DNA of 64,000 nt from Dictyoglomus sp. (lineage in GTDB: Bacteria; Dictyoglomota; Dictyoglomia; Dictyoglomales; Dictyoglomaceae), in the NCBI GenBank assembly GCA_025060475.1, contig JANXBZ010000005.1, forward strand, positions 1 to 64,000, given 5' to 3'. Numbering within the stretch: position 1 is the stretch's first letter; the number at the start of each line of letters is the position of its first letter. This document shows positions 1-64,000 of the stretch, piece after piece. The notes below the pieces were generated by a model. That model saw only the letters and a list, made by a program, of their open reading frames with translations. It had not been told where the DNA came from and searched no databases. The translations under genes and the position numbers were made by a program.

Positions 1-94
1 AAGGCACCTCCGAGAAGAGGAGGTAGATAGGCCGGAGGTGGAAGCGCAGCAATGCGTGGAGCCGACCGGTACTAATATGCCGAGGCTTTGGCGC
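1..94 (+). rRNA. rrl: 23S ribosomal RNA, 3' end (partial)
   Basis: The first ~94 bases match the conserved 3' terminus of 23S rRNA: the ATAGGCCGG stretch at 29-37, AAGCGCAGCAATGCG at 42-56, and the ACCGGTACTAAT block at 65-76 that precedes the terminal helix in bacterial 23S genes. The 5' part lies outside the window. The exact end is estimated by alignment from memory to other bacterial 23S tails, so it may be off by several bases. A 5S gene follows about 50 bases later, as in a usual rRNA operon. Confidence 0.9.
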
Positions 95-141
95 CTGGCT
101 GGTTATTATGTGATGTCTAATAGTAGAGATAAAAAAAGGGA

Positions 142-277
142 GGAGGCCCTGGTGATTAGAGCGGAGGGGAAACGCCCGTTCCCATTCCGAACACGGAAGC
201 TAAGCCCTCCAGCGCCGATGGTACTGCCCTGGTAACGGGGTGGGAGAGTAGGTCATCGCCAGGAAGCCTCCTTTTTT
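142..277 (+). terminator. 5S-enclosing outer stem followed by T-run (processing stem / rRNA operon terminator)
   Basis: GGAGGC at 142-147 pairs with GCCTCC at 266-271, extending helix I of 5S across a two-base bulge, and six T follow at 272-277. The outer helix plus T-run could serve as the operon's intrinsic terminator or as an RNase processing stem. The loop would be the whole 5S RNA, so a classical compact hairpin is not claimed. Confidence 0.5.
147..264 (+). rRNA. rrf: 5S ribosomal RNA
   Basis: The sequence has the conserved 5S core: CCCATTCCGAACACGGAAG at 181-199, AGCGCCGATGGTACTG at 211-226 and GGGTGGGAGAGTAGG at 238-252. Helix I is visible as 148-156 pairing with 255-263 with one G-U pair. 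The length of about 118 nt is normal. It sits just after the 23S tail and ends the rRNA operon. Its last ~12 bases overlap the 3' end of the convergent PgpH-type gene on the other strand. Confidence 0.95.
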
Positions 278-2262
278 ATTTCAACTTGAGGATATGGTAT
301 TCGAGGATGTCTCATACTTAATAGGGTTTTTATAAAACTTTGAGAAATTTTTTCTAATTCTTCTAAAGTAAGATTAGCATTTTCCAATTGCCCATCTGTG
401 ATCTTTTCGCTTATCACTTTTCTAACAATTTTTTCTATTGTTTCAGGATTTGGATTATTTAGAGATCTTGTTGCAGCTTCAACGTTGTCTGCTAACATTA
501 CTATTGCAGCCTCTTTAGATTTAGGTTTAGGACCTAAATATCTAAAATCCTCTTCAAAAACATAAGTATGAGATAACTCTTTTTGTTTATGAAAAAAATA
601 AGTTATTAGACTTGTTCCGTGATGTTGCTCTATTATGTCTATTATTGATTTTGGAAATTTATACTCGTCTGCTATTTGAGCCCCTTCTTTTGTATGATTT
701 TTAATTATAAGAGAACTTATATAAGGACTAAGAAAATTGTGAGGGTTTTTTTGTCCAGGCATGAGATTTTCTATGTAATATTGAGGTCTTTTTATTTTGC
801 CAATATCGTGATATAGTGACGCAACTCTTACAAGATAAATATTAGCATTTGAGGCTTCTGCTGCTCTTTCCGCTAAATTGCCCACAATTAAGCTATGATA
901 GTAAGTCCCAGGAGCTTCTAAAAAGAGTTTATGAAGGAGAGGATGATTAGGGTTAGAAAGTTCCAGGAGTCTTAAAGGAGTTGCAATTCTAAAGATATTT
1001 TCTATGAAAGGTAAAAAACCAAGAGCTAACACTGTAGATAAAAGCGGGTTTACTAGAGTACTTAAAAATTCTGAAGATTCAATTTTATAATCTCCTGAAA
1101 GGAAATTGAAGATAGATATAATAAGTATATTGCTTAGAAAAAGGTAAAAAGTAATTTTTATAAATTTTACTCGATCTTCAATGTCTTTTAAAAAGTAGGC
1201 AATAATAAGAAAGTTAAAAAAGGAAATTATTAAAAGTAAGAAGGAATTGTTAATTAGACCAAAAAGTATAGAAAGTTGAAAGTTCATAATAATGGAATAA
1301 GAAATATTTAGTGTAGTTAAGATTAAGAAAAAGACTGAAGCTAAGGGAGAAAGATAGGGTGAAATTATAGAGAAAAGTTTAATCAAGAGTAGGCCTAAGG
1401 AAAAGAGTACTTGTGAAAGTACAAAGATATTTAAATCTGGATTAAGAGAAAGTTTAAAATAAAAGAGCTTTTGAGATATTTGAAATAGAATAACAAGTAT
1501 TAATAGACTTATGAACTTAATGATATTATTAAAAGATGTAGTAAGACCAAAAGCGTCTAATATTTTATATCTTTCTTCATTAATTATCTCTCCTCTTTTA
1601 ACTATAATATCTCCCTTTGAGATTAATTTTTCTATGGGTTTTATCGATTTTAGTAATTCTTGTTTTTTTAGTTCTGTTTCTTTTTCATCAATGTACATGT
1701 TAGATTCTATAAGGATTTTAGCGATTTCCTTAGAGAAATAAGAAGGAATATTAAACTCTCTTATTAGAAAATTTGTTAATTCCTCTCTTCTTTGTTCTAT
1801 ATTATCCTTTGAAATTCCTTTTGAATATATATCAGACAACCAAATTTCAGTTTTTTCTATGATTTTATTTATTTTTGAAACAGGAACAGAGGATAAATAT
1901 TTTTTAGATTTTTCACTAATTCCATAGAAATTTTTAAATACCTCCTCTAATTTTCTTAAAGCACTTATAGTTATATTCTGATCAATCTTATAAACTGGCT
2001 TTAATTGAGATAAAAGAAGATTTTTCATTCTATTTGTTTCATCCTTGTCAATATATACAATTGATCTCGGAGCTTCAATGTTTCTTGGGGAAATTTCTCC
2101 CAGTCTTAATGGGGGATTTATAAAAAAATCTACTCCGAGAATAATGATATTTATCGCTATGAAGATTAAAAAAGTAATTAAAAAAATTTTTTGCCTTATT
2201 TTTTCTTTAATTTTCTCTATGTTTTTTCTTGTTCTTTTTTTAATAATCTTATTTTTCCTCAC
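253..2262 (-). CDS. pgpH: 7TM-HD family cyclic-di-AMP phosphodiesterase, PgpH-like
   Basis: 669 aa. It has an N-terminal membrane anchor at ~27-48, an extracytoplasmic region at ~50-245 (the 7TMR-HDED type), a bundle of hydrophobic segments at ~247-425, and a C-terminal HD domain. Metal-site residues are visible: H456, the HDIG motif H485-D486, H523, H547/H548 and D592. In Firmicutes this architecture hydrolyses cyclic di-AMP to pApA, controlling turgor and envelope stress. The start is a GTG at 2262 with no good ribosome binding site, so the start is less certain than the rest. The last codons overlap the 3' end of 5S rRNA on the other strand. The c-di-AMP binding protein DarA is encoded 5.7 kb away, which supports c-di-AMP signalling in this organism. 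The cyclase is not in the window. Confidence 0.9.
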   Translation of the reverse strand: MRKNKIIKKRTRKNIEKIKEKIRQKIFLITFLIFIAINIIILGVDFFINPPLRLGEISPRNIEAPRSIVYIDKDETNRMKNLLLSQLKPVYKIDQNITISALRKLEEVFKNFYGISEKSKKYLSSVPVSKINKIIEKTEIWLSDIYSKGISKDNIEQRREELTNFLIREFNIPSYFSKEIAKILIESNMYIDEKETELKKQELLKSIKPIEKLISKGDIIVKRGEIINEERYKILDAFGLTTSFNNIIKFISLLILVILFQISQKLFYFKLSLNPDLNIFVLSQVLFSLGLLLIKLFSIISPYLSPLASVFFLILTTLNISYSIIMNFQLSILFGLINNSFLLLIISFFNFLIIAYFLKDIEDRVKFIKITFYLFLSNILIISIFNFLSGDYKIESSEFLSTLVNPLLSTVLALGFLPFIENIFRIATPLRLLELSNPNHPLLHKLFLEAPGTYYHSLIVGNLAERAAEASNANIYLVRVASLYHDIGKIKRPQYYIENLMPGQKNPHNFLSPYISSLIIKNHTKEGAQIADEYKFPKSIIDIIEQHHGTSLITYFFHKQKELSHTYVFEEDFRYLGPKPKSKEAAIVMLADNVEAATRSLNNPNPETIEKIVRKVISEKITDGQLENANLTLEELEKISQSFIKTLLSMRHPRIPYPQVEIKKEASWR

Positions 2263-2284
2263 AGTAGAAATATTTTATCATTTA

Positions 2285-2313
2285 TTGACCAGTTTTTCAC
2301 CATAGGCTATAAT
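2285..2313 (+). promoter_or_regulatory. sigma-70-type promoter for tRNA-Gln
   Basis: TTGACC at 2285-2290 and a perfect TATAAT at 2308-2313 are separated by exactly 17 bases. Initiation would fall near 2320, a few bases before the tRNA at 2325. This is the best consensus promoter in the window and probably also drives glmU and the genes after it. Confidence 0.85.
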
Positions 2314-2324
2314 TTAATGTAAAC

Positions 2325-2400
2325 TGGGGAGTAGCCAAGCTGGTAAGGCAGCGGACTTTGGATCCGCCATTCGCTGGTTCGAATCCAGCCTCCCCAGCCA
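2325..2400 (+). tRNA. tRNA-Gln (anticodon UUG)
   Basis: A full cloverleaf can be drawn. The acceptor stem TGGGGAG (2325-2331) pairs with CTCCCCA (2390-2396), the discriminator base is G, and CCA is encoded at 2398-2400. The anticodon stem GCGGA/TCCGC holds the loop CTTTGGA, giving anticodon TTG, which reads CAA for glutamine. The T-arm contains GGTTCGAATCC. The glmU start lies only 16 bases after the encoded CCA. Confidence 0.97.
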
Positions 2401-2416
2401 CTTTTTCTATTATTAC

Positions 2417-3388
2417 ATGAAAGATTGGGTTGCAGTTATATTATCAGCGGGACAAGGAAAAAGAATGAAGACAGAGCGGCCCAAAGTTCTTCATCTTATT
2501 TTGGATCGCCCAATTATTTATTATCTTACAGATTTAGTATCGAGGATTGTAAAAGAAAGATATTTCATAGTTGTTAGTCCTAAATTATATAAAATCTTAT
2601 ATAAAGAATATGAGGATCACTTAGTTATCCAAGAGAGACCATTAGGCACAGGAGATGCAGTAAGACAATTGATACCTTTTTTGAAAGAGTTTAAAGGAAA
2701 TATTCTTATTTTGCCTGGAGATGTTCCTTTAATTAAAGAAGAAACTCTTAAATTATTATGTGAAATTCACGAGAAAAATAATAATGTTTGTACTTTACTC
2801 ACTACATATATTGAAAATCCTAAGGGATATGGCAGAATAGTAAGAGATGTCAATGGAAATATTTTAAAAATTGTTGAGGAAAAGGATGCTACTGAAGAAG
2901 AAAAAAAGATCAAAGAAGTTAATGCTTCCATATATGCATTTTCATGGGAGAGTTTAAAAGAGGTTCTACCTTATTTATCTAATAATAATACCCAAAAGGA
3001 ATTTTATCTTACAGATACTATATCTTTATTATTGGAAAAAGGAAAAAAGATTGAAACTTTGAGGACTGAGCCTTATGAGGTTATGGGAATAAATAACCAG
3101 TTAGAATTGGCAGATATTCAAAGAGTTCTTCAGGAAGCGATAAATAGGAAGTGGATGGAGGAGGGAGTTTCATTTATATCTCCCAATTTAACTTTTATAG
3201 GAAAATATGCCATATTGAATAAAGACGTAATTATTTATCCTTGTACTTTTATTTTTGGACAAAGTTATTTAGAAAAAGGAGCAAAAATTTCTTCTAACGT
3301 CATGATAGAAGATTATTATATCGGAGAAGATGTAGAGATTGGGTCATTTTCTTTTATTTCATCAAAATTAAGAATTAAAGGAGATTAG
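2417..3388 (+). CDS. glmU: GlmU-type UDP-GlcNAc pyrophosphorylase with truncated acetyltransferase domain
   Basis: 323 aa; usual GlmU is about 450 aa. The N-terminal nucleotidyltransferase is intact: the LSAGQGKRM signature and following TERPK at residues 9-23, the metal aspartate in LPGDVPL (D102), and GYGRIV at ~138-143. It should form UDP-GlcNAc from UTP and GlcNAc-1-P. The C-terminal left-handed beta-helix begins near residue 250 but stops after only three or four turns at 323, so the region that carries the acetyltransferase active-site Arg, Lys, His and Asn in E. coli GlmU is absent. The next gene begins 2 bases after the stop, leaving no room for a frameshifted remainder. GlcN-1-P acetylation must come from another protein or the enzyme has another role. 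No ribosome binding site is visible before the ATG. Confidence 0.85.
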   Translation: MKDWVAVILSAGQGKRMKTERPKVLHLILDRPIIYYLTDLVSRIVKERYFIVVSPKLYKILYKEYEDHLVIQERPLGTGDAVRQLIPFLKEFKGNILILPGDVPLIKEETLKLLCEIHEKNNNVCTLLTTYIENPKGYGRIVRDVNGNILKIVEEKDATEEEKKIKEVNASIYAFSWESLKEVLPYLSNNNTQKEFYLTDTISLLLEKGKKIETLRTEPYEVMGINNQLELADIQRVLQEAINRKWMEEGVSFISPNLTFIGKYAILNKDVIIYPCTFIFGQSYLEKGAKISSNVMIEDYYIGEDVEIGSFSFISSKLRIKGD

Positions 3389-3390
3389 CT

Positions 3391-4332
3391 ATGACTCAAA
3401 AATGCTTGGCATTATATAGTGGGACATCTAATCCTGCATTGGCACGGGAGGTTGCAGATTACTTAGGGGTAGAATTGGGGGATATAGAGATAAGGCGATT
3501 TTCTGATGGGGAGATCTATGCAAGAATTGTTAAAAGTGTTCGAGGGGCAGAAGTTTATGTTATTCAATCTTTAGGAAGTTCTGTAAATGAGTATTTTATG
3601 GAATTATTGATTATTATTGATGCTCTTAAAAGGGCCTCTGCAGAGGCGGTTACTGCAGTTATTCCATATTTTGCTTATGCTCGTCAGGATAGAAAAACTA
3701 AGTCAAGAGAACCTATTACAGCAAAACTTGTGGCTAATTTATTAACTGTAGCTGGAGCTGATAGAGTTGTAACTATGGATCTTCATGCAGGCCAGATTCA
3801 GGGATTTTTTGATATACCTGTGGATAATTTATCTGCATTACCTCTATTTACAAGATATTTCCAAGATATGGATCTTAAAAACCCTGTAGTGGTTTCTCCA
3901 GATATAGGTGGGGTTGCTCGAGCAAAAGCTTTAGCTAATAGATTACATACTCCTTTAGCTATAATATATAAAAGAAGACCCTCCCCTGAAGTAGCAGAGG
4001 TAGAAGAAATAATTGGAGATGTAAAAGATAGAGATGTGATTATTTGTGATGATATTGTAACTACAGGAAATACTTTATTTTCTGCAGCAAAACTTTTAAG
4101 AGAAAAAGGAGCGCGAGATATATACTCTGCAGTTACTCATGGAATTCTTACAAACAATGCTTCAGAAGAACTTCAGAAGTCTGAAATCAAAGAATTAGTT
4201 GTAACAAATACTCTCCCTATTGATAAAATTAAGATTGTACCTAAGCTTAAAATTCTTTCTATAGGTAGTCTATTGGGAGAAGCTATTAGAAGAATCTCAA
4301 ACAAAGATTCTTTAAGTTCATTATTTGATTAA
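3391..4332 (+). CDS. prs: Ribose-phosphate pyrophosphokinase
   Basis: 313 aa, the normal length for class I PRPP synthetase. It makes PRPP from ribose-5-phosphate and ATP for nucleotide, His and Trp synthesis in the cytosol. Visible signatures are the flexible catalytic loop around KTKSREPITAK (102-112), the metal-binding DLHAGQ (130-135) and the PRPP-binding loop DDIVTTGNT (220-228). It follows the glmU gene by 2 bases, the same glmU-prs-rplY order seen in Bacillus. Co-transcription is very likely. Confidence 0.97.
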   Translation: MTQKCLALYSGTSNPALAREVADYLGVELGDIEIRRFSDGEIYARIVKSVRGAEVYVIQSLGSSVNEYFMELLIIIDALKRASAEAVTAVIPYFAYARQDRKTKSREPITAKLVANLLTVAGADRVVTMDLHAGQIQGFFDIPVDNLSALPLFTRYFQDMDLKNPVVVSPDIGGVARAKALANRLHTPLAIIYKRRPSPEVAEVEEIIGDVKDRDVIICDDIVTTGNTLFSAAKLLREKGARDIYSAVTHGILTNNASEELQKSEIKELVVTNTLPIDKIKIVPKLKILSIGSLLGEAIRRISNKDSLSSLFD

Positions 4333-4346
4333 AAGGAGGTTAAAAA

Positions 4347-4970
4347 ATGGATATACTTGAGATAAAAGCATATAAGAGAAAAAAATTAGGAAAGGAATGG
4401 GCAAAGAAGTATAGAAAAGAGGGAAAAATTCCTGCTATAATGTATGGAAGTCACTTGGAAGAGAATATTCCTTTAATTTTAGATAAAAAGGAATGTCAAA
4501 AGATATTTAAAAAAGGAAAATATGAAACTGAATCTCATATTCTAAAAATTAATATTATAGACGACGGAGAAGTAAGAACGGAGAATGCCCTTTTACAAAG
4601 TTTTCAGATTGATCCTCTAACAGATTCTATAATCCATATTGATTTTCATGCTGTAAGGCTAGATGAAGTTGTAGATACTCATGTACCAATAATATTAGTA
4701 GGAGAGGCTATAGGAGTTAAAAGAGGTGGAGTTCTCCAGCATGGTATTAGCGAAATTTATATTAGGGCTTTACCTTTAGATATTCCGAGTCATATAGAAA
4801 TTGATATTTCAAATCTAGATATTGGAGATTCAATATTAGTGAAAAACATTAAGCTTTCTGAAAAAATTAAAATTTTGACGCCCTTAGATGAAGTTATTGT
4901 GTCAATTCTTGCTCCTCAAAGGGGTGAGATAGAGTCAGAAGTTCAAGGTGAGGGTGGTGTTTCTTCCTAA
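4347..4970 (+). CDS. rplY: 50S ribosomal protein L25 / general stress protein Ctc
   Basis: 207 aa with the two-domain CTC/TL5 layout: an N-terminal L25 domain (~1-92) that binds 5S rRNA, with the typical GKIPAIMYG-like segment near residue 27-35, and a C-terminal beta domain (~95-190). A short acidic and Gly-rich tail ends in Ser-Ser. The ribosome binding site is AAGGAGG just upstream of the ATG. Its place after prs matches the Bacillus prs-ctc gene order. Confidence 0.93.
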   Translation: MDILEIKAYKRKKLGKEWAKKYRKEGKIPAIMYGSHLEENIPLILDKKECQKIFKKGKYETESHILKINIIDDGEVRTENALLQSFQIDPLTDSIIHIDFHAVRLDEVVDTHVPIILVGEAIGVKRGGVLQHGISEIYIRALPLDIPSHIEIDISNLDIGDSILVKNIKLSEKIKILTPLDEVIVSILAPQRGEIESEVQGEGGVSS

Positions 4971-4994
4971 AATATTTTTATAAGGAGGAAAAAA

Positions 4995-5831
4995 ATGATT
5001 AGAATTGTTACCGATAGTACTGCTGCTTTACCTGAGGAGTTTATTAAAAAATATAATGTACTGGTTGTTCCTTTAAAAGTAGCTTTTGAAAATGAAGTTT
5101 ATAGAGATGGTTTGGACATAACTCCTCTTCAGTTTTTTGAAAAAATTAAAAGAACTAACATTTTTCCAAAAACTTCGCAACCTTCGGTAGAAGAATTTTA
5201 TAATGTATATAAAAATTTGGAAGATGCTGATGCTATAATTTCAATTCATATATCTTCAAAGTTAAGTGGAACTATTGGCTCTGCAAATACTGCGAGAGCT
5301 ATGCTTCCTTTTGCTGAAAAAATTCATGTTATAGATTCTTTAGTAACAGAGTTTGCATTAGGATATATGGTAATTGAAATTGGAAGAGCAATTGAAGAAG
5401 GAAAGAATTTAAATGAGATTTTTGATATAATAGATAAAATGAAAAAAAATAATGAAACATTATTTACTGTGGATACATTAGAGTATCTTTATAGAGGTGG
5501 AAGAATTGGGGCAGCTCAGGCGTGGATGGGGAGTATTCTACAGATAAAGCCAATTTTAGAATTGAGAAATGGAGCAATAGAGCCTGTAGAGAGGGTAAGA
5601 ACAAAACAGAAAGTTAAAGATAGGATTTTGGAAATTATGAAGGAGAGGATCGGAGATACTCCTGTAAAGGTAGCTGTTGCTTATTCTGATAATGCTGAAG
5701 AACTGAAAAGTATAGAAAAAGAAATTTATGAAAGATTTAATGTTAAAGAATATTATTTTGTCTCTTTCAGTTGTACGATTTTATCCCATATTGGACCAGG
5801 TTCATGGGGGATTATTTGTTATAAGATATAG
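4995..5831 (+). CDS. DegV family fatty-acid-binding protein
   Basis: 278 aa, the usual DegV length. The N-terminus has the VTDSTAALP motif (residues 5-13), and the loop with TSQPS near residue 58-62 corresponds to the lipid-carboxylate binding site. DegV/FakB proteins hold a fatty acid and, with the kinase FakA, feed exogenous or recycled fatty acids into phospholipid synthesis. No FakA gene is next to it, so the partner is not shown. It has a good AAGGAGG ribosome binding site and lies 24 bases after rplY. Confidence 0.9.
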   Translation: MIRIVTDSTAALPEEFIKKYNVLVVPLKVAFENEVYRDGLDITPLQFFEKIKRTNIFPKTSQPSVEEFYNVYKNLEDADAIISIHISSKLSGTIGSANTARAMLPFAEKIHVIDSLVTEFALGYMVIEIGRAIEEGKNLNEIFDIIDKMKKNNETLFTVDTLEYLYRGGRIGAAQAWMGSILQIKPILELRNGAIEPVERVRTKQKVKDRILEIMKERIGDTPVKVAVAYSDNAEELKSIEKEIYERFNVKEYYFVSFSCTILSHIGPGSWGIICYKI

Positions 5832-5845
5832 GAAAGGGCTAAGAT

Positions 5846-7357
5846 ATGAGACAAGAAATTTTAGACGATCTTGATAAATTATTAGAGATTTTTCCTGAGG
5901 ATATTAGAAAAAGGTTAAAAGAGGACGAGGACATAAAAGATCTTATTGAAGTAGTTATAGATCTAGGTAGAGAGATAGAGGCTCGTTTTTACAAAAAAAA
6001 TATCATCTTTCATGGAAGATATGCGACAGAAGAAGATATTAACTATGTTCTTTCTAGAGTAGGAGAATTTAGTGGAGACAAAAGAGCTGGAATTGAAAGA
6101 ACTCTTCATAGAATTTCTGCAATTGAGAATAGACATGGAAGAATTATCGGTTTGACATGTAGAGTAGGGAGAGCAGTTTTAGGTACTGTAGATATTATAA
6201 GAGATGTTATTGAAACAGGGAAAAATATACTTCTTTTAGGAAAGCCAGGAGTTGGAAAAACTACTCTTTTAAGAGAAACAGCAAGGGTATTAGCAGATGA
6301 ATTGAACAAAAGAGTAATAATCATTGATACATCTAATGAAATAGGAGGAGATGGTGATATTCCTCATCCAGCTATTGGAAGGGCAAGAAGAATGCAGGTT
6401 CCAAATCCTGCAAAACAACATGATGTTATGATTGAGGCAGTGGAAAATCATATGCCAGAAGTAATAGTAATTGATGAAATTGGTACAGAGTTAGAAGCAA
6501 AAGCAGCAAGAACAATAGCGGAAAGAGGTGTGCAATTAATAGGAACAGCTCATGGGATAACTCTTCAAAATCTTCTTTTGAATCCTACACTTTCTGATTT
6601 AGTTGGTGGTATTCAAGTTGTAACCTTAAGTGATGAAGAAGCAAAACGAAGAGGTACTCAAAAAACAGTCTTAGAAAGAAAGGCCCCTCCAACTTTTGAT
6701 ATTGTTATTGAAATCCAGGAAAGAGATAGATTAGCTATTCACCACGATGTGTCAAAGACTATAGATGCTATGCTAAGGGGATATATTATTCCTCCTGAGA
6801 TTAGAATTAGGACTCCTGAGGGAAAGGTAGAAAAAATATTTGTTCCTCCAGCAAAGATTCAAGAAGAAAAAGAGTCTCCTTCTATGCAAAAGAAGTCTGA
6901 GATTTTAAAAATTTTTCCTTATGGAATTAGTAAAAATAAACTAGAAAAAGCAATTAGAAATTTAGGGGTTCCTGCGTACGTTGTTAGAAATTTCTCTGAG
7001 GCAAATTGTTTATTGCTTTTGAAAGCTCATCAAAAGAGAGCTAGGGATTTGATAAATGAGGCTGAGAGAAGAAATATGATTTTTTCTATTTTAAGAAGTA
7101 ACACTGTAACCCAAATGGAAAGATTTTTATCTGATTATTTTAAAATAGGAAATCTTAAGAGTGTAGAAGAAGAGAAGGCTTTAAGAGAGGCTCAAGAGGG
7201 GATAGAGTATGTATTGACTCACGAAGAGCCTTATGAGTTATCTCCTCAACCTGCTTATATAAGAAGATTACAGCATCAGTTAATACAGGAATATGGTTTA
7301 CGTTCTGAGAGTGTAGGGGTTGAGCCAAATAGAAAAGTAAAGATATTTCCTTACTAG
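5846..7357 (+). CDS. AAA ATPase with R3H domain (SpoIIIAA/Ycf45-like)
   Basis: 503 aa. The middle holds a P-loop ATPase: Walker A GKPGVGKTT at 132-140 and Walker B VIVIDEIG near 208-215, closest in style to the SpoIIIAA/Ycf45 secretion-type ATPases. A linker and a small alpha/beta region around 345-420 precede a C-terminal R3H-like single-stranded nucleic acid binding segment at ~455-500 that contains RRLQHQLIQEYGL and a closing RKVKIF. Proteins of this layout occur in cyanobacteria, plastids and several thermophiles; their function is not settled. The ATPase plus nucleic-acid domain suggests an RNA or DNA remodelling role, which is inference. Confidence 0.85.
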   Translation: MRQEILDDLDKLLEIFPEDIRKRLKEDEDIKDLIEVVIDLGREIEARFYKKNIIFHGRYATEEDINYVLSRVGEFSGDKRAGIERTLHRISAIENRHGRIIGLTCRVGRAVLGTVDIIRDVIETGKNILLLGKPGVGKTTLLRETARVLADELNKRVIIIDTSNEIGGDGDIPHPAIGRARRMQVPNPAKQHDVMIEAVENHMPEVIVIDEIGTELEAKAARTIAERGVQLIGTAHGITLQNLLLNPTLSDLVGGIQVVTLSDEEAKRRGTQKTVLERKAPPTFDIVIEIQERDRLAIHHDVSKTIDAMLRGYIIPPEIRIRTPEGKVEKIFVPPAKIQEEKESPSMQKKSEILKIFPYGISKNKLEKAIRNLGVPAYVVRNFSEANCLLLLKAHQKRARDLINEAERRNMIFSILRSNTVTQMERFLSDYFKIGNLKSVEEEKALREAQEGIEYVLTHEEPYELSPQPAYIRRLQHQLIQEYGLRSESVGVEPNRKVKIFPY

Positions 7358-7367
7358 GTATGAGTAA

Positions 7368-7976
7368 ATGGAAAGTATTTTTATTACTTTTGAGGGATTG
7401 GATGGATGTGGAAAAACCACTCAGGCAAGACTTCTTAAGGAGTTTTTAGAAAGAAAAAATTATAAAATTTATCTTACTAGAGAACCAGGAGGAACAATTT
7501 TAGGTGAAAATATAAGAAATATTCTTCTAAACTCTGATATTTCTATTCATCCATGGACCGAGGCGTTATTATATCTTTCTTCAAGAGCTGAAAATTCTTT
7601 AGTGATTAAAGAAAAACTTAAAGAAAAATATATAGTAATATGCGAGAGATATATAGATTCAACTTTAGCATACCAAGGATATGGAAGGGGACTTCCTATT
7701 AATAAATTAAAAAAGTTAAATGAATTAGTTACCTTTGGGTTGAATCCTGATGTTACTATACTTTTAGACATATCTCCTGAGAAGATATTTCAAAGGAAGG
7801 AAAGTCTTGATAGGATTGAAAAAGAGAATTTGAATTTTTATCATAAAGTTAGAGAAGGATATTTAAAGATTGCAAAGGAAAATAAGAGCAGAATTTTTGT
7901 AATATCAGGAGAACTTTTAATAGAAGAAATTCACCATATTATTTTAAAAATTATCTTAAAAAAATTGGAGAGGTAA
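7368..7976 (+). CDS. tmk: Thymidylate kinase
   Basis: 202 aa, normal length. It phosphorylates dTMP to dTDP. The P-loop is EGLDGCGKTT (9-18), followed by the TREPGGT substrate motif near 39-45 and the ERY(I)DS motif near 92-97. It begins the tmk-darA-holB-ricT gene order familiar from Firmicutes. thyX, tdk and dut elsewhere in this window complete most of the dTTP supply route. Confidence 0.96.
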   Translation: MESIFITFEGLDGCGKTTQARLLKEFLERKNYKIYLTREPGGTILGENIRNILLNSDISIHPWTEALLYLSSRAENSLVIKEKLKEKYIVICERYIDSTLAYQGYGRGLPINKLKKLNELVTFGLNPDVTILLDISPEKIFQRKESLDRIEKENLNFYHKVREGYLKIAKENKSRIFVISGELLIEEIHHIILKIILKKLER

Positions 7977-7980
7977 ATCT

Positions 7981-8307
7981 ATGAAATTAATTTTAGCAGT
8001 TATTCAAGAGGAAGATTGGAAAAAAATAAGAGAGATTTTCATAGAAAAGAACCTTCCGTTTACTTTCTTTAAAAGTAAAGGTGGATTTTTACAGGAAGCG
8101 AGTATTACAATACTTACGGTAGTAGAAGAAGAAAAATTAGAAGAAGTATTGACTATCTTAAAGGAAAATTGTAAAGAAAGAGAAAAAGTTATTATTCCTC
8201 CTTTACCTTCTGTGGAATTATTGAGAAGTGTTCCTATGCCTGTGAAAATAAAAGTTGGAGGAGCAGTAGTTATTGTTTTAGAAGTATCTCACTTCGAGAA
8301 GATTTAG
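7981..8307 (+). CDS. darA: Cyclic-di-AMP receptor DarA (PII-like, YaaQ family)
   Basis: 108 aa with the PII-like ferredoxin fold pattern of the DUF970/YaaQ family. The T-loop region contains TFFKSKGGFLQ (residues 27-37), and the VGGAVVIVLEV segment near the C-terminus is typical. In Bacillus and Staphylococcus this trimer binds c-di-AMP; its downstream target is unknown. It is placed between tmk and holB as in Firmicutes, and its stop abuts the holB ATG. Together with the PgpH-type gene it argues for a c-di-AMP circuit. Confidence 0.93.
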   Translation: MKLILAVIQEEDWKKIREIFIEKNLPFTFFKSKGGFLQEASITILTVVEEEKLEEVLTILKENCKEREKVIIPPLPSVELLRSVPMPVKIKVGGAVVIVLEVSHFEKI

Positions 8308-9279
8308 ATGGCTTTTCGAGAGATTATAGGACAAAAGCAAGCTATTGAAATTTTAAGGAAAAGCATAAAAGAAGAAAAAATATCCCATACTTACCTTTTT
8401 GTCGGTCCCGAAGGTGTGGGAAAGAAGTTAACTGCAATATCTTTTGCTCAAGCTTTAAATTGTCCAGTATTACCAAAGGAAGGATGTGGGGAATGTCCTA
8501 AGTGTAATGATATAAAAAATATAAATTTTCCTGATCTTCTTTATTATGAGCCTGAAGGTATGTGGTTTAAAATTCAGCAAGTAAGAGAAATAAAGAAAGA
8601 AATACATTGGAAGCCTTTTCAAAGTAAATGGAAGATTATTATATTAGATTCTGCTCATCAACTAAGAAATGAGTCTGCAAATGCTCTATTGAAGTCTCTA
8701 GAAGAGCCTCCTCCTTATACTATTTTTATTTTAATTGCTTGGCGTCCTGAGATGCTACTTCCTACAATAATATCTCGAAGCCAGATTGTAGCCTTTACTT
8801 ATCTAAATGATGAAGAATTAAGATTAATTTTTAAAAATATCCCTGAAGATAAAAAGGAAATATTAATTTCTCTTGCTCAGGGAAGTCCTGGAAAAGGATA
8901 TTTTTGGTTGGATGAAGAAAATTGGCAAAGAAGAGAAGAATTTTTAAAAGAATTATCTCTTCTAAAAAAAGATAATTTAAATCAGATTTTTGAGCTAGTT
9001 GAATTTTTAGTTGAAGATAGAAAAGTAGAATATATTTTGGCTTTATTAGAAATATTATTGTTTTGGTGGAGAGATCTTTTCTTTTGGAAATTATATGAAA
9101 AAGAAGAATATATAACTCAGAAAGATTTTGTAAGAGAAATTGCAAGAAAATCTCAAGAATTTTCTTTGGAAAGAATAAGAAGAAATTTCAGGGCAACTCA
9201 AGATACAATGAGAGCTATTAGAAATAATGCTCATCTGGTTTTAAGTTTAGAAACTCTATTTTTGAGGCAGGTGTATTAA
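8308..9279 (+). CDS. holB: DNA polymerase III clamp-loader subunit delta'
   Basis: 323 aa. The AAA+ fold of the clamp loader is recognisable: HTYLFVGPEGVGKK at 27-40, a four-cysteine zinc module (C52, C60, C63, C66), NALLKSLEEPP near 126-136 and an SRSQ box near 152. The loop after GK carries a Lys-Leu in place of the usual Thr/Ser, so ATP binding may be weak, as is normal for delta' subunits. It sits between darA and ricT, as in Bacillus. Confidence 0.93.
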   Translation: MAFREIIGQKQAIEILRKSIKEEKISHTYLFVGPEGVGKKLTAISFAQALNCPVLPKEGCGECPKCNDIKNINFPDLLYYEPEGMWFKIQQVREIKKEIHWKPFQSKWKIIILDSAHQLRNESANALLKSLEEPPPYTIFILIAWRPEMLLPTIISRSQIVAFTYLNDEELRLIFKNIPEDKKEILISLAQGSPGKGYFWLDEENWQRREEFLKELSLLKKDNLNQIFELVEFLVEDRKVEYILALLEILLFWWRDLFFWKLYEKEEYITQKDFVREIARKSQEFSLERIRRNFRATQDTMRAIRNNAHLVLSLETLFLRQVY

Positions 9280-9280
9280 C

Positions 9281-10156
9281 ATGAAAGAATCGTTGTATAT
9301 AGCTGGAGTTAGGCTAAGAACTTTTAAAATATATTATTTTTCTACTGAAAAAACAAATTTGAAAAGAGGAGACTGGGTGATAGTAAAAACTGTTCAAGGA
9401 GTAGAGGCAGGAATAGTTGTTATTCCTCCTTTTCTTGCCCCTCCTGATTTTAAACCTGCAACTCCATTAAAACCAATTCTTAGAAAGGCAAATAAAGAAG
9501 ATTTAGAAAAAATTAGAAAATATAGAGAGGAAGAAAAAGAAGGAGTTAAATTTGTACAAGAAAAAGCAAATAAACTAAATCTTCCAATGAAGATTCTAGC
9601 ATGTGAAATCGCTTTTGATTATAGTAAAATCACATTTCATTTTGCTTCTGAAGAGAGGGTGGATTTTAGAGAACTTGTTAAAGAATTGGCTAATCATTAC
9701 AAAACTCGGATTGAACTTCATCAAGTTGGAGTTAGAGATGAAGTGAAATATTTAGGAGCACTAGGTATCTGTGGAAGAGAAGTTTGTTGTCATACCTTCC
9801 TTCCTGAGTTTTGCTCTATTTCAGTTAAAATGGCAAAGGAACAGTCTTTAGCTCTTAATCCCTTAAAAATATCTGGAATTTGTGGTAGATTGATGTGTTG
9901 TTTAGCCTATGAATATGAGATTTATCAGGAAATTAAAAAGGAATTTCCACCTAAGGGCAGTATAGTAGAAACTTTACAAGGTCAGGGAGTCATTGTAGAT
10001 TATCATGTACCTTTGAAGAAAGTTATCGTTGAGTTTGAAGAGGGAAGAAGAGAATTTTTTTCACTAGATGAGCTAAAGAGGATCCATGTTAAAGAAGAGG
10101 ATAGAAAGCAAGATAAAATAATGGAAAAAATATTGAAAATGTTAGAAGAAAATTAA
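9281..10156 (+). CDS. ricT: PSP1 domain protein RicT (YaaT)
   Basis: 291 aa PSP1-family protein. The conserved cysteine pattern is present as GICGREVCC near 161-169 and SGICGRLMCCLAYE near 202-215. In Bacillus RicT forms an iron-sulfur complex with RicA and RicF that adjusts RNase Y activity in mRNA maturation. RNase Y is encoded at 16576-18084 here, so that partnership is possible, although ricA and ricF are not in the window. The spacing of one base after holB indicates an operon. Confidence 0.9.
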   Translation: MKESLYIAGVRLRTFKIYYFSTEKTNLKRGDWVIVKTVQGVEAGIVVIPPFLAPPDFKPATPLKPILRKANKEDLEKIRKYREEEKEGVKFVQEKANKLNLPMKILACEIAFDYSKITFHFASEERVDFRELVKELANHYKTRIELHQVGVRDEVKYLGALGICGREVCCHTFLPEFCSISVKMAKEQSLALNPLKISGICGRLMCCLAYEYEIYQEIKKEFPPKGSIVETLQGQGVIVDYHVPLKKVIVEFEEGRREFFSLDELKRIHVKEEDRKQDKIMEKILKMLEEN

Positions 10157-10164
10157 GAAATTTT

Positions 10165-11001
10165 ATGAAAAATGAAAATAAAGAGAATTATTTTGAAAAT
10201 TTTTTAGAAAAGTTAGAAGAAATTCGACTTAAAAGAACTCTGAGGTTAAGAGGTTATACTATTACCGAAAGCTGTTCTCTAAATAGGGTAATACTACCGA
10301 AGAAGCAAGATATAAAAATATGGGAGACATATTATCAACTTCTTTCTCACTATCGTTTTAGAAGACTTATTAGTGATTTGATTCAAGTTAAAACCTCAGG
10401 CTTTATTGATTTAAGCTTATTATTAACGAAATGGACATGGGAAGAAATTTCTAATTATTTTAAATTTCTTGAAGAAGCAGGTATTCTTGAAAGAATAGGG
10501 GATAAATTTTATTTTTTGTATGATTTAATCGATAATTTTGGAGAAACTTTAGAGTGGTTTGTAGCACAAATTCTCAAAAGAGAGTTTTCTATTCCTGCCT
10601 TTTGGGGAGTTAAGCTTTTAGGTATTTCTGGAGGAGGAGATTTTGATGTACTAGGATTAGTAGAAAATTATCTTTTGTATATTGAATGTAAAACTAGTCC
10701 TCCTAATAATATTAGATTGAGAGATCTTTGGGAATTTTTAAGAAGAAGAGAAGTTTTAGGCTCTCAACTTACTATATTTCTTATAGATACTACTCTAAAA
10801 GTAGAGAGAAATATTGTCGATAATGTTAAACTACTCTTAGATAGAAGATTTTCTCCATATAAGAAAAATGAGGTAATAAAAGAAAAAGAGGGAGTATATT
10901 TTTTCTCTCCTAACCTTTTTATACTTCAGAGTAAAGGAGATTTTATAGTCAATTTTCAACATGTTTTTAGAAAATTTCTTGAGAAAGTTTTTAACTACTA
11001 A
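10165..11001 (+). CDS. Uncharacterised protein with PD-(D/E)XK nuclease-like motif
   Basis: 278 aa; I do not recognise a named family. Residues ~75-120 look like a small winged-helix region (EEISNYFKFLEEAGILERIG). The C-terminal half has the arrangement expected for a PD-(D/E)XK nuclease core: E130 in a helix, then GGGDFDVLG with D159 and D161, then a hydrophobic strand ending in IECKTSPP with E174 and K176. Its stop overlaps the rarA start (TAATG), so the two are probably translated together, and a role in DNA repair or replication with RarA is a reasonable inference. No function is established. Confidence 0.65.
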   Translation: MKNENKENYFENFLEKLEEIRLKRTLRLRGYTITESCSLNRVILPKKQDIKIWETYYQLLSHYRFRRLISDLIQVKTSGFIDLSLLLTKWTWEEISNYFKFLEEAGILERIGDKFYFLYDLIDNFGETLEWFVAQILKREFSIPAFWGVKLLGISGGGDFDVLGLVENYLLYIECKTSPPNNIRLRDLWEFLRRREVLGSQLTIFLIDTTLKVERNIVDNVKLLLDRRFSPYKKNEVIKEKEGVYFFSPNLFILQSKGDFIVNFQHVFRKFLEKVFNY

Positions 11002-12296
11002 TGGAACAAGAAAAATTTTTTAAAGAAGATAGAAAATACCAACCCCTTGCTTATAGAATGAGACCTCGAAATTTCGAGGAATTGGTAGGATTATCGGAGA
11101 TAATTGGTGAAAATTCTTTTTTAAGGAGAACTGTAGAAAAGGGTTATCTTCCCTCGCTTATAATATATGGTCCTCCTGGATCTGGAAAAACTACTCTCTC
11201 TATTCTTCTAGCTCAAGCTATAGAGGCTGATTTTATAGAATTAAATGCAGCAATTATAGGGGTTTCTGAAATAAGAGAAGCCCTTCAAAGAGCAAAAAGA
11301 AATATGGAGATTTTCAAAAAGAGTACAGTTATCTTTTTAGATGAAATCCACCATTTTAATAAGCTTCAACAGGATGTTCTCTTACCTTGGATAGAAAAGG
11401 GTTTAGTCATTCTTATTGGAGCAACGACAGAAAACCCATTTTTTACTTTGAATAATACCCTTTTATCTAGATGTAGATTACTAGAACTGAAGCCTCTTTC
11501 TAATGATGATATTAGAATAATTATAAGAAGAGCTCTTCAAGATAAAGAAAGAGGTCTAGGTAATCAAAATATTATTTTAGAAGATTTAGCAGAAGAAGAA
11601 ATAATAAGATTTTCAAATGGAGACGCAAGAGTTGCATTAAATACCCTAGAACTTGCATCGTTTCTTGCTATTCCTGATTCTGAGGGCAGAAATGTAATCA
11701 ATCTTTCAGTAATTGAGGATGTGATTCAAAAAAGAATTTTTAGATATGATCAAAGAGGAGATGAGCATTATCATGTTATCTCTGCTTTTATTAAAAGTAT
11801 AAGAGGTTCAGATCCAGATGCAGCGGTGTATTGGCTTTCAAGAATGCTTCTTTCAGGAGAAGATCCAAGATTTATAGCAAGACGTCTTCTTATTCATGCT
11901 GCTGAGGATATTGGAATGGCAGATCCTTTTGCTTTAGTGATAGCCCAAGCTGCAGCTTTTGCAGTAGAGTTTGTAGGAATGCCTGAAGCACAAATTCCTT
12001 TAACTACTGCCACAATATATTTAGCTTGTGCCTCTAAAAGTAACAGTTCTGTGGTTGCTATAAATAAAGCTAATGAATATCTTAGAAAACATGGTCCTTC
12101 TCCTGTTCCTTTACATCTGAGAAGTTCATCCTTTAAAGAATATAAATATCCTCATGATTATCCTGGTCATTTTGTGGAACAAAATTATCTTCCTGAGAAT
12201 GTGAGGGAAAGATTCTATTATCCTTCGGAAGAAGGAAAAGAGAAAATAATAAGAGAAAGATTGAAGAAGTTATGGGGAAAAAGATTCGAAGAATAA
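11001..12296 (+). CDS. rarA: Replication-associated recombination protein A (RarA/MgsA AAA ATPase)
   Basis: 431 aa. It has an AAA+ module with Walker A GPPGSGKTT (57-65) and Walker B IFLDEIHHF (111-119), the sensor-1 ATTENP near 140-145, then the MgsA C-terminal helical domain with the conserved DPDAAVYWLSRML segment. RarA/MgsA is a tetrameric ATPase acting at stalled replication forks with SSB. It is translationally coupled to the upstream putative nuclease and overlaps the downstream gene by 25 bases. Confidence 0.95.
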   Translation: MEQEKFFKEDRKYQPLAYRMRPRNFEELVGLSEIIGENSFLRRTVEKGYLPSLIIYGPPGSGKTTLSILLAQAIEADFIELNAAIIGVSEIREALQRAKRNMEIFKKSTVIFLDEIHHFNKLQQDVLLPWIEKGLVILIGATTENPFFTLNNTLLSRCRLLELKPLSNDDIRIIIRRALQDKERGLGNQNIILEDLAEEEIIRFSNGDARVALNTLELASFLAIPDSEGRNVINLSVIEDVIQKRIFRYDQRGDEHYHVISAFIKSIRGSDPDAAVYWLSRMLLSGEDPRFIARRLLIHAAEDIGMADPFALVIAQAAAFAVEFVGMPEAQIPLTTATIYLACASKSNSSVVAINKANEYLRKHGPSPVPLHLRSSSFKEYKYPHDYPGHFVEQNYLPENVRERFYYPSEEGKEKIIRERLKKLWGKRFEE

Positions 12297-13414
12297 TTTT
12301 TTTATTAGCATTTTTACCTCTATTATTTTGTTGTAGAAAAAATGAAATTTTAAAAAAAATGGATGAATCTATAATAGAAAACAAAAAAGAAACTACTATT
12401 AATCTTGAAATAAATGTTTCTTACGAGATTTTTTCCGAATTTCAGAGGAAATATTCTCAGGATATAAGAAAAATAAATGTAAAAGTAAGAGAGGAGGTTT
12501 TTTCGAATTATAACTTAATTTGGAACCAATATGAAGTATATTGGCATAAGTCTTGGGAAGAATTAAAAAATAGCCTGAGGTATGAATTTTCGAGAAGAAA
12601 TTTAAAATATAAACTAAAAAAGTTAAGGAATTATGATGAAATTATAGTCTTTTATTCTTATTCTTTACCTACTTTTAAAAAAGTTGATTTAAGGCTTTTT
12701 AATTTTTATTTTCCAATTACGTTAAAAAAAGAGATAAAAAAACCTCTTCTTGCTATTGTTGTGGATGATATTACTGAGAAAAATTACTGGACTGATAGAC
12801 TTTTCTCTCTTTCATATACATTAAATTTGGCAATAATACCCACCTCGAAGATAGGAGAATTGCTGAAAGAAACAAAGAGAAAAAATTGGTATGCAATTAT
12901 ACATATGCCTATGGAGTCTATAAGTTATCCTAAAGATGCAAAATATCTTGTATCTTATTCTATATTGCAAGGAATGAATAAAGAAGAAATAGAAAAAATA
13001 GTTAATAAAAGCATGGAATATTTCGAAGATTACCCTATTGAGGGAATAAACAATCACATGGGATCTAAGGTTACTTCTGATCCTGAAACTATGAGAAATT
13101 TATTTGAAGTATTAAAGGAAAAGAAATTATTTTTTCTAGATAGTAAAACTTCGCATAAAAGTGTTGGGAAAAGAATAGCAAAAGAGGTTGATATTCCCTT
13201 TTTGGAAAATGATTTGTTTTTAGATCATGAGAATGATAAAGAGATGATCAGAAAAAGGTTTCAACAAAGTATTGATATTGCGAAAAAGAAAGGTAAAGCT
13301 ATTGTTATTTGTCATATCAGGCCAAAGACTATTGAAGTTATGGAAGAATTAGAAAAAGAAAATTTTTTTAGAGATGTGGAATTGGTAAAACTTAAAGACT
13401 TATTAAATGAATAA
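12272..13414 (+). CDS. Divergent polysaccharide deacetylase family lipoprotein
   Basis: 380 aa. The N-terminus is a lipoprotein-type signal: basic residues, a hydrophobic stretch (8-18) and a lipobox-like LLFCC near 17-21. After a ~120-residue linker the C-terminal domain (~145-378) matches the divergent polysaccharide deacetylase family (DUF610): VVDDI near 152, IIHMP near 194, the INNHMGSKVTSDP motif near 251-263, DSKTSH near 287-292 and ICHIRP near 346. The family is thought to act on cell-wall or envelope polysaccharide, but activity is unproven. The 25-base overlap with rarA puts an envelope protein inside a DNA-repair operon, which is probably economical packing. Confidence 0.82.
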   Translation: MGKKIRRIIFLLAFLPLLFCCRKNEILKKMDESIIENKKETTINLEINVSYEIFSEFQRKYSQDIRKINVKVREEVFSNYNLIWNQYEVYWHKSWEELKNSLRYEFSRRNLKYKLKKLRNYDEIIVFYSYSLPTFKKVDLRLFNFYFPITLKKEIKKPLLAIVVDDITEKNYWTDRLFSLSYTLNLAIIPTSKIGELLKETKRKNWYAIIHMPMESISYPKDAKYLVSYSILQGMNKEEIEKIVNKSMEYFEDYPIEGINNHMGSKVTSDPETMRNLFEVLKEKKLFFLDSKTSHKSVGKRIAKEVDIPFLENDLFLDHENDKEMIRKRFQQSIDIAKKKGKAIVICHIRPKTIEVMEELEKENFFRDVELVKLKDLLNE

Positions 13415-13432
13415 TAATAGGAGGACGCAAAT

Positions 13433-14359
13433 ATGATTTTAGTTTCTGGAGAAGCATTGATTGATTTTACTCCTACAAAAATAGATGATAAAAATGCTTT
13501 TATTATTTCTCCTGGCGGTTCTCCATATAATGTTGCTATAACTCTTGGAAGATTAAAAGCAGATGTTTCTTTTTTTGGAAAAATATCTGAAGATATATTT
13601 GGGGAAATTTTAGTTTCTTTTTTAAAAGAAAATAATGTCGACTTGAGATATTTAGTAAGAGGAAAAGAGCCTACAACTCTTGCTTTTATTGTTATAGGAC
13701 CTAATAATGAACCCAATTTTGTTTTTTATGGGGATAATACTGCAGATAGTTCTTTGAAATTGGAGGATTTACCTTCTTTTTCTCCCTCAGAAATAGATTT
13801 AATTCACTTTGGATCTATATCTTTAATAAGAGGTTCTACTGCTTTTACTCTAGAAAAATTAATGGAAAGGGAAAAAGAAAGAATTTTAATCTCTTTAGAT
13901 CCTAACGTTCGTCCCATGCTTATTAGTAATAAGCAGGAGTATATTAAAAAACTTGAAAAATGGATTTCTTGTTCTGATTTAGTTAAAGTAAGTAAAGGAG
14001 ACTTAAATTGGTTATACCCTGAGAATTCTATAGAAGATATTGCAAAAAATTGGCTTAATTTGGGACCAACTCTTGTGATAGTTACAAAAGGAGATAAAGG
14101 AGCAATAGCTTTTAGCAAAGAAGAAAGTGTGGAGGTTCCTGCTTTAGAAATTAACGTAGTAGATACTGTTGGAGCAGGAGATTCTTTTATGGGAGGATTT
14201 CTATATTGGCTTTGGAAAAACAAAAAACTTCAAAAAAATAGATTTAAGGATCTTTCTCTATCAGAGATCAAAGAAGGCTTAAAATTTGCTACTAAAGTTG
14301 CTGGGATTACTTGTACTCGGATAGGTGCAAATCCTCCATTTTTAGAAGAATTAAATTGA
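13433..14359 (+). CDS. PfkB family carbohydrate kinase (fructokinase-like)
   Basis: 308 aa. Both PfkB signatures are visible: the N-terminal GGSPYNVAITLGRL with a following FFGKISEDIFG (~25-58), and the C-terminal DTVGAGDSFMGGFLYWL (~244-260) holding the catalytic Asp. The SPYNVA form resembles fructokinases more than ribokinases, so fructose phosphorylation is the likeliest activity; the exact sugar is not determined. A good AGGAGG ribosome binding site precedes the ATG. A 116-base gap follows. Confidence 0.88.
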   Translation: MILVSGEALIDFTPTKIDDKNAFIISPGGSPYNVAITLGRLKADVSFFGKISEDIFGEILVSFLKENNVDLRYLVRGKEPTTLAFIVIGPNNEPNFVFYGDNTADSSLKLEDLPSFSPSEIDLIHFGSISLIRGSTAFTLEKLMEREKERILISLDPNVRPMLISNKQEYIKKLEKWISCSDLVKVSKGDLNWLYPENSIEDIAKNWLNLGPTLVIVTKGDKGAIAFSKEESVEVPALEINVVDTVGAGDSFMGGFLYWLWKNKKLQKNRFKDLSLSEIKEGLKFATKVAGITCTRIGANPPFLEELN

Positions 14360-14475
14360 AAAAAAGCTAATTATTGAGTAAACTTATTTATATAATTTTT
14401 GATGTTAAAAATAAACAAAAGATTGTTCCATTTAATGTTTTGGAGATTGTAGTAAAAAAAGGAGGTAATTAGAAA
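14360..14475. other. Intergenic gap between pfkB-like gene and rseP
   Basis: A 116-base AT-rich gap with AAAAAAAGGAGG, the rseP ribosome binding site, at its end. A TATAAT at 14391-14396 has no -35 at a usual distance (TTGAGT at 14374-14379 is only 11 bases away). I see no stable hairpin. It probably carries the rseP promoter but I cannot place it. Confidence 0.4.
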
Positions 14476-15516
14476 ATGACACCCTTATGGGTTTTATTAG
14501 TTTTTGCTCTTCTTATTATTCCTCACGAGTTTGGGCATTTTATTGCATCGAGAATTTTTGGGGTAAAGGTTTACGAGTTTTCTATAGGTTTTGGCCCAAA
14601 AATTTTTGAGATTAAAGGTAAAAAAACAAAATATGTACTAAGAATGATTCCTTTAGGTGGATTTGTTAAAATGGCTGGAGTAGATGATTTAGGAGAAGAA
14701 GGCTCAATTTCAAATGAAGAGAAATTTAATAATAAAGCTCCTTGGCAGAGATTTCTTATTCTTTTTTCTGGATCATTAATGAATTTTATTTTAGCTATAT
14801 TTCTCTTTTGTCTTGTGTTTTTATTAGGGGTTTCTCATCCTGTTCCAAGAGTTAGAGAGGTTCTTCCGGGAAAACCAGCAAGTATAGCAGGATTTCAGCC
14901 AAAGGATAAAATTATTTCCATAAATAATATAAAAATTGAGAAAGTTGATGATGCGATAAGAATAATAAGAGAATCTGTTCCTAATCCTCAAATAAGAAAA
15001 CCTGTTAAGTTTGAAATTGAAAGAAATGGTAAAATATTGACTTTGGAAGTTATTCCTGAGTGGGAAGAGGAAAGAAAAGGGGGTTTTATTGGAATTGCTT
15101 TTGATTATGAAGTTAGGCGATATCCTCTTTTTTTAGCAATTAAAGAAAGTTTTTCTTTATTTCTAACTATAATAGTTTTAACTTTTTCTGTTTTAGGTAT
15201 GTTATTTAAAGGAGCGCAGGGAATATCCTTTACTGGACCCATAGGAATTGCTAAATTGACAGGAGAGGCAGTTTCCGCAGGATATCAATATCTTTTGAAT
15301 TTTATGGGATTTTTTAGTATTCAGTTGGGAATATTTAATCTTATTCCCTTCCCTGCGTTAGATGGGGGGAGAATTCTTTTTATATTGATTGAAAAGATAA
15401 GAGGAAAGCCCTTGGAAACAAGAAAAGAAGAAATAATTCATTGGATTGGGCTTTTAATTTTATTTTCTTTAATGCTATTAATTACATTTTTTGATATTCA
15501 AAGGTTGAGAAAATAA
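14476..15516 (+). CDS. rseP: Site-2 protease RseP family zinc metalloprotease
   Basis: 346 aa. HEFGH (17-21) is the zinc motif in the first membrane helix, a membrane segment lies at ~90-117, a single PDZ domain spans ~115-200, and the second metal-ligand motif NLIPFPALDGG lies near 287-297 ahead of the last helices. It cleaves membrane-embedded anti-sigma factors or signal peptide remnants. One PDZ domain is typical of Firmicute RasP, two of E. coli RseP. Preceded by AAAAGGAGG. It overlaps ispG by the TAATG junction; the dxr gene often found upstream is absent here. Confidence 0.94.
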   Translation: MTPLWVLLVFALLIIPHEFGHFIASRIFGVKVYEFSIGFGPKIFEIKGKKTKYVLRMIPLGGFVKMAGVDDLGEEGSISNEEKFNNKAPWQRFLILFSGSLMNFILAIFLFCLVFLLGVSHPVPRVREVLPGKPASIAGFQPKDKIISINNIKIEKVDDAIRIIRESVPNPQIRKPVKFEIERNGKILTLEVIPEWEEERKGGFIGIAFDYEVRRYPLFLAIKESFSLFLTIIVLTFSVLGMLFKGAQGISFTGPIGIAKLTGEAVSAGYQYLLNFMGFFSIQLGIFNLIPFPALDGGRILFILIEKIRGKPLETRKEEIIHWIGLLILFSLMLLITFFDIQRLRK

Positions 15517-16580
15517 TGAGAAAAACAAGAGTTGTAAAAGTTGGAAATGTTCTTATTGGTGGAAACAATCCCATAAGGGTACAGTCTATGACAAAAACTC
15601 CTACCTATGATGTAAAAAGAACTCTTATGCAAATTCACAGACTATATAAAAGAGGATGTGAGTTAGTAAGGGTGGGAGTGCCTGATAAAGATTCTGCGTT
15701 AGCTCTGGGAAAGATTAAAAAGAAGAGTCCTATTCCTATTATTGCTGATATACATTTCGATTATAAATTAGCTTTAATCGCTTTAGAACAAGGAGTGGAT
15801 AAATTAAGATTAAACCCAGGAAATATTAAGAATCCTAAATATATCTCATTAATAGCAAAGGAAGCTAAAGCAAGGGGGGTGCCGATAAGAGTAGGTAGTA
15901 ATGCTGGTTCTTTGAGTCAGGAAATTCTAAAAAAACATGGAGGAGTAACACCTCTTGCGTTGGTAGAAAGTGCTCTCTCAGAAATTAGAATCTTAGAAGA
16001 AGAAGATTTTCATGATATTGTGGTTTCTGTGAAGGCATCTTCTGTCCCCTTAACTATATCTGCTTATAGAATTTTAAGTGAAAAAGTTGACTATCCTTTA
16101 CATGTAGGTATTACGGAAGCAGGAACTTTGATTTCTGGAAGTATAAGGTCAAGTATTGGTATAGGAGTATTATTATTAGAAGGAATTGGGGATACCATAA
16201 GAGTTTCTTTATCTACAAATCCTGAAAAAGAAGTAGATGTTGCTTATGAGATATTGAGCAGTTTGGGTTTAAGAAGTAAGGGTGTAAGAATAATTTCTTG
16301 TCCTATGTGTGCCCGTTCCCATTTTCCTGTGGATAGGATGGCAAAAATTATAGAAAGGGAATTTAGAAATTATCCTCTAAATCTTACTATTGCGATAATG
16401 GGATGTGAAGTAAACGGCCCAGGAGAAGCAAAAGAGGCAGATTTAGGTATAACAGGTTCCTCTAATAGGGTTTTTCTTTTTAAATATGGTAAGATAATAA
16501 AAGAGGGTTCTTGGGACTATATAATGGAAGAATTAAGGTTAGAACTGGAAAGGATTAAAAAGGAGGTGAAGAGCAATTAA
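15516..16580 (+). CDS. ispG: 4-hydroxy-3-methylbut-2-en-1-yl diphosphate synthase (IspG/GcpE)
   Basis: 354 aa, the usual bacterial length. It carries out the sixth step of the MEP isoprenoid pathway with a 4Fe-4S cluster. Visible features are the VQSMTKTPT start (~23-31), the TIM-barrel body, and the cluster cysteines in SCPMCAR (~264-269) and [10 protein letters not shown] (~299-308). The start overlaps the rseP stop, a common rseP-ispG order. Its stop codon overlaps the proposed ATT start of RNase Y. Confidence 0.96.
16561..16578 (+). promoter_or_regulatory. Shine-Dalgarno sequence and ATT start codon of rny
   Basis: AGGAGGTG at 16561-16568 is followed after 7 bases by ATT at 16576-16578, which shares its last T with the ispG stop TAA. 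The reading frame from this ATT is open into RNase Y and supplies the expected membrane anchor. No ATG, GTG or TTG exists in frame between here and 16708. Confidence 0.75.
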
Positions 16581-18084
16581 TACCTTAATTTATATACTAA
16601 TATTTGTTATAGGTTCTCTGTTAGGATATTTTGCAAGAAAGGTAATAGAGAAGAAGATTTCTGAAAATGCTGAAAAGAAAGCAAAGGAACTGTTAGAAAG
16701 TGCGAGAGTGAGAGCAGAAGAAGAAAAAAAGGCTATTATATTGGAAGGCAAGGAGGAGATTTATAGATTAAAAACAGAAACAGAAAGAGAATTGAGAGAA
16801 AAAAAACAAGAATTATTAACTTTGGAAAGAAGAATTCTTCAAAGAGAGGAAAATCTTGAAAGAAAGGAAGAATTATTACTAAAGAAAGAACAGGAAATTG
16901 ATCATAGATTAAACGAGATAAAAGAATTACAAAGAAAGCAGATAGAAGAGCTTCAGAATATTGCACAATTGACTAAAGAAGAAGCCAAAGAACTCTTATT
17001 GATTAAGTTAGAAGAGGAATTACAAAGAGATATTGCTATTAGAATAAAAGAAGCAGAAACGAGATTTAGAGAAATAGCGGATAGGAAAGCAAAGGAAATA
17101 TTAAGTGAGGCTATTCAGAGATGTGCAGTAGAACATACTATAGAATCTACTGTTTCTGTTGTTTCGCTTCCCAGCGAGGAAATGAAAGGAAGGATAATTG
17201 GAAGAGAAGGGAGAAATATCAGAACTTTTGAAACCTTAACAGGAGTAGATCTAATAATTGATGATACTCCTGAAGCAGTAGTACTCTCTTCCTTTGATCC
17301 TATAAGAAGAGAAATTGCAAGAATTGCTCTTGAAAGATTAGTAAAAGATGGAAGAATTCATCCTGCAAGGATAGAGGAAATGGTTAATAAAGCAAAGAAG
17401 GAAGTAGAAAATAGAATAAGAGAAGAAGGAGAAAGGGCAATGCTGGAAGTAGGAATTCATAATCTCCATCCAGATCTTATTAAAACCTTAGGAAGACTTT
17501 ATTATAGAAGTAGCTATGGACAAAATGTTCTTCAACATTCCATTGAAGTTGCAAAATTGGCAGGGATAATAGCATCGGAGTTGCACTTGGATGCAGGAAT
17601 AGCAAAAAGAGCTGGATTACTTCATGATATAGGAAAGGCAATTGATTATGAAACAGAGGGCTCTCACGCTATATTAGGATCCGAACTTCTTAAAAGATAT
17701 GACGAACATCCTGATATTGTTCATGCTGTGGCAGCTCATCATGAAGAGATACCTTTAGTAAAGCTCTTAGATATTATAATCCAAGTGGCAGATAGCATTT
17801 CCGCTGTAAGACCTGGCGCTCGAAGAGAGAGTATCGAGGTTTATATAAAAAGATTAGAAAAATTAGAAGAAATTGCTATGTCTTTTCCAGGAGTTGATAA
17901 GGCCTATGCAATACAAGCTGGAAGAGAAGTAAGAGTTATAGTTGATCCTGATAATATAGATGATTTATCTGCAACTCGTTTAGCATATCAAATAGCAAAA
18001 AAAATAGAAAAGGAAATGGAATATCCTGGACAAATCAAGGTTACAGTTATAAGAGAAACAAGAGCTATAGAGTATGCAAGGTAA
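16576..18084 (+). CDS. rny: Ribonuclease Y
   Basis: 502 aa if started at the ATT codon at 16576. The first usual start codon in frame is a GTG at 16708, which would remove the membrane helix that this family always carries. From 16576 the protein begins with a hydrophobic anchor (residues ~3-19, then Arg-Lys), a long coiled coil (~25-170), a KH domain with IIGREGRN (207-214), and an HD domain with H321, the H350-D351 pair and following IGK. RNase Y is a membrane-bound endonuclease that starts mRNA decay. The strong AGGAGGTG and the overlap with the ispG stop support the ATT start. rny-ymdB-spoVS is a conserved order. Confidence 0.93.
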
Positions 18085-18090
18085 AAAAAT

Positions 18091-18876
18091 ATGAAAGTAC
18101 TTTTTTTAGGTGATATTGTAGGTAACATTGGCAGAAAAGGTATATCCCTATTTCTACCTGAAGTCAAAGAGGAGTATGATATAGATTTAGTAATAGGAAA
18201 TGTAGAAAATGCTGCTGCTGGTTTTGGAATTACAGAGAAGGTTGTTAAGGAAATTATTGAAGCAGGGGTTGATGTATTGACTAGTGGGAATCATATATGG
18301 GATAAAAAAGAGGGAATATCCCTATTAGACTCTTGTGAAAGAATATTAAGACCTGCAAATTATCCCAAAGGGGTACCTGGAAAAGGTTATATTATCCTCT
18401 CGCATTTTGGAAGAAAAATTTGTATAATAAATCTACAGGGGAGAATATTTATGGAAGCCATAGATAATCCCTTTACAGTTGTAGAAGAAGTAGTTGAAAA
18501 AGTTAAAAAAGAGACTAATATAATATTGGTAGATATGCATGCAGAGGCTACGTCAGAGAAAATGGCAATGGGGTATTTCTTAGATGGTAAAGTTTCTGCA
18601 GTTGTTGGAACTCATACTCATGTTCAAACTGCTGATGAGAGAATTTTAGAAGGGGGGACAGGATATATTACAGATGTAGGTATGTGTGGTGCAGAAAATT
18701 CTATTTTGGGGGTGGAAAAGGAGGCTGTTCTTAAAAAATTTCTTCTCCAAATTCCTCAACGTTTTGAAATTCCAGAAAAAGGACTTTTTAAAATGGAAGG
18801 GGTGATTATCGAGATAGAAGAATCTACAGGTAAAACTAAAAAAATAGAAAGATTGCAAAGGAGGGGAAGAATATAG
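18091..18876 (+). CDS. ymdB: YmdB family metallophosphoesterase (2',3'-cyclic nucleotide phosphodiesterase)
   Basis: 261 aa, the family's usual length. The calcineurin-type metal ligands are in LFLGDIVGNIG (4-14), GNVENAAAGFG (36-46), TSGNHIWD (65-72) and VVGTHTHVQTADE (172-184). The Bacillus protein hydrolyses 2',3'-cyclic nucleotides in vitro and affects biofilm and sporulation decisions. It lies 6 bases after rny and before spoVS, an order shared with Bacillus, which strengthens the call. Confidence 0.94.
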   Translation: MKVLFLGDIVGNIGRKGISLFLPEVKEEYDIDLVIGNVENAAAGFGITEKVVKEIIEAGVDVLTSGNHIWDKKEGISLLDSCERILRPANYPKGVPGKGYIILSHFGRKICIINLQGRIFMEAIDNPFTVVEEVVEKVKKETNIILVDMHAEATSEKMAMGYFLDGKVSAVVGTHTHVQTADERILEGGTGYITDVGMCGAENSILGVEKEAVLKKFLLQIPQRFEIPEKGLFKMEGVIIEIEESTGKTKKIERLQRRGRI

Positions 18877-18932
18877 GAGAGAAAGAAAAATCTGCCATGG
18901 GAGAGAAGAAGTGGACAAAAGGAGGTAAAATC

Positions 18933-19193
18933 ATGGAAGTTTTAAAAGTATCAGCTAAATCTAATCCTAATGCAGTTGCAGGAGCATTAGCAGGTGTAAT
19001 TCGTGAAAGGGGTCGTGCAGAAATTCAAGTTATAGGAGCAGGAGCAGTAAATCAAGCAGTAAAAGCTATAGCGATTACTAGAGGTTATGTTGCTCCAAGT
19101 GGCATTGATTTGATTTGTATCCCTGCTTTTACTGATGTACAAATTGATGGAGAAGAAAGAACAGCTATCCGATTTATTGTTGAGCCTCGTTAG
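18933..19193 (+). CDS. spoVS: Stage V sporulation protein S (SpoVS), Alba-like
   Basis: 86 aa when started at the ATG at 18933, which has GGAGGT at 18921-18926. An in-frame ATG at 18897 would add 12 unconserved residues and is rejected. The protein follows the SpoVS consensus from MEVLKVSAKSNPNAVAGALA to FIVEPR and is an Alba-fold, probably nucleic-acid-binding protein. SpoVS occurs in many non-sporulating bacteria, so it is no evidence of sporulation. A clear terminator follows, closing the rseP-to-spoVS unit. Confidence 0.96.
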   Translation: MEVLKVSAKSNPNAVAGALAGVIRERGRAEIQVIGAGAVNQAVKAIAITRGYVAPSGIDLICIPAFTDVQIDGEERTAIRFIVEPR

Positions 19194-19219
19194 AAAAAAA
19201 TATTTTTGAAATTTCGTTG

Positions 19220-19256
19220 GAAGGCGGAGAATGTTTTTCTCCGCCTTCTTTAATTT
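19220..19256 (+). terminator. Rho-independent terminator after spoVS
   Basis: AAGGCGGAGA at 19221-19230 pairs with TCTCCGCCTT at 19238-19247, and G19220-C19248 extends it, with a 7-base loop. The 3' side runs into TCTTTAATTTTT. The GC-rich stem stands out from the AT-rich surroundings. It separates the rny-ymdB-spoVS group from rpmE; the rest of the 19194-19312 gap holds an isolated TATAAT at 19263-19268 without a matching -35. Confidence 0.9.
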
Positions 19257-19312
19257 TTATGATATAATTCATAAGATTATAAAGTTATAAAGAAGGAGGA
19301 TTTTTATAAATT

Positions 19313-19519
19313 ATGAAAAAAGGAATTCATCCATTAATGAAAAAGGCAAAAATTGTTTGTGCCTGTGGAGCAGTATATGAAACATTGTCTACAAAAGAAT
19401 ATATGACAACTGAAATATGTTCTAAATGCCATCCTTTCTTTACAGGGCAAAGAAAATTTGTAGATACAGAAAGAAGAGTAGAAAAGTTTTCTAGGAAATA
19501 TAATTGGGAAATTAAGTAG
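19313..19519 (+). CDS. rpmE: 50S ribosomal protein L31
   Basis: 68 aa. It has the zinc-binding four-cysteine L31 form, with CACG near residues 17-20 and [11 protein letters not shown] near 36-46. The ribosome binding site is AAGGAGG. Its stop overlaps the GTG start of thyX by one base (TAGTG). rpmE starts the long co-directional run that continues through prfA and prmC, an arrangement seen in many Firmicutes. Confidence 0.96.
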
Positions 19520-20178
19520 TGTTAAGGGTAGAGCTTATTTCTTATACGCCAGAGCCTGAGAAAGTATGTGCTCTGGCTATGCGTCTTTGTCATTTTAAAG
19601 GATCCTTAGAAGAATTAAGGGATGCTCTAAATCCTTTAGAGATAGATAGACTTTTAAAAAAAGCAAAAAAGCTTCAACATTTGTCAGTTTTTGAGCATGC
19701 TTATTTTACTTTTTATATAGAAGGAATTTCTCGAGTAACTACCCATCAATTAGTAAGACATAGAATTGCCTCATATTCCCAGCAAAGCCAGAGATTTGTT
19801 AAAGTAAAAGAGGAAACGATAATTCCTATTAGTATCGAGAGAAATGATGAAATTAAAAAGCTTTATGAATCTGCTATTGAAAATGCTTTTCAATGTTATG
19901 AAAAATTAATAGAAATGGGAGTTCCTAAAGAAGATGCTCGTTATCTTTTACCTCAGGCGGTGGAGACAAAAATTATTGTTTCTATGAATGCTAGAGAACT
20001 TATGCATTTTTTCTCTCTAAGAACATGCAATAATTCTCAATGGGAGATAAGAGAAATGGCATGGAAAATGTTAGAAAAGGTCAAAGAAGTAGCACCTATT
20101 ATTTTTTCTGATGCAGGTCCTTATTGTTTTAGGGGTCCATGTCCTGAAGGAAAAAATTGTGTTCCTGAAAGAAGGTGA
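19519..20178 (+). CDS. thyX: Flavin-dependent thymidylate synthase ThyX
   Basis: 219 aa. The ThyX signature RHRxxSxxxxSxR is present as RHRIASYSQQSQR (80-92). The enzyme methylates dUMP to dTMP with FAD and methylene-tetrahydrofolate and is unrelated to ThyA; it is common in thermophiles. The start is GTG, overlapping the rpmE stop. It is followed by tdk, so de novo and salvage routes to dTMP are adjacent. Confidence 0.96.
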   Translation: MLRVELISYTPEPEKVCALAMRLCHFKGSLEELRDALNPLEIDRLLKKAKKLQHLSVFEHAYFTFYIEGISRVTTHQLVRHRIASYSQQSQRFVKVKEETIIPISIERNDEIKKLYESAIENAFQCYEKLIEMGVPKEDARYLLPQAVETKIIVSMNARELMHFFSLRTCNNSQWEIREMAWKMLEKVKEVAPIIFSDAGPYCFRGPCPEGKNCVPERR

Positions 20179-20184
20179 GGAATT

Positions 20185-20775
20185 ATGGAATTTATTAATA
20201 ATCCTTCAGGATGGATAGAAGTTATCTGTGGTGGAATGTATAGCGGAAAAAGTGAGGAACTTATTAGAAGAATAAGAAGAGCTCAAATTGCAAGGCAAAA
20301 AGTTCAAGTTTTTAAACATAGTTTAGATACAAGATATGGAAGAGATTATGTTATATCTCATACAGGACTAAAAATAGAAGCCATATTAGTGTCTAATAGT
20401 GCTGAGATTGAAGAAAAGTTAGATAAAGATGCTCAAGTAATAGCTATCGAAGAAGGACAATTTTTTGATATGGGACTGGTTAAGGTTTGTCAAAAACTAG
20501 CAGACCAAGGAAAAAGGGTAATTGTGGCGGGATTAGATCAAGATTTTCGTGGAGAGCCCTTTGGTCCTATGCCATATCTATTAGCAGTAGCGGAGTATGT
20601 AGATAAACTTCATGCTATATGTATGAAGTGTGGGAATCTTGCTAGTAAAACTCAAAGGATTATAAATGGTAAACCTGCTTACTATGATGACCCTATAATA
20701 TTAGTAGGAGCCTTTGAGGTATATGAGGCTCGTTGTAGAAAATGTCATATTGTTTTAAGAAGGGATGATCTATGA
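20185..20775 (+). CDS. tdk: Thymidine kinase (type II)
   Basis: 196 aa. The P-loop [12 protein letters not shown] lies at 16-27, the EGQFF segment near 91-95 matches the catalytic-base region, and a four-cysteine zinc site is given by CMKCG near 151-155 and CRKCH near 186-190. It salvages thymidine to dTMP. It lies 6 bases after thyX and overlaps the next gene by ATGA. tdk near rpmE and prfA is also seen in Bacillus. Confidence 0.95.
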
Positions 20776-21674
20776 AAAGAGAAGAAAATATTGGAGGACA
20801 AGCAGTATATGAAGGTGTAATGATGAGGCGGGGATTAAATCTCGCAATAGCGGTAAAGAATTCCCAAGGAGAGATTTTAGTAGAAAAATATCAATTACAA
20901 TCTTTTCTAAAAAAATGGTTAAATTTTCCCTTTCTAAGGGGTTTAGTAATTCTAATGGATTCTTTAATTTGGGGAATAAAAGCATTAAACTATTCTATAA
21001 ATGTTTCTTCTCCTTCTGATGAGAAAATTGATGAAAATTGGGGGATATTTTTTGCTTTTTTATTAAGTATAGTTCTTTTTATTGCCCTTTTTATTGTTCT
21101 TCCTTTATTAATAATAAAACCTGTAGAAAAATTTATATCATCCTTAATAATTTTAAGATTATTAGAAGGACTAGCTCGTTTAACTATTTTTATAATTTAT
21201 TTACTTTTTGTAAGTAAAATAAAAGAGATTTATAGAGTGTTTCAATATCATGGAGCGGAACATAAGACTGTTCTTTGTTATGAAGCAGGGGAGAATTTAA
21301 CTGTGGAAAATTGTAGAAAATTTTCAAGGTTTCATCCTCGATGTGGTACCTCTTTTCTTCTTGTGGTAATGATTATCAGTATATTAATTTTTTCGTTATT
21401 AGGAAAGCAGAGCTTTATAGAAAGAATAATCTCAAGAGTTCTGCTTATTCCTATTATATTTAGTGTTTCTTATGAAATAATTAGACTAGCTTCTAAATAT
21501 AGGGATTTTTTATTATGGAGAATACTAATTTTACCTGGCTTATGGATGCAATATTTTACAACAAAAGAACCTGATGATTCCCAGTTGGAGATTGCTATTA
21601 GAGCTCTTAAGGAGGTGTTAGAAGAAGATGCTACACCAAAACTTTCTTCAGAAGCTTCAGAGTATAGAGAATAG
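20772..21674 (+). CDS. DUF1385 membrane protein (YqhQ-like)
   Basis: 300 aa with the DUF1385 hallmarks: [14 protein letters not shown] near residues 8-21, several hydrophobic segments between ~90 and 230, and [16 protein letters not shown] near 156-171 followed by a FHPRCGTSF motif near 190-198. The function is unknown; the conserved His, Glu and Cys suggest a metal- or active-site-containing membrane protein. The DUF1385-prfA-prmC order is widely conserved. It overlaps tdk by 4 bases and prfA by 47 bases. Confidence 0.88.
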
Positions 21675-22731
21675 GTTTAACGAGCTAGAGGAGCTCTTAG
21701 CAAATTCTGAGGTTGTTTTGGATATTAATAGGTATCAGAATTTACTTAAGGAAAGAGGTAAATTAGAAAAAATTGTTAATGATTTTAGAGAATATAAAAA
21801 ACTTTTAAAAGAAAAGGAAGATACTGAAAGTTTATTGGATGAGACTGAGGATGAAGAATTAAGGCTTTTAGCGGAAGCAGAATTAGAAAAATTACAAAAA
21901 AGGCTTGAGGAATTGGAATTTTCACTAAAATCCTCTCTTATCCCAGAAGATCCTAATGACGAACGAAATATAATTATGGAAATAAGAGCTGGAACAGGCG
22001 GAGAAGAGGCTGCGTTGTTTGCAGCAGACTTATTTAGAATGTATGTAGGATATGCTCAGAAAAAAGGTTGGAAAATTGATATAGTAAGTTCTAATCCTAC
22101 GGGTCTAGGAGGTTTTAAAGAAATAATATTTTTAGTAGAAGGAAAAGGAGCTTATAGTAGGTTAAAATTTGAGAGTGGAGTTCATAGAGTCCAAAGAGTT
22201 CCTATAACTGAATCTTCTGGAAGAATTCACACCTCTACAGCTACTGTTGCTGTTCTTCCTGAAATGGAAGAAATTGAAGTTGAAATAGATCCAAAAGATT
22301 TAAGAATTGAGACCTTTCGTTCTAGTGGAGCAGGAGGACAGCATGTAAATAAGACTGAATCAGGAGTAAGAATAACTCATATTCCTACAGGTATTGTGGT
22401 TCAGTGTCAAGATGAGAGGTCTCAACATCAGAATAGGGAGAAGGCTATGAGAGTTTTGAGAGCACGTCTATATGAACATTTAAAAGAAGAAAAAGAAGCA
22501 GAAATAGCGTCTAAAAGAAAGGCTCAAGTAGGTTCGGGAGAGAGAAGTGAAAAGATTAGAACATATAATTTTCCTCAGAGAAGAGTTACCGATCATAGGA
22601 TAAATTATTCTTCTTTTCAATTAGAGGAAGTTCTCTCAGGAGAATTAGATGAATTTATAGATAGACTAATTCTTATGGAAAAAGAAAATCAAATTAAGAA
22701 AATTTTGGAGGAGGTAGCCACTGCTTCTTAG
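21628..22731 (+). CDS. prfA: Peptide chain release factor 1
   Basis: 367 aa. It has an N-terminal coiled-coil domain, the stop-codon recognition stretch [12 protein letters not shown] (192-203), whose P-x-T form indicates RF1 (UAA/UAG), and the catalytic GGQ at 236-238. AAGGAGGTG at 21609-21617 supports the ATG at 21628 even though it lies 47 bases inside the DUF1385 gene. The prmC gene for the enzyme that methylates this GGQ follows directly. Confidence 0.97.
22706..22723 (+). promoter_or_regulatory. Shine-Dalgarno sequence and CTG start codon of prmC
   Basis: TGGAGGAGG at 22706-22714 lies 6 bases upstream of CTG at 22721-22723, inside the last codons of prfA. No ATG or GTG is available in frame; the first TTG is at 22760 and has no comparable ribosome binding site. 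Confidence 0.7.
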
Positions 22732-23566
22732 AGAAGCTCTACTTAAAGCTAAAAAGGAATTGGAAAAAATTAATTCCTCTGCTTCTCATTTGGAAGCAGA
22801 GATATTATTGTCATTAGCTTTAAATGTTGAAAGATCTTATATTTATCTATTTGATTATCTTAATGACGAACAAGAAAAGAAGTTCAATTATCTACTAAAG
22901 AAAAGATTGCAAGGAATACCAATAAACTATTTACAGAAGAAGAAATATTTTTATGATTTAGAATTAGAAATAGAAGAAGGGACTTTTATTCCTCGCCCAG
23001 AAACTGAATTGTTGTTAGAAAAGTCAATAGAAATAATTAGAGATAGAAATATCAATTCTTTAGTAGAAATTGGAATTGGTTCTGGAAATATTATTATCCC
23101 TCTTGCCTTAAGATTTCCCAATTTAAAAATCTTTGGTTGTGACATATCTTCAAAGGCATTGAAAATAACAATGAAAAATGCCAAAAAATATGGAGTACAT
23201 GATAATATTGAGCTTTTTTTAGGTCCATTTCTTTTTCCTATCTTATTGAGAAATATATCTGTAGATCTCGTAATATCTAATCCTCCTTACATATCTTCTA
23301 TGGAGATGTTTCTGCTTCCAAAAGAGGTTAAAAAAGAGCCTTGGGATGCTCTTTATGGTGGATTTGATGGGTGTAATTTTTATAGAGAATTGTTTAAAGA
23401 AATAAAAGCTTTAGATAAAATTATTATGATCTTAGAAATTTCTCCTTTTATTTTAAATAGACTTTTAGAGATTTTAAATTTATTTTTCAAAAATTTTTCC
23501 TTTGAGATTTATAGAGATTATTCAGATAAAGCGAGAATTCTAAAAATAGAATGTCAAAGTATTTAA
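22721..23566 (+). CDS. prmC: Peptide chain release factor N5-glutamine methyltransferase
   Basis: 281 aa if started at CTG 22721. The added residues [16 protein letters not shown] match the helical N-terminus usual for PrmC (xxREALxxAxxxL), while a TTG at 22760 would cut it away. The SAM-binding VEIGIGSGN lies near 115-123 and the catalytic NPPY at 187-190. It methylates the GGQ glutamine of release factors. It overlaps both prfA (11 bases) and sua5 (16 bases). Confidence 0.93.
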
Positions 23567-24573
23567 AAATTGATCCCAATAATATCTCAAGAGAAGATTT
23601 AGATTATGCTGTAAAGATTCTAGAAGAAGGTGGCTTAGTTGCTTTTCCTACAGAAACTGTATATGGGTTAGGGGCAGATGCTTTTAACCCTCTTGCGATA
23701 AAAAAGATATTCATAGCAAAAGAAAGACCGTTAGATAATCCTATAATAGTACATGTAGGTAAAATAGAGGAAGTTTACTCTCTTGCTGAGTATATACCCC
23801 ATGAGGCAGAAAAATTAATTAAGAATTTTTGGCCTGGTCCTTTGACATTGATACTACCTCGTTCTTCTTTAGTAAATGATTTAATAACTGCAGGAAGTGA
23901 TAAGGTTGCTATAAGACAGCCTAGTCATCCCGTGGCTTTGGCTTTATTAAGGGCCTTTGGTAGACCAATTTGTGCTCCATCTGCGAACTTGTCAGGAAGA
24001 CCAAGTCCTACAAAGGCGGAGCATGTTATTAAGGACTTAGGAAATAGAATTGATTTGATTTTAGATGGAGGAGAAGTAACTTGGGGAGTTGAGTCTACAG
24101 TTTTAGATTTGACTTCAGAAACTCCAACAATTTTTAGACCAGGAGCTTGTCCTAAAGAAGATATTGAAAGAATTTTAGGAAAAAAAGTTGAAATATGGAA
24201 GGGAAAGGGGAAAAATGTTCCATCTCCTGGTTTAAAACATAAACACTATGCTCCAAAAGTTCCTCTATATATTATCGAAAATTTTAACGATGAATGGAAA
24301 AATAGGATAAATAAATTTATTGAGGAAGGAAAAAGGGTAGGAGTTTTAGCATCGGAAGAATATAGAAGTTTTTATCCTGATAGTGTAAAATTAGTAATAG
24401 TTGGCACAAGAAAAAATTTAGCTACTATAGCAAGCAATCTTTTTGGAGCAATGAGATATTTAGAAGAAGAAGTTGATATTATTCTAAGTGAAGCCTATCC
24501 CTTAGAAGGTTTAGGCTTGGCAATAATGGATAGGTTGAGGAGAGCGTCTTATGAAAATAGCAATTGGCTCTGA
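23551..24573 (+). CDS. ywlC: L-threonylcarbamoyladenylate synthase (Sua5/YwlC)
   Basis: 340 aa with two domains: a YrdC-like N-terminal domain (~10-200), including [14 protein letters not shown] near 32-45, and a Sua5 C-terminal domain (~225-340) reached through a [15 protein letters not shown] linker. It makes threonylcarbamoyl-AMP for the t6A37 modification of ANN-decoding tRNAs. It overlaps prmC by 16 bases and rpiB by 23 bases; the prmC-sua5-rpiB-glyA-upp order matches Firmicutes. Confidence 0.95.
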
Positions 24574-24997
24574 TCATGCAGGTTATGAGTTAAAGGAAGA
24601 ATTAAAAAAATGGCTCGAAGAATGGAATATAAGTTATCATGATTTTGGGACTTATTCTCCTGAAAGGGCGGATTATCCAGATTATGCTATATTGGTTGCA
24701 AAAGCAGTTGCAAAGGGTGGTTTCGATAAAGGAATTTTAATTTGTGGTACTGGAATTGGCATGAGTATAGTTGCAAATAAAGTTAAGGGAATTAGAGCAG
24801 CATTATGTCGAGATCCCTACGAAGCAAGAATGAGTAGAGAGCATAACGATGCTAATATTCTTGCTCTAGGAGGTAGAGTTTTAGGAAAAGATTTAGCAAA
24901 GGAAATTGTTAAAGTTTTCCTATCTTCAGAATTTGCAGGTGGTAGACATAAATTAAGAGTACAAAAAATTTTAAAATATGAGGAGGAGTTGTTGTGA
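24551..24997 (+). CDS. rpiB: Ribose 5-phosphate isomerase B
   Basis: 148 aa. SDHAGYELK at 7-15 and the catalytic cysteine in [11 protein letters not shown] (C65) are typical of RpiB/LacAB. It interconverts ribulose-5-P and ribose-5-P, supplying ribose-5-P for Prs. It overlaps sua5 and is joined to glyA by a GTGA overlap. Confidence 0.94.
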
Positions 24998-26247
24998 GAT
25001 ATCTTCCTTATGTAGATCCTGAGATTTACTCTGCAATTATAAAGGAAGAAGAAAGAGAAGAATATCATTTAGAATTGATTGCATCTGAGAATTTTGTTAG
25101 TCCTGCAATCTTAGAAGCACAAGGCTCGGTTCTCACTAATAAATATGCAGAGGGATATCCTGGCAGAAGGTATTATGGTGGTTGTACGTATGTAGATGAG
25201 GTTGAAGAACTAGCAAGAAGTAGATTAAAACAATTGTATAATGCTGAGCATGCTAATGTTCAACCTCATTCAGGAAGTCAGGCAAATATGGCAGTTTATT
25301 ATGTTGTTCTGAATCCGGGGGATACTGTTTTAGGTATGAATCTTGCTCATGGTGGGCATCTTACTCACGGAAGTCCTGTAAATATATCAGGAAAATTTTT
25401 TAAATTCTATTTTTATGGTGTAGATAAAGAGACAGAAAAAATAAATTATGACGATGTATATAAGTTAGCTAAAGAAGTAAAACCTAAATTGATTGTTGCA
25501 GGTGCAAGTGCTTATCCAAGAATAATAGATTTTGCAAAATTTGCAGAAATTGCTGAGGATGTGGGAAGTTATCTTATGGTAGATATGGCTCATATAGCAG
25601 GTTTAGTTGCAGCAGGATTACATCCCTCGCCTGTGCCCTATGCTCAATTTGTGACAAGTACTACTCATAAAACTTTAAGAGGACCAAGAGGAGGATTTAT
25701 TCTTTGTAAAAAGGAATTTGCAAAGGAAATTGATAAAGCAGTTTTTCCAGGAATTCAAGGTGGTCCCCTTATGCACGTGATTGCTGCAAAGGCTGTAGCA
25801 TTTAAAGAGGCCATGTCCAAGGAATTTGCAGAATACCAGAAACAAATCATTCTAAATTCTCAGGCGTTAGCTGAAGAATTGTTAAAATTAGGATATAGAC
25901 TTGTTAGTGGTGGAACAGATAATCATCTTATCCTTGTAGATTTAAGAAATATAAATCTTACAGGAAAAATAGCTGAGAAAATTTTAGAGGAGGCAGGTAT
26001 TACGGTAAATAAAAATGCAATTCCTTTTGATCCTCAACCCCCAACAATAACCAGTGGCATAAGAATTGGAACTCCTGCTCTAACTACCCGAGGAATGAAA
26101 GAAAAAGAGATGAAATATGTTGCTCAGTTAATTCATGAGGTTCTTTCCTCTCCTGAGGATGAAAAGACAAGAATAAGAGTAAAAGAGAAAGTTAAGGAAT
26201 TATGTGAAGAATTTCCTATTTATAAAAATTTCTTGAGAAAGGAGTAA
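24994..26247 (+). CDS. glyA: Serine hydroxymethyltransferase
   Basis: 417 aa. The PLP-lysine motif [13 protein letters not shown] is near residues 222-234, and [18 protein letters not shown] near 27-44 and [14 protein letters not shown] near 49-62 are fully conserved. It makes glycine and methylene-THF, the one-carbon donor that ThyX uses. It starts with GTG overlapping the rpiB stop and has GAGGAG upstream. Confidence 0.97.
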
Positions 26248-26251
26248 ATAA

Positions 26252-26875
<624 letters not shown>

Positions 26876-26893
26876 ATCTGAGGAGACAATTTT

Positions 26894-28162
26894 ATGGGAG
26901 AAAGTTTCATAATAGAGGGAGGACATAGGTTAAAAGGAGAGATTAGTGTTTTTGGAAGTAAAAATTCTTCTCTCCCTATAATGGCAGCGTCGATTCTTGC
27001 GGGAGGAAAGTTGATATTAGATAATGTACCCCCCGTTAAAGATATATTTACTATGGCAGAAATTCTAAGTTATATTGGCTTAGAAATCAATATTGGTGAT
27101 AATCAGGTAATTATAAAAGGAGAACCTAAAAATTTTGAGGCCCCATATGAATTGGTTTCTAAGATGAGAGCTTCCTTCGAATTGTTAGGTCCATTATTGA
27201 CAAAATTTGGAGAAGCAAAGATACCATATCCAGGAGGATGTAGGATTGGGTTGAGACCTATTGATCTTCATCTTAAGGGATTTGAAAGCATGGGAGCAGA
27301 AATTACTGTAGAAAAGGGATTTGTTTATGCAAGAGCTAAAAAAGGGCTTAAGGGGGCAAAAATATATCTTGATAAACCTAGTGTTGGAGCCACAAGAAAT
27401 ATTATGATGGCAGCAGTTTTAGCGAAGGGAGAAACTGTAATAGAAAATGCTGCGTGTGAACCTGAAGTTGTTGATTTGGGAAATTTTTTAAAAGCTCAAG
27501 GTGCAGAGATAGAAGGCTTAGGAACCTCTGTGATCTATATCACTGGAAAAAATGAACTTAAGAGTATAGAATATTATAAGGTCATTCCTGATAGGATTGC
27601 TGCTGGTACTTATATTATTGCTAGTGTTATGATAGGTAAGGAAGTGCTAATAAAAAATGTGGAAGTTGATCACTTACAAAGTTTATTTATAAAATTAAAA
27701 GAGGCGGGAGTGGATAATTTTCTAATAAAAGATAAGGAAGTATTGATTAGAGGAGCTAAAAACTGGAAGGGTATAGAGATAAATACTATGCCTTATCCTG
27801 GATTTCCTACTGATCTACAGCCTCAAATTATGGTTTTTGCTTGCCTTGCCCAAGGAAGCAGTGTTATAGTTGAGAATATTTTTGAAAATAGATTTTCCCA
27901 TGTAGGAGAACTTCTTAGGTTGGGTGCAAAAATAAGTATTGAGGGAAGAACTGCGATGATACAGGGAGTTTCTAAGCTAATAGGGGCACCTGTGGAAGCT
28001 ACAGATTTGAGAGCAGGTGCAGCTTTAGTAATTGCAGGTTTAGTTGCAGAGGGTGAAACAGAAGTATTAGAAGCAGGGGAACATATAGATAGGGGTTATG
28101 TAAATTTAGAAAAAGAATTTTCTAATTTGGGTGCTAAAATTAAAAGAGTAAGAAAATCATGA
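26894..28162 (+). CDS. murA: UDP-N-acetylglucosamine 1-carboxyvinyltransferase
   Basis: 422 aa. The first committed step of peptidoglycan synthesis, using the UDP-GlcNAc made by GlmU. The catalytic cysteine is C116 in PGGCRIGLRP; the LDKPSVGATRNIMMAA segment near 155-170 is also typical. The presence of Cys predicts fosfomycin sensitivity of the enzyme itself. It overlaps the TamB-like gene by ATGA, physically joining the peptidoglycan and outer-membrane blocks. Confidence 0.95.
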   Translation: MGESFIIEGGHRLKGEISVFGSKNSSLPIMAASILAGGKLILDNVPPVKDIFTMAEILSYIGLEINIGDNQVIIKGEPKNFEAPYELVSKMRASFELLGPLLTKFGEAKIPYPGGCRIGLRPIDLHLKGFESMGAEITVEKGFVYARAKKGLKGAKIYLDKPSVGATRNIMMAAVLAKGETVIENAACEPEVVDLGNFLKAQGAEIEGLGTSVIYITGKNELKSIEYYKVIPDRIAAGTYIIASVMIGKEVLIKNVEVDHLQSLFIKLKEAGVDNFLIKDKEVLIRGAKNWKGIEINTMPYPGFPTDLQPQIMVFACLAQGSSVIVENIFENRFSHVGELLRLGAKISIEGRTAMIQGVSKLIGAPVEATDLRAGAALVIAGLVAEGETEVLEAGEHIDRGYVNLEKEFSNLGAKIKRVRKS

Positions 28163-29541
28163 GAAGAGTTTTAATAATTTTAATAACTTTATTAGGTCTT
28201 TTTTGGATAATAATTCTATCTTCTCCCTTTTGGATAAAGCCCCTATTTTTGTATATCTTAGAAAGAAATTTGGGTGGAAGAATAGAAATAGAAAAAGTAA
28301 GTTTTGCTTTTCCGAACAAAATCTATGCTGGGAATATTAATATTGGCAATAATATTATACTTGCAAATATTGGTTTATCCATTGGAAACATCTTAAGATT
28401 TTCCCCTATAAGTTTGGATTTAATAAAACCTAAAATTGTAATAATTCGTAACGAAAAAGGAGAATGGACTTTCCCTTCAATCCCTGGATTAGAAGGAGCA
28501 TCAGGAGGGACATTTCCTAATATAGAAATAAAAGCAAAGATAAATGACGGTGTTGTAATTGTTAGAGATGTGTCAACTAAAAAAGAAATTACTATTTCCA
28601 AATTAAATGGGAATTTAGTATATAAAGATCATAAAATAACATACACAGTAACCTCATTACTAACTGAAGAAGTTTATAAAAGTTTTGGAGTATATAATCT
28701 CTCTAATAATTCAGGAAATTTGTCTTTTGAATTTAAAAATGCAAATGCTAAAGATTGGGCTCCCTTTTTTATACCTGATTTATTTTTAATAAATTCTGGA
28801 AAGTTTAATGGTAATATTACTGTATTTAATGAGGGTGTTAATTGGTTTGTAAAAGGGAATATAGATGCTAGTAAAGTCAAAATTAGTTTGAAAGATTTTA
28901 ACTTAACTGTAGATAATTTTGATACAAAGATAATCTTTGATAAAGAAACTATAAAATTAGAAAAGGGACTTGGAGAATGGAATGGTGCAATTATAAATAC
29001 TTCGGGAAGAATTCTTCCTGAATTATTCCTTGATATAAATATTAAAAACTTGAATCTATTAAGATTTAATTTACCTATAATTGGACAAGGAGATGGAAAT
29101 CTTAAAATAACTGGGAAATTAGAAAATCCTAATATCTTAGCAAAATTTTCTATTAAAGAAGGTAGTATATATGACTTATCCTTTTCTAACCTCGAAATTA
29201 CCTCTAATTCTGTATTTCCTAAATTAAATATAAATATTTCTACTTTCTTGGAATCAGGAAGAATTGAAGGTATTTTAAATTATGACCTTAATAAAACTCA
29301 GGGAAGCGTTTCTCTTAAAGGTTTAAATATTAATATAAAAAATTTGGCAAAATCTTTAAATCTTCCTCCTCTTGAGGGGGTTGCCTCTTTAAAAATAGAA
29401 GGAAAAGGAGAAAAAATTTGGAAATTTAATATTGAAGGAGAAATATCTGAAGGAAAATTAGGAGAATATTCTGCGGAAAAAATAAAATTTAATATAGACG
29501 GAGAAGGAGATTTCGCAAATTTTTTTTCCCAAGCAAAGTAA
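28159..29541 (+). CDS. tamB: TamB/AsmA-like translocation protein, N-terminal part (frame interrupted at T8)
   Basis: 460 codons up to a TAA at 29539. It begins with a signal-anchor helix (residues ~3-25) followed by a short domain like the AsmA/TamB start (RNLGGRIEIEKVSFAFPN near 34-51) and then repeating beta-strand segments of the bridge-like lipid transfer kind. Just before the stop lies a run of eight T at 29520-29527. In the -1 frame the sequence is open from 29520 straight through the large downstream TamB-like frame, so this is the first third of a protein of about 1,558 aa. TamB-like proteins span the periplasm and move phospholipids to the outer membrane. It overlaps murA by ATGA. 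Confidence 0.85.
   Translation: MRRVLIILITLLGLFWIIILSSPFWIKPLFLYILERNLGGRIEIEKVSFAFPNKIYAGNINIGNNIILANIGLSIGNILRFSPISLDLIKPKIVIIRNEKGEWTFPSIPGLEGASGGTFPNIEIKAKINDGVVIVRDVSTKKEITISKLNGNLVYKDHKITYTVTSLLTEEVYKSFGVYNLSNNSGNLSFEFKNANAKDWAPFFIPDLFLINSGKFNGNITVFNEGVNWFVKGNIDASKVKISLKDFNLTVDNFDTKIIFDKETIKLEKGLGEWNGAIINTSGRILPELFLDINIKNLNLLRFNLPIIGQGDGNLKITGKLENPNILAKFSIKEGSIYDLSFSNLEITSNSVFPKLNINISTFLESGRIEGILNYDLNKTQGSVSLKGLNINIKNLAKSLNLPPLEGVASLKIEGKGEKIWKFNIEGEISEGKLGEYSAEKIKFNIDGEGDFANFFSQAK
29520..29527 (+). other. T8 homopolymer at a -1 frame change in the TamB-like gene
   Basis: Codons in the first frame read AAT TTT TTT TCC CAA GCA AAG TAA. Adding one T, or slipping back one base, gives TTT TTT TTC CCA AGC AAA GTA, which stays open for the remaining 3.3 kb. 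The cause may be transcriptional slippage, ribosomal frameshifting, a true mutation or a homopolymer sequencing error. Confidence 0.85.
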
Positions 29542-32500
29542 AATTTAATTTTGAGACATTATCTTCTAATAGAATTATTCTAAATTCTAAAATTAATGCT
29601 TATTATTCTTATGTAACAAAAACTTATATAATTAGCGGGAAAATTCATCCTGGTACATTAAAAAGTATAAATATAGTAGGAATCTTTGATCCAAAAGAGA
29701 AAAAGGGAAATATTCGACTTATTTTCCCCTTAATGGATGTTAGTGAAATTTCCTCTTTATTCCATGCAAATTTAAGAGATCTTAAAGGTAAAATATATGG
29801 TTCTATCAGAATAAAAGGAGAAATATTTAAGAATCCTTTTTTCGAAATAAGCATTACGGGAAAAGATTTAAAATATCAAGAATTTTCTATAACAAGATTG
29901 TATATTTTATCAATGGGAGAAGATCTATCAAATCTGACTATAAGAAATGTTACCTTTAATATTGACAAAAATTATTTTAACGGTTCAGGATCCTTAAATC
30001 TTTTAAGAGGAAGTGGAGAGATTAAAGGAAATATTTATGTCAGTCCTTTGAATAGTCTTTTTTCCTTCTCTTGGAAGGGAGATTTAAGAGAAGGAAAGGG
30101 GGAAATAATTCCAAGAGATTTTCGTCAAAAAGGTAAGATAACTTTTAATAGTAAGGGAGATATTTCTGGAAGCTTTTCTATTCCTATATTTAGGGGAATT
30201 CTTAGCTTAGAAATTACAGGGAAAAATTGGAAGTGGAAGGTTTATGGAAAGGGAGAAAATCTTGAGAAATATTTGAAATTAATAGAGTTTACAGTAAAAG
30301 ATGATTTTAGTTTCCATGGGAATTTATCATTAGATTTAGATGATAATATGATTGATTTAACAGTATCGGGAATTTATAAAGATGGAAAGATTACTGGGGA
30401 TTTGGAAATAGGTGATTTGAAGGGAAAAATAATTTATGATTTTAAAAATCTTGTTGAGATTAAAGATATATACTATTCCAAACTTAGATTAGGAGAGATC
30501 ATTTTGGATATTAACTCTCAAGGCTTAGATATAAAGGGAAATGTATTAGAAGGGGAGCTTTATGGAAGATTTAGTTCTGATAGAGTAGTAATAGATTTTA
30601 ATGAGATAAATCTGAAATCAATATCGGAAGATTTAAGAGGTAAAGTTAATGGGGAAATTGTGTTTGAAGATTTTCCTAAATTTAAGATCGTCAGTGATGA
30701 AATTCTTTTTAAAGATATAAAATTTAAAAGAATTAATCTTACTGGAAAAGTCAAAAAGGGATTATATTTTGATAGTTTTTCTTTATTCCTTTTTGATAAG
30801 TTCGAAATTAATGGGAACATTTATGTTCAAGAAAGAAATGGAAAGTTTGAGATTAAGGGAAAGATATTAGAAAATGAATTTTTAGGAGAATATGAGAATG
30901 GAGCCTTAAATTTATATGGAGATAGATTTATTTTGAATCAACCCAAATTTATTGTAGAAAACTGGAAAATATATTTTGATGATAAAGATTTTTTAAATTT
31001 AAGTTTGAGAGGGGAGATTTATGGAATTTTATTAGAAATTAGGGGTATCTTGAAGGATGAGTTTGATTTCAAACTTTCTTTAGCTCCTTTATCGAATTTT
31101 AAGCTTTTTTCTCCTTATAATTATCTTATAAAAAGTGAATGGAGAGGAAATTTAGAATTTAAAAATAATATCAATTTAACTCTAAATTTATTAAAAACTG
31201 AAGTTCCAAGAATTATGAGTGGTAAGATATCGGGAAATCTTCAGGATACAATTTGGAATTTATCGGGTAATTTTGATTTTATAGATAATGGTAATTTAAA
31301 ATTCTTCTTAGAATCTAATGGAAGAGGAAAAATAGAAGGAAAGTTCTTACCGTTGGATATATTGAAAGATCTAAAAATTATGAATATCTCTGGAAATATT
31401 TTAGATATAAATCTTAATTTAGAAGCTTTTTCCTTAGAAAATGGAGATTTATATCTTGCTTTTGATTTTCCGCCAGTGAAAAAGAAATTAGAGAGTAATT
31501 TAAGAATAATAAAAGAAGATAAATATAAAATCAAAGGAGATATTTTAAAGCTTAGCAAAAATAAGGGAGTAATTGATGGAATCTTTGATTCTAAAAATTT
31601 TGAGGTTAATATTTTCTTACCTGATAGTGAGTTTTTATATGTACTCACACCAATAGAGAATATAAAAAATTTAGAAAAGGGAAGAATTAATATTAATATT
31701 TCAGGAAGTTTTGAAAAGTTTAAAGGTATAGGAAAGATATTGTTTTCTCAACCTGTTATTATTCCTTCTTTTCTAAATAAAATCTATTCTATGGATTTTA
31801 TATTAACATACGAAAAAAATAAGATTTCTATAGAGTCTTTAGAGATAGAAACAGAAAGTTCAAAAATCTCTGGATGTGGAGAGATTTATCCTGAACTTAA
31901 CTTATATTTAAATCTTCCTAGAATTTCTTTGAACTTTCCTTACTTTTTCCAAGGTTATAGTGATTGGGAAGTCAACATTAAAAATATAAAAGAACCTCTA
32001 TTAGAAGGAAATGTTCTGATTTATAACTCTATGATTTCTTATTCTCAAGGGGAAATAAAGGAACTTTCTAATCTTCCGAAGATAAAACTTTCTCTAGATG
32101 TGAACTTAGGAGAAAATATTAATTTTTATCTTCCTAACTTGCTAAATTTATCTCTAAAAGGAAGAGTTAAAGTTTTAGGAGAACTTTCTAAGCCTCTTTT
32201 AACGGGAAAAATTGATTTTGTAAAAGGGAATATACAGTTATTAAACAGGAATTTTTTAATAGATTATGGATATATAAAGTTTCCTGGTTTAAGTTACGAG
32301 GAGAATATTTGGGAATTGTCTGGATTTTCTTTTATACAAAATTACTTAGTTACTTTAAAAGCCTATGGTTTTATGGGACAATCTTCTATTTATCTTACTT
32401 CAAGTCCCCCTCTTTCGCTAAAGGAGATATTATTTTTATTATTGGGACAAGAAAGATTAACTCTTGCAAAGGAAGAAACTATTCCATTTTATTCCCTTTT

Positions 32501-32834
32501 AGAGGACATTCCTTTAGGAATTCAAAGTTTCTTAAGTGGAATTTTAACTGAATATCTTTTAAATCCTCTACTATCGGAGATTAGTAGAATTCTAGGTTTA
32601 GAATCCATAAGGATACAATATACTTTAGAATCCTTCCTACCTACTTGGAATAAAATAATTTTGGAGAAAAAATTAAGAGAAGATATAATAATGAGGATGG
32701 ATTATTCTTTAGAAAAAGGTTTATTTAGTAATTTGGAATTGGAGTATTTATTGAAAGGTGGATTAATCCTAAAATGGATTTATACTTTTGAAGGGGAAAC
32801 TTTATTTTCTTTTGAATATAAAACAAAATTTTAG
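29520..32834 (+). CDS. tamB: TamB-like translocation protein, C-terminal part (DUF490)
   Basis: The frame is open from the T8 run to 32834. The first ATG, at 29733, has no ribosome binding site and lies inside continuous beta-rich sequence, so it is not a credible independent start. The protein is a long series of alternating hydrophobic beta-strands with frequent Gly-Lys/Gly-Glu turns, as in TamB. The last ~250 residues hold the diagnostic TamB C-terminus: a VKGNIQLLNRNFLIDYG segment and SSPPLSLKEILFLLLGQE near 32401-32453. It is followed directly by the bamA gene, the usual tamB-bamA partnership. Confidence 0.85.
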   Translation, partial: FFFPSKVKFNFETLSSNRIILNSKINAYYSYVTKTYIISGKIHPGTLKSINIVGIFDPKEKKGNIRLIFPLMDVSEISSLFHANLRDLKGKIYGSIRIKGEIFKNPFFEISITGKDLKYQEFSITRLYILSMGEDLSNLTIRNVTFNIDKNYFNGSGSLNLLRGSGEIKGNIYVSPLNSLFSFSWKGDLREGKGEIIPRDFRQKGKITFNSKGDISGSFSIPIFRGILSLEITGKNWKWKVYGKGENLEKYLKLIEFTVKDDFSFHGNLSLDLDDNMIDLTVSGIYKDGKITGDLEIGDLKGKIIYDFKNLVEIKDIYYSKLRLGEIILDINSQGLDIKGNVLEGELYGRFSSDRVVIDFNEINLKSISEDLRGKVNGEIVFEDFPKFKIVSDEILFKDIKFKRINLTGKVKKGLYFDSFSLFLFDKFEINGNIYVQERNGKFEIKGKILENEFLGEYENGALNLYGDRFILNQPKFIVENWKIYFDDKDFLNLSLRGEIYGILLEIRGILKDEFDFKLSLAPLSNFKLFSPYNYLIKSEWRGNLEFKNNINLTLNLLKTEVPRIMSGKISGNLQDTIWNLSGNFDFIDNGNLKFFLESNGRGKIEGKFLPLDILKDLKIMNISGNILDINLNLEAFSLENGDLYLAFDFPPVKKKLESNLRIIKEDKYKIKGDILKLSKNKGVIDGIFDSKNFEVNIFLPDSEFLYVLTPIENIKNLEKGRININISGSFEKFKGIGKILFSQPVIIPSFLNKIYSMDFILTYEKNKISIESLEIETESSKISGCGEIYPELNLYLNLPRISLNFPYFFQGYSDWEVNIKNIKEPLLEGNVLIYNSMISYSQGEIKELSNLPKIKLSLDVNLGENINFYLPNLLNLSLKGRVKVLGELSKPLLTGKIDFVKGNIQLLNRNFLIDYGYIKFPGLSYEENIWELSGFSFIQNYLVTLKAYGFMGQSSIYLTSSPPLSLKEILFLLLGQERLTLAKEETIPFYSLLEDIPLGIQSFLSGILTEYLLNPLLSEISRILGLESIRIQYTLESFLPTWNKIILEKKLREDIIMRMDYSLEKGLFSNLELEYLLKGGLILKWIYTFEGETLFSFEYKTKF

Positions 32835-32854
32835 AGAAAGGAAGGTGGAAATTT

Positions 32855-35731
32855 TTGAAAAAGTTTATCTATATATTAGTATTATTTTTAGTAATCTTTA
32901 ATCACGTCTTTTCTCAACAGGTACCATACAAAATTTTAAATATAGATATTCAAGGAAATCAGAAAATTAGCAAAGAAGAGATCTTAAAAATTATTAATAT
33001 TAAAATTGGATCAGAAATTGACGATAAAAAATTGGAAGAAGTTAAAAAAAGATTAGAAGAGACAACATTTTTTCTTTCTGTAAACATATTAAAAGAGGTT
33101 AAGAAAGATGGTATTATTTTGACTTTTCAGCTCATAGAAACACCCTTTCTAGTTTGGATTTCTGGAATAAGATTTTTAGGTTTAAAAAATGTTGAGATAA
33201 ATACTATTAAAAATCTTCTCTTTCTTCCCCATCTTGGATGGAGTACTGATTTGAAGATTTGGGATCAGAGAAAAAGATTTTTGGAGACGGGTTATTTCGA
33301 AGATATTGAGATAAAAGAGGAAAAAACAGAGAGCGGTATAATTCTTAACTTTATATTTACTGAAAGACCCATTCTAGAAAGAATAGGATATTTTGGAGTA
33401 AATAAAGCTTCTCTAGAAAAAATTCAGGAAATAGTACAGTTAAAACCTGGAGATTTTATATCAAAATCCCTCTTAGAAGAAAAGAAAGAAAGTCTGATAC
33501 AAACAGGTTTCTTTTCAAAGGTAGACTTTATTTTTACTGAGGAAAATAAAAGAGCTTATGTGTTTTTCTATTTTGTCGAGAATCCTTTAATATCTGAAAT
33601 ATCCTTTGAAGGATTGAATAATATAACTAATTTGGAGATAATAGAAATTTTAGATTTAAAAGGAAAGATAGAAAATAATGTTTTTAAACCCTCAGAGAAA
33701 TTATTCTATTCTGAAAAATTGATGGAAAATTATATAGAAAAGTTATTGACTACGGGATATTTCGAAAAGATTTCCTGGGAGATTGAGGAAAAAGAAAATA
33801 TTAAAGTTAGATTAGTCTTTAAAGAAAATCTACCAATCTTAAGAATTTCTATTCAAGGAAATGTTAATCTTCCAACGGACAAAATAATTTCTCTTCTCTC
33901 TTTAAGGAAAAAGGAGTTCTATAACGAAGATTTTGTTGAAGAAAAAAGAAATATTTTATTAAATAGTTCTTATTTTGACAGTGTAGAAGTAAAAAAGATA
34001 TTTAGTAGTTCTGGAGTTTATCTTACTTTTATAGTGAAGGAGAACCCAATAATATCTTCGATTAGATTGGAAGGATTAAAATACTTAGATTTTGATGTTT
34101 TAGAAAGATATATTATTTTGAAAAAAGGAGATTTCTTAAATGAAAATAAAATAAAGGAGCAAATTTCAAAATTTGAAGAATCAGGATACTTTCAAGATAT
34201 CGATGTGGTGAAAAACATAAATCAAGATAAAGTAGATTTAGTTTTTAAATTAAAAGAAAATCCAATCATTAATAAAATAACCTTTAAAGGTCTTTATAGC
34301 TTGGCTTTTGACGAACTCAAAAAGATTATGAGTTTAAAAGAAGGAAGACCTATAAATTATAATCTTTTGAGAGAAGACATAAATAATTTACAAAAATACT
34401 TACAACAAAAAGGATTTGTTTTTACAATTTTGCAGGAATTTAGATTCACCGAAGAAGGATATTTAATATTCTTCTTTAGAGAATATATTGTTGAAGAAAT
34501 TAACGTTCAAATTCAACCTGCAACGGAAACTTCTACTCTTTCTTTCATGGCGTTTTTAAGAAGACCAACAGAAGAAAATGTGGTAAGAAGGGAGATATCT
34601 TTAAAAGTCTTAGAGGCCTTTAACTGGGAAAAGGTAAAGCAGGATTTACAGAGAATATATAACACTGGAATATTTGAAGATGTATCCATAAAATTAGAAC
34701 CTGGTTCTGAAGAGGATAAGATTAAAGTAATTTATATTGCTAAGGAAAAGTTAACAGGATCTATAAATTTTGGGGGTGGATATGGCATATCTACTGGTTT
34801 CTATGGATATATAGAATATATGGAAAATAATCTATTTGGAAAAGCTCAGAAGTTGAGTTTAAATCTTCAAATAGTAGGATCAGGAAAGATGAATTATCAA
34901 ATTAGTTTCTCTGATCCTTGGTTTTTAGGAGATAGAAATAATTTTCAATTAAAGTTATATGATAAGAAAAGTACAATTACAACAATTATTGAGAATGAGT
35001 CAAAAAATATAGATGAGGAAAGAGTTGGTGGAAGTTTTTCCTTTTATTATCCTATTGTAGGAAATTTAAGTTTAGGCTTAGGTTTTAAATATGAAAAGGT
35101 ATGGCAGAGAATCTCTGGAGCGACTTATACGGAAAATGATATTGCTAGTATAAATCTTAGTGTGATGAGAGACACAAGGGATTTTATTTTAAATCCTACT
35201 CAGGGTTCAAGACAAGTATTGAGTGCTGAATTTGCAGGTGGAGGAAGTAGTTCTAACTATGCAAAATACCAAGGAGAACTTCAGTGGCATTTCCCTTTAA
35301 CTAATAGAGATGCCATTACTTTATCTCAAATGAAAGAAAGACAAGTTTTATCCTTAAAATTCGGTATTGGATTATCAGAAGGAAATTTACCTTCCTCTGA
35401 ATTATTCACATTAGGAGGAGCGAATTCCATCAGGGGATATGTAGATAATGAATTTAGAGGAGATGCTTATATTGTACTTAATTTACAATATAGATTTCCT
35501 TTGGGGAGTGGATTATACGGAGTTTTATTCTTTGATTTAGGAAATGCCTTTTCTTTAAGAAGTATTTCTTCTCTTAGAGATATTAAGCTTTATAGTGGAA
35601 TAGGAATAGGAATAAGGTATGAGACTTTAGTTATTCCCATAAGACTGGATTTTGGATATAATTTTGGGCAAGATCCATTAGATCCTAATACAAGATGGAG
35701 AATTCATTTTAGTTTTGGAGATGTATTTTAA
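32855..35731 (+). CDS. bamA: BamA/Omp85 outer-membrane assembly protein with about eight POTRA domains
   Basis: 958 aa starting at TTG with GGAAGGTGG upstream. A signal peptide ends near 20. From ~25 to ~630 I count eight POTRA-like repeats of about 76 residues, each starting with a strand such as ISxIxxxG and ending in a xxENPII-type strand; E. coli BamA has five. A beta-barrel of about 325 residues follows, with SIRGY (the conserved L6 loop Arg motif) near residue 861 and a terminal aromatic signal ending in Phe. It should insert beta-barrel proteins into the outer membrane. The tamB-bamA-ompH-lpx arrangement is the outer-membrane cluster of diderm Firmicutes and relatives. Confidence 0.93.
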   Translation: MKKFIYILVLFLVIFNHVFSQQVPYKILNIDIQGNQKISKEEILKIINIKIGSEIDDKKLEEVKKRLEETTFFLSVNILKEVKKDGIILTFQLIETPFLVWISGIRFLGLKNVEINTIKNLLFLPHLGWSTDLKIWDQRKRFLETGYFEDIEIKEEKTESGIILNFIFTERPILERIGYFGVNKASLEKIQEIVQLKPGDFISKSLLEEKKESLIQTGFFSKVDFIFTEENKRAYVFFYFVENPLISEISFEGLNNITNLEIIEILDLKGKIENNVFKPSEKLFYSEKLMENYIEKLLTTGYFEKISWEIEEKENIKVRLVFKENLPILRISIQGNVNLPTDKIISLLSLRKKEFYNEDFVEEKRNILLNSSYFDSVEVKKIFSSSGVYLTFIVKENPIISSIRLEGLKYLDFDVLERYIILKKGDFLNENKIKEQISKFEESGYFQDIDVVKNINQDKVDLVFKLKENPIINKITFKGLYSLAFDELKKIMSLKEGRPINYNLLREDINNLQKYLQQKGFVFTILQEFRFTEEGYLIFFFREYIVEEINVQIQPATETSTLSFMAFLRRPTEENVVRREISLKVLEAFNWEKVKQDLQRIYNTGIFEDVSIKLEPGSEEDKIKVIYIAKEKLTGSINFGGGYGISTGFYGYIEYMENNLFGKAQKLSLNLQIVGSGKMNYQISFSDPWFLGDRNNFQLKLYDKKSTITTIIENESKNIDEERVGGSFSFYYPIVGNLSLGLGFKYEKVWQRISGATYTENDIASINLSVMRDTRDFILNPTQGSRQVLSAEFAGGGSSSNYAKYQGELQWHFPLTNRDAITLSQMKERQVLSLKFGIGLSEGNLPSSELFTLGGANSIRGYVDNEFRGDAYIVLNLQYRFPLGSGLYGVLFFDLGNAFSLRSISSLRDIKLYSGIGIGIRYETLVIPIRLDFGYNFGQDPLDPNTRWRIHFSFGDVF

Positions 35732-35748
35732 GAAATGGAGGGAAGAAA

Positions 35749-37212
35749 TTGAGAAGGAGTTTTTTAATATTAATAATTTTTCTCTTTATTTTTAATTTGG
35801 CATATGGTGAAGAATTTTTCCTTCAGGGAGTTATATTTAAAGGAATTAAATTTACTCCTTATTCTCAAATACAAGATTTAATAAATATTAAACCCTTTCA
35901 AAGTTACACCAAGGAAAAAATAGAAGAAGAGATTAAAAAAATAAAAGATACGAAAATATTTGAGGATGTAGCCTATTCTTTGAATAAAATCAATGGAGGA
36001 TATGAATTAATAATTGAGGTAAAGGAATATCCTGTAATAGAAAAGGTAGTATTTCCTAAAATAAGGCTATTAGATGAAAAGGAAATTAGAAAAAATATTT
36101 ATTCAGATTCTGGAAGATTCTTTATATTAGCCCAGGTTCAAGAAGATATTGATAAGATTAAAAATTTATATAAAAACTATGGTTTTCTTCTTGTAGAGGA
36201 GCCTAAATTTAAATTTGAAAGAAACATACTAAGTTTTACTTGGAAAGAACTTCTGCCAATAAAAGAAATTATATATGAAACAAAGTCTTATAAAGAAGAA
36301 GAAATTATAAAAAAATTAGTAAATATTAAAATAGGCGAAGATTTAAATATTAAGAAAATAGATTTGGCAAATCAAAAATTATTAAGAGATGGGATACCTC
36401 TAATAATTAAATATAATTATAAACTTGAGGAAGATGGTACTATTTTATACCTTTCTTTGGTATATCTTTTCAAAAATTCTATTTCCTTTTCTCTAACTTC
36501 TCCTTTAAATTTCCATATAAGTTATTCTTTTTATGATTTAAACTGGGGCAGGATAACCTTAAATTCATTAATTATGAGAGAAAATCCCTCTTTATATAAA
36601 CTGACATGGGAAAAGGAAAATTTTCATGTTCTACTGGATAATAACTATATATCTCTTTTATTTTTAAGGGAATTCGGAGAAGATGTCATAGCAAAGGTAG
36701 GATATCGATTTGCTCTTAATCCTCAGGGAAACAAAGCTCTTCTCTTTTCTTTTGAGAAAAATACCTTAATTAAAAGAGAATTTATTAATACAAATGGTAA
36801 TTTACTATGTCTATCTTTGGATTTTATAGGAGGAGGTTCTCCTGAAAACTACACTCTTTTGAGATTATTAACTGATAATTATTGGAGCTATGGAGAAAAA
36901 TTTGAAGAAAGAATTTTAGAAGCAAAGGGAGAATTAAGATATGTTTTAGGGAAATCTCAAGAAAAAAGCGGTATAAATATTAAATTTAGTTATGGATTCC
37001 CTCTGTCCTTAAATAGCTATATTTTTATAAATATTGGAGGTGAGAGTGAATTTGATTCATCAGAAATTAAGAGTCTCTCAGATGTTATTTTCAACCTTTG
37101 GGGTGGTTTAGATTTTATTTGGACTGATAACCCATGGATTCTTAAGTCTTCTATTATTTTAAAATCTATTGAAAAATTAGAGTGGAAAGCTTGTACCACA
37201 ATAAATTTTTAA
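35749..37212 (+). CDS. Short Omp85-like protein (three POTRA-like domains and small barrel)
   Basis: 487 aa, TTG start. A signal peptide (~1-20) is followed by three POTRA-like units (~22-95, ~95-170, ~170-240) and about 245 residues of strand-rich sequence ending in Phe, which looks like a small outer-membrane barrel. It resembles BamA in layout, but its barrel is much shorter than the ~325-390 residues of BamA and no RGY/RGF loop motif is visible. It may be a specialised second insertase, a TamA-like partner of the TamB-like protein, or a degenerate duplicate. It follows bamA by 17 bases. Confidence 0.7.
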   Translation: MRRSFLILIIFLFIFNLAYGEEFFLQGVIFKGIKFTPYSQIQDLINIKPFQSYTKEKIEEEIKKIKDTKIFEDVAYSLNKINGGYELIIEVKEYPVIEKVVFPKIRLLDEKEIRKNIYSDSGRFFILAQVQEDIDKIKNLYKNYGFLLVEEPKFKFERNILSFTWKELLPIKEIIYETKSYKEEEIIKKLVNIKIGEDLNIKKIDLANQKLLRDGIPLIIKYNYKLEEDGTILYLSLVYLFKNSISFSLTSPLNFHISYSFYDLNWGRITLNSLIMRENPSLYKLTWEKENFHVLLDNNYISLLFLREFGEDVIAKVGYRFALNPQGNKALLFSFEKNTLIKREFINTNGNLLCLSLDFIGGGSPENYTLLRLLTDNYWSYGEKFEERILEAKGELRYVLGKSQEKSGINIKFSYGFPLSLNSYIFINIGGESEFDSSEIKSLSDVIFNLWGGLDFIWTDNPWILKSSIILKSIEKLEWKACTTINF

Positions 37213-37232
37213 AAATTTAGGAGGTATTAAAA

Positions 37233-37670
37233 ATGAAAAATTATAAAGTAAGTATAATATTAGTAATAGCTATAGCATTTCTCTTTATGGGCTTAAGATT
37301 TGTAACTGCCCAGACTCCTGCTGTTAGAATAGCTTATGTAGATCAGCAGAAAATTATTCAAAGCTATACTCCTTTATTTAATGCCTATAATAAGCTTAAT
37401 CAAGAGTATCAAACAAGATTATCTAAGCTTCAGGAAGCTCAACAACAAGGAAAATCTCAGGAAGAGATTAAAAAATTAGCAGATCAATATGATAAGGAAC
37501 TCCTTCCCTATAAACAGGCAGTAGATACTCTGATGAAAGAGGTAGAAAAAGCCTTTTCAGAATTAGCTAAAAAAGAAGGCTATAACGTGGTTTTAGATAA
37601 AAACGCAGTAGTCTGGGGTGGGATTGATATAACTGATAAGATAATCTCTCAACTTACAGGGAAAAAGTAA
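37233..37670 (+). CDS. Skp/OmpH family periplasmic chaperone (copy 1)
   Basis: 145 aa. It has a signal peptide (~1-27, ending in VTAQ), IAYVDQQKII as the first strand, a helical hairpin of ~80 residues rich in Lys, Glu and Gln that forms the Skp tentacles, and a C-terminal strand with VWGGIDIT. Skp trimers hold unfolded outer-membrane proteins for BamA. It has AGGAGG upstream and lies 11 bases before a second copy with the same layout. Confidence 0.9.
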   Translation: MKNYKVSIILVIAIAFLFMGLRFVTAQTPAVRIAYVDQQKIIQSYTPLFNAYNKLNQEYQTRLSKLQEAQQQGKSQEEIKKLADQYDKELLPYKQAVDTLMKEVEKAFSELAKKEGYNVVLDKNAVVWGGIDITDKIISQLTGKK

Positions 37671-37681
37671 GGTGATTTTTT

Positions 37682-38101
37682 ATGAGAATTTTTATTTATC
37701 TTATTCTGTTTTTTCTTTTTGTTGTCTTATTTTTTAATTTTATATATTCTCAATCTACCTCCATAGGATATATTGATTACTTAAAGGTTTTTAGTGAGTA
37801 TAAGGAAACAAAAGAATTACAAATTCAGATTCAAAAGAAGCAGGCAGAAATTAATAAAATAATAGAAGAAGCAAAGAAAAAGGGGCTAGATCAAAAAAAA
37901 TTAGATGAGCTAAAAAGGGAGAAAGATAAGGAATTAGGAGAAGTAATAGCAAAAATTAGAGACACACTAAGAAAAAAAATATTGTTGGAAGTAGAAAAAG
38001 TTGCAAAGTCTAAAAATCTAAGTATAGTTTTAGAAAAAAGTTCTCGAGTTTGGGGAGGAGTAGACATAACTAAGGAGGTTTTAGAAAATTTAAATAAATA
38101 G
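37682..38101 (+). CDS. Skp/OmpH family periplasmic chaperone (copy 2)
   Basis: 139 aa. Same plan as its neighbour: signal peptide (~1-24), [10 protein letters not shown] strand, charged helical arms at ~40-100 and a closing VWGGVDIT motif. The shared GG(V/I)DIT ending indicates a tandem duplication, while the arms have diverged. Such twin ompH genes ahead of lpxD are known from diderm Firmicutes. The lpxD gene follows by 8 bases. Confidence 0.88.
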
Positions 38102-38109
38102 GGGCTAAA

Positions 38110-39090
38110 ATGTGGTTAAAAGAAATAGCTGAAATTATAGAGGGTGAGCTTAAGGGAGAGAATTGCTTTATTGAGAGAGTATCTGATTGGAAAGATGCAG
38201 GAGAAAATGATTTAATTTTTGTATTTGATGAAAAGGATTTTTACAAAGCAGAAGAAACAAAAGCAAGAGCTCTTGTTGTTCCAAAGGTCGAATTTTCTTC
38301 CAAAAAACCTCTTATAATGGTTGAAAATCCAAGGCTTGCTATGGCAAAGATCTTAAGATATTTTGATTGGCGAAATTTTTCCGAGGGAATTCATCCTACA
38401 GTAATATTAGGAGAAAATATAAAACTAGAAGAAAAGGTAGGGATTGGTGCTTATTCGGTTATTGGAAATAACGTAAGGATTGGTAAGGAGACAAAGATAG
38501 GTGCAGGTGTTATTATAGGAAATAATGTTTTTATCGGAGAAAACTGCATAATATATCCTAAGGTGGCTATATATGATTATTGCTATATAGGAAATAATGT
38601 CATAATTCACTCAGGATGTGTTATAGGTAGTGATGGGTTTGGATATGTTTGGGATGGAAAAAATCATGTTAAAATTCCTCATATAGGAAAGGTTGTTATA
38701 GAAGATGATGTAGAGATAGGTGCTAATTGTACCATAGATAGAGGAACCTTAGGCGAGACAAGAATAGGAAAGGGGACAAAAATAGATAATCTTGTGACTA
38801 TTGCTCACAATGTAAAAATTGGAGAAAAATGTGTTATTGTTGGACAAACAGGAATTGCTGGAAGCAGTGAAATAGGAAATAATGTAATAATTGCAGGACA
38901 AAGTGGAATTTCTGATCATGTTAAGATTGGAGATAGAGTAGTTATTCTTGCAAGAGCAGGTGTAACTAAAGATATTCCAGATGGTTCAATAGTTTCTGGA
39001 TTTCCTGCAAGGCCCCATAAGGAAGAATTAAAATTGCAGAGTTTATTAAGAAAACTTCCTGAAATATGGGAAAAAGTTAAAAAATTATAA
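38110..39090 (+). CDS. lpxD: UDP-3-O-acylglucosamine N-acyltransferase
   Basis: 326 aa. It has an N-terminal uridine-binding domain (~1-95), a left-handed beta-helix of hexapeptide repeats (~97-285), and a helical tail. The catalytic His is H233 in TIAHNVKIG. It adds the second acyl chain in lipid A synthesis, using acyl-ACP. The order lpxD-lpxC-fabZ-lpxA-lpxB follows. Confidence 0.95.
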
Positions 39091-39095
39091 TATAA

Positions 39096-39926
39096 ATGAA
39101 CTTTCAAAGAACTATTAAAAAAGAGATTAAAATTAAAGGCTATGGACTTCATAAAGGAAAAGAGACAGAATTAGTCTTTTTAAAAGCTCCAGAAAATACA
39201 GGTATAATTTTCATAAAAGATTATGAAGAAGTTCCAGCTTTTGTAGACTATGTTGTGGATACACAACGTGGAGTTTCCTTGGGGAAGAACAATGTAAGAA
39301 TAATGACTGTAGAACATCTTTTATCTGCTATTTATAGTTTAAAAATTTCTAATTTATTTATTCTTGTGAAAGGAGAAGAAATCCCTATTTTAGATGGGAG
39401 TTCTCTTCCTTTTATAGATGTTTTTAAAAAAGTTGGTATATTAATACAGGAATCTCCTCTAAAAATATATGACTTGGAAAAACCAATATTAGAGAAAGAA
39501 GGCAGAGGTTTAATTCTCCTTTTTCCCTCTTCTTCCTTTGCTGTTACCTCTGTAATATCTTTCCCTAATACAATACTTTATTGGCAAAAATTTACCATTA
39601 AGGATCTAGATAGTTATGAAAAGGAAATTGCCTTTGCAAGAACCTTTGGCTTTTGGTATGAAATTGATGAATTAAGAAAAAGAGGATTAATAAGAGGTGG
39701 AAGTTTAGAAAATGCTCTTTTAGTAGGAGCGAAGGGATATGAAAATAAACCAAGATCTTTAGATGAACCTGTAAGACATAAAATTCTTGATATATTAGGA
39801 GATTTTGCTTTACTTGGGGGATATTTAAGAGCTAATATCTACGCTCTTTCTTCTGGGCATGCCTTGCATGTAAAAGTTGTTAAAAGGCTTTTACAAGAAA
39901 AACTTTTAAGGGGGATTTTTGAATGA
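39096..39926 (+). CDS. lpxC: UDP-3-O-acyl-N-acetylglucosamine deacetylase
   Basis: 276 aa. Zinc ligands H74 (in VEHLLSAIY), H228 and D232 (in RHKILDILGD) and catalytic H255 (in SSGHALH) are all present, so the enzyme should be active. It performs the committed step of lipid A synthesis. It is a separate gene from fabZ, unlike the lpxC-fabZ fusions of Bacteroidetes, and overlaps fabZ by ATGA. Confidence 0.96.
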   Translation: MNFQRTIKKEIKIKGYGLHKGKETELVFLKAPENTGIIFIKDYEEVPAFVDYVVDTQRGVSLGKNNVRIMTVEHLLSAIYSLKISNLFILVKGEEIPILDGSSLPFIDVFKKVGILIQESPLKIYDLEKPILEKEGRGLILLFPSSSFAVTSVISFPNTILYWQKFTIKDLDSYEKEIAFARTFGFWYEIDELRKRGLIRGGSLENALLVGAKGYENKPRSLDEPVRHKILDILGDFALLGGYLRANIYALSSGHALHVKVVKRLLQEKLLRGIFE

Positions 39927-40348
39927 CCGTGGATATTTTTAAAATTCTTCCTCATAGATATCCCTTTTTGATGATAGATCGAATTCTAGAATGGAAGAAA
40001 GGAGAAAGTATTAAAGCCATAAAAAATGTGTCTATAAATGAGCATTTTTTTATGGGGCATTTTCCTGAAAAACCTGTGATGCCAGGTGTCTTAATAATTG
40101 AAGCTCTAGCACAATCTGCTGGTATACTTATGTTTCTTTCTTTTGCTGAAGAGAATAAGAACTATATAGCCTATCTTACTGGTGTGAATAATATGAAATT
40201 TAAAAAACAGGTTCTTCCAGGTGATGTCTTAGTGTTAGAGGTAAAATTAAAACAGAAACTAAGAAAAATTTTTAAATTTGAAGGGGTAGCTAAAGTAGGT
40301 GATGATATTGTAGCAGGAGGAGAGATAACCCTTGCCCTTGGAGAATAA
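39923..40348 (+). CDS. fabZ: 3-hydroxyacyl-ACP dehydratase FabZ
   Basis: 141 aa. The catalytic His in GHFPEKPVMPG (H46) and Glu in IEALAQ (E60) are in place. It dehydrates 3-hydroxyacyl-ACP in fatty acid elongation and so competes with LpxA/LpxD for the same substrate; genetic linkage to lpxC is typical. It overlaps lpxC by 4 bases and lpxA by 17 bases. Confidence 0.95.
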   Translation: MTVDIFKILPHRYPFLMIDRILEWKKGESIKAIKNVSINEHFFMGHFPEKPVMPGVLIIEALAQSAGILMFLSFAEENKNYIAYLTGVNNMKFKKQVLPGDVLVLEVKLKQKLRKIFKFEGVAKVGDDIVAGGEITLALGE

Positions 40349-41129
40349 TTTTAATTATACAGTTTTTATTCATCCTTCCTCTAAAATTGAAGAAAACGTG
40401 GAGATAGGTCCCTTTACTTTTATAGATAAAGAAGTAAAAATAGGAAAAAATACAAAAATAGAAAGTAATGTTATTTTAAAAGAAGGAACTATTATTGGAG
40501 AAAACTGCCATATTCACTCAGGAGTTATATTAGGAGACTTACCTCAGGATTTAAATTTTAAAGGGGAAAAAAGCTTTTTAATAATTGGTAATAATGTGGT
40601 TATAAGAGAATATTGTGTAATTCATAGGGCTACTGGGGAAGAAAAAGCTACTATAATTGGTGACGATTGTTATATTATGGCATACTCTCACCTAGCTCAT
40701 AATGTGAAATTAGGTAAAAGAGTAATTATAGCTAATGCAACTCAGATTGGGGGTTATGTGGAAATTGATGATCAGGCATTTATCAGCGCTCTTGTAGGTA
40801 TTCATCAATTTGTAAGAATTGGAAAATTGGCTATGGTAGGAGGATTATCAAAGATTGTAAAAGATGTTCCTCCTTATGCTTTAGTGGATGGGAATCCTGC
40901 AAGAATATATGGGATTAATACAGTAGGATTAAAAAGAGCAAATTTTTCCATAGAGAAAAGAAATCTTATTAAAAAGATTTTTCATATTCTTTTTTCAGAT
41001 CTTCCCTTTGAAGAAAGAATTAAAAGAATTTCGGAATTTGAGGAAGAGGAGGCAAAGGAAATATTAGAATTTATTAAAAATTCTAAAAGAGGAATAACTC
41101 CAGCAGTATGGAGGAGAATTGAAGAATGA
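40332..41129 (+). CDS. lpxA: UDP-N-acetylglucosamine O-acyltransferase
   Basis: 265 aa from a TTG with GGAGGAGAG upstream, inside the end of fabZ. A hexapeptide left-handed beta-helix (~12-190) with catalytic H123 (H120 next to it in YSHLAHN) and a helical C-terminus (~195-265) ending in the RRIEE-type tail fit LpxA. It performs the first acylation of UDP-GlcNAc. If the GnnA-like oxidoreductase downstream makes a 3-amino sugar, this enzyme would N-acylate instead of O-acylate; sequence alone does not decide. Confidence 0.94.
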   Translation: MPLENNFNYTVFIHPSSKIEENVEIGPFTFIDKEVKIGKNTKIESNVILKEGTIIGENCHIHSGVILGDLPQDLNFKGEKSFLIIGNNVVIREYCVIHRATGEEKATIIGDDCYIMAYSHLAHNVKLGKRVIIANATQIGGYVEIDDQAFISALVGIHQFVRIGKLAMVGGLSKIVKDVPPYALVDGNPARIYGINTVGLKRANFSIEKRNLIKKIFHILFSDLPFEERIKRISEFEEEEAKEILEFIKNSKRGITPAVWRRIEE

Positions 41130-42223
41130 AGATAATGTTTTCTGTTGGGGAAGTTTCTGGGGATGTTCATGGAGCTTATTTAATTAGAACTTTAAAAAAA
41201 TACAATTCAAATCTTTATTTTTTTGGCTTAGGTGGAGAAAGAATGGAGGAAGAAGGCTTAAATTTGATTGCTAATGTTACTAAATTTAGTACTGTTGGTT
41301 TTGTTGAACCTCTTCCTTATATTCCTATTTTTTTAAAGCTTTTAAATAACCTTGAAAGAGTCTTAGAGAAGGAGAAACCAGATCTTTTAATTCTTATAGA
41401 TTTTCAAGGATTTAATATTCCTCTTGCAAAAAGAGCTAAAAAATTAGGTATCCCAACAATTTATTATTTTGCTCCTCAGTATTGGTTATGGGGAAAGAGA
41501 GAAAATGCTTATGAGGTTTCAAAATATCTAAATTGGATAATAAGTGTCTTTCCTCAAGAATATGAAGTATATAGAAAATATACTCATAAAGTTTCCTTTT
41601 TTGGCCATCCTTTAGTAGATTATATTTCCCAACTAGAAACTCAAAAGAGAGAAGATTATTTAATAGGACTTTTTCCGGGAAGTAGAAAACAAGAGATTAA
41701 TAAACTTACTCCTCTTTTTGTCAAAATTGCTACTCATTTTTCAAAAAGAGGTTTCAAGTTTTTATTACCTATTGCCTCAGAACAATTTTTACCATTAGTA
41801 AAGAAATATTTAGATGATAGTTTAAATATAGAACTTCTTTCGGGTAAAGAAAGTTATAAAGTTCTCCAAAGGGTAAATTTTGCATTGGCATCCTCTGGAA
41901 CGGTAACTTTAGAGGCAAGTCTTCTTTACTGTCCTTTATTTGTATTCTATAAAATTTCAAAATTAACCTATTATATTGGGAAAAAATTAGTTCATCATAA
42001 ATATATATCCCTTCCTAATATATTGTCAGGAAAGGAAATTTATCCAGAATATGTGCAAAAAATTAATATAGATAAAGTAATTAGCGATATAGAAGATTTT
42101 ATTAATAATTCTAAGAGAAGAGAAGAAATGCTTTTAGATTTAAAAAAGGTTGTGTCTTCTTTAGGAGAAAAAGGAGTTTTGGACAGAATTGCCAATTTTA
42201 TCTTGAGTAGGAGCTATGTTTAA
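41126..42223 (+). CDS. lpxB: Lipid-A-disaccharide synthase
   Basis: 365 aa. SVGEVSGDVHGAYL near residues 6-19, the FFGLGGERMEEEG stretch, YYFAPQYWLWG near 112-122, FGHPLVD near 168 and LFPGSRKQEI near 188-197 are hallmarks of LpxB (GT19). It joins UDP-diacylglucosamine and lipid X into the disaccharide. The gene directly follows lpxA; the lpxI gene that often lies between them in diderm Firmicutes is missing. ATGA overlap with lpxA. Confidence 0.95.
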   Translation: MKIMFSVGEVSGDVHGAYLIRTLKKYNSNLYFFGLGGERMEEEGLNLIANVTKFSTVGFVEPLPYIPIFLKLLNNLERVLEKEKPDLLILIDFQGFNIPLAKRAKKLGIPTIYYFAPQYWLWGKRENAYEVSKYLNWIISVFPQEYEVYRKYTHKVSFFGHPLVDYISQLETQKREDYLIGLFPGSRKQEINKLTPLFVKIATHFSKRGFKFLLPIASEQFLPLVKKYLDDSLNIELLSGKESYKVLQRVNFALASSGTVTLEASLLYCPLFVFYKISKLTYYIGKKLVHHKYISLPNILSGKEIYPEYVQKINIDKVISDIEDFINNSKRREEMLLDLKKVVSSLGEKGVLDRIANFILSRSYV

Positions 42224-43319
42224 TTTTTATTTTATAGTCAATGGACCAGGAGAAATTTCAGGTTGGTTGTATCCTTTAATTAGTTATATAAAAGAAAAAA
42301 ATTTAGATTGGACTAAAAATGTAAACTTTTATACTATTTTAGTTCCTTGCCAATTTGCAACTGGCGAAGAGGAAAGAGTTTTAGAAGAATTTGGTTTTTT
42401 TAAGAAGATCTTTTCTCCTAATGAATATTGGAAAAATTTTATTTATAAACCCCAAAATAAAAATATAATTTTTCATCTTGGAGGAGATTTATTTTTCAAT
42501 GGAATTTTAGGAAAATTATGGAAGTCTTATTCTATTGCTTATGTAGAGAAAAAACATACTTGGACTTTTCTATTTAATCTTATTTATTCTTCTAAAGATT
42601 TTAAAAATCCAAAAATGAAATATGTAGGGGAACTTAGATTTGAAAATCTTAATAGGTCCGCTTTTTCAAAAGAAAGTAATAGAATTGCTTTTTTCCCAGG
42701 AAGCAGAGATTATGCATTAAGATTCTATTTTCCCTTTTATTTAGCTTTAATAAAAGAGATTCATAAATTCTATCCTGACCTTAAATTTGTTATATTTATT
42801 TCTCAATTTTTGAAAAAAGATGTGGTAAGAAAGTTTCTTCTTAGATTTAATTCTTTTATAAGAGAATTACCTATTGACATAGAATTTTTAGGAGACTGGC
42901 AAAAACAGATAAATAATTTATTATTTGCTGTTACTCTTCCCGGAACAATTACTTTACAGCTAGGATATTCAGGGATACCTATGTTAGTTTTATTACCTCT
43001 TCATAGGCCTGAATATTTGCCTATGGAAGGTTTTGCAAACTTTTTGAAAGGAAGGATTCGTAATTTGGTCATAGATATATATTTGAAAAAAAATTCATAT
43101 TTATCTTTTCCTAATAAATATAGTCCAGGAGTAGTTCCTGAAATAATAGGAAAATTTGATTTTAAGAAAGTGATAAAATATTTTTTGGAGATTTTAGGTA
43201 ACAGAGAATTAATAGAAAGGATGCATAAAAATTTAATAGAGATATTTCCTGATAATGATATACGTCCTTCGGAGATTATTTGGGGTGATATATATGAAAT
43301 ATTGGAAAAGAATATTTGA
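42216..43319 (+). CDS. LpxB-like glycosyltransferase, uncharacterised (copy 2)
   Basis: 367 aa. It looks like a distant LpxB relative: an N-terminal VNGPGEISGWLYPLI motif (7-21) in the place of LpxB's GEVSGD, FFPGSRDYALRF near 165-176 in the place of FPGSR, and TLPGTITLQLGYSGIPML near 238-255 matching LpxB's SGTVTLEAAL region. A GT-B fold glycosyltransferase acting on a lipid-linked or UDP-sugar substrate is inferred; the substrate is unknown. It overlaps lpxB by 8 bases and the exporter gene by 26 bases, so it is part of the lipid A operon. Confidence 0.75.
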   Translation: MFNFYFIVNGPGEISGWLYPLISYIKEKNLDWTKNVNFYTILVPCQFATGEEERVLEEFGFFKKIFSPNEYWKNFIYKPQNKNIIFHLGGDLFFNGILGKLWKSYSIAYVEKKHTWTFLFNLIYSSKDFKNPKMKYVGELRFENLNRSAFSKESNRIAFFPGSRDYALRFYFPFYLALIKEIHKFYPDLKFVIFISQFLKKDVVRKFLLRFNSFIRELPIDIEFLGDWQKQINNLLFAVTLPGTITLQLGYSGIPMLVLLPLHRPEYLPMEGFANFLKGRIRNLVIDIYLKKNSYLSFPNKYSPGVVPEIIGKFDFKKVIKYFLEILGNRELIERMHKNLIEIFPDNDIRPSEIIWGDIYEILEKNI

Positions 43320-45030
43320 ATTATTAAAGCCCAATTTTTTGTATCTTTTAGGCGGATTTTTATGCATTTTAATAGTAAATTCTTCTCAATTATATGCTCC
43401 TAAATTTGTGGGTGAGCTTATTGATGAGTTAAATAGGACAAAAGATTTGTCTTCTCTAAATAAAATTGCATTAATTATTGTGGGATTACTTTTTTTAAGA
43501 AGCTTATTCTTATATGGACAGATATATCTCTTATCTTTTGTAGGTCATAAATTAGTAGCAGATTTAAGAAATAAACTATTTTCTAAGATTCAATATTTAT
43601 CCTTAGAGTATTTTAATAAATGGTCTAGTAGTGAATTAATATCAAGAACTCTTCAAGATACTCAACTCATTCAAACTTCTTTTTTATCAAGTCTTTCTGA
43701 TTTTTTCTATTCCATAATTCTTCTTACTGGAATTATATTAATTCTTATTTTTTCCCATTGGCAATTGGCTTTGGCAACTTTTATTATAATCCCTCTCTTT
43801 GTATTGTCTGTATCAGGAATAGGAAAAGAAATACAAAGATGGTCTCTTGCAGTACAAAAGAAAATTGCTGATCTTACAACGATTATTCAGGAAAGTATTA
43901 AGGGTGCAAGAATAGTTAGAATATTTGTAAAGGAAGAGGATGAGATAAATAAATTTAAAAGGGAAAATGAAAAGAATTTCTGGAGAAACGTAAAAATTGC
44001 CCAATTAACTGCTACTCAGATTCCCCTTGCAAGTTTTTTAAGTGCTCTTGCTATAGTTTTTTTAATATGGTTAGGTAGTAGAAAAATTGCTCAAAATCAG
44101 CTTACTCTTGGTTCTTTTATTGCTTTTTTAACTTATGTAGGAATGGCTTTGGAACCTGCAACAACTCTTTTAAGGGTTTTTTCTGGTATAAAACAAGCTT
44201 CTGCTTCTTTTGAAAGGATCTTTGAAATATTAGATCAAGGAAAAGATGTAATAGAATTCCCTAACGCAAAAGTTTTACCACCCATAAAAGGTTTAGTAGA
44301 ATTTGAAAATGTTTATTTTACCTATGATAACAAAAATTGGGCTTTGAAAAATATAAATCTAAGAATTAGACCTGGAGAAAAGGTTGCTATTGTAGGAATC
44401 AGTGGAGCTGGAAAGACATCTTTAGTAAATCTTATTCCACGATTTATAGATCCTACGCGAGGAAAGGTAAAAATAGATGGTTATGATGTTAGAGAAGTGA
44501 AATTAAGTTCTTTAAGAAATCAAATTGGTTTTGTAACACAGGAAACTGTAATATTCCATGGAACGGTAAAGGAGAATATCGCATATAGTAAACCTAATGC
44601 TACCTATGAGGAAATTATACAAGCTTCAAAAATGGCGAGAGCACATGATTTTATTATTTCTTTACCTAATGGATATGATACTATAATTGGGGAAGGAGGA
44701 TCAGGATTATCAGGAGGACAAGCTCAAAGAATAGCTATAGCAAGAATAATCCTGCATAATCCTAGGTTAGTTATTTTAGATGAAGCTACATCTTCTTTAG
44801 ATGCCGAATCTGAAGCTTTAATTCAAGAGGCTTTAGAAGAGTTGATAAAAGGAAAAACTACTCTTATTATTGCTCATAGATTATCGACTATCAGAAAGGT
44901 AGATAGAATTATAGTTTTAGATCAGGGAGAAATCGTGGAAGAAGGAAGTCATGAGGAATTGCTAAATAAGAAGGGGGTGTATGCAAGAATAATTCACTGG
45001 CAATTAGAAGAAGGTGAGGTGAAAACATGA
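43294..45030 (+). CDS. msbA: MsbA-type ABC exporter
   Basis: 578 aa when started at the ATG at 43294 (GGGGTGA at 43282-43288); an in-frame start at 43255 would add 13 residues with no support. It is a half-transporter: six membrane helices (~15-300), then an ABC domain (~335-575) with Walker A GISGAGKTS, the signature LSGGQ, Walker B LVILDEATS and the switch His in IIAHRLST. Its place among lpx genes suggests lipid A core flipping, as MsbA does, though a general lipid or drug exporter cannot be excluded. Confidence 0.9.
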   Translation: MKYWKRIFELLKPNFLYLLGGFLCILIVNSSQLYAPKFVGELIDELNRTKDLSSLNKIALIIVGLLFLRSLFLYGQIYLLSFVGHKLVADLRNKLFSKIQYLSLEYFNKWSSSELISRTLQDTQLIQTSFLSSLSDFFYSIILLTGIILILIFSHWQLALATFIIIPLFVLSVSGIGKEIQRWSLAVQKKIADLTTIIQESIKGARIVRIFVKEEDEINKFKRENEKNFWRNVKIAQLTATQIPLASFLSALAIVFLIWLGSRKIAQNQLTLGSFIAFLTYVGMALEPATTLLRVFSGIKQASASFERIFEILDQGKDVIEFPNAKVLPPIKGLVEFENVYFTYDNKNWALKNINLRIRPGEKVAIVGISGAGKTSLVNLIPRFIDPTRGKVKIDGYDVREVKLSSLRNQIGFVTQETVIFHGTVKENIAYSKPNATYEEIIQASKMARAHDFIISLPNGYDTIIGEGGSGLSGGQAQRIAIARIILHNPRLVILDEATSSLDAESEALIQEALEELIKGKTTLIIAHRLSTIRKVDRIIVLDQGEIVEEGSHEELLNKKGVYARIIHWQLEEGEVKT

Positions 45031-45986
45031 AAAAGATAAAAGTAGGGGTAGTAGGAGTAGGATATTTAGGACAGCATCATGTGAGAATTTTTAGTGAGCT
45101 TCCATATGTAGAGCTTGTAGGAATTGCAGATATCAATGAAAAAAGAGTAAGAGAAATGGCTTCCTTGTATCAAGTTCCTTTTTATACTACAGATTATAAG
45201 GATTTATTAGATAAAGTAGACGCAGTGAGTATAGTTACTCCTACATCTTCTCATTTTAGAATTGCCAAAGATTTTTTGGAGAAGGGTGTTCATATATTTG
45301 TAGAAAAACCTGTAACTCAAACTTTAGAAGAAGCAGAAAAATTAGTAGAACTTGCATCGGGAAAGGATTTGGTTTTTCAAGTAGGGCATATTGAAAGATT
45401 TAATCCAGCAATACAGGAACTGAAAAAGTATATTAGGAATCCTTTTTATTTAGAAATTCATAGAATGGGATCCTATGATGGAAGGTCAGAAGATATAGGG
45501 GTAGTAATGAATTTGATGATTCATGATTTGGATATTCTTTTTTATATTCTTGGAAAGGAGAAAAAGATAAAAGATATTCAGGCAATAGGATATTCTCTTT
45601 ATACTCCTTACGAGGATTTTGCTCATGTTAATCTCTTCTTTGATGATGGAATAACTGTAAGTTTGACTGCAAGTAGATTAAGCTCTAAAAAATTGAGAAA
45701 GTTAGAAATTCACGAAATTGATGGGACATTTATTCATGTAGATTATATTGATCAAAGTATAACAATAACTCGAGGTTCCGGTAGATTTTTGGAGCCCAAT
45801 ATTGAAACTCCAGTTCTAGAAAGAGAGGAGCCTTTAAGATTGGAGTTAGAACATTTTATAAGTTGTATATTAAATGGGGGAAGTCCTCTAGTAACCTTGG
45901 AAGATGGAAAATTGGCTATATATATAGCCTCAGAAATTTTAAAAGAAATAAGGATATATAATTTAAAAAATGCTTCTATTTATTAG
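45027..45986 (+). CDS. Gfo/Idh/MocA family oxidoreductase (GnnA-like candidate)
   Basis: 319 aa. An N-terminal Rossmann fold with GVGYLGQHHVRIF (9-21) and VEKPVTQTLEEAE near 91-103, then the Gfo/Idh C-terminal domain with HIERFNPAIQEL near 120-131 and a MIHDLDIL motif near 161-168. This subgroup is repeatedly found inside lpx clusters. In Acidithiobacillus, GnnA oxidises UDP-GlcNAc at C3 before GnnB adds an amino group, giving a lipid A with amide-linked chains. No GnnB is in the window, so the assignment is a hypothesis. Overlaps msbA by ATGA. Confidence 0.8.
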   Translation: MKKIKVGVVGVGYLGQHHVRIFSELPYVELVGIADINEKRVREMASLYQVPFYTTDYKDLLDKVDAVSIVTPTSSHFRIAKDFLEKGVHIFVEKPVTQTLEEAEKLVELASGKDLVFQVGHIERFNPAIQELKKYIRNPFYLEIHRMGSYDGRSEDIGVVMNLMIHDLDILFYILGKEKKIKDIQAIGYSLYTPYEDFAHVNLFFDDGITVSLTASRLSSKKLRKLEIHEIDGTFIHVDYIDQSITITRGSGRFLEPNIETPVLEREEPLRLELEHFISCILNGGSPLVTLEDGKLAIYIASEILKEIRIYNLKNASIY

Positions 45987-47052
45987 TAATGGCTTTGGCG
46001 AAGATTTAATTGCAAGAGAAATTATAAAAAATATTCTTGAAATTAAAGATATTAAGATTTTTGTTCTCCCCTTAGTAGGAGAGGGAAAAGCTTACTTAAC
46101 TCTTCCTATCGAAATTCTTAATCCAAGAAGGGATTTTCCTAGTGGTGGCTTTGCTTTTAGATCTAGTTTGAAGTATATCTTTAAGGATTTAAGGAATGGT
46201 TTATTTTCTTTTCAGAAAGAACAATTGAGAACCTTAAGGAGTTTTAGAGAGAAAAAAATAGAAGTGGTATGTATAGGAGATACATATAACTTAGTAATGG
46301 GATCTTTTACTCAAAAACGCCCTTTTTTTCTTCCTACTGCAAAATCTATATTAAATTCCTCTTTTTATTTCCCAGAGATTTATTTAATGAAAAAACTTGC
46401 TAAATTTGTCTTTACTCGTGACGAACCTACATATAAGTATTTAAAAAATTTTATTCCTCAAACTTTCTACCTGGGAAATCCTATGTTTGATGGGCTAGAA
46501 AATGGAGAAGAAAAATATGAGGATATTATTGCTTTGCTTCCAGGAAGTAGAGAAGAGTCTATTGCTAATATTGAACTAATGTTAAAGGCTTGTGAAATAG
46601 TATTTAAGGAATTTCCTAATTTCAGATATGTTGTTATCGTTTCACCTTACCTTCCTGAAAAATGTAGGGATTATTTTAGAAATATTATTAAAAAATTTGA
46701 TTTACCTGTGACTATATCTTTTGGGAATTTTTCGTCTATTGTAAAAAAGGCTTATATAATACTTGGGTTAGCAGGAACTGCTAATGAACAGGCAGTATTT
46801 CTAAAAAAACTAGTGGTATCCTTTCCTGGAAAAGGTCCTCAAATTACCTCTAAATTTTTAAAAATGCAGAAAGCTCTGTTAGGAGAGGGATTAGAGGTAG
46901 TAAATAATTATAAGGAGGCAGGAGAAAGAATTATTTATTTCATAAAAAATCCCGAGGAAGTGAGATTAAGAGGAGAAAAAGGAAGGGAAAGATTAGGTGA
47001 TAAAGGTGCAGATAAAATTGCAAAATTTATATTGGAGAATATTAATCTTTAG
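45970..47052 (+). CDS. LpxB-related glycosyltransferase of the TIGR03492 type (copy 3)
   Basis: 360 aa. The N-terminus LLFISNGFGEDLIAREII (2-19) and LPLVGEGKAYL (35-45) match the lipid-A-disaccharide-synthase-related family known from cyanobacteria and Deinococcus, where NGHGED is typical. A later LLPGSREESIANIE near 192-205 and an LAGTANEQAV segment near 264-273 correspond to the UDP-sugar binding half of LpxB. The activity is unknown. It overlaps the oxidoreductase gene by 17 bases. With lpxB and the 42216 gene it makes three LpxB-like proteins in 6 kb. Confidence 0.82.
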   Translation: MLLFISNGFGEDLIAREIIKNILEIKDIKIFVLPLVGEGKAYLTLPIEILNPRRDFPSGGFAFRSSLKYIFKDLRNGLFSFQKEQLRTLRSFREKKIEVVCIGDTYNLVMGSFTQKRPFFLPTAKSILNSSFYFPEIYLMKKLAKFVFTRDEPTYKYLKNFIPQTFYLGNPMFDGLENGEEKYEDIIALLPGSREESIANIELMLKACEIVFKEFPNFRYVVIVSPYLPEKCRDYFRNIIKKFDLPVTISFGNFSSIVKKAYIILGLAGTANEQAVFLKKLVVSFPGKGPQITSKFLKMQKALLGEGLEVVNNYKEAGERIIYFIKNPEEVRLRGEKGRERLGDKGADKIAKFILENINL

Positions 47053-47638
47053 TTTAATTCTTTTTAATTTAAGTTTTTCATATAATTGGAAAACTCTTGA
47101 AAAAGAATATGAGAATATCTTATTAAAAGATTCAAAAAATTTAGAAATTCTTTTTAAACTATTAGTAGTTTATTCTGCACAAGGTAAGTTGGATAAAGCT
47201 TTTGAGTTCTATAAAAAGATAAACGAAATTGATCCAAGGTTTTTAAGTAGAAAGGTAGAAGAGATTAATGAGAAAAATGATGATTCCTTTTCCCTTTATC
47301 AATTAGCCTTTGCATCCTATTTTGGCAATAGAAGAGATAAAGCTTTGATATATTTCCAGAGACTTTATGAGAGATATCCTAAAGATGACTGGATAATTTC
47401 CTTTTTAGCATACTTATATTTTGAAAAAGAGAATATAAAAGAGGCAGAAGGATTAATAGAAGAGGGTTTAAAGATAAATAAAGATAATGAAATGTTGCAT
47501 GCTCTTAGATGTGTTATATATTATAAAAAAGGTAATTATATTCTAGCTTTAAGGGAGTATTTTATTACTCTAAGTATTCTTCAAAAAAAAGGATATAAAG
47601 AAATTTGGGAATTATTAAGGGGATTGGTTAACCAGTAA
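46997..47638 (+). CDS. Exported TPR-repeat protein
   Basis: About 206-213 aa. A hydrophobic signal or anchor (LIFSLILFNLSFS) sits near residues 15-28. Three or more TPR-like helix pairs follow, for example DKAFEFYKKINEIDPRF, DKALIYFQRLYERYP and KEAEGLIEEGLKIN. It probably acts as a periplasmic scaffold; no catalytic motif is seen. The GTG at 46997 overlaps the previous gene by 56 bases; the TTG at 47018, with AAGGTG upstream, gives a signal peptide of more usual length and may be the true start. Confidence 0.75.
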   Translation: MIKVQIKLQNLYWRILIFSLILFNLSFSYNWKTLEKEYENILLKDSKNLEILFKLLVVYSAQGKLDKAFEFYKKINEIDPRFLSRKVEEINEKNDDSFSLYQLAFASYFGNRRDKALIYFQRLYERYPKDDWIISFLAYLYFEKENIKEAEGLIEEGLKINKDNEMLHALRCVIYYKKGNYILALREYFITLSILQKKGYKEIWELLRGLVNQ

Positions 47639-47639
47639 A

Positions 47640-47668
47640 TTGACATCTCAGTTCTTTTTTCTTAACAT
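47640..47668 (+). promoter_or_regulatory. Candidate promoter for lptB
   Basis: A perfect TTGACA at 47640-47645 is followed after 17 bases by TAACAT at 47663-47668 (4 of 6 matches to TATAAT). Initiation would fall at about 47675, only some 5 bases before the lptB ATG at 47680. There is no Shine-Dalgarno sequence before that ATG, which fits a leaderless or very short-leader transcript. The -10 is weak. Confidence 0.5.
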
Positions 47669-47679
47669 TATCTTAAGAT

Positions 47680-48399
47680 ATGTCATTAGAAACTGTAGGC
47701 ATATATAAATATTATGGTAAAAGATGTGTTGTTAAGAATGTGTCATTGCAGGTAGAACCTGGAATGGTTGTAGGTTTATTAGGTCCTAATGGTGCAGGAA
47801 AAACTACAACCTTTTATACTATCATGGGAGAAGTTTTTGCTGATGAGGGTAGAGTTCTTTTAGAGGGCAAAGATATTACATATCTTTCTATGCCTAAAAG
47901 GGCAAAAATGGGATTAGGATATTTAGCTCAAGATCCTACAATATTTAGAAAATTATCTGTAGAAGATAATATTAGATTAGTATTAGAATTAACAAATTTG
48001 ACCCCTAGAGAGCAAAAAATGAAACTAGATGAACTCATTGAAGAATTTCACTTGCAAGAAGTTAGAAAAAATTATGGATATAGTTTATCAGGAGGAGAAA
48101 GAAGAAGAGTAGAGATTGCGAGAGTTTTAGCTCTTTCCCCTAAATATATTCTTCTTGATGAGCCTTTTGCAGGTGTTGATCCCTTAACGGTTCAGAATCT
48201 TCAAGAAACAATACATTATTTGAAGAATAAAAATTTAGGAATTTTAATAACTGATCATAACGTGAGAGATACCTTAGCTATAACTGATTATGCATATATT
48301 ATCTATTCTGGAGAAATACTTATTTCTGGAACTCCTCAGGAGATTGTGAATAATGATTTGGCAAGAAAATTCTTCTTAGGTGAGAGGTTTAATATTTAA
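47680..48399 (+). CDS. lptB: LPS export ABC transporter ATP-binding protein LptB
   Basis: 239 aa. Walker A is GPNGAGKTT near 34-42, then SLSGGERRRVEIARVL near 134-149 and the Walker B LLDEPFAGVDP typical of LptB, followed by an ITDHNVRDTL switch region. It powers extraction of LPS from the inner membrane with LptF and LptG; these and LptA/LptC are not in the window. No ribosome binding site is seen. It overlaps the following gene by one base. Confidence 0.94.
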   Translation: MSLETVGIYKYYGKRCVVKNVSLQVEPGMVVGLLGPNGAGKTTTFYTIMGEVFADEGRVLLEGKDITYLSMPKRAKMGLGYLAQDPTIFRKLSVEDNIRLVLELTNLTPREQKMKLDELIEEFHLQEVRKNYGYSLSGGERRRVEIARVLALSPKYILLDEPFAGVDPLTVQNLQETIHYLKNKNLGILITDHNVRDTLAITDYAYIIYSGEILISGTPQEIVNNDLARKFFLGERFNI

Positions 48400-49592
48400 T
48401 GTCTGGATTTTTCTTAATTTTAATACTTCTTATTTTAAGTGGAGTCATAGCTTATTTAGGAGATTATGTAGGAAGAAAAGTAGGTAAAAAGAAATTAACT
48501 CTTTTTAACCTAAGACCTAAATATACATCTCGTCTAATAAGTGTTTTTACAGGAATATTAATTATGCTTTTTACTCTATTAATTCTTTCTTTATCTTCTG
48601 AAAATGTGAGAACTGCGATTTTTGGATTAGATAGATTAAAAAAACAGTTAAGTTCTTTACAGGTTGCTGTAAGCATAAAAAATGAAGAATTGAATAGTGT
48701 TATTCAGAAGCTTTCTGAGAGAACAAAAGAAAAAGAATTGATAAGAGAAGACCTCGAGAAGTTTAGAAAGGAACTTGAAAAATTAGAGCTGGAAAGAAAA
48801 AGATTAAATGATGAGGTTTCTAGGCTTAATTTAGAAAAAAATAATCTTATTAAAGATAAAGAAAATCTTCAGAGAGCTTTATATGATATATCTAAAAGAG
48901 TATCGGTTTTAGAGAAAGAAAAAGAAAAATTAACTGAAGAAAAAAGAGGGTTAGTAGAAGAAATAGAATTCTTATCGAACACTATTAATCTAATTAGGAG
49001 CGAAGGAATAGTATTTAGAAGAGGAGAATTGATTTTAAATTGGGTAAGTAGAGGCAATCTATCAAAGAACGAAGCCATTAATGAAGCTAAAACATTGCTC
49101 CATATTTTAGAGCAAATTGCTTTAAATAGAGGTGCAGGATCCTCGAATGATAAGGGAATAGTATGGCTTCCAAAATCTGAGTGGGATAAATTAATAAACT
49201 CTCTTATGACCCCAGGTGAAAAACTCATTAGAATTATAGCAATGGTAAATACTTTTGAGAGAGAACCAGTATTAGTCAATTTGCAAATTCATCCTCATTA
49301 TCTGGTTTTTCGTAAAAATGAGGTTATTCTAACGAGAGTCGTAGATGGAAGTGATACAAAAGATAAAATAGAAGCAAGACTTTTTGAAATATTATCCGAT
49401 GTAAATAGAATAGCGCAACTTAGAGGAGTGTTACCAGATCCATTAACTAATACTGTGGGAGATGTTTCTTTGGAAGAGTTCTATGATATAGTTTATAAAA
49501 TAAAAGAAAAAGGGAAAAAAGTTATATTAAGTGTGATAGCAACTGAAGATACATATAATAGTGGCCCTTTAAAAATAAGATTTGAATTGTAG
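48399..49592 (+). CDS. DUF3084 membrane protein
   Basis: 397 aa. Two N-terminal membrane helices (~4-22 and ~47-68) flank a conserved YLGDYVGRKVGKKKLTLFNLRPK segment split between residues 20-42, the mark of DUF3084. A long coiled coil (~80-205) and a C-terminal soluble domain (~210-397) follow. The family is common in cyanobacteria and in diderm Firmicutes and relatives; its function is not known. Being directly after lptB suggests an envelope role, possibly as a structural spacer. That is inference. Confidence 0.85.
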   Translation: MSGFFLILILLILSGVIAYLGDYVGRKVGKKKLTLFNLRPKYTSRLISVFTGILIMLFTLLILSLSSENVRTAIFGLDRLKKQLSSLQVAVSIKNEELNSVIQKLSERTKEKELIREDLEKFRKELEKLELERKRLNDEVSRLNLEKNNLIKDKENLQRALYDISKRVSVLEKEKEKLTEEKRGLVEEIEFLSNTINLIRSEGIVFRRGELILNWVSRGNLSKNEAINEAKTLLHILEQIALNRGAGSSNDKGIVWLPKSEWDKLINSLMTPGEKLIRIIAMVNTFEREPVLVNLQIHPHYLVFRKNEVILTRVVDGSDTKDKIEARLFEILSDVNRIAQLRGVLPDPLTNTVGDVSLEEFYDIVYKIKEKGKKVILSVIATEDTYNSGPLKIRFEL

Positions 49593-49603
49593 GAGGTTTT
49601 AAC

Positions 49604-51049
49604 ATGGAAGAGAAAAAATTTGTAGAAAGTATTACTTCTCAAAAAGAAGATTTTTCTCGTTGGTATACTGATGTAATTCTAAAAGCAAAACTTGCAGATT
49701 ATGCTCCTATCAAAGGATGTATGGTTATTAGACCCTATGGATATGCTCTATGGGAAAATATTCAAAAAGTCTTGGATGAGAAAATAAAAAAAACAGGACA
49801 TGAAAATGCATATTTCCCCCTTTTTATTCCTAAAAGTTTTTTGGAAAAAGAAGCAGAACATGTAGAAGGATTCTCTCCACAAGTTGCGTGGGTAACTAGG
49901 GGAGGAGATGAAGACTTAGTAGAACCCTTAGCGGTAAGACCCACTTCAGAATCAATAATATGTAGCATGTTTTCTAAATGGATTCAATCTTGGAGAGATC
50001 TTCCCTTACTTATAAACCAATGGGCAAACGTGGTAAGATGGGAAAAAGAAACAAGACTTTTTCTCAGAACTACTGAGTTTTTATGGCAAGAAGGACATAC
50101 TGCCCATAGAACTCAAGAAGAGGCGGAGGAAGAAGCTATAAAGATGTTAAATGTATATAAGGAATTTTTTGAGAAAGATTTGTCTATACCAGTTATAGCG
50201 GGAGTAAAAACAGAAAACGAAAAATTTGCAGGTGCCTTGAGAACATACTCTGTTGAGGTATTACTTTCTGATGGAAGAGCGCTTCAAGCGGGAACCTCAC
50301 ATAATCTTGGGCAACATTTTGCTAAGGCTTTTAATATAACCTTTCAAGATATCGATGGAGAGAGAAAATATGTATGGCAAACTAGTTGGGGTGTTTCTAC
50401 GAGAGTTATAGGGGCTCTTATAATGACTCATGGAGATGATTTTGGCCTTGTTTTACCCCCTCGAGTGGCTCCATATCAAATAGTTATAATTCCCATATGG
50501 AAAGAGGAAAAGGACAAAGAAAAAGTATATGAATATGTAGATGATATTGTATTAGTATTAAAGGAACATTTTAGAGTCTTTGTAGATAAAGATGAAGAAC
50601 ACACTCCTGGATGGAAATTTAATGAATGGGAATTAAAAGGTGTACCTATAAGAATTGAGATTGGACCGAGGGAGGTGGAAAGAGAAGAAATTTTCGTTGT
50701 AAGAAGAGATCTGAGAGTTAAAATTACTTATAAAAAAATTAATATGGTTTCTGATTTAAAAAGTTTATTAGAAGATATTCAAAAAACTATGTTTGATAAG
50801 GCGTTAAAATTTAGAAACGAAAACACCTATGAAGTGAAATCTTTTGAGGAGTTTAAAAAAATAATTGATGAAAGAAGAGGTTTTATAAAAGCAAGTTGGT
50901 GTGGAGATGGACATTGTGAACTAAAAATAAAAGAGTTAACTTCTGCTACTATTAGGAATCTTCCCTTCGATTGGGAAGAAGAAAAAGGTAATTGTATCCT
51001 TTGTGGAAATTCTACAAACATAAAAGCATTGTTCGCAAAAGCATATTAA
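49604..51049 (+). CDS. proS: Proline-tRNA ligase, archaeal/eukaryal type
   Basis: 481 aa. This is the short ProRS form without the editing insertion of the E. coli type. Class II motif 2 lies around RTTEFLWQEGHTAH near 163-176 and motif 3 around GALIMTHGDDFGLVLPPRVAP near 270-290. The C-terminal domain has a zinc-like cysteine set (CGDGHCE and CILCGN) and ends in Tyr as in archaeal enzymes. It charges tRNA-Pro. A good AGGAGG lies before the ATG. Confidence 0.96.
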   Translation: MEEKKFVESITSQKEDFSRWYTDVILKAKLADYAPIKGCMVIRPYGYALWENIQKVLDEKIKKTGHENAYFPLFIPKSFLEKEAEHVEGFSPQVAWVTRGGDEDLVEPLAVRPTSESIICSMFSKWIQSWRDLPLLINQWANVVRWEKETRLFLRTTEFLWQEGHTAHRTQEEAEEEAIKMLNVYKEFFEKDLSIPVIAGVKTENEKFAGALRTYSVEVLLSDGRALQAGTSHNLGQHFAKAFNITFQDIDGERKYVWQTSWGVSTRVIGALIMTHGDDFGLVLPPRVAPYQIVIIPIWKEEKDKEKVYEYVDDIVLVLKEHFRVFVDKDEEHTPGWKFNEWELKGVPIRIEIGPREVEREEIFVVRRDLRVKITYKKINMVSDLKSLLEDIQKTMFDKALKFRNENTYEVKSFEEFKKIIDERRGFIKASWCGDGHCELKIKELTSATIRNLPFDWEEEKGNCILCGNSTNIKALFAKAY

Positions 51050-51057
51050 TTTAAAAA

Positions 51058-51507
51058 ATGGAAAGAATACAAATATATATAGAAAGAATCGATAAAAGTT
51101 TGCCTCTTCCCTCCTATTTTACAGAAGGAGCATGTGCCCTTGATCTTTTCTCGAGAGAAGATTTTATTCTTCCTCCTTTTAATGAGATAAATGGGGGAAA
51201 ATTAATACCTACAGGAATAAAAATTGCCCTTCCTGAAGGTTTGCTCGGGTTAGTTCTTCCTAGAAGTGGGCTCTCAGCAAAGGAGGGAATAACTATACTT
51301 AATACTCCAGGTTTAATTGATAGTGATTATAGAGGAGAAATTCTTGTAAATCTCATTAATTTTTCAAGCAAGACCTTTTTCGGCAAAAAGGGTATGAGGA
51401 TTGCTCAACTTCTGATTCTTTCTTTTCAGAGAATTGAATGGAAAGAAGTAAACTCTCTACCTCCAAGTAAGAGAGGAGAAAAAGGATTTGGAAGTACTGG
51501 GATTTGA
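51058..51507 (+). CDS. dut: dUTP diphosphatase
   Basis: 149 aa. The five trimeric dUTPase motifs can be followed: ACALDLFS (1), [12 protein letters not shown] (2), [11 protein letters not shown] (3), GMRIAQLLI (4) and [10 protein letters not shown] (5). Motif 1 has Ala-Leu where the family usually has a Gly. It removes dUTP and yields dUMP for ThyX. No ribosome binding site is evident in the 8 bases after proS. A 59-base gap with only a T-run follows. Confidence 0.92.
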
Positions 51508-51566
51508 TGTTAATGAAATTGTTTTTTTCTAAAAAATTTAAAATAAAGGGAGGTTAAGAGTATAAA

Positions 51567-53657
51567 ATGAAACAGTATACAACTGAAGATTTAAGAAATA
51601 TTGGACTATTTGGACATGGTAGTTCTGGAAAAACCACATTATCAGAAGCTATACTTTATTCTGCAAAAGTTATTGATCGTATGGGAAAGGTAGAAAATGG
51701 AAATACAGTCTCAGATTTTGAACCTGAAGAGATAAAAAGAGGGATTTCTCTTAATCTATCTCTGCTTCCTTTGGAGTGGAAGGGAAAGAAAATAAATCTT
51801 GTAGATACTCCAGGATATGCAGATTTTATTGGGGAAGTAATAAGTGCTTTTTTGGCTGTGGATTCTGTTATTCTAGTGATAGATGCTATTTCAGGTATTC
51901 AAGTTCAGCATGAAAAAATATGGGGTATGGCTCAGGAAATCGGTCTTCCAACTGCATTTATTATTAATAAGTTAGATAGAGAAAATTCTGATTTTTTTGA
52001 AGTTTTAAAAACATTAAGGGAAAGATTTGGGAATAAAGTTCTTCCTGTTTTTATTCCTGTAGGAAAGGAAGCAAACTTTCAAGGGGTTATAGATCTTTTA
52101 AATAAAAAAGCTTATATATATCCTGATGAAAAAGGAGACCCAAAGGAGACAGATATTCCCTCGGAATTAAATTCCCTTGTTGAAAAATGGAGGCAAAATT
52201 TAATTGAAAACGTAATTGAATCTGACGAGGAATTGCTTCAAAAATACCTAGAGGGTGAAGAAATTGAAGGTAGTATAATAGTTAAAACTTTAAAAAAAGT
52301 CTTTTTAGATAGAGAAATTTTTCCAGTATTTGGAGTCTCTTCTCTCAAAAATATAGGAGTTTCAAAATTCTTAGATTCTGTTATAGAATTCTTTCCTAAT
52401 CCTAAAGAAAGAAAGTCCATTAAAGTAGAGGATGTAAAGACTAGTGAAGAAAAAGATATAAAAATTGGAGAGAATAATCACACTTTAGTTTTTGTATTTA
52501 AGACCTCTGCAGATCCATTTGTGGGAAAGTTAAATTATCTTAGGATCTTATCAGGGAATTTAAGACCTGATTCTAATTTATATAATGTGAATAAAGATGT
52601 TCAGGAGAAGATTGCCCAAATATATTATCAAAGAGGAAAGAATCAAGAACAGGCTATAGAAGTAGTTGCTGGAGATCTTTGTGTTGTTTCTAAGCTTAAA
52701 GAGACATCAACTAACGATACCCTTGCAGATAAAGATTATCTTTTGAAAATAAAACCTTTAGAATTTCCAGAGCCTGTATTTTCTGTTTCTGTTATACCAA
52801 AGACAAGAGCAGATGAGGATAGAATGAGTTCTGCTCTTTCACGAATTGTAGAAGAAGATCCCACTATAAGGGTTCAAAGAAATTTTGAAACCAATGAAAC
52901 TTTAATATATGGATTAGGAGATTCTCACTTAGAAGTAGTGGTGGAAAGAATGCAAAGAAAATTTGGGGTTAATGTTACTTTAGGGACTCCACAAGTTGCA
53001 TACAGGGAGACTATAAGAACATCTGTAAAAGCTGAAGGAAAAGTGAAAAAGCAAACAGGTGGAAGAGGGCAATATGGTCATGTATGGCTGGAACTTGAAC
53101 CTTTACCTCGAGGTGCAGGTTTTGAATTTGTCGATAAAATTGTAGGTGGAGTTGTTCCTAAAAATTACATACCTGCTGTAGAAAAGGGAGTTAGAGAAAC
53201 AATGGAAAAAGGAATATTGGCAGGGTATCCTATAGTAGACGTTAAAGTAACTTTATTTGACGGATCTTATCATGAAGTAGATTCTTCAGATATGGCATTC
53301 AAAGTTGCAGCTGCAAAAGCTTTTAAAAAAGGATTTATGGAGGCAAAGCCTGTTTTGTTGGAACCCATCATGCTTGTAGAGGTTACAGCTCCCGATAATT
53401 ATACTGGAGATATAATAAGTGATCTAAATGGTAGAAGAGGCAAGGTATTACAAATTGACTCTATAGGAAAATTACAAACTATTAAAGCACTAGTTCCTCT
53501 TGCAGAAATGTTGAGATATTCTTCTACTTTAAAATCTATAACTCAAGGAAGAGGATCTTATACTATGAAGTTTTCTCACTACGAAGAAGTACCTACCAAA
53601 ATTCAGGAAGAGATTATTGCGAAAGCCAAACCTAAATTAGAAGAAGAGGAAGAATGA
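51567..53657 (+). CDS. Elongation factor G-like GTPase
   Basis: 696 aa with EF-G domain order (G, II, III, IV, V). The P-loop is GHGSSGKTT (16-24), not the canonical AHIDAGKTT; switch I has EEIKRGISL in place of ERERGITI; and switch II is DTPGYADF (80-87), with Tyr84 at the position of the catalytic His. NKLD near 134-137 is intact. These changes mark the EF-G-like paralogue family and not the main translocase. A role in ribosome rescue or regulation is possible but unproven. GGGAGG precedes the start. Confidence 0.88.
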   Translation: MKQYTTEDLRNIGLFGHGSSGKTTLSEAILYSAKVIDRMGKVENGNTVSDFEPEEIKRGISLNLSLLPLEWKGKKINLVDTPGYADFIGEVISAFLAVDSVILVIDAISGIQVQHEKIWGMAQEIGLPTAFIINKLDRENSDFFEVLKTLRERFGNKVLPVFIPVGKEANFQGVIDLLNKKAYIYPDEKGDPKETDIPSELNSLVEKWRQNLIENVIESDEELLQKYLEGEEIEGSIIVKTLKKVFLDREIFPVFGVSSLKNIGVSKFLDSVIEFFPNPKERKSIKVEDVKTSEEKDIKIGENNHTLVFVFKTSADPFVGKLNYLRILSGNLRPDSNLYNVNKDVQEKIAQIYYQRGKNQEQAIEVVAGDLCVVSKLKETSTNDTLADKDYLLKIKPLEFPEPVFSVSVIPKTRADEDRMSSALSRIVEEDPTIRVQRNFETNETLIYGLGDSHLEVVVERMQRKFGVNVTLGTPQVAYRETIRTSVKAEGKVKKQTGGRGQYGHVWLELEPLPRGAGFEFVDKIVGGVVPKNYIPAVEKGVRETMEKGILAGYPIVDVKVTLFDGSYHEVDSSDMAFKVAAAKAFKKGFMEAKPVLLEPIMLVEVTAPDNYTGDIISDLNGRRGKVLQIDSIGKLQTIKALVPLAEMLRYSSTLKSITQGRGSYTMKFSHYEEVPTKIQEEIIAKAKPKLEEEEE

Positions 53658-53857
53658 GTATAAAATTTGAGGTAGGGGATATTATAGAACTTCCTAAACC
53701 TCATCCTTGTGGTGGAAAAAAGTGGATAGTTTTATTTGTTGGTGTGGATATTAAGTTAAAATGTGAAAAATGTGGTCATATTGTAATGATTCCAAGAATT
53801 AGAATAAAATTCAAGGCTAAAAAGGTGGGGAAAATTGAAGTTGAATCAGAATTATAG
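53654..53857 (+). CDS. DUF951 small zinc-ribbon-like protein
   Basis: 67 aa. The family motif KPHPCGGKKW near residues 14-23 and CEKCGH near 37-42 supply three cysteines and two histidines for a possible metal site, followed by MIPRIRIKFK. DUF951 proteins are widespread in Firmicutes, often next to ychF or parB; no function is known. It overlaps the EF-G-like gene by ATGA and proB by 23 bases. Confidence 0.88.
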   Translation: MSIKFEVGDIIELPKPHPCGGKKWIVLFVGVDIKLKCEKCGHIVMIPRIRIKFKAKKVGKIEVESEL

Positions 53858-54950
53858 AAGAATTGTAATAAAAATAGGGACCTCAAGTTTAATAGATTCT
53901 TTGGGGTCCCTTTCCCAAGAGAAACTTCTTAGAATTGTAGAACAGTGTGTTAAGTTAAGACGTTTAAATAAAGAAGTTATTTTGGTATCTTCAGGAGCTA
54001 TAGCGTCAGGAAGAGAAGTTTTAAAAAGTTTAGCAAATAGAAAAGATCTTCCTGCAAAACAAGCTTTAGCTGCAGTAGGTCAAATTCGATTGATGCAATA
54101 CTATTCTAATCTTTTCTCTCTTTTTAAGCAACCTGTAGCTCAAATTCTTCTAACTGCAGAGGATCTTAATGATAGGAAAAGGTTTCTAAATATTTCCTAT
54201 ACTTTTGAAACTCTTCTAAAGGAAGGAGTAATACCTATTGTCAATGAAAATGATACTGTAGCAGTAGATGAGATAAAAATTGGAGATAATGATACTCTTT
54301 CCGCAAAAGTTGCCTGTGCTGTTAATTCAGATCTTTTAATAATCTTATCCGATGTAGACGGAGTATATACTAAAGATCCCCATTTGGATCCCAATGCAGA
54401 ACTTATTTCAGAGATATATGAAATTGATGAAACTATTGAAAAAAGTGCAGGTCCTGGGAAGGGAACAGGTGGAATGAGTACGAAAATATCTTCTGCGAAG
54501 ATTGTAATGGAAGCAGGAATACCTATGGTTTTGGCAAATTCAGAAGAAAATGATGTAATTATAAGAATAATAAATGGAGAAAGAATAGGAACATATTTTG
54601 TTCCTAAAAAAGAATATAGAAAAAAGAGAAAACATTGGCTTCTTTTTATTACAAAACCAGAAGGGAAGATATATATTGATGAAGGAGCTGTGGAAGCTAT
54701 TCTTAAGAAAGGTAAAAGTTTATTGCCTGTAGGAATAAAAAAGGTAGAAGGAAATTTTTTAAATGGGGATGTTGTATCAATCTGTGATATGAAGGGAAAA
54801 GAAATTGCAAGGGGTATTTCTAATTATAGTAGTTCTGAACTTACCAGAATTATTGGAAAGACAAGAGAAGAAATTATTGAATTAACTGATTTTGTCTATG
54901 AAGAAGCAATTCATAGGGATAATTTAGTTACAAGAGACGAGAAAGAATAG
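53835..54950 (+). CDS. proB: Glutamate 5-kinase
   Basis: 371 aa from a TTG with AGGTGGGG upstream. It has an amino-acid kinase domain (~8-255) with VIKIGTSSLID at the start, the substrate loop NENDTVAVDEIKIGDNDTLSA near 137-157 and GPGKGTGGMSTK near 207-218, then a PUA domain (~275-360). It carries out the first step of proline synthesis. It is the last gene of the + strand block and ends one base from the convergent neighbour. proA is not in the window. Confidence 0.95.
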   Translation: MKLNQNYRRIVIKIGTSSLIDSLGSLSQEKLLRIVEQCVKLRRLNKEVILVSSGAIASGREVLKSLANRKDLPAKQALAAVGQIRLMQYYSNLFSLFKQPVAQILLTAEDLNDRKRFLNISYTFETLLKEGVIPIVNENDTVAVDEIKIGDNDTLSAKVACAVNSDLLIILSDVDGVYTKDPHLDPNAELISEIYEIDETIEKSAGPGKGTGGMSTKISSAKIVMEAGIPMVLANSEENDVIIRIINGERIGTYFVPKKEYRKKRKHWLLFITKPEGKIYIDEGAVEAILKKGKSLLPVGIKKVEGNFLNGDVVSICDMKGKEIARGISNYSSSELTRIIGKTREEIIELTDFVYEEAIHRDNLVTRDEKE

Positions 54951-54951
54951 A

Positions 54952-56796
54952 TTAATATTTGAATTGTAAACTGTCTAAATATATTTTTCCTTCAATGCTT
55001 TCAGAATTTATAAATACTAGATATATAGAATGAAGACTAAGAGGATAAACAGGCTCAAAATTCCATGAAGGAAGTAAGGATTTTAGTTCTTTGAGATCTT
55101 TTTCAATGGTTTTCCAATCGTCATCCCAATTTATACCTTTATATGGAGTTAGATCTAAAACATAGGGTTTTCCAGTACTATCATAAAATAAAGCTCTTAG
55201 CCATCCCTTTTTATTGTCTCCCAGTACCTTTAAAGATATTTTTGATATTTTAATGGGTAAAGGAATATTCAGTTCTAAGTATATAAAAGAATCTCCTTTA
55301 AGAGTTTTGTAAGATAGTTCAAGAGATGAAGATCCATCATAGAATTTATTTCTAGTTATAGTATAAGTAGTGTATAGATGATCAAAATTCTTTCCTGTTA
55401 TTTTCCAGTTTTTATCTCTTTCAAAGTCCTCGTTTAAGAATTTAGGATATACTATGATTTTTCTTTTTACATTTATATCTCCAAAACCTATAATTAATTC
55501 TCCTTCTCCCCATTCTAAGGCTTCTATTTCCATAGTTTCTTTGTTAATACTTATAATAGATGGAGTTATAGTCCAAGATAAATTAGATAGAGGTATTTCA
55601 AGTTTATGAAAATTTTCATCTTGTAAGAGTAAAGATATTTTTTTTCTTTCTCCCTTTTGAAGATACAGAGGATCCTCTAAGGGAAATAGGGTAAGATATT
55701 TTGGGGTACCTACAGGTAAAATGTTTTTTAGAATTAATGCGGATGCAATTTCTCTATCTGTATTTATAATAGGATTTTCCCAAAGAACCATATTACTAGA
55801 GCTACCACCATCTAAGTTTAATGCATTTTCTATTCCCATATTCTTCAATAACTCTGCTGCTTCTTTTAAACTTAATCCTGTACTATTTTCTTTTCTTCCC
55901 TCAAAAAAGAAAAAATAAATCATATCTTGTTTTGTTCCTACTATCGTTCTTGGATGTTTTCCTTCTATAATATTACTATCCAAGGGAATTTCATTAGTTT
56001 TTCCTAATACTATAGCCCCATCCTTTAAAAGAATGGGTCCTCCCCCAATAGCTTCTTTAACAGGAATAGTAGGTTTTGATTCTACAATTATTTCTAAGTC
56101 TTTTCCGATACTGAAATATGGAAGATATTTTAAAGCCAAACCTCCAAGGGAGAGAACACATCCATTTTCTGGAATAATAGAACTTGAAACACCATATTCT
56201 ATATTTGTTACTCTTCCAGTAATTTTTCCATGAAAGGGAAGCTTGTCATTTAATTCAATAATTATATTTACACCAGCAAAAGAGTTCTTTTGAATATTAG
56301 AAGATTTAGCAAACCATTTAGTAAAGAGAACTGCATCATTACCGCCCCTTGGAGTATTGAGATTATTGACAATAATTAATTTGTCATCTATTTTGATTCT
56401 TATAGAAGTTTCAAAAATGTCTATTACCGCTCTATTATCATATGTAATTGCAAAAGCTCCCCTTCTAATTGGTAACTTTATTAATTCTCCATTACTTACA
56501 AAAATTCCAATAGGTTCTCCTGTATCAAGATTAAAGAAGTTTCCATTTATTGCAAGATCTGCAGAATATCTTCTTGCAATATCACTTAATTTTTCTCTTC
56601 CTAATACTTGGTTTTGGGCTAAAATACTTACTAAATCAATATTAGGATTAGGAAACTCTATAGTAGCAATATGATAAACTAAAGATTTCTGTTCTATTTT
56701 TCTATAAAATACCTTTGGTGCAATAATTATCTCTTGAGAAAAACCCAAGTTATATATATGAAATAAAATTAAAAAAAGACTTATAATTTTCTTCAT
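54952..56796 (-). CDS. Secreted phosphodiester glycosidase (NAGPA domain) protein
   Basis: 614 aa. A signal peptide (~1-20) leads into a phosphodiester-glycosidase (NAGPA) domain at ~60-370, recognised by INGNFFNLDTGEPIG near 80-94, AIGGGPILLKDG near 243-254, RTIVGT near 283 and NLDGGSSSNM near 324-333. The C-terminal part (~375-614) looks like beta-sandwich modules, including a carbohydrate-binding-like region after ~460. The family is thought to cleave sugar-phosphodiester links in exopolysaccharide or wall polymers. It is the last gene of the minus-strand operon (ATGA overlap). Confidence 0.85.
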   Translation of the reverse strand: MKKIISLFLILFHIYNLGFSQEIIIAPKVFYRKIEQKSLVYHIATIEFPNPNIDLVSILAQNQVLGREKLSDIARRYSADLAINGNFFNLDTGEPIGIFVSNGELIKLPIRRGAFAITYDNRAVIDIFETSIRIKIDDKLIIVNNLNTPRGGNDAVLFTKWFAKSSNIQKNSFAGVNIIIELNDKLPFHGKITGRVTNIEYGVSSSIIPENGCVLSLGGLALKYLPYFSIGKDLEIIVESKPTIPVKEAIGGGPILLKDGAIVLGKTNEIPLDSNIIEGKHPRTIVGTKQDMIYFFFFEGRKENSTGLSLKEAAELLKNMGIENALNLDGGSSSNMVLWENPIINTDREIASALILKNILPVGTPKYLTLFPLEDPLYLQKGERKKISLLLQDENFHKLEIPLSNLSWTITPSIISINKETMEIEALEWGEGELIIGFGDINVKRKIIVYPKFLNEDFERDKNWKITGKNFDHLYTTYTITRNKFYDGSSSLELSYKTLKGDSFIYLELNIPLPIKISKISLKVLGDNKKGWLRALFYDSTGKPYVLDLTPYKGINWDDDWKTIEKDLKELKSLLPSWNFEPVYPLSLHSIYLVFINSESIEGKIYLDSLQFKY

Positions 56797-59468
56797 TTTT
56801 TCTTTTTTTCTTGTGTTTTTAAATGAGCTATATATAATCTTGCTCTTACCTCTAAGGAAGCAGTTTCAAGCATAGAAGGAGAGGGTTTGCTTTTCCATTC
56901 GTTTATTATCTTTTCTTCTATGCTCTCATACCAATCTTGAGTTTCTTTAGAAGTTTTTAAAAATGACAGATAATTACTTATTAGTTCTTTAATATTTTTC
57001 CACCTTCTTAGAATAAGCTCTACAAAAAACAATAGTATTATAACTAGCAATATTGGAAGGGTCAAATCTTTAGGTTTAGTAGAAAGAAATTCCCAAGGTC
57101 TAAATACTTCTTTTGGCTCTTTTAAAATTTTACCATTAGTAGTAGAGGTTAAAAGATGTGCTAATTTTTCATTAAAGGGTTTAGGAAGAAACTCAGGAGT
57201 ATTTGGAGAAAACCAAGATAATTTGGCAATAATTTTATCTTTTTCCCATAAAGTTATCTGATATTTCCCTAGAGTTTTTAGAGAAAATTTTCCTTGGTAA
57301 AAACCAGGCCCTTTTTGTTCTAACTCTCCTTCATACTCTCTGCCCATAGGGTCAGTTATTAGATATTTTATGTTCAAAAAGTTTTTATAATTACCATAAG
57401 AATCCGCGGATCTCAAGTTTATAATTCCCTCTTCTCCTTGTTGAGTAATACTTACCTGAATGTTGGGAATAAAATGGGGAATAGAATTCCTTAATAGTTC
57501 ACTCCAAAATCTTCCTAAATCTTTCCATTTCAACCACTCTTCTCCCCAATAAGATTTTAAAGCAGAGGTAAAGACAAAGACTTGTCCTAGTCCAAATTGG
57601 CCAAAGGCAAGAATTGGGTCTCCCATTGGAGAACTCAATAGAACAGGATAAGGATATTTTGAGGACGTGAGAACGTATCCAGATAAAGATGGAAATTCTT
57701 TTATTGCTGTAAATTCTTCTCTTTCTAATTTAGGGATAAATTTCTTTTCAATTATATTAGGACGGAGAAGAGCCTTTGTTTCAGAAAGAAGAAGTTGGGG
57801 AAGAGTTTTTAAATCCCATGTATGATAATATCGTCCATTTCCCCATTGGGCTATATCTCGAAGAAGAGAATAATTAGCATCCTCGCCAATACCAATAGTT
57901 GATATGGTAATCTTATTTTTAGAAAGCCATTTTGTAATTCCATAGAAATCTCCCCCTTCTGTTTGTCCATCGGTAATAGCAATTATATGCTTGTTTTTGA
58001 AGGGTAATTTTATTAATTCTTCTCCTGCTGCTTTTAAAGGAGGATATAAAGAAGTTCCCCCTCCTGCCTCAATTCTTGAAATCAATTCCGAGACTTTTTC
58101 CTTATCCTTTAAAGGCTGTAATGGAACAACCCATTGGTAAGCATGATCAAAGGCAATAAGTCCGAAATAATCTTCTTCATTCAAAAAGTCTACAACTAAA
58201 TGGGCGGATTCCTTTGCTAATTCTATTTTAGGTTCTCCTCCACTTAATGCTCCCATACTACCTGAAGCATCTATAACTAAAACTAAAGATACATTAGATC
58301 TTTTAAGAAACTGCTCAGGCCTTAAAGTTACAGGCAGAATATCTTCAAGGGGAGTTTGTTGATAATCTCCAGCAGAAAGACTCCTATCTCCTCCAAGAAT
58401 TAAGAGAGTTCCTCCCTTTTCTAGGACGAAATTTTTTATGAGATTTATCTTAGTCCATGAAAGACTTTTTATTGGTATATTATCTAAGATTAAAACTTGA
58501 TATTCCAGAAGTTTATTATCTAAGGAAGAATAAGGGTAATAATCATAGGAAAGATCCCAACCTTGAGCTTTAAGGGCTAAACCAAATATTGGTTGAAAAT
58601 CCTCTCCTGCTAGATAGAGAATTTTAGGTTTTCCCTGTACATATACAAAATTTGTTCCTTTGTTGTTTTCTAAATATGTATCATGGGGGGAAGAGATTTG
58701 AACATTTATACTATTAAGTCCAGGATTATTTGCTTTTAAATCAAAAGAATAGAAGTTATCTTCATTTAAATTGTTAAGCATATATTTATAGGTTTTATTC
58801 TCCCAAGTTAATTCTAAGATTACTTCCTTAATTCCATAGCTTTTTATATAAACTTCTACAGAAAAATATTGTCCTTGATGTACGATACTAGGAGCTTGTA
58901 TTTTCATTAAAGCAACTTCATTAAATCCTTTTACCTTTAAAGGATATATATCTATTTGAACTTTTTCTTCTTTTAATTTACTTAACATTTTTTCAGTATT
59001 TCCTACATTTTCTTGAAGATCGCTTATTAAGACAATTCTTAAAGGATCCTTCATTTCCCTGAGAGATAGTGCTGAAGAAATTGCAGATTCTATGTTTGTA
59101 AAATATGGTATTTCTATTCCTGAAATTTTATCAATATTTACTCTTTCTTTTAAACTTTCTTCAATATTCACATCTCCTGCGAAAGAAATTATTCCTACTT
59201 TGTCTTGAGGTTTCTTGAATTTTAAAGAAGAATCAATAAACTGAATGGCTTCTTCCTTTTCTTTTGATGAGATACTTAAAGACTGATCTAATAAAAAGAT
59301 AACATTTATTTGAGAATATGGGGCAAAGAATTGAAGACCAGAGAGAGATAAAATAAGAAGTAGTAATTGAATATTTCTTAAAAAAGCTTTCTTTATCGAG
59401 AATTTTTTGGCGAGTAAAATTAAAAATATAATTAAAATTAAAAAATATGGCCTCTCGAAACCTATCAC
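56793..59468 (-). CDS. Membrane protein with two VWA domains and a GATase1-like domain
   Basis: 891 aa, GTG start overlapping the upstream stop (GTGA). Two N-terminal helices (~8-20, ~31-48) precede VWA domain 1 with MIDAS DQSLS (61-65). A beta-domain follows, then a glutamine-amidotransferase-like region (~280-385; ILYLAGED, GGTLLILGGD), VWA domain 2 with MIDAS DASGS (400-404), another beta-domain and a C-terminal membrane helix near 825-842. Both metal sites look intact. Such proteins accompany MoxR ATPases and may be matured or assembled by them. Function unknown. Confidence 0.82.
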   Translation of the reverse strand: MIGFERPYFLILIIFLILLAKKFSIKKAFLRNIQLLLLILSLSGLQFFAPYSQINVIFLLDQSLSISSKEKEEAIQFIDSSLKFKKPQDKVGIISFAGDVNIEESLKERVNIDKISGIEIPYFTNIESAISSALSLREMKDPLRIVLISDLQENVGNTEKMLSKLKEEKVQIDIYPLKVKGFNEVALMKIQAPSIVHQGQYFSVEVYIKSYGIKEVILELTWENKTYKYMLNNLNEDNFYSFDLKANNPGLNSINVQISSPHDTYLENNKGTNFVYVQGKPKILYLAGEDFQPIFGLALKAQGWDLSYDYYPYSSLDNKLLEYQVLILDNIPIKSLSWTKINLIKNFVLEKGGTLLILGGDRSLSAGDYQQTPLEDILPVTLRPEQFLKRSNVSLVLVIDASGSMGALSGGEPKIELAKESAHLVVDFLNEEDYFGLIAFDHAYQWVVPLQPLKDKEKVSELISRIEAGGGTSLYPPLKAAGEELIKLPFKNKHIIAITDGQTEGGDFYGITKWLSKNKITISTIGIGEDANYSLLRDIAQWGNGRYYHTWDLKTLPQLLLSETKALLRPNIIEKKFIPKLEREEFTAIKEFPSLSGYVLTSSKYPYPVLLSSPMGDPILAFGQFGLGQVFVFTSALKSYWGEEWLKWKDLGRFWSELLRNSIPHFIPNIQVSITQQGEEGIINLRSADSYGNYKNFLNIKYLITDPMGREYEGELEQKGPGFYQGKFSLKTLGKYQITLWEKDKIIAKLSWFSPNTPEFLPKPFNEKLAHLLTSTTNGKILKEPKEVFRPWEFLSTKPKDLTLPILLVIILLFFVELILRRWKNIKELISNYLSFLKTSKETQDWYESIEEKIINEWKSKPSPSMLETASLEVRARLYIAHLKTQEKKKK

Positions 59469-61258
59469 TTAAATTTTAGACCTCCTAGGAATATGATTAT
59501 TTCAATTAAAAAAATAAAAAAGCAGAGAAATAAAAGATACGGAGTTAAAGACAGATTTATGAGACCTTTTTCTTTAATTTCAGTTTTTATATTATTATTC
59601 AACATAAACTTTGGTTTTATGTCTGATTCTTCTCTCGAAAACATGTTTACAGTAAATACTCTTTCTTTATTTCTGCTTTTAATTATATAAAATCCTAAGT
59701 CAAAAGTGTTATTGAACTCAATTATACCTATCTTATTTTCGTGTTCCCTTTCTTCTTTTGGGGTTTTAATAGTGTATATAGGACTACCATCTCTGATTAA
59801 CACTGTTTCCCCAGCTGATATTTTAAAATTATAGGATAAAGCTTGTTTTATTATATTGTAGATGAAGATAGGAAAAGAATCATAAAGATACCAGTCAGTA
59901 TCTAGTATTGAAAAAGGTAATATTACTGAGAAAATATCTTTTTTTTCATATATGAATCCAATTGGTCCCTTTTCACAATATAATAAAGGCTTAAAGTCTG
60001 AAGATTTTAGAATTAGTGAAGAAAATATATTTACATTTAAAGGATAGATAAGATTCATTATAGGAACGTCTTCCCAACTTATGATTTTTGTTTTTGTTAT
60101 TTTACCTGTAACTTCAAAATCAAAATTTTTGGGGGCAGAACCGATAAAAAGATAATTTCCTGCAGGAACATATTCGGGAATTAGTCTATCAAATACTATA
60201 AAATCATAATCAAGAAAATCTTCCTGGGTAATATATCTTTTTATATCTATATAGGTATTAGGAATTGCTCTCAATGCCTTTTCTAAAAAGGGATTTCCTG
60301 GAGATACCAATAGAATTTTAAATTTAAATACAGGTAGAAATAGATAAGCATTATTATCCTCTTCTAATTGATCTTTAAGTCTTAACTTTATTAACAACTT
60401 TTGGCTAATATAAGGAACTTCAAAAATTAAGTTCTTTATCTCTTTAGGTTTAATAATTATTTTGGTTGTGGTCCATAGCTTATTGTCATTCCATATTTCC
60501 AATGGAAATTCCTTTAAATTTTCAGAAAAATTTGATATTTCGACAAAGAGTTCTGCAATTTTATTATTTTTAGGAATAATCTCTGCTCTTGTTATTCCTA
60601 CATTATTTCCATCCTTTCCTATAATATGAACGTAATAATTATTTATTGAATTAGAAGGAAATGAAAATTTTGCATTACCATCAGAAAATATATGTATTTC
60701 TTTTGGGGTATTTGGAAGCAATGATTCACATAGTTCAATAGCGGATTCTATATTATTTCTTGTATACAATACCCTTAAGGCTTTTATATTTTTTTCAATC
60801 AGGTTATGTCTTATAGTAAAAGAAGAAACAATTTCTGGTTTCTTACCTATAATTATTAAGGCAACAGGTCTCCAGAATGGAATTTTCTTTAGAATTTTTA
60901 GTGCTTCAATTTTAACGTTTTCAAATCGAGAGGGGAGGATATCTCTAGAAGCTAAACTTGCAGAACAGTCTATTACTAAAATTACAGGTGAATTTATATC
61001 TCCTTTAAATATTATCTGAGGCTGAGCTAAAGAGAGAACTAGAAGGATAAGAGCTAAAATTTGAAGATAAAGAAGAATATTCTTAGGAAGCTTTTTAAAC
61101 CACTTGCCTGTGGGATTTTCTTTAAATATTTTTTCCCATAGTATCAAAGAGGAAATAGTAACTGTAATTCTCCTTGGTCTTATAAGATGAAGAATAATGA
61201 TTATGGAAACTAATGACAATAGCCATAGAAAATGAGGATTTGTAAAATTTATACTCAT
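59465..61258 (-). CDS. BatA-like VWA membrane protein
   Basis: 597 aa when started at the ATG at 61258, which overlaps the DUF58 stop as ATGA and has GAGG 9 bases upstream; an ATG at 61267 sits directly on that GAGG and is less likely. The N-terminal BatA region has a helix (~10-25) and the following RPRRITVTISSLILWE, a second helix (~63-78), then a VWA domain with MIDAS DCSAS (97-101). The remainder is a large extracytoplasmic beta region and a final helix near 575-595. It is coupled to DUF58 upstream and the double-VWA gene downstream. Confidence 0.82.
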   Translation of the reverse strand: MSINFTNPHFLWLLSLVSIIIILHLIRPRRITVTISSLILWEKIFKENPTGKWFKKLPKNILLYLQILALILLVLSLAQPQIIFKGDINSPVILVIDCSASLASRDILPSRFENVKIEALKILKKIPFWRPVALIIIGKKPEIVSSFTIRHNLIEKNIKALRVLYTRNNIESAIELCESLLPNTPKEIHIFSDGNAKFSFPSNSINNYYVHIIGKDGNNVGITRAEIIPKNNKIAELFVEISNFSENLKEFPLEIWNDNKLWTTTKIIIKPKEIKNLIFEVPYISQKLLIKLRLKDQLEEDNNAYLFLPVFKFKILLVSPGNPFLEKALRAIPNTYIDIKRYITQEDFLDYDFIVFDRLIPEYVPAGNYLFIGSAPKNFDFEVTGKITKTKIISWEDVPIMNLIYPLNVNIFSSLILKSSDFKPLLYCEKGPIGFIYEKKDIFSVILPFSILDTDWYLYDSFPIFIYNIIKQALSYNFKISAGETVLIRDGSPIYTIKTPKEEREHENKIGIIEFNNTFDLGFYIIKSRNKERVFTVNMFSREESDIKPKFMLNNNIKTEIKEKGLINLSLTPYLLFLCFFIFLIEIIIFLGGLKFK

Positions 61259-62133
61259 GTAAGCCATCCTCTTGATCTTAAATACTTTAGAAGAAGATCC
61301 TCTACGGGGAGAGAAGTTACTGTTCTTAAATACTCAATTCCATAATTTGATGTAAATTCCTCTAATTCTTTAAGAAATTTATCTAATTCTCGTTTATAGA
61401 TTTCTATAAGATTTTCATCTACCAATACTTCTCTTTTTTCGTTAGTTTCACAATCTACTAATAATAAATCTCCTTTAAGTGGAGGATTTATCTCCTCTTC
61501 TCCTAAAATTTGAATAGCATAAATAGAAAATTTTTTATATTTTGCCAATGAAAGTCCTTCTTTATAACCTGTAGGAGAAAGGAAATCAGAGATAACTATT
61601 AATACCCCTTTTCTTTTTTGCCAACTCAAGTACTGTTTTAATACATTATTTATATCGGTAATACCACTAGGTTTTATAATTTTTAATACTCGAAATAGAT
61701 TAAAAATGCTCTCTTTCTTTCTTTCTAATGATACAAGATTATTTATACTTTCTTGAAAGGAAGCAAATCTTATTTTTTCCCATGAAGAAAGGCCTAAATA
61801 TGCAAAAGCTAAGGCTAATTCTTTTCCATATAATAATTTTGAGGGTTTTCCAAATTTCATAGATAAAGAAGAATCTAAGAGAATATGTATATCTAAATCT
61901 TCTTCTTCTTCAAAAAGTTTTATAAGAAATTTTTCTAATCTTGCGTAAATGTTCCAATCTATGTATCTTAGTTCATCTCCTATTTGGTAATTTCTATAAT
62001 CTGCAAATTCGCTTCCTCTACCTACTTTTGGACTTTTTCTTTCACCAAAAGTTCCTGTGATTTTAATTTTTTTAGCAAAAAGTCTTAATTTTTCTAACTT
62101 TTCTATTAGAGATAAATCTAATTCTTCTTTCAT
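61255..62133 (-). CDS. DUF58 domain protein
   Basis: 292 aa. The DUF58 signature GRGSEFADYRNYQIGDELRYIDWN is spread over ~38-62, followed by a VWA-like core with HILLDSSLSM near 85-94. DUF58 proteins are the usual partner of MoxR AAA ATPases; the unit is thought to act on membrane VWA proteins, but the biochemical activity is not established. ATGA overlap with moxR upstream and with the BatA-like gene downstream. Confidence 0.9.
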   Translation of the reverse strand: MKEELDLSLIEKLEKLRLFAKKIKITGTFGERKSPKVGRGSEFADYRNYQIGDELRYIDWNIYARLEKFLIKLFEEEEDLDIHILLDSSLSMKFGKPSKLLYGKELALAFAYLGLSSWEKIRFASFQESINNLVSLERKKESIFNLFRVLKIIKPSGITDINNVLKQYLSWQKRKGVLIVISDFLSPTGYKEGLSLAKYKKFSIYAIQILGEEEINPPLKGDLLLVDCETNEKREVLVDENLIEIYKRELDKFLKELEEFTSNYGIEYLRTVTSLPVEDLLLKYLRSRGWLT

Positions 62134-63113
62134 CTTTCTATTTCAGGAATTTCTTCCAAAATTTCTCTTAAAATCTTTTCTACTGTAATACCCTCCGCCT
62201 CCCCCTCAAAGCTTAATATAATTCTATGCCTTAAGGCAGGAATTACAACTTTTTTAATATCTTTAAAACTTACATTACTCCTTCCTTCCCATAAAGCTAA
62301 AGCTTTTGCCCCTAATATTATTGCTTGAGCTCCACGTGGACTAGAGCCATATTTCACATATTTTTTAACTATTTGAGGAGATATTTCACTTTCAGGTTGA
62401 GTTGCAAGAACAATCCTTATAGCGTAGTCTTTGACCACATGAGAGATGGGAACCATTCTAACCATTTTTTTTAGTTCTTCAATTATAATATCATTAGCGA
62501 CCTTATTTACCCGTGGCATTTCTATGTTGGTGGTTCTATCTATAATTTCTAAAAGCTCTTCTCTTCTAGGATAACTAAGTTCTAATTTAAAAAAGAATCT
62601 ATCCATCTGAGCCTCAGGTAGAGGATAGGTTCCTTCCATTTCAATAGGGTTTTGAGTTGCTAATACAAAAAAGGGTTTCGGTAATGGATATACTCTTCCA
62701 CCACTTGTTACATTTCCTTCTTGCATTGCTTCTAATAGTGCAGATTGAGTTTTGGGAGTTGCTCTATTTATCTCATCAGCTAATAAAATATTTGTGAATA
62801 TAGGACCCTCTTGAAATTTGAATTGTTTTTGTTCCTTTTCATCAGTAATTATAATATTAGTACCTGTAATATCTGCAGGCATTAAGTCGGGTGTAAATTG
62901 TATTCTTGAAAATTTTAAATCTAAGACTTCACTTAAAGTTTTTACCATTAATGTTTTTCCTAAGCCTGGAACTCCTTCTAAAAGAACATGTCCTCCACAA
63001 AGTAAAGCAATTACTACATAAGTTATTATTTCTTGATATCCAACAATAATTTTATTTATTTCTTCTTGAATATTGTGAGTAATAGTTGCAAAATCCTCTA
63101 AAGTTAATTTCAA
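62130..63113 (-). CDS. moxR: MoxR family AAA+ ATPase
   Basis: 327 aa from a TTG with GGAGGG 8 bases upstream. Walker A EGVPGLGKT is at 46-54, Walker B LLADEINRA near 107-115, then PKTQSALLEAMQE and ATQNPIEMEGTYPLPEAQ as in all MoxR proteins, and a C-terminal lid. It acts as a chaperone-like ATPase for VWA-domain partners, of which this operon has two or three. It lies 15 bases after the edge gene. Confidence 0.93.
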   Translation of the reverse strand: MKLTLEDFATITHNIQEEINKIIVGYQEIITYVVIALLCGGHVLLEGVPGLGKTLMVKTLSEVLDLKFSRIQFTPDLMPADITGTNIIITDEKEQKQFKFQEGPIFTNILLADEINRATPKTQSALLEAMQEGNVTSGGRVYPLPKPFFVLATQNPIEMEGTYPLPEAQMDRFFFKLELSYPRREELLEIIDRTTNIEMPRVNKVANDIIIEELKKMVRMVPISHVVKDYAIRIVLATQPESEISPQIVKKYVKYGSSPRGAQAIILGAKALALWEGRSNVSFKDIKKVVIPALRHRIILSFEGEAEGITVEKILREILEEIPEIER

Positions 63114-63128
63114 GACTAGTTCCCTCCT

Positions 63129-64000
63129 TCATTCTGAGAAATAAGATTTAATTATTTCTTGTAAGTCTTGGGGAATAATCCTAGGATAAGTGGCATACTC
63201 TCCTCTATTGGTCACAGATGGATTTATGGGAGTAATACTCTTATTTTTATCTTCTTTTAGAGAGGGAGCCTCAAAAAGATAAATTTTCTTTTTTGATTCA
63301 TCCATTCCTTGAGAAGGAACATATATTTTCTCTGTTTCGACATTGAGACGGGGTGTAGGTTTTGAGCCAAGTTTTTCTTTTCTTTCCTCTATTCCTGGAA
63401 GAGATCCTCTTGATTCTTGGTTTTTTTCAGACTTATTGTACGAAGAATTAATATTTAAATCTTTAATTCCTTCTTCTTTTATTAAACCTTCTCCAGTTTC
63501 TTTATTTTCCATTCCTAAATTTTCTTGAAACTCTTTATTAGTAGTTTCGTTTAAAAAAGCACTCTTCTGATTTGCATAACTTTGAACTACTCCTTCCTGC
63601 TTTTTATTTTCTTCTTTAGTTTCAGAAGATATGTTTTTCTCAGAAGAAGTAATTCTTTTTTGTAAAAATTCTTCTATAACTTTTTCCTCTTCAAAGTTCC
63701 ATTCTGATAGAAGTTTTTCTAAAATTTTATCTTCTCTCTTTTCTGCTACAGATTTTTCTTTTTCTCTTTCTTCTTCTGTGAGTTTTTCACCTTGTATATT
63801 CTTAGAGACCTGTATTTTAGAAGGAATATCTTCTTTCTCAGTATTGACTATGTTTTTGGGGATAGAATTATAGAAATTCATTAGATTTAAGATTATAAGG
63901 ATAATCATTAAGATTGTAAGAATTAATAGAAATTTAGAGGGCTTCCATTTATAAGAGTTTCTTAAAGACTTACTGGAAAGTCTATTCTCAATGTCCGAGA
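63129..64000 (-). CDS. Membrane-anchored low-complexity protein (5' end outside window)
   Basis: The frame is open to the window edge, so the first in-window ATG (63908) is not necessarily the start. Upstream of it the frame encodes a Ser/Lys/Arg-rich stretch and a hydrophobic helix (LLILTILMIILIILNL, about 63930-63880), making a single-pass membrane protein. The rest, ~250 residues, is highly charged, Glu/Lys/Ser-rich and probably disordered, ending in a short conserved-looking IIPQDLQEIIKSYFS. I do not recognise a family. It is the first visible gene of the MoxR/VWA operon. Confidence 0.7.
   Translation of the reverse strand, partial: SDIENRLSSKSLRNSYKWKPSKFLLILTILMIILIILNLMNFYNSIPKNIVNTEKEDIPSKIQVSKNIQGEKLTEEEREKEKSVAEKREDKILEKLLSEWNFEEEKVIEEFLQKRITSSEKNISSETKEENKKQEGVVQSYANQKSAFLNETTNKEFQENLGMENKETGEGLIKEEGIKDLNINSSYNKSEKNQESRGSLPGIEERKEKLGSKPTPRLNVETEKIYVPSQGMDESKKKIYLFEAPSLKEDKNKSITPINPSVTNRGEYATYPRIIPQDLQEIIKSYFSE

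What the first reader, a model, noticed from the sequence alone, without database searches (positions are those of the whole stretch)
10165..11001. Putative PD-(D/E)XK nuclease translationally coupled to RarA
The protein has a winged-helix-like middle and a D159-x-D161 ... E174-x-K176 core, and its stop overlaps the rarA start. A nuclease tied to the fork-remodelling ATPase RarA would be a plausible new repair pair. I know of no named family with this layout.
Basis: inference. Interest (0 to 1): 0.6.

Follow-up and report, generated by a model that had tools for sequence, protein, structure and literature searches.

The report
CARF-less Card1/Can2-type nuclease
The gene next to rarA encodes what looks like an intact metal-dependent nuclease that matches, residue for residue in its active site, the cutting half of CRISPR-triggered enzymes (Card1/Can2) but has no trigger domain; its link to RarA holds only within one bacterial phylum.

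Summary
The 278-aa protein at 10165-11001 (Dictyoglomaceae) models confidently as an N-terminal helix, a winged helix and a PD-(D/E)XK core. D159, D161, E174, K176 and also E130 are invariant in 97 homologues. Foldseek hits with E<=0.001 to solved structures are all CARF-wHTH-PD-(D/E)XK proteins of the Can2/Cdn1/VC1899 type, for two independent models. E130/D159/D161/E174/K176 match the published Cdn1 active site E274/E308/D310/E323/K325, the last four with identical spacing (2-13-2). Profile alignment to a CRISPR III CARF4-PDDEXK protein starts where that protein's CARF domain ends. So this is a stand-alone, CARF-less relative of the Card1/Can2 nuclease module, without a Pfam or NCBIfam entry. 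Relatives occur in Nitrospirota, Thermodesulfobacteriota, Myxococcota and others, as chromosomal genes, with no match in the phage, plasmid or viral collections searched.

The "repair pair with RarA" is not supported: PSP1-X-rarA order occurs only in the seven Dictyoglomota genomes, inside a collinear block, and in none of 90 other loci; stop/start overlap is ordinary here (22 of 53 junctions). Best reading: a metal-dependent endonuclease not gated by cyclic oligoadenylate, probably for genome maintenance. Activity and role are untested.

The parts
10165..11001 (+). CARF-less Card1/Can2-type PD-(D/E)XK nuclease, 278 aa
   Evidence: ORF; AF2 model; Foldseek PDB; 97-member alignment
10171..10248 (+). 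N-terminal long helix (residues 3-28), low to moderate confidence, possible dimerisation helix (inference)
   Evidence: DSSP on the model; a long N-terminal helix also in the Nitrospirota model
10351..10515 (+). winged helix-turn-helix (residues 63-117): helices 63-75, 83-86, 92-104, wing strands 108-111/114-117; Y63 and R66 invariant
10540..10929 (+). PD-(D/E)XK nuclease domain (residues 126-255)
   Evidence: alpha-beta-beta-beta-alpha-beta order
10552..10554 (+). E130, motif-I glutamate in helix A; counterpart of Cdn1 E274
   Evidence: 100% in 97 sequences
10639..10647 (+). D159-x-D161; counterpart of Cdn1 E308/D310 and SthCan2 E276/D278
   Evidence: 100% in 97 sequences
10684..10692 (+). 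E174-x-K176; counterpart of Cdn1 E323/K325 and TsuCan2 (Card1) E302/K304
   Evidence: 100% in 97 sequences
11001..12296 (+). rarA (AAA+ ATPase with MgsA_C), 1-nt overlap with the nuclease gene; adjacent only in Dictyoglomota
   Evidence: Pfam PF12002 and PF16193
9281..10156 (+). PSP1-domain gene immediately upstream (8-nt gap); adjacent only in Dictyoglomota
   Evidence: Pfam PF04468

Best explanation
The gene encodes a stand-alone nuclease homologous to the C-terminal half (linker, winged helix, PD-(D/E)XK domain) of the CARF4-type CRISPR effectors Card1/Can2/Cdn1, without the CARF sensor domain. By analogy it works as a metal-dependent endonuclease: E130, D159, D161 and E174 bind Mg2+/Mn2+, and K176 completes the active site, to cut phosphodiester bonds of DNA or single-stranded RNA between two nuclease domains of a dimer. 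Because it has no CARF domain, cyclic oligoadenylate should not gate it; the N-terminal helix may substitute as dimeriser, and control would come from substrate structure or from a partner. Most likely it serves chromosome (or RNA) maintenance rather than CRISPR defence. Shown computationally: fold, homology, conserved active site, lack of CARF, chromosomal single-copy distribution. Inferred: activity, metal, dimer, substrate, role. RarA linkage is a Dictyoglomota gene-order trait. (Confidence about 0.85 for the nuclease identity, about 0.55 for maintenance over defence.)
For: AF2 models of the window protein (pLDDT 89.6) and of a Nitrospirota member (pLDDT 93.7). In Foldseek against the PDB every hit with E<=0.001 is Cdn1, VC1899 or Can2 (best 3.3e-7; best 1.8e-5). 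Cdn1 active site E274/E308/D310/E323/K325 (PMC12825302) matches E130/D159/D161/E174/K176; the spacing 2-13-2 is the same and holds in 97 of 97 family members. The published nuclease-dead pairs of SthCan2 (E276A/D278A) and TsuCan2 (E302A/K304A) fall on the same positions (PMC7969007). hhalign of the family profile to L138 covers family residues 19-183 against L138 142-291, probability 89%, pairwise E 2e-6. L138 is a PADLOC CARF4--CARF_PDDEXK protein (E 2e-123) flanked by a Cmr6-like gene and a reverse transcriptase gene. PADLOC hits CARF4--CARF_PDDEXK and Csx1 models with several members (best 3e-4 for the window, 4e-6 for another). Not found in phages, plasmids or viral contigs; 13 X-positive genomes of >=90% completeness have no Cas10 over cut-off.
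Against: No activity data. Whole-model TM-scores to Can2/Cdn1 are only about 0.4-0.5, because the domains sit differently or the similarity is remote. The sequence E-values to Card1 are weak (Pfam PF09002 not reached). The maintenance role rests on distribution and neighbours only; presence is patchy (24 of 386 genomes broadly; 14 of 31 in one Nitrospirota family), which is not typical of an essential repair enzyme. Six of the seven Dictyoglomota genomes do carry a Cas10 elsewhere.
Confidence: 0.7

Rival explanations
1. One reading: the nuclease is a functional partner of RarA at stalled forks, with translational coupling setting their ratio.
For: PSP1-X-rarA order in all seven Dictyoglomota genomes of two genera, with short X/rarA overlaps; holB in the same operon; RarA has a proposed role in post-replication gap repair (PMC8735627).
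Against: None of 90 loci outside Dictyoglomota has rarA near the gene. Within Dictyoglomota the whole tmk-holB-PSP1-X-rarA-rny block is collinear, and overlapping junctions are ordinary here, 22 of 53.
Confidence: 0.12
2. An orphan defence effector: a Card1/Can2 derivative that lost CARF and acts in anti-phage defence, triggered by something other than cyclic oligoadenylate.
For: Closest relatives are CRISPR ancillary nucleases; patchy presence; most Dictyoglomota genomes have Cas10 elsewhere.
Against: Not in phage, plasmid or viral collections; frequent neighbours are housekeeping genes (UPF0047, LpxK, DUF116, PolX, HPPK) with no recurrent cas gene recognised; 13 good X-positive genomes have no Cas10 over cut-off.
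Confidence: 0.2
3. The protein is mainly a ribonuclease for RNA turnover, as Cdn1 is active on ssRNA only.
For: Cdn1, the best Foldseek hit for the window model, cleaves ssRNA and not DNA (PMC12825302); Can2 cleaves both (PMC7969007).
Against: No RNA-specific neighbour or domain was seen; substrate cannot be told from sequence.
Confidence: 0.25
4. A catalytically inactive DNA-binding protein that only resembles a nuclease.
For: None specific; VC1899, a close fold relative, was inactive in vitro despite intact residues (PMC7969007).
Against: Five active-site residues 100% conserved in 97 sequences with fixed spacing.
Confidence: 0.05

Closest known systems
Can2 / Card1 (CARF4-type CRISPR type III ancillary nucleases; PDB 7bdv, 8bao, 8q3z)
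   Same: Winged helix plus PD-(D/E)XK nuclease; G-x-x-L-E helix-A motif; (E/D)-x-D then E-x-K with identical 2-13-2 spacing; the post-CARF linker aligns too
   Different: No CARF domain, so no cOA site; not tied to CRISPR loci; D instead of E at position 159; own signature motifs (ExKxSPP, R194, D208-T209-x-L211)
Cdn1 (PDB 9u49, 8z4i)
   Same: Best Foldseek hit for the window model (E 3.3e-7); complete five-residue active site matches
VC1899 (PDB 1xmx, DUF1887)
   Same: Fold and layout of the C-terminal half
   Different: Has a CARF-like domain; this family has none
NucS/EndoMS and Hjc-type nucleases (PDB 2vld, 4tkd)
   Same: PD-(D/E)XK core; weak Foldseek hits; EndoMS was named the closest dsDNA-bound homologue of the Can2 nuclease domain (PMC7969007)
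   Different: Different N-terminal domains; much weaker match

Membership tests
PD-(D/E)XK nuclease superfamily | alpha-beta-beta-beta-alpha-beta core | tested here: met
   H126-141, b145-152, b158-166, b169-176, H185-198, b202-207; same order in a Nitrospirota member
PD-(D/E)XK nuclease superfamily | acidic residues and E-x-K on adjacent strands, conserved | tested here: met
   D159, D161, E174, K176, E130 invariant in 97 sequences; search seeds included the E130 and E174/K176 motifs but not D159/D161
PD-(D/E)XK nuclease superfamily | metal-dependent nuclease activity | not testable with these tools
   needs biochemistry
Card1/Can2 (CARF-wHTH-PD-(D/E)XK) | wHTH plus nuclease module with (E/D)-x-D...E-x-K | tested here: met
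   Foldseek, hhalign, residue mapping
Card1/Can2 (CARF-wHTH-PD-(D/E)XK) | N-terminal CARF domain | tested here: not met
   Only about 60 residues precede the wHTH, helices and a short strand; hhalign begins at L138 residue 142, after its CARF
Card1/Can2 (CARF-wHTH-PD-(D/E)XK) | association with type III CRISPR | tested here: not met
   No recurrent cas neighbour recognised; 13 X-positive genomes lack Cas10 over cut-off; Dictyoglomota do have Cas10 elsewhere
Card1/Can2 (CARF-wHTH-PD-(D/E)XK) | activation by cyclic oligoadenylate | not testable with these tools
   no CARF domain to bind it; needs biochemistry
Pfam PF09002 Card1_endonuc | score over the curated cut-off | tested here: not met
   No hit for the window protein; best member E 0.16; no PF09002 match in any Dictyoglomota genome
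RarA-linked repair pair | conserved adjacency with rarA in several phyla | tested here: not met
   Only the 7 Dictyoglomota genomes; 0 of 90 other loci
RarA-linked repair pair | physical or functional interaction | not testable with these tools
   needs experiment

The most novel reading that the evidence does not exclude
The CARF-free family is an old chromosomal nuclease from which the CRISPR Card1/Can2 effectors were made by adding a CARF sensor, so that a genome-maintenance enzyme explains where these CRISPR effectors came from. The reverse, loss of CARF from a CRISPR effector, is equally open.
Probability: 0.2. Interest if true: 0.75.

Novelty: new variant of a known kind. Interest (0 to 1): 0.5.

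Why it matters
Card1/Can2 are known as nucleases held off until cyclic oligoadenylate binds their CARF domain. A widespread relative with an intact active site and no CARF raises direct questions: what keeps it in check, what it cuts, and whether CRISPR recruited or released this module. It is small and comes from thermophiles, so it is readily testable.

Tried and rejected
Pfam and NCBIfam scans of the window protein: no family. Sequence search of the PDB with the protein and with two profiles: only chance-level hits. First genome-contig scan with the single protein: nothing, because too few conserved peptides were used. RarA partnership: rejected as a general feature by neighbours. Translational coupling as special evidence: rejected, since 22 of 53 junctions overlap. 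CRISPR effector with CARF: rejected for lack of the domain. Mobile or phage gene: no support. nSTAND_NTPase4 (best E 2e-4, four members) and DUF4143 (weak): not pursued; the DUF4143 hits lie over the nuclease domain and look like superfamily noise. A hydrophobic-repeat test for a coiled coil in the N-terminal helix was not done. The quick tree groups the Dictyoglomota copies with a few unplaced lineages, but long branches meet there, so no claim on transfer or origin is made from it.

Full report
OBSERVATION. The ORF at 10165-11001 (+) encodes 278 aa; its TAA stop shares one base with the rarA start at 11001. The neighbour 11001-12296 is RarA (Pfam MgsA_C 3e-61, AAA_assoc_2), and the gene before is a PSP1-domain protein. 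The window lies in a 1.72-Mb, 81-contig genome. Named relatives of the same family place it in Dictyoglomaceae; two complete same-family genomes have the sizes that I recall for D. turgidum and D. thermophilum (the identification by size is from memory).

FAMILY. No Pfam or NCBIfam model matches the window protein. Homologues were found in all seven Dictyoglomota genomes held and more widely: 24 of 386 genomes and 171 loci in genome contigs, of which 80 were kept. They come from Nitrospirota, Thermodesulfobacteriota, Myxococcota, Methylomirabilota, Auribacterota, Deferribacterota and others (phyla as the submitters' titles give them). In a 97-sequence alignment Y63, R66, G126, E130, W131, G157, G158, D159, D161, E174, K176, P179, P180, R194, D208, T209 and L211 are invariant. 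Caution: the genome-contig scan was seeded with the E130-W131 and E174-x-K176-x-S-P-P motifs, so those are partly ascertained in that subset; D159 and D161 were not seeds, and the loci were found without such seeds.

STRUCTURE. AlphaFold2 on the 9-sequence alignment gives pLDDT 89.6 and pTM 0.88, with a long N-terminal helix, a winged helix at 63-117 and the alpha-beta-beta-beta-alpha-beta core at 126-207. In the hairpin b158-166/b169-176 the register inferred from the strand limits places D161 opposite E174 and D159 opposite K176, as an active site needs. A Nitrospirota member with 33 sequences gives the same layout at pLDDT 93.7. For both models the Foldseek hits in the PDB with E<=0.001 are all Can2, Cdn1 or VC1899 chains, i.e. 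CARF proteins with a PD-(D/E)XK domain. Hits in the viral library are weak and mixed.

ACTIVE SITE. In Cdn1 the Mg2+ site is built by E274, E308, D310, E323 and K325, and E308A, D310A or E323A abolish activity (PMC12825302). The window protein has E130, D159, D161, E174 and K176: the last four have the same 2-13-2 spacing, found in all 97 members. SthCan2 E276A/D278A and TsuCan2 E302A/K304A, both designed nuclease-dead variants, fall on the same positions (PMC7969007). Card1-type proteins fetched with PF09002 show ExD...ExK with the same spacing and a G-x-W-(L/F)-E helix in place of G-E-T-L-E-W.

NO CARF. A profile-profile comparison with L138 aligned family residues 19-183 to L138 residues 142-291 (probability 89%, pairwise E 2e-6). 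L138 is a CARF4--CARF_PDDEXK protein (PADLOC E 2e-123) flanked by a Cmr6-like gene and a reverse transcriptase gene, so it is very probably a genuine CRISPR effector. The match begins just after its CARF domain. The window protein has only about 60 residues ahead of its winged helix. CARF proteins as a class combine CARF, wHTH and effector domains (PMC4012209); this family is that layout without the first part.

CONTEXT. PSP1-X-rarA is found in all seven Dictyoglomota genomes, but genes from tmk to rny are collinear there, and 22 of 53 same-strand junctions in the window overlap, so adjacency and overlap are weak evidence. None of 90 loci outside the phylum has rarA or this PSP1 gene nearby (some of those contigs are short). 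Elsewhere the gene follows UPF0047 (23 loci, 17 within 600 bp), DUF116 (9) or LpxK (15), or lies beside PolX (8, in at least two phyla). It is single copy, patchy (14 of 31 genomes of one Nitrospirota family; 37 of 148 in the phylum sample, two of them marginal), and unmatched in the phage, plasmid and viral collections. Thirteen X-positive genomes of at least 90% completeness have no Csm1/Cmr2-type Cas10 over cut-off, though six of seven Dictyoglomota genomes do (divergent Cas10 could be missed); in the window's genome the Cas10 is on another contig (C8).

EXPLANATION. A CARF-less Card1/Can2-type endonuclease, metal-dependent by homology, without cyclic-oligoadenylate gating, more likely for chromosome or RNA maintenance than for CRISPR defence. 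Fold, homology, residue conservation and lack of CARF are shown by computation; activity, substrate, dimer and role are inferred. I found no paper on a CARF-less Card1/Can2 family in the literature searched, but that library is partial.

VERDICT. The proposed RarA pair does not generalise. Novelty: new variant of a known kind.

Noticed in passing
L131, L128, L098, L117, L046, L094 (Nitrospirota-type), L100, L105 (Thermodesulfobacteriota/Pseudomonadota bins): A DNA polymerase X with PHP domain lies next to or near the nuclease gene in 8 loci of at least two phyla, in both orientations; a possible repair link that reaches across phyla, unlike rarA.
   Followed up: partly
L133, L108, L124, L130, L084 and others: UPF0047 (YjbQ) gene upstream in the same orientation in 23 loci, often with LpxK before it; an unexplained lineage-wide pairing in Nitrospirota.
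   Followed up: partly
L138:1201-2376 (-): A CARF4--CARF_PDDEXK effector sits between a Cmr6-like gene and a reverse transcriptase gene and is the closest sequence relative seen with a CARF domain.
   Followed up: partly
G000 contig C8:111203-112990 (outside the window): The window's genome carries a Cmr2-type Cas10, so type III CRISPR signalling may exist in the same cell although the nuclease gene is on another contig.
   Followed up: no
window 12272-13414: Divergent polysaccharide deacetylase gene overlaps the end of rarA by 25 bases in the same direction.
   Followed up: no
G554 C1:822144-823031: The homologue in this genome matches in two separate pieces with a gap between them.
   Followed up: no
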